From a virus, in the IMG/VR virus record IMGVR_UViG_3300007734_000494, positions 1 to 23,474 of that record: a DNA stretch of 23,474 nt; one strand, given 5' to 3'. Below the pieces are notes generated by a model. It ran no database searches and had not been told where the DNA came from. It worked only from the letters and a program-made list of their open reading frames with translations. A program made the translations under genes and the position numbers. Shown one piece after another: positions 1-23,474 of this stretch; position 1 is the stretch's first letter; each line of letters opens with the position of its first letter.

Positions 1-2
1 CC

Positions 3-1811
3 CAACGGATAGCCAAGATTGCTTTATACAAGCAAAGGCAACAGCAAACGATTGAATTGAAATGCTTATTGTCTGCCTTCAAGATTGAAGTCGGCGACAC
101 GATCATGCTGACAAATACTCGATATGGGTTCTCATCAAAACCATTTGAGGTAGTGAATTATTCCTTAGCCGTAGAAGGCAGTTCAGACTCGCCATCACTT
201 GGCGTTGATCTAATCCTGAGAGAAACCAGTTCGGCTGTTTACGACTGGAACGCTGAAGAACAAGCCATTGAACGTGATAATACAAATTTGCCTGATTATT
301 CTGATGTGTCTCCACCGGGGGTTACATTATCTGACGAACTAAGAACGGTGAATCAAGACGTTGTTACTGTCTTGCTTGTCGATCTAGTTTCGACAGATGA
401 GTTTGCATCGGAATTTGACGTTCAATTTAAGAAAGCAACAGACACTAATTATACCTCGGCTGGTCGTTCAACGAGCAATCGGTTTGAGATTTTGAAAGTT
501 GATGACGGCATTTCTTACAATGTTCAAGCAAGAGTAATTTCAGCTTTAGGTGTTCGATCTCCCTATGTAACAGCGACAAGACAAATCGTAGGTAAAACTG
601 CCGACCCATCTGATGTAACGAATTTCAATATCAATATTAATGGTCAATACGCTTCATTGAGTTGGACTCCAATAACTGATCTTGATTTGTCTCATTATGT
701 AATCAGGCATTCAACATCAACATCAGGTGCAACATTCTCAAATGCAGTTGATATTGTTGATAAAGTATCACGACCAGCATCGACAGCCACTGTCCCTGCT
801 TTGACAGGAACTTATTTCATTAAAGCAGTAGACAAACTTGGCAACAACTCAGTCAACGCTGCATCAATTTTAGTTCCTGTTGGATTTGTTGGTGATCTTA
901 ATGTTGTTTCTACGATAACTGAAAGTCCAACATTTTCAGGAACAAAATCTAATACAGTCGTTGTTGGCTCTGGCTTGAGAATTTCACAAGCTGCAACGTA
1001 TTCTCAATCTGGAACCACAGTAACAGTTACTGCTACCGATCACGGAATCCCAGATGCAACTGCTATTTATGCTGATATTCAAACTGGAACTGCTATAGAT
1101 GGCACTTATACAATTACGGTTATTAATGCCAATTCGTTTACTTACACGGCAGCAACATCATTAACGACTTCAGGTAATGTAAATATCTCAAAAATTGCTG
1201 GAACATACACATTCGCAACAACACTAGGAGCAAGTTATGATCTAGGTGCTGTTTACACATCTCGTTGTTATTATTCGATTACTTTATCTCGCGTTGAATT
1301 TGGATCATTATTTGATAGTGCTTCGGGACTATTTGATGCAAGAGAAGGTCTGTTTGATGGCACTGGTGATTTCAATGATGTCAATGCTTACATGGAAATC
1401 AGAACAACGAACACTGATCCGAATGCCTCACCAACTTGGAGTGGTTGGCAAAAATTCATCAATGGCGATTACACAGCAAGAGCATTTCAATTCAGGGTTC
1501 AAATGGAATCACTTGGTTATAATATCACACCTGAAATAACAGGATTGAGCGTTGTGATTGATATGCCTGATCGTATTCTTTCTGGAAAAGATTTGGTGAG
1601 CGGTGCTGCGGCATATACGGTAACTTTCACTCCTGCTTATAAATCTCTTGAAGGCGTTGTTGTTCTTCCGCAAAATATGGCAACAGGCGATTATTATGCT
1701 ATAACGTCAAAATCAGCTTCAGGGTTTACAGTCACGTTCAAGAACTCTGGAGGGACTAATATAAGCAGAACATTTGATTATGTTGCTCGCGGCTATGGAA
1801 AGGTAGTGTAA
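3..1811 (+). CDS. Tail-tip / host-specificity protein J-like, 3' part (5' end outside window)
   Basis: The frame is open from the first complete codon at 3. The residues before any possible start (QRIAKIALYKQRQQQTIELKC) continue the protein, so the TTG at 57 is not the real start and the gene enters from the left. The segment RIAKIALYKQRQQ followed by a GDTIML motif and a KPFEVVNY motif resembles the region before the fibronectin-like modules in gpJ-type tail proteins. Next come two FnIII/Ig-like segments (about residues 105-290 of the visible part), a beta domain with the HG(I)PDAT...DGTYTI pattern common in phage tail proteins, and a C-terminal module ending FDYVARGYG. By family knowledge gpJ-like proteins sit at the distal tail tip and contact the receptor. 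The stop overlaps the next start (TAATG). Confidence 0.85.
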   Translation, partial: QRIAKIALYKQRQQQTIELKCLLSAFKIEVGDTIMLTNTRYGFSSKPFEVVNYSLAVEGSSDSPSLGVDLILRETSSAVYDWNAEEQAIERDNTNLPDYSDVSPPGVTLSDELRTVNQDVVTVLLVDLVSTDEFASEFDVQFKKATDTNYTSAGRSTSNRFEILKVDDGISYNVQARVISALGVRSPYVTATRQIVGKTADPSDVTNFNININGQYASLSWTPITDLDLSHYVIRHSTSTSGATFSNAVDIVDKVSRPASTATVPALTGTYFIKAVDKLGNNSVNAASILVPVGFVGDLNVVSTITESPTFSGTKSNTVVVGSGLRISQAATYSQSGTTVTVTATDHGIPDATAIYADIQTGTAIDGTYTITVINANSFTYTAATSLTTSGNVNISKIAGTYTFATTLGASYDLGAVYTSRCYYSITLSRVEFGSLFDSASGLFDAREGLFDGTGDFNDVNAYMEIRTTNTDPNASPTWSGWQKFINGDYTARAFQFRVQMESLGYNITPEITGLSVVIDMPDRILSGKDLVSGAAAYTVTFTPAYKSLEGVVVLPQNMATGDYYAITSKSASGFTVTFKNSGGTNISRTFDYVARGYGKVV

Positions 1812-2995
1812 TGGCACAGCACGATTTTACGATTGATAATCAAACATTTCCAGCAACTCGATCAGATATCAATTCTGCTTTGCAAGCACTTGCTTCACTT
1901 TCATCTGGAGCATCTGCACCATCGACAACATTTGCTTATCAGTTATGGGTTAATACGACAGCCGATCCAAATATTCTCAATATCAGAAATTCTGCAAACA
2001 ATGCTTGGATTAAGATCGGTGAAGTAAATCAAGGATCGGCGGCGTTTATATTAACTGCATACGCTATTTTGCAATCTGGTTCTGCCGCATCTCCTTCTCA
2101 TTCATTTGATGTTGATCGCGATACAGGAATGTATCGTGCAGCGGCAAATATCATTGGATTTGCTACAAATGGAACAGAGCGATTTAGAATTGGTGATTCT
2201 GGTCAATTAGGTATTGGTGGAGCAACATACGGTACTTCTGGTCAAGTATTGACATCAGGTGGTGCGTCTGCGGCTCCTTCTTGGGCCACTCCAACAACTG
2301 CGGGGCGTCTGTTACGCGCACCACAAGTTATTACATCAGGCACTTCATACACGACACCAGCAGGCTGCACATTAATTATGGTAACGGCATTCGGCGGTGG
2401 GGGCGGTGGGGGTGGCGGCAGCAGGGGTAGCACTGGGACACAAACAAACGGCGGTGGCGGCGGTGGTTGTGGAGCACATTTTCAGGTCAATATAACTGTT
2501 AGTCCAAGCACAGCATACACTATCTCAGTCGGAGCGGGTGGTGCTGGAGGAATAGGAAGAACTGGTTCTAATGGAGCAGGAACCGCTGGAGGTGACGGTG
2601 GCAACACATCTATAATTGTAGGTGCGGTAACTTATTCTGCTGGGCAAGGCACAGGAGGAGGTGGTGGGCCTAATAGTAGTACAGGGTCAACTTCAGGTGT
2701 AGGTGGATTAGCAACCCCAAGAGCGTCATTATTAATGTTTGGCGATGGATTGCCTGTTAGTGCTGATACTAGGGCAGGTGACACGCCAACTGGTCAAAAT
2801 GGGTATACGATGAGATACGGATTTTATGACAATGTTGGTGGTGATGGTGGTGCTGTTACTGCTGTCGGTGCTGTTGGAATTGGATATTCATGCGGTGGTG
2901 GTGGCGGTGGTAGTGCTGTTTCAAATAACCTCAATGGGTACGATGGTGCTGCTGGCAACGCTGGTGTCTTAATAATTACGGAGTATGCATTATGA
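1811..2995 (+). CDS. Glycine-rich tail fibre / tip adhesin
   Basis: A 394-residue protein. The N-terminal part (about 1-75) looks like a fibre attachment module. The middle holds the phrases SHSFDVDRDTGMYRAAANIIGFATNG and VLTSGGASAAPSWA, common in phage fibre proteins. From about residue 175 a glycine-rich domain runs to the end, with a GGGGGGGGG run, several GGGG and AGGAGG blocks, and a final beta strand GVLIITEYAL. This matches the glycine-rich distal fibre domain (Gly_rich_2 type) in phage adhesins, where polyglycine helices pack around a beta core and the loops contact the host. The ATG overlaps the stop of the J-like gene, with AAAGG about 7 bases upstream. The exact receptor cannot be inferred. 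Confidence 0.8.
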   Translation: MAQHDFTIDNQTFPATRSDINSALQALASLSSGASAPSTTFAYQLWVNTTADPNILNIRNSANNAWIKIGEVNQGSAAFILTAYAILQSGSAASPSHSFDVDRDTGMYRAAANIIGFATNGTERFRIGDSGQLGIGGATYGTSGQVLTSGGASAAPSWATPTTAGRLLRAPQVITSGTSYTTPAGCTLIMVTAFGGGGGGGGGSRGSTGTQTNGGGGGGCGAHFQVNITVSPSTAYTISVGAGGAGGIGRTGSNGAGTAGGDGGNTSIIVGAVTYSAGQGTGGGGGPNSSTGSTSGVGGLATPRASLLMFGDGLPVSADTRAGDTPTGQNGYTMRYGFYDNVGGDGGAVTAVGAVGIGYSCGGGGGGSAVSNNLNGYDGAAGNAGVLIITEYAL

Positions 2996-3195
2996 AATGT
3001 GCTGTAGTGTCTTTATCTGACAACGCTGTCATTAATGTAATTCTTGCTGACCCATCTATTGACCCTGCGTATGAAGGAACAAGATTGGTAGGTATAGACG
3101 ATGATTTACCAGTTAGGATGGGTTGGATATACGACCCTGCAACAGGGCAGTTCACAGACCCTAATCCACCAGAAGATACTGAGGTGACGCCATGA
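2992..3195 (+). CDS. Small fibre-associated protein (hypothetical)
   Basis: A 67-residue protein whose start overlaps the preceding stop (ATGA) and whose stop overlaps the next start, so the three genes are translationally coupled. It has an N-terminal beta-type segment (CAVVSLSDNAVINVILAD) and a C-terminal GWIYDPATGQFTDPNPP motif, a tail-end pattern frequent in small proteins lying beside phage fibre genes. By position it may be a fibre chaperone or small tip component. No catalytic motif, signal peptide or membrane segment is visible. Confidence 0.7.
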   Translation: MKCAVVSLSDNAVINVILADPSIDPAYEGTRLVGIDDDLPVRMGWIYDPATGQFTDPNPPEDTEVTP

Positions 3196-4307
3196 CAGAT
3201 AAAAAGATTTCAGAATTAACTGCTATTGATGGTGTAGATACAGCGGCTGGTGATTTGTTTTTGATTGTTGATGTTTCAGCAAATCAAACAAAAAAAATTA
3301 CTCGTCAAGAGATGAACAACGCACTCGATCTTAATACGATCTCAAATATCACTGTCACTGGTGGAACAATCAATGGAACAAGCGTTGGTGCAACAACACC
3401 ATCAACAGGTGCGTTCACGACATTAAGTGCAACAACACCGCTTGCCGCTTCTTCTGGTGGCACAGGCTTGAGTGCTTTAGGAACAGGAATAGCAACATTT
3501 TTAGGAACGCCAAGTTCTGCAAATTTAGCTGCTGCGGTTACAAATGAGACTGGAAGCGGATCACTAGTCTTTGCAACTTCGCCAACGCTTGTTACGCCTA
3601 TACTTGGAACTCCTGCAAGCGGAGTTTTGACTAATGCTACAGGATTACCAATAAGTACAGGTGTAAGTGGTCTTGGAACAGGCGTAGCAACTTTCCTTGC
3701 AACTCCAAGTTCAGCTAATTTTGCTGCGGTGTTAACAGATGAAACTGGAACAGGATCAGTTGTTTTAGCAACATCTCCAACTCTTGTAACTCCTGTTCTA
3801 GGAACTCCTGCAAGCGGAGTTTTGACTAATGCTACAGGATTGCCATTGACGACTGGAGTCACTGGTACTCTTCCTGTGGCGAATGGTGGGACTGGCGTTA
3901 CAACATCCACTGGAACAGGATCAACTGTTTTATCTGCATCTCCTGCATTCACAGGAGTTCCAACATCAACGCATTTTTATAACAACGCTACTCAAACAGC
4001 TACCAACACAGCAACTTTGACAGCGGCTCAAATTACAGGCCCGTTCTTGCTTGGCACTCCTACAGCGACAGCATCCTATACATTGCCGTTGGCTTCTGCG
4101 GTTGAAACTGCTCTTGGAACTCCAGCAAACGAAACTGGTTGGGATTTTGTTGTTTTCACAACTGCGGCATTTGCAATCACATTGCTGACCAATACGGGGT
4201 GGACTCTAGTTGGCTCAATGGCAACAGGTGCGACAGCAAACAGCTTTGCTCGGTTCAGATGCCGGAAGACAGGAGCAGCGGCTTATTCGATCTATCGCGT
4301 AAGTTAA
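3192..4307 (+). CDS. Repeat-containing tail fibre protein
   Basis: A 371-residue protein. The N-terminus MTDKKISELTAIDGVDTAAGDLFLIVDVS followed by TKKITRQEM is a conserved fibre-base motif in many phages. The shaft carries two consecutive 65-residue repeats at codons 3477-3671 and 3672-3866, each with LGTG.ATFL.TPSSAN, SPTLVTP and LGTPASGVLTNATGLP, then a SGGTG/NGGTG stalk-like segment. The C-terminal 90 residues (from about 280) form a different, probably beta-structured domain. Family knowledge: such repeats build trimeric fibre shafts. An ATGA overlap couples it to the gene before. It is rich in Thr, Ser, Ala and Gly and has no enzyme motif. Confidence 0.8.
   Translation: MTDKKISELTAIDGVDTAAGDLFLIVDVSANQTKKITRQEMNNALDLNTISNITVTGGTINGTSVGATTPSTGAFTTLSATTPLAASSGGTGLSALGTGIATFLGTPSSANLAAAVTNETGSGSLVFATSPTLVTPILGTPASGVLTNATGLPISTGVSGLGTGVATFLATPSSANFAAVLTDETGTGSVVLATSPTLVTPVLGTPASGVLTNATGLPLTTGVTGTLPVANGGTGVTTSTGTGSTVLSASPAFTGVPTSTHFYNNATQTATNTATLTAAQITGPFLLGTPTATASYTLPLASAVETALGTPANETGWDFVVFTTAAFAITLLTNTGWTLVGSMATGATANSFARFRCRKTGAAAYSIYRVS
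3477..3866 (+). repeat. Two tandem 195-bp repeats in the fibre gene
   Basis: Two in-frame units, 3477-3671 and 3672-3866, encode closely similar 65-residue blocks. They share a 41-base exact match (3606-3646 and 3801-3841), exactly 195 bases apart. The rest has diverged mainly by conservative or silent changes. The units can expand or contract by recombination and so change fibre length. Confidence 0.9.
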
Positions 4308-4365
4308 TTCTGTCTTTTGACGATCATCTTTTCGGTGTACAAGTGCATTGAGAAGAGGATCACCA

Positions 4366-5082
4366 ATGTCGGTTCAGCGGTTAAATTCATCATCAAGCCG
4401 AAACGTCTATCTGGATGCTCCTCGTGGTATTCATCCAGACTGCACAGCCGTTCATCGATTCTCTTTTAATGCGTCTGTTGGAACGTCCTACGAGACGATC
4501 TGGGACGGTGTAGCAGGAATCTACACATTCCCATCCTCGGCAGTCATTATGTCGTGTGTATCTACCTCTGCAAGCGATACAATGGGCCTAGTAATTACTG
4601 GCCTAGATGCGGATTACAAAGAGATCAGCGAGACGGTTACGCTGACAGGTGTAACACCAGTATCAACCACAAAATCATTCCTCAGAATTAACTATGCTCA
4701 GATCGCGACTGGCAGCAATGTTGGTGAAATTGATATTAGTAATGGTGGAACAGTTTACGGTCACATATCTGTCGGTAATGGCGTTCAGCAATCTTCCGTG
4801 TTTTCTGTTCCTGCTGGTCAATCATTGTACATCACTCAGATTGACTGGACGAGCGGCACAATCGGATCAAACAAATATGGGTTTGCTAGAGCATATCTGA
4901 AATTGTTTGGTGGGCCGACATTGCGGTTTTTTGAATCAACCTTTGTGACATCTCAGTTGAAATACGAACCACCAGTTCCGTTCAAGGTTCCTGAGAAATG
5001 TGATTTTGCTATCGAAGGCAAAAGTTCGGCAACGACTAATGAGATCGGTTGCTATATCAACGCATTATTAATCGACGATTGA
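4366..5082 (+). CDS. Beta-rich structural-type protein (hypothetical)
   Basis: A 238-residue protein read from ATG 4366, preferred over an upstream in-frame TTG (4348) because AGAGGA lies at the right distance before the ATG. It is rich in Ser, Thr, Gly and Val, with motifs TIWDGVAGIYTFPSSA, STSASDTMGLVITGLDADYKEISETVTLTG and VPAGQSLYITQID. The TGLDADYKEISETV pattern resembles beta-sandwich virion proteins common in environmental phages, where function is unassigned. Its place between fibre and lysis genes suggests a tail decoration or receptor-binding part. No catalytic residues, signal peptide or membrane helix are evident. Confidence 0.72.
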   Translation: MSVQRLNSSSSRNVYLDAPRGIHPDCTAVHRFSFNASVGTSYETIWDGVAGIYTFPSSAVIMSCVSTSASDTMGLVITGLDADYKEISETVTLTGVTPVSTTKSFLRINYAQIATGSNVGEIDISNGGTVYGHISVGNGVQQSSVFSVPAGQSLYITQIDWTSGTIGSNKYGFARAYLKLFGGPTLRFFESTFVTSQLKYEPPVPFKVPEKCDFAIEGKSSATTNEIGCYINALLIDD

Positions 5083-5092
5083 GAAACCTAGA

Positions 5093-5296
5093 ATGTCAGA
5101 TGATTTGAACCAGCAGATCGGTCGCTTGGAAGCTAACGTCGAGCGGCTCCATGCCGACATGGCTGAATTAAAAGCTGACATAAAGGTTATATCAAACTCG
5201 GTTAATCGTTGGAAAGGTGCCGGGGCAGTTCTGTTGATTATCGGAACTGTTCTCGGATTTGTCGTCGATATGATCTACAGATTGTTTGAGAAATAA
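5093..5296 (+). CDS. Small coiled-coil membrane protein
   Basis: A 67-residue protein. Residues 5-40 form a heptad-patterned helix (LNQQIGRLEANVERLHADMAEL) and residues 43-62 a single membrane helix (AGAVLLIIGTVLGFVVDMIY), ending in a short RLFEK tail. The pattern resembles small phage proteins of the QQIGRLEANVE type in alphaproteobacterial phages. It is the first gene of the lysis block and its stop lies immediately before the next ATG. A holin-accessory or membrane-anchored regulator role is plausible but not shown. Confidence 0.75.
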   Translation: MSDDLNQQIGRLEANVERLHADMAELKADIKVISNSVNRWKGAGAVLLIIGTVLGFVVDMIYRLFEK

Positions 5297-5770
5297 ATGC
5301 TTGATCCTTTTACCCTCATTGCTGGTGCAACATCGCTCTACAACGGCATCAAGTCGATGGTGGATAATGGTCATGATATGCTCGATACGGCTGAAAAGGT
5401 CGGATCGCTATTCGGTCGCATTGCTCAAATCACTCAGCTAACAAGTGCAAAAAAGAAAAAGAAACTTTTCCAATCTCAGGCTGAATATGAAGCAGAGGCG
5501 ATCAAACTTTACACTCTCAAACAAAAAGCACAGCAACTTCAGCTTGATACCAGAAACCTATTTGTAGGTGCATACGGTATCGCAGCATGGACAAGCATCC
5601 AAAAAGAGGTGACGGAAATGAGGAAAGAAGCGGCTCGTCAGGCTGCTATTGCTATGAAAGAGGCTGAAGAAAACCGCAAAGACCTTATCCTCGGTGTTTG
5701 GCTGCTCGGAGCAGTCGTATTGTTCGCATTAGCCGTTGGCATTGCAATGGTAGTTTTCACGCACAAATGA
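5297..5770 (+). CDS. Membrane protein with long helical domain, lysis region
   Basis: A 157-residue protein starting directly after the previous stop. The N-terminal hydrophobic stretch (LDPFTLIAGATSLYNGIKSMV) is followed by a basic patch (AKKKKKLF, about 51-58), a long helical region rich in Gln, Glu, Lys and Ala, and a C-terminal membrane helix (LILGVWLLGAVVLFALAVGIAMVVF, about 129-153). Proteins of this build precede a cysteine-rich lipoprotein gene in other environmental phages, with no assigned function. The tail-anchored topology argues against an ordinary i-spanin, which would have an N-terminal anchor. Its stop overlaps the lipoprotein start. Confidence 0.75.
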   Translation: MLDPFTLIAGATSLYNGIKSMVDNGHDMLDTAEKVGSLFGRIAQITQLTSAKKKKKLFQSQAEYEAEAIKLYTLKQKAQQLQLDTRNLFVGAYGIAAWTSIQKEVTEMRKEAARQAAIAMKEAEENRKDLILGVWLLGAVVLFALAVGIAMVVFTHK

Positions 5771-5949
5771 AATATCTCATCATAACAATGTTGATCGTTT
5801 TAACTGGGTGCGAGGACAGGTATCGCTACCCATGCCAAGACCCTGCGAACTGGGATAGTGCTGAGTGCAATCCTCCGATCTGCACAGCATCTGGAACGTG
5901 TACTGCTGATACTCTAAAACGAAATCCATGCGGATCGGTGGCAAGATGA
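5767..5949 (+). CDS. Cysteine-rich phage lipoprotein
   Basis: A 60-residue lipoprotein read from ATG 5767, which overlaps the previous stop (ATGA); a longer upstream reading would run through the preceding gene. Residues 1-15 are a type II signal with lipobox LTGC and C15 as the lipidated residue. The mature part has five more cysteines (C23, C34, C39, C45, C55) and the phrase DRYRYPCQDPANWD, which I recognise from short lipoproteins in environmental phage lysis regions. An o-spanin-like role is conceivable from the position, but spanin outer subunits are usually proline-rich, not cysteine-rich. Not proven. Confidence 0.75.
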   Translation: MKYLIITMLIVLTGCEDRYRYPCQDPANWDSAECNPPICTASGTCTADTLKRNPCGSVAR

Positions 5950-6200
5950 GAATCAAGGAAGACGAACTCCATGCTCTCTTGCAGTTTATCATCGGGATCA
6001 GCCTATGCCTGACACTGACAGGAACGGTATTCGCTGTGCTGTACAGCCTGATCTTTGTTGTGCAGCCGATTGACGGTCAAGCACCAAATGATCAAGAGTT
6101 TTTTAAGCTGATCGCACCTATCGCAACATTTCTAACAGGTACGCTTTCGGGCATCATGCTCGGTAGCAAATCAACAGGAGGCAAAGATGGAACTTCTTAA
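5946..6200 (+). CDS. Two-helix membrane protein, holin-like or accessory
   Basis: An 84-residue protein starting at ATG 5946, which overlaps the lipoprotein stop (ATGA). It has a short charged N-terminus, a first membrane helix (FIIGISLCLTLTGTVFAVLYSLIFVV, about 14-39), a loop with PIDGQAPNDQEFF, and a second helix (LIAPIATFLTGTLSGIMLG, about 59-77). The C-terminus ends in GGKDGTS. Two helices separated by a short loop fit a class II holin or an antiholin partner. Its 3' end overlaps the next gene by 14 bases, in a block that already has a clear holin. Confidence 0.75.
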   Translation: MRIKEDELHALLQFIIGISLCLTLTGTVFAVLYSLIFVVQPIDGQAPNDQEFFKLIAPIATFLTGTLSGIMLGSKSTGGKDGTS

Positions 6201-6714
6201 AGTGTTCGGGCCATTGATCGGGTCGGTTGCACCTAGCATCGCAACGGCTCTAGGAGGCCCACTAGCAGGGATGGCGACCAAGGCACTATCACTGGCACTG
6301 CTCGGCAACGAGAATGGCTCTGAGGATGATCTGAAGGCCGCTATGAGCAATGCTAGTCCTGAACAGTTGTCAGTTCTGAAAAAGATTGATGCTGATTTCA
6401 AGGTTCAGATGAAATCGTTAGACATTGATTTGGAGGCTCTCGCTGTTGATGATCGAAAGTCGGCGAGATCAATGCAGACGGAAACGAAAGATTGGATTCC
6501 GAGGGCATTGGCGGTGAGCGTAACGCTCGGATATTTCGGCATCATAGCTTTCGTCTTGATCAGCGGATTGCCAATGAACGGATCAGAAGTTCTGCTCATG
6601 CTGCTCGGCACTCTATCGGCTGGGTGGACAGGCGTGATGGCATTCTATTTTGGCTCGTCGTCGGGAAGCCAGAAAAAAGATTCCATGATCTACAACTCAA
6701 CGCCAAAGGAGTGA
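6187..6714 (+). CDS. Holin of three membrane segments, GTA-type
   Basis: A 175-residue protein. The N-terminal hydrophobic part (about 5-40) is followed by a charged helical linker with ASPEQLSVLKKIDADFK and VDDRKSARSMQ. It then has WIPRALAVSVTLGYFGIIAFVLISG and a last helical hairpin ending AFYFGSSSGSQKK. The layout and the YFGSSSGSQKKD end match the 3TM holin family named for gene-transfer-agent release (PF11351 type). Family role: it forms lesions in the inner membrane that let the endolysin reach the cell wall. An AGGAGG site precedes the ATG, and the endolysin gene follows at once. Confidence 0.82.
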   Translation: MELLKVFGPLIGSVAPSIATALGGPLAGMATKALSLALLGNENGSEDDLKAAMSNASPEQLSVLKKIDADFKVQMKSLDIDLEALAVDDRKSARSMQTETKDWIPRALAVSVTLGYFGIIAFVLISGLPMNGSEVLLMLLGTLSAGWTGVMAFYFGSSSGSQKKDSMIYNSTPKE

Positions 6715-6717
6715 TCC

Positions 6718-7230
6718 ATGAAAGACAATTTTGAAGAATCATTGGCCCATGTTTTGAAATTTGAGGGGGGATACGTCGATCATCCCAAAGACCCCGGCGG
6801 TGCTACAAACCTCGGCTGCACTAAAAAGGTCTGGGAAGAGTGGGTAGGTCACGAGGTAACTAAAGATGACATCAAAGCATTAACGGTTGCTGATGTCGCT
6901 CCGCTTTATAAATCACGTTATTGGGACAAGGTTCGAGGCGATGAAATACCGAGAGGTGCAGATTTTTGTCTATTCGATCTTGCTATTAATAGTGGTACTG
7001 GTCGTGCCGCCAAGTTTTTACAAAGCGTTGTCGGTGCTACTCCTGACGGTGCTATCGGGCCAGCAACCATGAAACTGGTAGCAGAAGCTGATCCGAAAGA
7101 ATTGATCGTTGCTATCTGTCAGAAGCGTTTAGCGTTTCTTCAGGCTCTCCCGACTTGGGATACTTTCGGCAAAGGTTGGGGCCGTCGAGTCAAAGAGACT
7201 GAAGAAACTGCGTTGAAGATGGCTCAGTAA
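6718..7230 (+). CDS. Endolysin, glycoside hydrolase 108 family with C-terminal PG-binding domain
   Basis: A 170-residue protein. The N-terminal GH108 motif HVLKFEGGYVDHPKDPGGATNLG places the catalytic glutamate at E16. The YKSRYWDKVRGDEIPRGAD and LFDLAINSGTGRAAKFLQ segments complete the catalytic fold. The C-terminal part (from about 105, PDGAIGPATMKLV and ICQKRLAFLQAL) is the PG_binding_3 type. It cleaves the glycan strands of peptidoglycan as an N-acetylmuramidase. There is no signal peptide, so release depends on the holin. The start ATG 6718 has AAGGAG 7 bases upstream. Its last 7 bases overlap the 3' end of the converging gene on the other strand. Confidence 0.9.
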   Translation: MKDNFEESLAHVLKFEGGYVDHPKDPGGATNLGCTKKVWEEWVGHEVTKDDIKALTVADVAPLYKSRYWDKVRGDEIPRGADFCLFDLAINSGTGRAAKFLQSVVGATPDGAIGPATMKLVAEADPKELIVAICQKRLAFLQALPTWDTFGKGWGRRVKETEETALKMAQ

Positions 7231-7517
7231 TCATGCACCTCGTCTAGGAAGTGATCCTCTGCTATCTCGGTAGCTTTATCGTTGATAGCAAGCAGGACAC
7301 TTTCCCAGATCATTTTGCTCATTTCGGATGATTTTAATTCCCGTGCTTGATCCCATTCGAGAGTATTGCCATCCCATTGTATAGCCGACAGATACCATAA
7401 AGATTCTTCTTCTCTGTCAAACACAATATATGCTTTGACATTTTCGATAATCACATCTGTCTCAACCAGATTGTTGAACAAATCCAGTTCTTCAATTTCA
7501 ATAATTGTATCACCCAT
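7224..7517 (-). CDS. Hypothetical acidic protein, last gene of leftward cassette
   Basis: A 97-residue protein read from ATG 7517; a GTG one codon earlier is less well placed relative to the GGAAGG site. It is acidic (EIEELD, DREEESLWYL, AEDHFLDEVHDY) with alternating beta and helical segments and no cysteines or membrane helix. I do not recognise a family. The start overlaps the stop of the gene before, and the stop overlaps the endolysin stop from the opposite strand, leaving no space for a terminator between the converging operons. Confidence 0.65.
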   Translation of the reverse strand: MGDTIIEIEELDLFNNLVETDVIIENVKAYIVFDREEESLWYLSAIQWDGNTLEWDQARELKSSEMSKMIWESVLLAINDKATEIAEDHFLDEVHDY

Positions 7518-7720
7518 CACTGCACCTTCCTATTGTTCAACGCTTTCTCTGCAATAAGCCTAGCTCGATCTGCGGGCCACTTGCCTGATGCCAGACGCTC
7601 CAATGCCTCTTTGAATGTTGCATGATCCAATTCATACTTCAAAGCATCTTTGTAGTTTTCATGCCACATTGAGGCTTGTGCTTCCCAGTATTGGGCGGCT
7701 GTTAATTCTTTTTCTTCCAT
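7517..7720 (-). CDS. Hypothetical small helical protein
   Basis: A 67-residue protein, start at ATG 7720 (a GTG one codon earlier is possible). An AAGGA site lies upstream. It is predominantly helical, with motif AAQYWEAQASMWHENYKDAL and a LERLASGKWPADRARLIAEKALN segment. The latter is a composition often seen in short accessory phage proteins. Function unknown. It overlaps the tiny membrane-peptide gene upstream by one base and the next gene by one base. Confidence 0.68.
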   Translation of the reverse strand: MEEKELTAAQYWEAQASMWHENYKDALKYELDHATFKEALERLASGKWPADRARLIAEKALNNRKVQ

Positions 7721-7812
7721 CACTTTTTGTCCTTACGAGTTATCATGATTCCAAGTAGTAGAGGCGAGATGCAGATGACTACTGTTCCAACATAAAACAA
7801 TAAATCCATCAT
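7720..7812 (-). CDS. Tiny single-span membrane peptide (30 aa)
   Basis: A 30-residue reading frame, MMDLLFYVGTVVICISPLLLGIMITRKDKK by translation, shown here only to describe it: one hydrophobic span (residues 4-24) and a basic tail TRKDKK, giving an N-out/C-in prediction. The ATG at 7812 overlaps the stop of the preceding gene (ATGA) and its own TGA overlaps the next ATG. This makes an uninterrupted chain of coupled genes and is the main reason to believe it. Without it there would be a gap of nearly 90 bases in a cassette where all other junctions overlap. Function unknown. Confidence 0.6.
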   Translation of the reverse strand: MMDLLFYVGTVVICISPLLLGIMITRKDKK

Positions 7813-8042
7813 TCTGGCACCATCCCGCATCGCCCGTAGGTCTTGCTTGTCACTCTCCAAAAGTTAGGCCCAGTGCCTTCATCCTCCGGTATCGGAACCT
7901 GATACTGATGCCATCGCCAAGCCATGCACTCATGCGAAACGCACTGACCGCTAACGTCATCAATGTCCGATGTTGCTTTTAACGGGCATATTTTTTTGAA
8001 TGCCTCCTCCGGTGTCACATAATGTGGATTTCTTTCACTCAT
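7809..8042 (-). CDS. Hypothetical cysteine-bearing protein with CMAWRW motif
   Basis: A 77-residue protein from ATG 8042, with AAGGAG at good spacing. It has four cysteines arranged as CPL..., CVSHECMAWRW, and YGRCGMVPE. The pattern of a CPL start, a C-x4-CMAWRW core and a C-terminal Y-G-x-C-G is a recognisable small phage protein family of unknown function in proteobacterial phages. The four cysteines may bind a metal ion such as zinc or iron-sulphur; this is inference. It is coupled to both neighbours by overlapping stop and start codons. Confidence 0.72.
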   Translation of the reverse strand: MSERNPHYVTPEEAFKKICPLKATSDIDDVSGQCVSHECMAWRWHQYQVPIPEDEGTGPNFWRVTSKTYGRCGMVPE

Positions 8043-8239
8043 CACTCTTTCTCCTTCTCGTTTAGTTCTTCTCGCAGTCTTAAAACTTCAGATCGCAACT
8101 TGTCGCATTCAGTTCTCGCATGATCGTAGTGCATCTGAAGGTCTGAGTTAGCTAACCTCAGCCGATCAATCTCGTCAGCCGCTTCTTGCCATGGCCCCAT
8201 AAAATTCAAAGCACGCAATCTTGAAACTAAATCGTCCAT
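8042..8239 (-). CDS. Small coiled-coil protein
   Basis: A 65-residue protein from ATG 8239, with GAGG 9 bases upstream. Nearly the whole length is helical with heptad spacing of leucines (IDRLRLANSDLQ, CDKLRSEVLRLREELNEKEKE), and it is rich in Arg and Glu. The opening DDLVSRLRAL....WQEAADEIDRLR is typical of short phage coiled-coil proteins near early genes. It probably forms dimers, but no partner is identifiable. Confidence 0.7.
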   Translation of the reverse strand: MDDLVSRLRALNFMGPWQEAADEIDRLRLANSDLQMHYDHARTECDKLRSEVLRLREELNEKEKE

Positions 8240-8243
8240 TTAT

Positions 8244-8330
8244 TTACCTCATAGAATTGATCATTATTGCTAGTGCCACACCGATAATTAAAGCAACTAT
8301 CGGTGTGAACACATTGATTGGGTCGATCAC
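8244..8330 (-). CDS. Tiny single-span membrane peptide (28 aa)
   Basis: A 28-residue frame from GTG 8330 to TAA 8244: a short N-terminus IDPINVF, one hydrophobic helix (TPIVALIIGVALAIMI) and the tail NSMR. The GTG overlaps the stop of the upstream gene (GTGA), the same coupling used elsewhere in the cassette. The Shine-Dalgarno match is weak, so translation probably relies on coupling. It fills what would otherwise be a gap of about 90 bases. Function unknown. Confidence 0.5.
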   Translation of the reverse strand: MIDPINVFTPIVALIIGVALAIMINSMR

Positions 8331-8701
8331 TTTCTTTTAACCAAATTAGCAACTTGCTCGTCAATCTGGCTCGTAATTTCATCAGTCAATTTCAACGATG
8401 TAATCTGCAAGCGGTTTGCCTCGACTGCATCTGTCGCTTTTGCGTTCGAGAACTCGGCAGCGAATGCGGTATAAGCGGCAAGATCGACATAGGAATCCAT
8501 GTGAGTTTTGTTCTGGGCAATCCGAGCCATTTTAACAGCCATCAGGATGATGCTGACATCATAGGCGGTAATTGTTTTATCTAATAGGGTCGAGGCTACT
8601 GTAGAGGCTCTAGAGAAGGATTGAGCGGCATTGCCGTATTCATGGCCTCGGCTTTCGATAGTATCGATTGATGTCGAAAGAATTTGTTTTGCACTCGTCA
8701 T
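8327..8701 (-). CDS. DUF6378-like phage protein
   Basis: A 124-residue protein. ATG 8701 is preferred to an upstream start because GGAAG sits about 8 bases before it and MTSAKQIL is the expected N-terminus. The motifs ESRGHEYGNAAQSF, AYDVSIILMAVKMARIA and HMDSYVDLAAYTAFAAEF match the small, all-helical DUF6378 family found in phage early regions. Its helical layout recalls nucleotide pyrophosphohydrolase-like folds, but I see no clear metal-binding ExxE set. Its 5' 62 bases overlap the preceding gene in another frame. Confidence 0.75.
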   Translation of the reverse strand: MTSAKQILSTSIDTIESRGHEYGNAAQSFSRASTVASTLLDKTITAYDVSIILMAVKMARIAQNKTHMDSYVDLAAYTAFAAEFSNAKATDAVEANRLQITSLKLTDEITSQIDEQVANLVKRK

Positions 8702-8999
8702 TTTTATCTTCCTTTTTTTGATCAAGGGCAGATCGCCCCGGCGGTGGTTTCCCAAATAGTGTGACGTGAATGTCGGTTGTCAATTCTTTTTTAATTCTAT
8801 TCATCTGGTGCTTTAACACCAATTCATTTTCGCTTCTTAGTGTCGGTGCTATTTCGTTATTCATTGCTTTGTAATCGTATATCCAAGACCTAACAGTTGT
8901 CGGTGGTATTTTCAAAATTTCAGCAACACGGGCCGCTGACCGAATCTTCTGATATTCAGTCCAGACCATCTGCCGAAGGTGTTCTTGTCTTTTCGCCAC
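8640..8999 (-). CDS. Small helix-turn-helix DNA-binding protein
   Basis: A 119-residue protein read from GTG 8999 (a TTG at 9008 with AGGAG too close is the alternative). Residues roughly 8-45 form a homeodomain-like HTH: an initial helix RQEHLRQMVWTEYQKI, then SAARVAEILKIPPTTVRSWIYDY. The rest is a basic, helical tail. The HTH type resembles those in recombinase and transposase-like regulators, but there is no catalytic domain, so it is likely a regulator or an architectural DNA-binding protein. Both ends overlap neighbouring genes in other frames, by about 44 and 62 bases. Confidence 0.6.
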   Translation of the reverse strand: MAKRQEHLRQMVWTEYQKIRSAARVAEILKIPPTTVRSWIYDYKAMNNEIAPTLRSENELVLKHQMNRIKKELTTDIHVTLFGKPPPGRSALDQKKEDKNDECKTNSFDINRYYRKPRP

Positions 9000-9333
9000 G
9001 AAGGACAACTTCTCCTGATAGCTTCTTCTTCATTTTCGATCCTTTACCACAAGGAAACGGGTTTCGCGATACCTTCTTTCCAACGTGACGAGCCGCTTGC
9101 CGTTTAGCCTTAGCGATACGTCCAACATCTGCTTTCGTTTTGCTCCTGTGGCATTGTATGTGAGCGAGATCAAGGTTCTTACCTCGGTCATCTCCACCGA
9201 GGGCCACTGGAACAATGTGTTCAATTTCCCAATCTTGCCCAGCGTAGATTTTATTGCCACAGATATGGCAGATGCCTTTTCGATCATTGAATAACTCCGT
9301 CCGTTCTTTTTTACTGATTGATCGACGAGTCAC
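8956..9333 (-). CDS. HNH endonuclease
   Basis: A 125-residue protein from GTG 9333, whose GTGA overlaps the upstream stop; a longer version from ATG 9399 would add residues that only shadow the upstream gene. It has the HNH layout: CHIC zinc pair (C22, C25), the IEHIVPVALGG core (E38, H39), N53 and HIQCHRSKT (C61, H62). It cleaves DNA with a divalent metal. Phage HNH proteins may act in packaging or recombination, or as free-standing homing nucleases. It lies within the recombination cassette, not beside the terminase, so a role in packaging is less certain. Confidence 0.8.
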   Translation of the reverse strand: MTRRSISKKERTELFNDRKGICHICGNKIYAGQDWEIEHIVPVALGGDDRGKNLDLAHIQCHRSKTKADVGRIAKAKRQAARHVGKKVSRNPFPCGKGSKMKKKLSGEVVLRGEKTRTPSADGLD

Positions 9334-9647
9334 AGTTTCATTTCCGCTCGTTTGCTGGCCTCTGCCGAGTTCCATTCTTGGAATCTCATCCTGATCCATT
9401 CTAGTTTGACTTTTAACAAATCGGCTTGCTTGCGAAGTTCTACCATCTCTCGAACATACTCTCGATATTCAAGCGATGCTTTAACTTCCATCTCTCGGCG
9501 TCCAACAGGAACATCATTGCCTAACAAGGACATTCGATAGGCAACTGTGTGTGACTTGGTTTCTTCCATTAGTGAGGCAGCAGAGTGGGCCTCGACCCAC
9601 TCCTTTGCGACTAAACGGTATTGTTCCGATAATGGCTTATCAGACAT
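9330..9647 (-). CDS. ERF-cassette helical partner protein
   Basis: A 105-residue, nearly all-helical protein with motifs SHTVAYRMSLLGNDVPVGRREME, ASLEYREYVREMVELRKQADLL and LEWIRMRFQEWNSAEASKRAEMKL. I recognise this pattern as a conserved hypothetical family that follows ERF annealing genes in proteobacterial phages; I know of no assigned function. The ATG overlaps the ERF stop (TAATG on the coding strand). The long coiled-coil helices suggest a binding partner for the annealing protein, which is inference from the shared neighbourhood. Confidence 0.72.
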   Translation of the reverse strand: MSDKPLSEQYRLVAKEWVEAHSAASLMEETKSHTVAYRMSLLGNDVPVGRREMEVKASLEYREYVREMVELRKQADLLKVKLEWIRMRFQEWNSAEASKRAEMKL

Positions 9648-10273
9648 TAGAAATCACCTTTCAGCATGAAGCTATCAAGCTGAACCTCGTATTGCTCAGT
9701 TAAAGCGTCTCGCCAAGCCAAGGGCCATGTAGAGACTTCTTCAACAATAGACTTCTTATACTCTTTTAGTTGGTCTTTGGTCTGGGTTGCTCGGATAGCT
9801 GCTTCAATTTCAGACCAGCGATTAGGCTGATCTTTCTTCAACGAGTTAGATGATTTTGTCGGTGATGTCTGACTCTTTGGAAAGTTTCGCTCAATAGAAG
9901 CCTCACCATCGTCATCAACTGGTGGAATGCAAAACAGAGCCATCAATGAATATCTGCATCCGTAAGTGATTGCGGATCCTGCACCTTGAGCATCTCGTTT
10001 GCTAAGAGGTATATGAAGATGGTTCACCAATGATTGACCATTAATATGCCAGATCGTTGTTGTGATCTCTATGCAACCTTCAGGTGTTATTCTGCCCGGT
10101 GCTTGAGTAACAACTAGGCTATTTGCCTGAAGCGTAGGACGCAATGTATCAATTACAGCCTCTAGACTTGCGTATCTGTTTTTAAAATGCGGGTTACTTG
10201 AATCACGAACTACACCTTTCATTGTACTTTGTACGAGGTATAGAGCCTCAATGAGTTTGTTCTTGTCTGTCAT
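9647..10273 (-). CDS. erf: ERF-family single-strand annealing protein
   Basis: A 208-residue protein. The N-terminal ERF domain spans about residues 1-135: LIEALYLVQSTMKGVVRDSSNPHFKNRYASLEAVIDTLRP, LVVTQAPG, and GSAITYGCRYSLMALFCIPPVDDDG, which is the family signature. The C-terminal third is a low-complexity linker followed by a helical segment. ERF proteins pair complementary single strands during phage recombination and genome circularisation. ATG 10273 has a strong GGAGG site. Its 5' end overlaps the preceding gene by 26 bases. It is transcribed leftwards with the HNH and partner genes. Confidence 0.88.
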   Translation of the reverse strand: MTDKNKLIEALYLVQSTMKGVVRDSSNPHFKNRYASLEAVIDTLRPTLQANSLVVTQAPGRITPEGCIEITTTIWHINGQSLVNHLHIPLSKRDAQGAGSAITYGCRYSLMALFCIPPVDDDGEASIERNFPKSQTSPTKSSNSLKKDQPNRWSEIEAAIRATQTKDQLKEYKKSIVEEVSTWPLAWRDALTEQYEVQLDSFMLKGDF

Positions 10274-10439
10274 TTTCTTCCTCCGTTTCTTTTTCCCAAA
10301 GTTTATTAAGCATAATGTTAATTTGCTCTATTTTCTCGAGCAATTTTATCGCATTATTTTTTTTTGAGTTAGTGACATATTTTGTTGCTAAATCAGTAAT
10401 TTCTGAAAGTTCGTTTATTAAATCGTTATATGTGATCAT
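10248..10439 (-). CDS. Hypothetical AT-rich helical protein, first gene of leftward cassette
   Basis: A 63-residue helical protein with heptad-like leucines and isoleucines (LINELSEITDLATKYV, IKLLEKIEQINIMLNKLWEK), acidic at the C-terminus. The base composition is richer in A and T than the genes after it. AAAGG precedes the ATG, and the gene lies immediately downstream of the predicted leftward promoter. Function not recognisable; a small early regulator or annealing accessory is possible. Confidence 0.65.
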   Translation of the reverse strand: MITYNDLINELSEITDLATKYVTNSKKNNAIKLLEKIEQINIMLNKLWEKETEEENDRQEQTH

Positions 10440-10467
10440 TTTTTACCTTTCTTTTATTTACTAAAAA

Positions 10468-10496
10468 ATATTAGTTTACAAAAAAAGATTTGTAAA
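10468..10496 (-). promoter_or_regulatory. Candidate leftward early promoter
   Basis: On the minus strand TTTACA (10491-10496) is followed 17 bases later by TAATAT (10468-10473), about 30 bases upstream of the start at 10439. It fits a sigma70-type promoter for the leftward cassette. The -35 box lies inside the right arm of the inverted repeat at 10475-10496. Confidence 0.45.
10475..10496. promoter_or_regulatory. Perfect inverted repeat, candidate operator between divergent operons
   Basis: TTTACAAA (10475-10482) and TTTGTAAA (10489-10496) form a perfect 8-base inverted repeat with a 6-base AAAAGA spacer. It lies in the AT-rich gap between the leftward cassette (start 10439) and the rightward regulator genes (start 10537). 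Each arm contains a TTTACA hexamer that could be a -35 box, one per direction, so one bound repressor could block both promoters. Confidence 0.55.
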
Positions 10497-10536
10497 GTAG
10501 AAAAAATTACTGAAACAAAAAAAACAGGAGATAGCG

Positions 10537-10881
10537 GTGAAATTTACAGATGCACTTCAAAACGTAATGAATATCCAACAAAGAGTGATGTTTCCTCATC
10601 AAGCCAAGAAGACATCAATCGAAGCAGCTTTATCGGTTCATCCTAAGCTGACTGAAAAGGCAATCGAAGTTCTCGAATACGCTTACGACATGGGTTATCA
10701 AGGCTTCACAGACATTGATCTGAGTCGTCAGTTTGATTGTCAGACAAGCACTTATAGAAGCATCCGCTCGCGGCTCGAAGATTTGCATTTAATCGCGATG
10801 ACAAATCGGACAGTGAAATATCCAGAACGAGGCAATAACTGCTTTCATACCGTGTTCATTCATAAGGATTTTGTAAGATGA
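10537..10881 (+). CDS. Winged-helix-like DNA-binding protein
   Basis: A 114-residue protein from GTG 10537, with CAGGAG 6 bases upstream. The middle part reads as a winged helix: a helix TEKAIEVLEYAYDMGYQGFTDIDLSRQF, a recognition helix CQTSTYRSIRSRLEDLHLIAM, and a beta hairpin wing NRTVKYPERGNNCFHTVFI. This is the MarR/LexA-like layout with no oligomerisation domain, so it may be a small phage regulator. It is the first rightward gene next to the inverted repeat and is coupled to the next gene by ATGA overlap. Confidence 0.72.
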   Translation: MKFTDALQNVMNIQQRVMFPHQAKKTSIEAALSVHPKLTEKAIEVLEYAYDMGYQGFTDIDLSRQFDCQTSTYRSIRSRLEDLHLIAMTNRTVKYPERGNNCFHTVFIHKDFVR

Positions 10882-11117
10882 AAATTGAAATTAAATCGGT
10901 TCGCGAACTTATACAGCATCTCGGAAGCCAAACGGCTGTCGCTAAAAAGATCGGACTCACACAAGGTGCGGTTTCACAATGGGCGGTCACTGGTCGCATT
11001 ATGCTAAGGCATTGGAAAGCAGTTATAAAGATTGCTGAAGAACTTGGTTTTGAACTTACGGCTGAAGATTTAATGCAAATCATGTTGCGTGAGCATCGCA
11101 ATCGTGGTGTTATCTGA
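10878..11117 (+). CDS. Cro/CI-type helix-turn-helix regulator
   Basis: A 79-residue protein. The HTH is VRELIQHLGSQTAVAKKIGLTQGAVSQWAVTGRI (about 8-42), with the typical helix2-turn-helix3 QTAVAKKIGLTQGAVSQW, then two helices. Length and layout fit a Cro-like or YdaS/DicA-type single-domain regulator. It probably controls the early promoters at the adjacent divergent region. The start overlaps the stop of the preceding gene (ATGA) and a hairpin follows at 11135-11166. No integrase or long CI repressor is visible in the window, so whether the phage is temperate cannot be judged. Confidence 0.78.
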   Translation: MKIEIKSVRELIQHLGSQTAVAKKIGLTQGAVSQWAVTGRIMLRHWKAVIKIAEELGFELTAEDLMQIMLREHRNRGVI

Positions 11118-11134
11118 GGGTTCCTCCCAGAACG

Positions 11135-11166
11135 AGTGCCACTAGGTCTGCACACTTAGTGGCACT
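11135..11166 (+). terminator. Hairpin after the regulator operon, candidate terminator or attenuator
   Basis: AGTGCCACTA (11135-11144) and TAGTGGCACT (11157-11166) form a perfect 10-base stem with a 12-base loop, followed by a short T stretch before the rusA start at 11182. It lies between the Cro-like gene and the replication genes. The T tract is short, so it may only attenuate transcription. An operator reading is also possible. Confidence 0.5.
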
Positions 11167-11181
11167 TTAATCAGGTGATCA

Positions 11182-11553
11182 ATGAAATTTTGGGTTTACT
11201 ATCCACCATCTGCGAATCGTTTATATCGAGCGGTTCCGAATCGTGGAGTGATAAAATCAGCAGAATATCGGCAATATCTACTTGAAAACACTTGGTTAAT
11301 AAAAACACAAAAAGACAAGGGGCAACCGATCAAAGGTGCTTATGAAATCCACTACTCAATACAAAGACCAAACAAAAGAAAAAGGGATATAGACAATCTT
11401 CTCAAGCCGTTGAATGATCTCATTGTAGATGCAGGGTGTGTCGAGGATGATAGTTTATGTCAAAAAATAACCGCAGAATGGAACGGAACAGGTAATGCAA
11501 TTACAGTCACAATCACAGAATTCACTAGCTTATCAGATTCATCTGGAAGCTAA
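11182..11553 (+). CDS. rusA: RusA-family Holliday junction resolvase
   Basis: A 123-residue protein matching the RusA family in length. It has the basic N-terminal YYPPSANRLYR segment and the KRDIDNLLKPLNDLIVDAGCVEDD core. D69, D71, K75 and D90 line up, one residue earlier, with the catalytic D70, D72, K76 and D91 of E. coli RusA. It cuts four-way junctions with a divalent metal to resolve recombination and replication intermediates, as ERF products would require. An AGGTGA site precedes the ATG. The next gene overlaps its 3' end by 59 bases in another frame. Confidence 0.9.
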   Translation: MKFWVYYPPSANRLYRAVPNRGVIKSAEYRQYLLENTWLIKTQKDKGQPIKGAYEIHYSIQRPNKRKRDIDNLLKPLNDLIVDAGCVEDDSLCQKITAEWNGTGNAITVTITEFTSLSDSSGS

Positions 11554-12064
11554 GGCGAGAAAAGCACGAATCCTTGCAGCTTCACAGGATATCAACCGAC
11601 TTGAGAAGCCAACACCACAAGCCATCGTTGTTGTTAACATAAAGACGCCAGAGGAGAAGCTAGAGCAACGCATCAGGGACATTTTGATGGTTGCAACGCG
11701 ACCACCTAGCGACGATGAAGAACAGGCTTTCTGGCGGTCTGCAAAGCCTTGGATGAAGGGTTGCAATGTTCCACCAATTCCAAAGCGGATCATTGCCGAG
11801 TGCCTGATAAAGCATCAGATCAAATACATTCATGTTGCTTCCGAGTGTCGAAATTTCGAACTGGTAACTTGTCGGCAAGAGATTTGCTATCGGCTCAGAG
11901 AGGAAACATCATACAGTTTACCTCAAATTGGGCGGTTGCTCGGCGGTCGGGATCATACGACTGTTTTATTTGCTATTCGTCGACACAAAGAGATTATGTT
12001 TGGTGGGCCAAAGCCAAATAAGAACAAAAAAAATAGGCTGTTAACATCTTCAGAAAAGGTGTAA
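11495..12064 (+). CDS. DnaA domain-IV-like replication or DNA-binding protein
   Basis: A 189-residue protein. The C-terminal region (about 110-170) has LVTCRQEICYRLREETSYSLPQIGRLLGGRDHTTVLFAIRRHKE, which is the DnaA domain IV helix-turn-helix with its GGRDHTTV signature. No AAA+ ATPase domain is present, so this is a DnaA-box binding module without ATPase. Residues 1-95 are helical and charged. It may bind phage origin boxes or host DnaA sites to regulate replication or transcription. The start at ATG 11495 overlaps rusA by 59 bases; a shorter version cannot be excluded. Confidence 0.78.
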   Translation: MQLQSQSQNSLAYQIHLEAKARKARILAASQDINRLEKPTPQAIVVVNIKTPEEKLEQRIRDILMVATRPPSDDEEQAFWRSAKPWMKGCNVPPIPKRIIAECLIKHQIKYIHVASECRNFELVTCRQEICYRLREETSYSLPQIGRLLGGRDHTTVLFAIRRHKEIMFGGPKPNKNKKNRLLTSSEKV

Positions 12065-12069
12065 TCTAA

Positions 12070-12111
12070 ATGTTGAAGCCGCCCAGCTACCAACCGGACG
12101 GCTTCTTGTGA
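12070..12111 (+). other. Possible short leader reading frame (13 codons)
   Basis: ATG 12070 to TGA 12109-12111 encodes MLKPPSYQPDGFL. AAAGGTG lies 9 bases upstream, inside the end of the previous gene. The frame contains a weak hairpin (AAGCCG 12076-12081 with CGGCTT 12099-12104). It precedes the DUF1376 gene by about 80 bases. It may be a chance frame; low confidence. Confidence 0.22.
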
Positions 12112-12137
12112 CCACCGTGTGCGGCGATGGTCGATAG

Positions 12138-12153
12138 GCAGTTTACATATACT
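12138..12153 (+). promoter_or_regulatory. Candidate -10 box with flanking inverted repeat
   Basis: GCAGT (12138-12142) and ACTGC (12151-12155) flank TTACATAT, and TATACT (12148-12153) within this resembles a -10 hexamer. No good -35 box is seen at 16-18 bases upstream, so the promoter would be weak or activator-dependent. Transcription from it would start near 12160, at the foot of the next hairpin. Confidence 0.3.
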
Positions 12154-12157
12154 GCTT

Positions 12158-12186
12158 TTCGATCCTAGCTTCAACTTAGGATCGAA
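12158..12186 (+). promoter_or_regulatory. Hairpin overlapping the ribosome binding site of the DUF1376 gene
   Basis: TTCGATCCTA (12158-12167) and TAGGATCGAA (12177-12186) pair perfectly over 10 bases with a 9-base loop. The only Shine-Dalgarno-like bases, AGGA (12178-12181), are in the right arm, and the ATG at 12189 follows two bases after the stem. In RNA this would hide the ribosome binding site unless opened by a protein, translation or temperature. Confidence 0.5.
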
Positions 12187-12188
12187 CC

Positions 12189-12965
12189 ATGTCCATACCT
12201 TATATGCCGATTTACTGGGGCGATTATTTAGGTGACACTCAGCACCTTACAGCCATCGAACATGGTGGCTATTTACTGCTCATTTCACACTATTGGAGAA
12301 CAGGTTCAATCCCAAACGACGAGGTAAAATTATCTCGAATTTCGCGGATGACGATGAAGCAATGGAACAATCACGGGCCGACGATTATGGAGTTTTTCCC
12401 CGATGGAAAGAACAAACGAATTGATCGTGAGTTATCTAAAATCGGTTTGAAAAGTGAAAAGATGAGATTAGCCTCAGAGAAAAGATGGAACACCAACCAA
12501 GATGCTAATTCATTGAAATCATTAGATGCAGACGATGCTTGTGCATTGCCTGAGCAATCCATAAGCAATGCTAACCAGAACCAGAACCATAACCATATAA
12601 AACAAGAAGATAATAACTATAAGCGAACTGCACTCGCTACGCGATTGCCAAACGATTGGAATCCATCGAATGAGGATATTGAATTTGCAAATCAGACAGG
12701 TGTTGATTGGATCAAGAACGCAGAAATATTCCGAGACTACTGGGTCGCACAGCCGGGCGTTAAAGGTCGGAAAGCAAACTGGTCGGCAACATGGAGAAAC
12801 TGGGTTAGAAGGGCATCCGAGCAGAGGGTGACGCGACCGCAGAGCAAAGAAACTGCAATTGAGATGGGACGTAGATTAATTAGGGAGTTTGAAGATGACC
12901 AACAGAACACAAGCATTACAGGCAGTATCGCTAATGTTATCAGCCTACCACGACAACAAGGTTGA
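12189..12965 (+). CDS. DUF1376-family phage replication protein
   Basis: A 258-residue protein. The N-terminal DUF1376 domain is seen in MPIYWGDYLGDTQHLTAIEHGGYLLLISHYWRTGSIP and LSRISRMTMKQWNNHGPTIMEFF, running to about residue 95. A linker rich in Asn and Gln (about 100-145, NQNQNHNHIKQEDNN) separates it from a C-terminal domain, LPNDWNPSNEDIEFANQTGVDW and VKGRKANWSATWRNWVRRA, typical of phage initiation proteins that load helicase. Its position after the DnaA-like gene fits a replication operon. The next gene begins inside its 3' end. Confidence 0.82.
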   Translation: MSIPYMPIYWGDYLGDTQHLTAIEHGGYLLLISHYWRTGSIPNDEVKLSRISRMTMKQWNNHGPTIMEFFPDGKNKRIDRELSKIGLKSEKMRLASEKRWNTNQDANSLKSLDADDACALPEQSISNANQNQNHNHIKQEDNNYKRTALATRLPNDWNPSNEDIEFANQTGVDWIKNAEIFRDYWVAQPGVKGRKANWSATWRNWVRRASEQRVTRPQSKETAIEMGRRLIREFEDDQQNTSITGSIANVISLPRQQG

Positions 12966-13257
12966 TCGTGAATTGTTTACAAAGTTAGCGGCAACAGGTC
13001 TTGAGGATTTCTCGGTTGCCGCTTTGAGAGCAATATGTGACCCGAAGGTTGGATTGATTGCGACATCGAAGTTTATGCCGTCGATTGCCGAGATGAGGCA
13101 GTTCTGCAAGACTTATGTTGATCCTACAATTATTGCACTGCCGCGAAAAGTAGAGCAGCCTGTCAAAATGACTGAGGAGCAAAGGCAACGGATGCTAGAT
13201 AAATTTCAACAATTATCGTATTATATCGGCTCATCGAATGAAAGGAATGACAAATGA
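12895..13257 (+). CDS. Hypothetical helical protein, replication operon
   Basis: A 120-residue protein from ATG 12895, with AGGGAG at the correct distance; a TTG two codons earlier is less likely. It overlaps the DUF1376 gene by 71 bases in another frame. It is helical, with SLMLSAYHDNKVDRELFTKLAATGLEDF, the ALRAICDPKVGLIATSKFMPSIAEMRQF segment and a basic C-terminus. The pattern SLMLSAYPD...E.Y...... and FMPSIAEM recalls a helical phage family often found after replication initiators. A helicase-loader role is possible but unproven. Confidence 0.7.
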   Translation: MTNRTQALQAVSLMLSAYHDNKVDRELFTKLAATGLEDFSVAALRAICDPKVGLIATSKFMPSIAEMRQFCKTYVDPTIIALPRKVEQPVKMTEEQRQRMLDKFQQLSYYIGSSNERNDK

Positions 13258-13493
13258 ACAACGACAATCGCGGCTCTATCAGCAAAAACAAGCGTAAAGA
13301 GCAAGACAAGCATCCAGATTATCGCGGGTCAGTTACCATCGAAGGCAAGAAATATTGGATTTCAGCTTGGATAAAGCACAAGGATGGCGAGTCATTCTTG
13401 TCGATGAACTACCAGATCGAAGAAGAACAGGCATCTAAGCCAAAACAAGCAAAACCAACGTCAAACTATGATGACGACGATATGCCATTTTAA
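13254..13493 (+). CDS. Small beta-type protein, paralogue 1
   Basis: A 79-residue protein coupled to the preceding gene by ATGA overlap. The core HPDYRGSVTIEGKKYWISAWIKHKDGESFLSMNYQ is a short beta domain, flanked by a basic N-terminus and an acidic DDDDMPF tail. That tail resembles the acidic end of single-strand binding proteins, which recruits partners. Function not assigned. The next gene is a clear paralogue, and the two share a 14-base identical stretch (ccagattatcgcgg). Confidence 0.7.
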   Translation: MNNDNRGSISKNKRKEQDKHPDYRGSVTIEGKKYWISAWIKHKDGESFLSMNYQIEEEQASKPKQAKPTSNYDDDDMPF

Positions 13494-13503
13494 GGATCAC
13501 ACT

Positions 13504-13737
13504 GTGCCATTTATGAACTCAGGCCATCTCAATATCAACGAGAATAAGACGCAACCCAAATACCCAGATTATCGCGGAAGCGTGAATGTAGATGGTATCG
13601 CATACTGGATCAGTGGCTGGTGGAAGACAGGCAAGGATGGGAAACCGTTCTTGTCGCTTTCATTGAGAGAGAAGGACGAGCAAATCGATGATGATGGTAC
13701 TGTTTACCATCGCAGCGATGAGTTTGATGTTGTTTAA
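13504..13737 (+). CDS. Small beta-type protein, paralogue 2
   Basis: A 77-residue protein from GTG 13504, with AAGGA 7 bases upstream. ATG 13513 in the same frame is the alternative. Its core YPDYRGSVNVDGIAYWISGWWKTGKDGKPFLSLSLREKDEQ aligns with paralogue 1 and keeps the acidic end (DEQIDDDG, DEFDVV). The pair arose by local duplication and then diverged mainly at the ends. Sharing a fold and acidic tail suggests related binding roles in replication or recombination; no activity can be inferred. Confidence 0.7.
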   Translation: MPFMNSGHLNINENKTQPKYPDYRGSVNVDGIAYWISGWWKTGKDGKPFLSLSLREKDEQIDDDGTVYHRSDEFDVV

Positions 13738-13744
13738 TTTTAAC

Positions 13745-13831
13745 TTAAAAGATGATGTACAGACCGAATATGGTTGCACAGCAAAGCATGAATCCGACAC
13801 CTTCAATGATAAATTCGATTGCATTACGCAT
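13745..13831 (-). CDS. Tiny antisense membrane peptide (28 aa)
   Basis: A 28-residue frame opposite to its neighbours, from ATG 13831 to TAA 13745. It has a charged start MRNAIEF and a hydrophobic span IIEGVGFMLCCATIFGLYIIF with a double cysteine. CGGAG lies about 7 bases upstream, which is a good ribosome binding site. It is the only plausible content of the 157-base gap between the replication and virion operons. It could be chance, but it resembles the two membrane peptides in the leftward cassette. Function unknown. Confidence 0.42.
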   Translation of the reverse strand: MRNAIEFIIEGVGFMLCCATIFGLYIIF

Positions 13832-13832
13832 T

Positions 13833-13861
13833 TTGCTAACTCCGATTGTTGATGGTATGAT
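13833..13861 (+). promoter_or_regulatory. Candidate late promoter
   Basis: TTGCTA (13833-13838) and TATGAT (13856-13861), 17 bases apart, form a sigma70-like promoter about 35 bases before the virion operon. The -10 box lies inside the palindrome GTATGATCATAC (13855-13866). Confidence 0.4.
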
Positions 13862-13866
13862 CATAC
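13855..13866. promoter_or_regulatory. Perfect 12-base palindrome at the late promoter
   Basis: GTATGATCATAC reads the same on both strands and covers the predicted -10 box. The position is a classic repressor or activator site, though a palindrome of this size can occur by chance. Confidence 0.4.
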
Positions 13867-13894
13867 GGTCAATCAGTTAAAGAATGGTTAAGCC

Positions 13895-14593
13895 ATGAGA
13901 TTTGATGTCAGATCAAACATAAATGATGTTGTGAAGCGTGTCGGTAATTTCAAAAGAGAGATACCATTTGCGACTGCTCTTGCTTTGACTCAAACGGCTA
14001 TTGATTTGAAGAAACGTCAGATTCAAGAGATGAAGAACGTATTCAGTAATCCTGTTCCATATACTTTGAACGCATTAGATCATCGTCGTTCGACTAAACA
14101 AGATTTGAGATCAGAAGTTTATTTCAAAGAGTTTGCTGGTAAAGGCACACCAGCTTTCAAATATCTTATGCCAAACATCAAAGGTGGGCCTCGTAGAGCA
14201 AAGAGGCATGAACTGGCATTAAGAAGTTATGGATTGATGGGAGCGGATAAGTTTACTGTGCCATCAAATACAACACGATTGAACTCGGCTGGCAATCTAA
14301 CGGGTGGATACTATCGTCAGATGCTATCATCAGTTCAAGCGGCTGGTGATCAGAACCTGAAGAAAGGTTCACAGCGTCAGAAGAAAGCAAGAACAACATT
14401 CTTTGCAATCAAAGACAAAGGTATCTTTGAACGCAAAGGCAAACGGATTGCTCGACGATTGATCTTTGTCGATCAGCCAGTTTACAAACAGCGGTATGAC
14501 TTCTACGGATTGAGCGAACGATTCACTAAGAAGAACTTCCCCATAAACTTTGAGAAGGCATTCAAGATGGCTGTAGCAACGAGGCGTCGATAA
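13895..14593 (+). CDS. Phage virion protein, minor tail Z-like / head-tail region
   Basis: A 232-residue basic protein. The phrases ATALALTQTAIDLKKRQIQEMKNVFSNPVPYTLNAL, LRSEVYFKEFAGKGTPAFKYLMPNIKGG and AGNLTGGYYRQMLS match a virion-associated family usually annotated as tail or minor tail Z-like protein in phages with lambda-type head genes. The many lysines and arginines in the second half fit a structural role. It opens the late operon after the predicted promoter. Here it lies upstream of the terminase genes. The stop overlaps the methyltransferase start (TAATG). Confidence 0.65.
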   Translation: MRFDVRSNINDVVKRVGNFKREIPFATALALTQTAIDLKKRQIQEMKNVFSNPVPYTLNALDHRRSTKQDLRSEVYFKEFAGKGTPAFKYLMPNIKGGPRRAKRHELALRSYGLMGADKFTVPSNTTRLNSAGNLTGGYYRQMLSSVQAAGDQNLKKGSQRQKKARTTFFAIKDKGIFERKGKRIARRLIFVDQPVYKQRYDFYGLSERFTKKNFPINFEKAFKMAVATRRR

Positions 14594-15183
14594 TGTTGGA
14601 AGATATAGAGCGGTCTAAGTACGAACGCATCTGGTCAATGGATGAGTACAGACAATACTCGCCGGGCAAAGAGTCAGCACTGATCGCACATAAACTATTC
14701 GCACTAACATCAACCAAGACACTGATCGACCTCGGATGCGGTACAGGTAGAGCAGGAGACGTGTTCGCATCGATAGGCTATGACGTGACGCTCGTAGACT
14801 TTGTGCCGGCAGCAGTAGAGACAAGGCAGCTACCATTCATCGAGTCATGCCTATGGTCATTGCCTGATGATCTATATGCAGACCTCGGCTACTGCTGTGA
14901 TGTCATGGAACACATACCAGAGTCCATGATCGACAAGACACTCGACAACATACAACGAGTGATCGGCGAACAAATATTCTTTCAGATCGCATTGCAACCT
15001 GACTCATGCGGTCAACTGATAGGCGAGAGACTCCACCTAACACTCAGGTCAGCAGACCAATGGGATGAAATACTTTCAAAGAGATGGAAGAAGCAGTCAA
15101 TGACATCGAATGGCATCTGGGTGCAGTGGCATGGCATAGGGGGGGGGTCTAGGTTCTTCCCAGAGGTTCCCAATGCGAGGTAA
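14593..15183 (+). CDS. Class I SAM-dependent methyltransferase
   Basis: A 196-residue protein. Motif I is LIDLGCGTGRAG (residues 44-55), with the acidic end of strand 2 in LVDF (D69) and a DVMEHIP segment (103-109). This is a Rossmann-fold methyltransferase. The substrate is unknown: there is no DPPY, PCQ or target-recognition domain, so it is unlikely to be a stand-alone DNA adenine or cytosine methyltransferase. Codon choice differs from the neighbours (many ATA, CTA and ACA). A nine-G run (15139-15147) near the 3' end sets the frame of the last dozen residues, which look atypical. It precedes the ParB and glycosyltransferase genes and may act in the same pathway. Confidence 0.75.
   Translation: MLEDIERSKYERIWSMDEYRQYSPGKESALIAHKLFALTSTKTLIDLGCGTGRAGDVFASIGYDVTLVDFVPAAVETRQLPFIESCLWSLPDDLYADLGYCCDVMEHIPESMIDKTLDNIQRVIGEQIFFQIALQPDSCGQLIGERLHLTLRSADQWDEILSKRWKKQSMTSNGIWVQWHGIGGGSRFFPEVPNAR
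15139..15147 (+). repeat. Nine-G homopolymer inside the methyltransferase gene
   Basis: Nine consecutive G at 15139-15147 in an otherwise moderate-GC region. A change of one base alters the last codons: one frame stops within a few codons, the other reads past the present stop at 15183. Such runs slip in replication and in sequencing. Confidence 0.9.
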
Positions 15184-15236
15184 TTCTAACCACTTTTTAT
15201 TTCTAGTCATAGAAAATTAAACAGGAGTTTCATTTC

Positions 15237-15866
15237 ATGGAAAAAATAGAAATTGAGTTGCTTAAACCAACTGATTTGATCCCTTATATTAGAAATGCTC
15301 GAACTCATTCTGACTATCAAGTTCAGCAAATTGCTGGCTCTATTCGTGAATTTGGGTTCACTAACCCTATTTTAATTGATGAAAATAATAATATCATCGC
15401 TGGTCATGGGCGAATGAAAGCGGCTGAAGTTCTACGTCTTCCAAAAGTTCCTTGCATTAGATTAAAAAATTTATCAGATATTCAAAAACAAGCATACATA
15501 TTGGCTGATAACAAACTTGCATTAAATGCTGGTTGGGATGCAGAATTATTAAAAATAGAAATAGAAGATTTGCAACTTGGAAAATATGACTTATCTTTAA
15601 CTGGTTTTAACGATGCAGAAATTGCTGCTGCACTAGCTGATGGTTTAAATTCAGATAATGTTAATCCAGATGAAGAATGGCAAGATATGCCTGAATTTAA
15701 TCAGAATGATGAAACTTCATGGAGGCATATAATTGTTCATTTTAACAATCAGTCTGATTTAGACAAATTTGAAATGTTAATAGAACAAAAAATTACGGAT
15801 AAAACTAAAAGCATTTGGTATCCTAAAATGAACAGAATGGACACAGAGTCAAAACGCTATGAGTAA
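15237..15866 (+). CDS. ParB/sulfiredoxin-fold protein linked to a base-modification glycosyltransferase
   Basis: A 209-residue protein. Residues 1-90 are a ParB-like domain: LKPTDLIPYIRNARTH, SIREFGFTNPILID and IIAGHGRMKAAEVLRL (residues 53-68), the last being the conserved GHxR-type loop. The second half has an acidic linker and a domain HIIVHFNNQSDLDKFEMLIEQKITDKTKSIWYP (162-195). It lacks the methylase domain that many phage ParB proteins carry. In ParB-like phage proteins the domain can have ATPase or nuclease activity. Pairing with a TET-associated glycosyltransferase is a known arrangement. The region is AT-richer than its flanks. AGGAG lies 9 bases before ATG. The stop overlaps the next gene by 8 bases. 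Confidence 0.8.
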   Translation: MEKIEIELLKPTDLIPYIRNARTHSDYQVQQIAGSIREFGFTNPILIDENNNIIAGHGRMKAAEVLRLPKVPCIRLKNLSDIQKQAYILADNKLALNAGWDAELLKIEIEDLQLGKYDLSLTGFNDAEIAAALADGLNSDNVNPDEEWQDMPEFNQNDETSWRHIIVHFNNQSDLDKFEMLIEQKITDKTKSIWYPKMNRMDTESKRYE

Positions 15867-16782
15867 CTATCCACAATTTCCATTTTATATTCCAACTAAA
15901 AGCAGGTCGGAATATATGATTACGAGTAAAATTTTAACAGAACTCGGGATTAAACATTATTTAATTGTAGAGAAAGAACAAATTTTAGAATATCAAAAAT
16001 CAATAGATCAAATGAATTTAATGGCTGAAATTTTGGAATTAAACGTGAATTATAAAAAAAATTACGAACTTTGTGACGATCTTGGTTTAAGTAAAAGTAC
16101 TGGACCCGGCCCTGCTCGTAATTTTGCATGGGATCATTCAAAACAAAATGGCTTCAAATGGCATTGGGTAATGGATGATAACATTACATCGTTTAGAATT
16201 TTAAATAACAATGAAAAAGTTAAAACTACGAATCCTGTAATTTTTAAATTGATGGAAGATTTCTCGCTACGCTATACAAATGTAGCAATGTCTGGCCCAA
16301 ACTATTATATGTTTGCACCAGCTAGACAAAAAATTCCACCTTTTGTAATTAACACAAGAATTTATTCATGCAATCTTATCAGGAATGATGTTCCTCATAT
16401 ATGGCGTGGAAGGTATAATGAGGATACGATCATTTCATTAGATATGTTAAAGGCTGGATGGTGTACAATTCAATTCAATGCTTTTCTACAACAGAAAATG
16501 CCAACGCAAACTATTGGTGGAGGTAATACAAAAGAATTTTATCATGCTGAAGGAGTTTTAAAAGAAGGACAAAAATATGCTGATAATGGAACGCTTGCAA
16601 AATCTAAAATGTTAGTCAAAGTTCATCCTGACATTTCAAAACTAGTTTGGAAATTTGGTAGATGGCATCATGTTGTTGATTATAAACCTTTTAAAAAAAA
16701 CATACTTGTTAAAAAATTAGATATTAAAATTAAAAATGAAATTAATAATTACGGATTGAAATTAAAAATTAAAAAGGATTAA
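15859..16782 (+). CDS. TET-associated glycosyltransferase (TAGT), predicted DNA base glycosylation
   Basis: A 307-residue protein. It has the N-terminal FPFYIPTKSR motif, a nucleotide-sugar segment GPGPARNFAWDHSK, and the DxD-like MDDN (residues 105-108) in FKWHWVMDDN. These are followed by NVAMSGPNYYMF, NTRIYSCNLIRND, WRGRYNEDTIISLDML (182-197), GGGNTKEFYH and GRWHHVVDYKPF. These match the TAGT family described in phages, predicted to attach a sugar to hydroxymethylated cytosine or related bases in phage DNA. MDDN would coordinate the metal and sugar nucleotide. No TET/JBP dioxygenase is in the window, so the acceptor base is open. Very AT-rich with many ATA and AAA codons, suggesting recent acquisition together with the ParB gene. 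Confidence 0.85.
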   Translation: MSNYPQFPFYIPTKSRSEYMITSKILTELGIKHYLIVEKEQILEYQKSIDQMNLMAEILELNVNYKKNYELCDDLGLSKSTGPGPARNFAWDHSKQNGFKWHWVMDDNITSFRILNNNEKVKTTNPVIFKLMEDFSLRYTNVAMSGPNYYMFAPARQKIPPFVINTRIYSCNLIRNDVPHIWRGRYNEDTIISLDMLKAGWCTIQFNAFLQQKMPTQTIGGGNTKEFYHAEGVLKEGQKYADNGTLAKSKMLVKVHPDISKLVWKFGRWHHVVDYKPFKKNILVKKLDIKIKNEINNYGLKLKIKKD

Positions 16783-16785
16783 AAA

Positions 16786-17373
16786 ATGACTGCTCAAACT
16801 TTTCCATTAGATACGATCTCTAAATTGCTCGACTTAACTCCACAAAGAGTTAATCAACTTGTTAATCAAGGAGTAATACCAAGAGCTGAACGTGGTCGAT
16901 ATGAATTAGTTCCAGTAGTTCGTGCCTATATTAGATTTTTAAGAGACCGAACTGTTCGTGGTGATGTTCAAGGCGATGATTATACAACTTATCGAACACG
17001 ATTGACTAAAGCCAGAGCAGAAATGGCTGAAAAAGAAAACGCACAACTCGATAGCAAATTGATTCCTGCTGATGATGCAAAACAAGCATGGTCAGCAATG
17101 GTTGCTAATGCTAGAGCAAGATTGTTATCAATACCGAATAAGATTGCTCCGATTGTATGTGCTGCTGAAACGATCAACGAGGCTAGAGAAATTATTAAGA
17201 CAGAAATTTATGAAGCATTGAATGAATTGGCAGATGTTGAAATCAAAACGATCAACCCTATTCGTCCCGTTGAAAGCGAATCCGACGAGTTCGATGGTTC
17301 AGAGGATGTGGAGATCACCACCGAATCTAACAGTAAGCAAGTGGGCAGATCAGAATCGGAAACTCAGTCCTGA
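16786..17373 (+). CDS. Terminase small subunit, Nu1-like
   Basis: A 195-residue protein. The N-terminal winged HTH is LDTISKLLDLTPQRVNQLVNQGVIPRAERGRYELVPVVRAYIRFLR (about 7-53), the Nu1/phage DNA-packaging layout. A coiled helical region (AEMAEKENAQLDSKLIPADDAKQAWSAMVANARARLLSIPNKIAP) and an acidic low-complexity C-terminus (EDVEITTESNSKQ) follow. It recognises the packaging site and recruits the large subunit. AAGGA lies 9 bases before ATG. The C-terminal 152 bases overlap the large-subunit gene in another frame. Confidence 0.83.
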   Translation: MTAQTFPLDTISKLLDLTPQRVNQLVNQGVIPRAERGRYELVPVVRAYIRFLRDRTVRGDVQGDDYTTYRTRLTKARAEMAEKENAQLDSKLIPADDAKQAWSAMVANARARLLSIPNKIAPIVCAAETINEAREIIKTEIYEALNELADVEIKTINPIRPVESESDEFDGSEDVEITTESNSKQVGRSESETQS

Positions 17374-19114
17374 AGCATCGGCTGAAGCTGGGCAGTGGAA
17401 TACATCGAGAGCAGAATATCAACGTGGTATCATGGATGCTGTCTCTGATCCTAATATTTCAGAGATTGTTATTATGTCGTCGGCTCAGATCGGCAAGACC
17501 GAAATCATCAATAATCTGATCGGCTACCATATTGACCAAGACCCATCACCGATTCTAGTCGTGCAACCAACGCTTTCTATGGCAGAGGCTTGGTCAAAAG
17601 ATCGGCTATCTCCAATGTTACGGGACACACCATGCTTACATGGAAAGGTTGCCGATCCGAGAACAAGAGACTCAGGCAATACGACACTGCATAAGATATT
17701 CCCCGGCGGTCATATCACGGTCACTGGTGCAAACTCTGCATCGGCTCTTGCTAGTCGTCCAATCAGAGTGGTGCTTTGCGACGAGGTTGATCGCTATCCT
17801 GTGTCGGCTGGCTCGGAAGGTGATCCGATCTTGCTTGCCAAGAAAAGGTCTGTGACTTTCTGGAATCGAAAGATTGTCTTAGCATCAACACCGACAATCA
17901 AAGATAATTCACGAATTGAACAGGCTTTTAACGATTCAGATCAGCGTGAGTTCTATGTTCCATGCCAAGATTGCAATCATTTCCAAACTTTGCGGTGGCA
18001 AAATGTAATTTTTAACAAGGATGATCCCGATTCTGCGACCTATTCATGCGAGGAATGCGGCTCTCAATGGGATGATTCCAAGCGTTTTCGGTCTATTCGT
18101 CGAGGTGAATGGCGAACAGATCGGGAGTTTAACGGTGTTGCAGGGTTTAAAATCAACGCTTTGTACTCGTCTTGGATGATGCTTTCAGACGGAGTTCGTG
18201 ATTTTCTTGATGCTAGAGGGCAACCAGCAACGCTTAGAGTGTGGGTAAACACCTATCTTGGGGAGACTTGGGAGGAGCAAGGCGAACGGGTTGACGATCT
18301 TGATCTAGCCAATCGTCGGGAAGAATACGGAGAGCATTTGAATGATAAGGTTGTAATCATCACGGCTGGGGTAGACGTTCAGGATGATCGGCTTGAGGTC
18401 GAGATTGTCGGATGGGGCAGATCAGAAGAATCGTGGTCGCTCGATTACAAAACGATTTATGGTGATCCGTCATCCAGTACGGTTTGGCAGGATTTAGATT
18501 TTTTACTGAACCAGAATTTCAGGAAAGAAAACGGGAAAGAGTTTCCAGTTCGTTCTGCCTGTATCGACTCAGGCGGTCATCACACACAAGCGGTCTATAA
18601 CTATGCGAGAGCAAGAGAAGGACGACGATTCTTTGCTATCAAGGGCATCGGTGGTGAAGGCAGACCGATCATCACCAGACCGACGACAAATAACATCGGA
18701 AAGATCAAACTGTTTCCTGTCGGGGTAGATACTGCGAAAGAAACCGTCTATTCAAGATTCAAGATTACACAGGAAGGGCCGGGCTATTGTCATTTCCCAG
18801 ATCATTATGACTCTGAATATTTCCGACAGTTGACCGCCGAGCAACAGGTTAAGAAGTTTCACAAAGGTTTTATGCGTCGAGAATGGCAGAAAATGCGACC
18901 TAGAAACGAGGCTTTAGATTGCCGAGTCTATGCAACGGCTGCTCTGGCTATTCTGAATACGAATCTGGAACAGCTTGCAGATCGTTATGAGAAGCAATCC
19001 GTTTCTGTCGTTTCAGAAAATGAGGTAAAAGAGACGGTGCAAGATAAAGTTATGATACAACGTCCCGTCAGGCGTTCGTCTAAACCAAACGGATTTGTCA
19101 ATTCGTGGAGATAA
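17222..19114 (+). CDS. Terminase large subunit, GpA family
   Basis: A 630-residue protein. The conserved N-terminal PPNLTVSKWADQNRKLSPEASAEAG leads into the ATPase: SSAQIGKTE (86-94) is the Walker A-like motif and VVLCDEVD (183-190) the Walker B. A zinc-ribbon segment (CQDC then CEEC about 30 residues later) follows. The C-terminal nuclease has GVDVQDDRLEVEIVGWG, CIDSGGHHT and RNEALDCRVYATAAL. It pumps DNA into the prohead and cuts the concatemer. Start codon uncertain: ATG 17222, 17294 and 17306 are all in frame and none has a strong ribosome binding site. The conserved WRSPPNLT segment requires the frame to be open before 17373, so overlap with the small subunit is real. Confidence 0.9.
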   Translation: MNWQMLKSKRSTLFVPLKANPTSSMVQRMWRSPPNLTVSKWADQNRKLSPEASAEAGQWNTSRAEYQRGIMDAVSDPNISEIVIMSSAQIGKTEIINNLIGYHIDQDPSPILVVQPTLSMAEAWSKDRLSPMLRDTPCLHGKVADPRTRDSGNTTLHKIFPGGHITVTGANSASALASRPIRVVLCDEVDRYPVSAGSEGDPILLAKKRSVTFWNRKIVLASTPTIKDNSRIEQAFNDSDQREFYVPCQDCNHFQTLRWQNVIFNKDDPDSATYSCEECGSQWDDSKRFRSIRRGEWRTDREFNGVAGFKINALYSSWMMLSDGVRDFLDARGQPATLRVWVNTYLGETWEEQGERVDDLDLANRREEYGEHLNDKVVIITAGVDVQDDRLEVEIVGWGRSEESWSLDYKTIYGDPSSSTVWQDLDFLLNQNFRKENGKEFPVRSACIDSGGHHTQAVYNYARAREGRRFFAIKGIGGEGRPIITRPTTNNIGKIKLFPVGVDTAKETVYSRFKITQEGPGYCHFPDHYDSEYFRQLTAEQQVKKFHKGFMRREWQKMRPRNEALDCRVYATAALAILNTNLEQLADRYEKQSVSVVSENEVKETVQDKVMIQRPVRRSSKPNGFVNSWR

Positions 19115-19115
19115 A

Positions 19116-19688
19116 ATGGCTAATTTGTTCGATGCTTCACAGTCTCCAATGGTTACACCGACCAATATCGTGGTTGGTGATTATCTGTTGTGGAGAAGGT
19201 CGCTTCCTGATTACTCGAATGCAACTTACACTGCGACCTATGTTGCAAAGATTGCTGGTAGTTCCGCATCAGAAATAACGGTTGTTGGGACGGCTAATAA
19301 TTCCGATTATCTGTTTACAATCTCAAGCACCACTTCAAGTTCTTTCCTCGCTGGGAACTATTTCTGGCAACTCGAAATATCATCTGGTTCTAACAGGCTC
19401 GTCATTGAGCGTGGCAACTGGATCATCAGTCCCGATCTAGATATTGGTTCTGCTGATCCTCGTTCTCATGCTGACATAATGATAACGAAGATTGAATCTT
19501 TGCTGTCAGGTCGAGGTGATGCAGATGTTTCAAGCTACTCGATCAATGGTCGTTCGATCAGCAAACTTTCAATCGCTGAATTGATTGAATGGAGAGACTA
19601 TTACAAGGCTGAACAGGTCAAAGAGCGTCGAGAAGCACGGCGTTTATCTGGTCAATCAACTGGTTCGATGATTAAGGTGAGGTTCTGA
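19116..19688 (+). CDS. Head-tail connector candidate with Ig-like N-terminus
   Basis: A 190-residue protein read from ATG 19116 (GGAG 5 bases upstream; the longer frame overlaps the terminase). Residues 20-115 form an Ig-like beta segment (TNIVVGDYLLWRRSLPDY, ATYTATYVAKIAG, GNYFWQLEISS). Residues 130-190 are helical with SYSINGRSISKLSIAELIEWRDYYKAE and end STGSMIKVRF. That C-terminal part resembles short gpW-like joining proteins at this position between large terminase and portal. A gpW-like role is inferred from synteny. Why a beta domain is fused in front is not clear. Confidence 0.65.
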   Translation: MANLFDASQSPMVTPTNIVVGDYLLWRRSLPDYSNATYTATYVAKIAGSSASEITVVGTANNSDYLFTISSTTSSSFLAGNYFWQLEISSGSNRLVIERGNWIISPDLDIGSADPRSHADIMITKIESLLSGRGDADVSSYSINGRSISKLSIAELIEWRDYYKAEQVKERREARRLSGQSTGSMIKVRF

Positions 19689-19689
19689 A

Positions 19690-21177
19690 ATGGGAATTTT
19701 AGACGTATTCAGAACTAAAAAACAGGTTGCAGTTCGTCGCCAAGACAAGCGTTCATATACGGCTGCATCTACAGGTCGTTTATTTGCTGATTTTGTTGCA
19801 AATACATTATCCGCTGATTCAGAAATTCGCCCGGCACTGCGTCCAGTTCGGGATCGTTGCCGTGATGTTTCACGAAATAATGATTATGCGGCTCGCTATA
19901 TTCAGATGATTACGACCAATGTGGTCGGTTCAACTGGAGTCAGAACACAGGTTCGCGGTCGGAACTCAGATAAATCTTTAGATACTGTCGGCAATCTCAT
20001 CATCGAACGCAATTTTGATAAGTGGGGAGCCAGAGGCGTTTGCACGATGGACGGCAAGATGTCTTGGCTTGATTGCCAAAAATTATTCATAAGCAATGTT
20101 GCAAGAGATGGTGAGTGTCTTGTTCGATTCGTCGAGACGAGAGAGAATCCATACGGTTTTGCTTTGCAGTTCATTGAATCTGACTATCTTGATGAGCAAT
20201 ACAATATGAGAGCAACAACCAACGGAAACGAAATCCGCATGGGTGTTGAAATCAACGAGTTTGGTCGTCCAGTTGCCTATTGGTTGCTTGAGAATCACCC
20301 CGGCAATACGATTTATGGAAAGACTGCAACTGTAAAACGAATCCGAGTTCCTGCTGAAGAAATGTTGCACCTGTTCATTCCTGATCGGGCTGGTCAGACT
20401 CGCGGATTCCCGTGGATGGCAACGGCTCTTACAAGGATGAAAATGCTTGATGGGTATGAGGAAGCTGAATTGGTCGCTGCCCGTACAGCGGCTTCCAAGA
20501 TGGGTTTCTTCACGTCTCCTGATGGTGATGGGTATTCTGGTGTAGATGTTGAGGATTACAATACTCCTATCATGGAAGCATCGCCGGGGACTTTTGAGCA
20601 GTTGCCGAAAGGAATGGAATTCACACCATTCGATCCACAGCATCCAGTCTCGGCATTCGGAGACTTTGAAAAAGCTGTTTTGCGTGGCATCGCGTCTGGT
20701 CTTGGTGTTTCGTATGTCTCACTGGCAAACAATCTTGAGGGTGTTTCCTACTCCTCAATCCGTCAGGGAACGATGGAAGATCGTGACCATTACAAAGTGC
20801 TTCAGCAATTTATGATCGAACACTTTATAGATCCGATTTACAAGAAGTGGCTGACGATGGCGATGGCAACAGGTGCGATACCATTGCCGATCACGAAGTT
20901 TGACAAGTTTGCTGACAATCTTGTCTATCGTGCAAGAGGTTGGAACTGGATTGATCCTCAGAGAGAAATTCAGGCTCATGTTATCGGATTGCAAAACGGC
21001 ATCATCACGATGCAAGACATCGCGGCAAACTACGGTCGAGACGTTGAAGAAGTCTTTGAACAGATTGATGCAGAGACTGAATTGGCTAAACAATATGGAA
21101 TTCAAACAGCGTTCCAACCATTCGGTCAGAAACTTCCTGCTACACCTATAGTCGATGGTGAAAATGGCACAGTATAA
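19690..21177 (+). CDS. Portal protein, lambda (gpB-like) family
   Basis: A 495-residue protein. It has the lambda-family features: R-P-V-R-D-R-C-R-D at residues 50-60 and NNDYAARYIQMITTNVVGSTGVRTQ, WLDCQKLFISNVARDGECLVRF, LLENHPGN, VPAEEMLHLFIPDRAGQTRGFPWMATALTRMKML, and GLGVSYVSLANNLEGVSYSSIRQG. It forms the dodecameric ring at the unique vertex through which DNA enters and leaves, and is the nucleus of head assembly. It lies directly after the connector candidate, and the capsid polyprotein begins 14 bases before its stop. Confidence 0.93.
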   Translation: MGILDVFRTKKQVAVRRQDKRSYTAASTGRLFADFVANTLSADSEIRPALRPVRDRCRDVSRNNDYAARYIQMITTNVVGSTGVRTQVRGRNSDKSLDTVGNLIIERNFDKWGARGVCTMDGKMSWLDCQKLFISNVARDGECLVRFVETRENPYGFALQFIESDYLDEQYNMRATTNGNEIRMGVEINEFGRPVAYWLLENHPGNTIYGKTATVKRIRVPAEEMLHLFIPDRAGQTRGFPWMATALTRMKMLDGYEEAELVAARTAASKMGFFTSPDGDGYSGVDVEDYNTPIMEASPGTFEQLPKGMEFTPFDPQHPVSAFGDFEKAVLRGIASGLGVSYVSLANNLEGVSYSSIRQGTMEDRDHYKVLQQFMIEHFIDPIYKKWLTMAMATGAIPLPITKFDKFADNLVYRARGWNWIDPQREIQAHVIGLQNGIITMQDIAANYGRDVEEVFEQIDAETELAKQYGIQTAFQPFGQKLPATPIVDGENGTV

Positions 21178-23474
21178 GGGAATTGAAATTGATCTAGTCC
21201 CAACTGATGCAATGGTCAGCGAGGCTGAACGAGGTCTTGCTTGGCGTAGAGAATTTGGTCGAGGCGGTACTGAGGTCGGTATTGCTAGAGCGAGAGATAT
21301 TTCAAACAAGGTTGATCTGTCTCCAGATACCATTCGTCGAATGACATCTTTCTTTGCTCGGCATGAAGTCGATAAACAGGCTGAAGGATTCCGACAGGGT
21401 GAAGATGGTTATCCGTCAAACGGTCGAATTGCATGGGCCTTATGGGGCGGTGATGCTGGTAAATCATGGGTCGAAGGAAAGGCAAAGCGTATGGACAAGA
21501 TCGACGAGACTGGCAGAGCGGCTTCTGATGCTTTGAATTTAGGTGATTTTGTTCAATGGGATTCATCTGGTGGGACAGCTAAAGGACAGATTGAACACAT
21601 TATGCGTGAAGGCACATTAGGGATTCCTGATAGTGAATTTTCAATTAATGCCTCTGAGGACGATCCTGCTGCATTGATTAGAATTTTTCGTGAAGGTGAA
21701 GAAGGCTATGAACCAACTGATACACTCGTTGGTCATAAGTTTTCTACTCTGACAAAGATTGCTGATCTGCGTTCTTATCATGATGATAAGCGACCTTATC
21801 CAAACGAACACGCTGCAAGATTAACCGATCCTGCACAGTACGATTCATTCCGTCGAAAAAATAATGATTTTGGCGATGGCATTGATGCGATATATGGGAT
21901 CAAGAGTGGAAAATCTGAGTTGCAAGCAATTCGGTTCTCCAAAAACAAGTTTACGGTTGCTGAAGCGAAGAAGTGGTTGGCTGATAATGATTACAAGCCA
22001 ATAATTTTTGAAGAAGCAACGATCGGAAGGAAAGATTCTATGGAACTCGAAAAGCGTCACATCATCGATGTTGCCGAAAGTGAGACTGCTTATGTCATCA
22101 CCTTTGCAAAGCATGAAGCGGCTGACATGGAAGATGAGCCAGCAATGGCTGAAGAAGCACAGCCAGAAATGGATGCTCCTTCAATGGCAGATGTTCAGGA
22201 ACCAATGACTGATTCTAACAATATGCAGAAATCATTCATCCCAACAAACGAAGTGCAACATCGTGCTTATGAGATGGGTGCAAATCCAGTTAACAAGGAC
22301 GAGCGGAGAGTTCAGATTGCAATGTCATCTGAAAAGCCAGTTGCTCGTTCTTTTGGCATGGAAGTTTTGGATCACAGTCCATCTTCCATTGATGTTTCGT
22401 TTCTCAATTCAGGTCGAGCACCTTTGTTGCTTGACCATGATCCTGAGAAGCAAATCGGAATCATCGAAGAAGTACGAATCGATGGCTCGGCTCGCGTGAT
22501 GCGAGCGACAGTCCGCTTTGGAAAAGGCGGTCTTGCCACCGAGGTATTCAACGATGTGGTTGACGGTATCAGGCAGAACATTTCTGTCGGCTACCAAGTT
22601 AACAAAATGGTTCGTGAAGATGGGGGAGACGGGACGGTCTTTCGCGTTAACAAATGGACTCCAATCGAAGCCTCTATTGTATCACTGCCAGCAGACTCGT
22701 CTGTTGGTGTTGGTCGGTCTATTGAAATCATCTCAACCCCAATTCAGGAGATTAAAATGAGTGAAGTTAATCAGGACGAAATGCGTTCCGCAATCGTTAA
22801 GCAGAATGCAGAAATCATTGAGACAGGTGCTCGTCTCAACAAGCGTGACATTGCTGAAAAGGCAATCGCCCGTGGTCTGTCGCTTGAGCAGTTCCGTGGT
22901 GAGTTGATTGAATCTTTCGGCAGCACAGCACTCGGCAATGGCACACACGAAATCGGCTTGAACAAGCGTGAGCGTTCATCCTATTCGCTTATGCGTGCAA
23001 TCAATGCTCAGGCTCGTCAGGACTGGTCTGAGGCTGGTTTTGAGCGTGAACTGTCCGACGAAATCGGCAAGCGTGTAGGCCGTACTGCTCGCGGCTTCTA
23101 CGTTCCATCTGATATGTCTTGGTCAAAGCGTGATGTTATCTCTGGTACAGCAACCAACACATCCAAGGGCGGCTACATGATCGGTACTGATCAGCGTGGT
23201 GATCTTTTCATTGATGCTCTCCGTGATACCATTGTCACTGCTGGCCTCGGTGCAACGATGCTAACTGGCCTTCAGGGCAATGTTGCGATTCCAAAACTTG
23301 CCACCAAGACGACTGTTGCGTTTGTTGCTGAAACATCTGCACCAACTGAAGGTGCTCCTGTTTTCGGTCAGCTTACGATGTCGCCTAAAACTGTCGCTGG
23401 TTATGTTGATATTTCACGCCGGATGATCATCCAGTCCGACCCATCGGTCGAAATGGTTCTCCGTAATGACATCA
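21164..23474 (+). CDS. Multidomain prohead protease-major capsid fusion, 3' truncated by window end
   Basis: One frame stays open from ATG 21164 to the end (770 complete codons). Residues about 40-120 hold RRMTSFFARHEVDKQ and PSNGRIAWALWGGDAGKSW, a domain found beside phage capsid genes. Residues 125-205 form a small beta domain (LGDFVQWDSSGGTAKGQIEHI). Residues 207-292 carry YPNEHAARLTDPAQYD. An acidic linker follows (about 315-370). The HK97-type protease covers 370-525: H425 in LLLDHDPEKQIG, S474 in NISVGYQV, with E502 as a possible third residue; the 49-residue H to S spacing equals that of the HK97 protease. A capsid segment with a helical delta domain starts at M532, then the HK97 fold. 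An AGGAG site at 22746-22750 precedes an in-frame ATG at 22757. A second, at GGAAGG 22025-22030, precedes ATG 22040. Confidence 0.88.
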   Translation, partial: MAQYKGIEIDLVPTDAMVSEAERGLAWRREFGRGGTEVGIARARDISNKVDLSPDTIRRMTSFFARHEVDKQAEGFRQGEDGYPSNGRIAWALWGGDAGKSWVEGKAKRMDKIDETGRAASDALNLGDFVQWDSSGGTAKGQIEHIMREGTLGIPDSEFSINASEDDPAALIRIFREGEEGYEPTDTLVGHKFSTLTKIADLRSYHDDKRPYPNEHAARLTDPAQYDSFRRKNNDFGDGIDAIYGIKSGKSELQAIRFSKNKFTVAEAKKWLADNDYKPIIFEEATIGRKDSMELEKRHIIDVAESETAYVITFAKHEAADMEDEPAMAEEAQPEMDAPSMADVQEPMTDSNNMQKSFIPTNEVQHRAYEMGANPVNKDERRVQIAMSSEKPVARSFGMEVLDHSPSSIDVSFLNSGRAPLLLDHDPEKQIGIIEEVRIDGSARVMRATVRFGKGGLATEVFNDVVDGIRQNISVGYQVNKMVREDGGDGTVFRVNKWTPIEASIVSLPADSSVGVGRSIEIISTPIQEIKMSEVNQDEMRSAIVKQNAEIIETGARLNKRDIAEKAIARGLSLEQFRGELIESFGSTALGNGTHEIGLNKRERSSYSLMRAINAQARQDWSEAGFERELSDEIGKRVGRTARGFYVPSDMSWSKRDVISGTATNTSKGGYMIGTDQRGDLFIDALRDTIVTAGLGATMLTGLQGNVAIPKLATKTTVAFVAETSAPTEGAPVFGQLTMSPKTVAGYVDISRRMIIQSDPSVEMVLRNDI
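22746..22759 (+). promoter_or_regulatory. Internal ribosome binding site and in-frame ATG at the capsid boundary
   Basis: AGGAG (22746-22750), six bases ATTAAA, then ATG (22757-22759), in frame with the fusion gene and exactly where the protease domain ends and the helical capsid delta domain begins. The signal is stronger than that at the upstream start 21164. It would allow capsid protein to be made in excess of protease. Confidence 0.65.

Follow-up and report, generated by a model that had tools for sequence, protein, structure and literature searches.

A conserved internal start codon in a modular protease-capsid fusion gene probably yields the capsid protein on its own

A viral gene that fuses a maturation protease in frame to the capsid protein raises the question of how the virus avoids making one protease for every capsid subunit. 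We asked this of a fused gene at the end of a 23,474-base window that represents the whole of virus record IMGVR_UViG_3300007734_000494. On the + strand, the fused frame is open from an ATG at position 21155 to the end of the window (21155..23474; 773 codons) and encodes three front modules (A, T, and E), an acidic linker, an S78-type protease, a delta-type region, and an HK97-type capsid protein. Because the window is the whole record, the gene is truncated where the contig runs out rather than at a stop codon. The initial annotation had described three accessory modules, an acidic linker, a protease, and a capsid in one frame of at least 770 codons, and our HMM analysis of the domains bears out this description; it had also proposed obtaining the full gene beyond 23474, which we found in a 95% identical relative, L002 (complete fused protein of 954 amino acids [aa]), and in other close relatives with the same parts in the same order (805 to 1012 aa). 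The portal protein gene (19690..21177, + strand; TIGR01539, 386.6 bits; phrog_21) lies directly upstream, and its end is overlapped by the fused frame by 23 or 14 bases, depending on which start is used. The long form likely starts at the ATG at 21164 (21164..21166; MAQYKG...), as first annotated, rather than at 21155, since relatives start M-x-x-YKG at that point; the predicted Shine-Dalgarno pairing is weak at both candidates (-2.7 kcal/mol for 21164 and +2.2 kcal/mol for 21155).

Comparison with L002 and three other relatives (L003, L007, and L019) gave dN/dS values of 0.04 to 0.20 for modules A, T, and E, indicating purifying selection and thus that the fused frame is translated rather than open by chance. 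We also found the same fused frame in the isolates CRP-811, CRP-821, CRP-406, S-CBS1, and S-CBS3 and in IMG/VR relatives, and these many independent loci and isolates rule out a sequencing error that joined separate genes. Within this lineage the arrangement is not the oddity it was first taken for, as one scan returned 255 relatives. Protease and capsid were fused in one frame at 179 loci, with 42 different spacings between them, and in separate frames at none, a count that comes from a retrieval biased to fused genes and is of a lower standard than a census. The two "major capsid protein" genes of CRP-823, a phage that was not purified (PMC12629253), were rejected as evidence of separate genes, as the split is due to one extra T in a TTT, which may be an error or else a mutation of recent date.

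The front of the fused protein consists of three small domains followed by the linker. Module A (aa 12 to 121; 21188..21517) is helical in the structure model and is of the phrog_2859 type (4.1e-27). Module T (aa 125 to 205; 21527..21769) is a Tudor/KOW-like small barrel that belongs to the Hva1_TUDOR family (PF11160; aa 130 to 176, 26.8 bits against a cutoff of 24.1). When its model was compared with solved folds, the best VIA rows were Tudor/KOW barrels (Z 7.3, rmsd 2.0, 55 residues), a likeness of the modeled fold that agrees with the family assignment and says nothing on function. Module E (aa 206 to 290; 21770..22024; NEHAARL...KFTVAEAKKWL) is alpha/beta in the structure model, has no curated family, and recurs in relatives, alone or in other orders. 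The BRX family (PF08381) scored 23.2 bits for module E, below its cutoff of 24.5, and the only other matches were to RLD2 plant proteins (E 0.07 to 0.08), so we took this resemblance as chance. A PDB structure search with the three-domain model gave no confident match for A or E, in a list occupied by the T barrel, so that a known fold for either is still possible. The linker (aa 296 to 365; 22040..22249) is predicted to be disordered (pLDDT of about 30 over residues 290 to 370 of the L002 model) and is acidic, with 12 D/E against 2 K/R residues in aa 318 to 365.

Downstream of the linker lies a predicted prohead serine protease (aa 366 to 519; 22250..22711) that is recognized by PF04586, by TIGR01543, and partially by NF045541. 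The Peptidase_S78 match (PF04586) covers aa 409 to 516 at 24.3 bits (cutoff, 21), and the candidate catalytic residues His 426, Ser 475, and Glu 503 (L002 numbering) are invariant in all 34 sequences compared, so that profile and His/Ser/acidic residues together place it among the caudovirus prohead proteases. The phrog_617 match spans aa 366 to 772, and the protease/capsid fusion profile NF045541 scores 127.3 bits against a threshold of 525, with positions 1 to 255 of 634 matched in the truncated window protein. The helical delta-type region that follows (about aa 535 to 660; 22757..23134), with helices at 536 to 586 and 602 to 639 and disorder at 653 to 680 in the L002 model, is predicted to be removed at maturation. 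The Phage_capsid match in the window covers aa 672 to 772 (30.8 bits; cutoff, 24.2), and the complete L002 protein belongs to the HK97-fold capsids by both profile (PF05065, 111 bits) and Foldseek comparison (HK97 entries and PDB 8gta, the latter with E 2.4e-18). The 8gta structure comes from the capsid of phage R4C, whose gene is also a protease-capsid fusion, and the deposited chain contains only residues 362 to 629 of 629; everything before residue 362, including the protease and delta region, is absent from it, and the internal ATG of the R4C gene encodes residue 189. The first residue of 8gta_A aligns with L002 residue 670, and from this alignment we expect the mature capsid protein of the present gene to start near aa 672 (GGYMIGTDQ; 23168..23474, continuing past the window).

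A candidate answer to the question of dose is found in the disordered stretch that separates the protease from the delta region. The sequence at 22746 to 22759, AGGAGATTAAAATG, has the form AGGAG-N6-ATG, with a Shine-Dalgarno sequence at 22746..22750 and a start codon at 22757..22759 (aa 535, MSEVNQ...) from which a short form, consisting of the delta region and capsid, could be made. Its pairing with the 16S rRNA tail (-7.4 kcal/mol) is the strongest of the 40 in-frame start codons, and this phage has the AGGAG-N6-ATG arrangement again at ATG 6187 and at ATG 6718, which also appear to be gene starts. The initial annotation was correct that there is a single frame and missed this start, so that a single frame need not mean a single protein.

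In an alignment of 85 relatives, the internal ATG occupies one column nearly throughout. Clustering at 90% identity left 30 representatives with a residue at this column, and every one of them had Met, while flanking columns were mostly 17 to 67% conserved. A Shine-Dalgarno sequence of -5 kcal/mol or lower was present at the internal ATG in 28 of these 30 representatives, compared to 88 of 597 other in-frame Met codons; it exceeds the strength obtained by synonymous recoding (z -4.9), and its core occurs in all three codon phases. Four clades without Met at the column have an ATG after AAAGGA slightly downstream, still between protease and capsid. Two cyanophage representatives, alone among the representatives, have no such site; cyanobacteria rely less on Shine-Dalgarno sequences. 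In 60 of 71 cases, moreover, the mRNA around the internal ATG is predicted to be less structured than that around other Met codons.

A second, out-of-sample scan applied the same energy threshold to 49 clusters absent from the first set. The site was found 13 to 27 residues after the protease in 46 of the 49 clusters, compared to 80 of 983 (8%) other in-frame Met codons, and synonymous recoding of this set gave a mean of 24 and a maximum of 32 in 200 trials. The null is already 49% because the codons at that spot are glutamate-rich, which makes Shine-Dalgarno-like sequences common there. Each of the four groups of close relatives showed less synonymous change just before the internal ATG than over the gene on average (0.057 versus 0.206, 0.08 versus 0.31, 0.198 versus 0.401, and 0.402 versus 0.556); the stretch is not the single lowest synonymous-rate window in any of the four, and we treat the low rate as supporting evidence rather than proof. 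The ATG at 22040 (aa 296), between the modules and the protease, has such a site in 24 of 32 cases against a null of 17.2 ± 2.2; since glutamate codons abound in the linker, this is only suggestive of a second internal start.

The same arrangement of an ATG after the protease is present in VP882, phiHAP-1, Persinger, Arya, ep3, R4C, RcRhea, PPpW-3, and PT1. The Shine-Dalgarno sites of Alexa, Mano, Mica, MQ-4, and FoX5 are weak, and the cyanophages S-CBS1, S-CBS3, and S-LBS1 have the ATG with no Shine-Dalgarno sequence. Thus, as far as sequence can tell, the locus has the mark of a nested gene, an internal in-frame start that is conserved and has a ribosome-binding site of its own, and because start and Shine-Dalgarno sequence are conserved in both sets of relatives, the capsid protein is probably also made alone from 22757.

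We therefore consider it probable that two genes, one nested in the other, share a single frame at this locus and encode a delta-capsid protein and a longer form that carries the protease and modules. If the long form were not needed, the frame would drift, and if the internal start were not needed, it would decay; neither is seen, which argues for two products. The strong Shine-Dalgarno sequence at 22757 would direct synthesis of the main product, the delta region and capsid protein, while initiation at the portal overlap would give a rarer long protein with modules A, T, and E and the protease followed by the same capsid protein. The long form would join the procapsid shell as an ordinary subunit and bring protease and modules inside, at a dose that depends on how often each start is used, and after assembly the protease would cut the delta regions and free itself and the modules. 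A minority long form had been among the suggestions of the initial annotation, and it is the reading that the evidence favors. Counting against the nested pair are the missing or weak Shine-Dalgarno sequences in some phages, the null of 49%, the bias of the loci to fused genes, and the assumptions of the packing estimate given below.

Alternatively, the gene could encode a single polyprotein, made as the long form only, so that each capsid subunit comes with a protease and a set of modules, all of which are separated by self-cleavage. The frame is open in all 179 loci, as a polyprotein would have it, purifying selection acts on the accessory modules and also on the protease, and the R4C shell lacks the N-terminal part, as expected from self-cleavage. 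However, a polyprotein leaves unexplained both the conserved ATG with its Shine-Dalgarno sequence and the synonymous constraint there, and full stoichiometry would fill or overfill a procapsid of HK97 size. In a rough estimate that assumes a T=7 head, 415 copies, and an HK97-size interior with an inner radius of about 20 nm (18 to 22 nm), 415 long copies would fill 0.66 to 1.21 of the interior with their accessory and protease parts, or 0.81 to 1.48 once the delta region is counted. The heads of CRP-822 (63.9 nm) and CRP-406 (59.2 nm) are near HK97 size (PMC12629253), so that the short form should make up the bulk of the shell unless trimming happens very early, and we regard the polyprotein as unlikely.

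The front modules differ among relatives that share the protease and capsid. On a tree built from protease and capsid at 79 loci, we count at least 23 changes of module set (8 for A, 12 for T, and 7 for E). The pairs L018 (A-T-E) and L031 (A-E) and L054 (A-E-T) and L073 (A-E) are almost identical in protease and capsid, L030 and L061 form another such pair with different modules, and the permuted order A-E-T occurs at four loci. Other inserts at the front include a DUF5824-like module at three loci (L023, L033, and L084) and a cysteine-rich module at one (L079). At two module junctions, in L043 and in L029/L030, there is an antisense gene for an HNH endonuclease, through which the sense frame stays open. 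The front modules are swapped fast and yet are under purifying selection. In other phages, module A has S78_2 and S78 proteases as neighbors, forms part of haloarchaeal virus portal proteins and of a protein that matches DUF2213 weakly, and stands alone in PaBG. Modules A, T, and E probably work with the protease inside the procapsid, given that A turns up in portal proteins and beside several unrelated maturation proteases.

T4 internal proteins reside in the mature head and are ejected with the DNA, and the modules could be cargo of a similar sort, loaded by fusion to a minority capsid subunit, freed by the adjacent protease, and then ejected in the same way. The frequent changes of architecture (12 for T alone), the near-identical protease/capsid pairs with different modules, and the purifying selection on each module would fit cargo, while the presence of A in portal proteins and beside other proteases fits an assembly role instead, and we think cargo improbable. 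As guesses at what the modules do, a procapsid role with the protease is the simplest, and ejected cargo is the more daring. An extension in which small domains are swapped in frame onto the minority subunit, freed by the protease, and ejected into the host to act as effectors, and in which HNH homing endonucleases drive the swapping, strikes us as quite improbable. Finally, the internal start is very unlikely to be a relic, with no present role, of formerly separate, overlapping protease and capsid genes; separate adjacent genes are the usual arrangement in related phages (phiPsal1, for example, has the two annotated as separate neighbors), but a relic should decay, and this site is kept across proteins about 45 to 50% identical, in varied codon phases and with reduced synonymous change.

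For the group that includes VP882, R4C, and CRP-822, a nested gene pair would offer a testable answer to the protease-capsid fusion puzzle, in which a ribosome-binding site and ATG at the junction give one frame, two products, and a dose set by initiation. If this is true, database entries that call the whole frame "major capsid protein" misplace the start of the abundant protein. The rapid in-frame exchange of modules also provides a natural variant series for learning what the modules do.

Protease-capsid fusions themselves are already known. The parts consulted of reports on Arthrobacter phage clusters AM, AU, and AN and Rhodobacter phage cluster RcC describe an apparent fusion of the two genes and mention neither a nested start nor accessory modules (PMC5513430, PMC8601537). 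Our search, which covered the open-access literature, turned up no description of an internal start in such a fusion or of a modular front. Close counterparts of this locus are found in Roseobacter phages CRP-811, CRP-821, CRP-822, CRP-831, and CRP-406 and Synechococcus phages S-CBS1 and S-CBS3, which share the gene order terL, portal, and fused gene and the fused frame with modules A, E, or T; their module sets differ from the one here (A-T in CRP-811, A-X-E in CRP-821, A only in CRP-406, and A-E in S-CBS1 and S-CBS3). The fused genes of these CRP and S-CBS phages are annotated only as "major capsid protein," and the CRP report mentions no protease, fusion, or internal start (PMC12629253). 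Phages of the VP882, phiHAP-1, ep3, and R4C type (phrog_617; NF045541) also have the S78 protease fused in frame to a delta region and HK97 capsid, with an ATG 16 to 39 aa after the protease that mostly has a Shine-Dalgarno sequence. In contrast to the gene here, their open frames are about 640 to 740 aa rather than 954 aa, and VP882 has no A, T, or E before the protease. HK97 gp4 and gp5 are an S78 protease and a delta-capsid protein of the same folds, but they are encoded by separate genes and have no accessory modules. In lambda C/Nu3 and herpesvirus UL26/UL26.5, a protease gene contains an in-frame internal start, and initiation there produces the shared C-terminal part by itself. These pairs are nested as we propose here; their shared part is a scaffold, whereas the shared part in this gene is the capsid protein with its delta region rather than a scaffold of the lambda C/Nu3 kind.

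In three relatives, an HNH_3 endonuclease gene lies antisense to the fused frame, on the minus strand, exactly at a module junction (L043:4310-4762, L030:2771-3235 and L029:21-485). These genes share 60% identity with each other, and the sense (fused) frame is open across them, for 166 and 172 codons. When they were recoded synonymously, the probability of an open sense frame by chance was 0.15 to 0.18 with their own codon use and 0.003 to 0.013 with uniform codon use. In the phage CRP-823, a single extra T (L088:4191) relative to Roseobacter phage CRP-821 splits the fused gene within module E, and the record contains two genes annotated "major capsid protein."

At window position 22040, past the modules but ahead of the protease, an ATG after GGAAGGAAAGATTCT is a possible further start. 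Of 32 relatives, 24 have a similar site, which exceeds the null expectation only by a modest margin.

Elsewhere in the window, a TET-associated glycosyltransferase gene (15859-16782; PF20691, 121.9 bits) lies next to genes for a ParB_N protein (15237-15866) and a methyltransferase-like protein (14593-15183); together, in this small phage, they resemble a DNA hypermodification cassette.

We also found module A, the helical phrog_2859-type domain, as a small separate protein encoded outside the head genes in two large phages, Vibrio phage 150E35-1 (L112:3348-3731) and PaBG (L109:3465-3797), where it is annotated as DUF2945 or DNA-binding. Limnohabitans phage DC31 has modules A and T (Tudor-like) in two adjacent genes (L089:1329-3340): the first joins module A in a fusion with an XkdF-type protease (PF14550), the next carries module T, and a separate capsid gene lies downstream of both.
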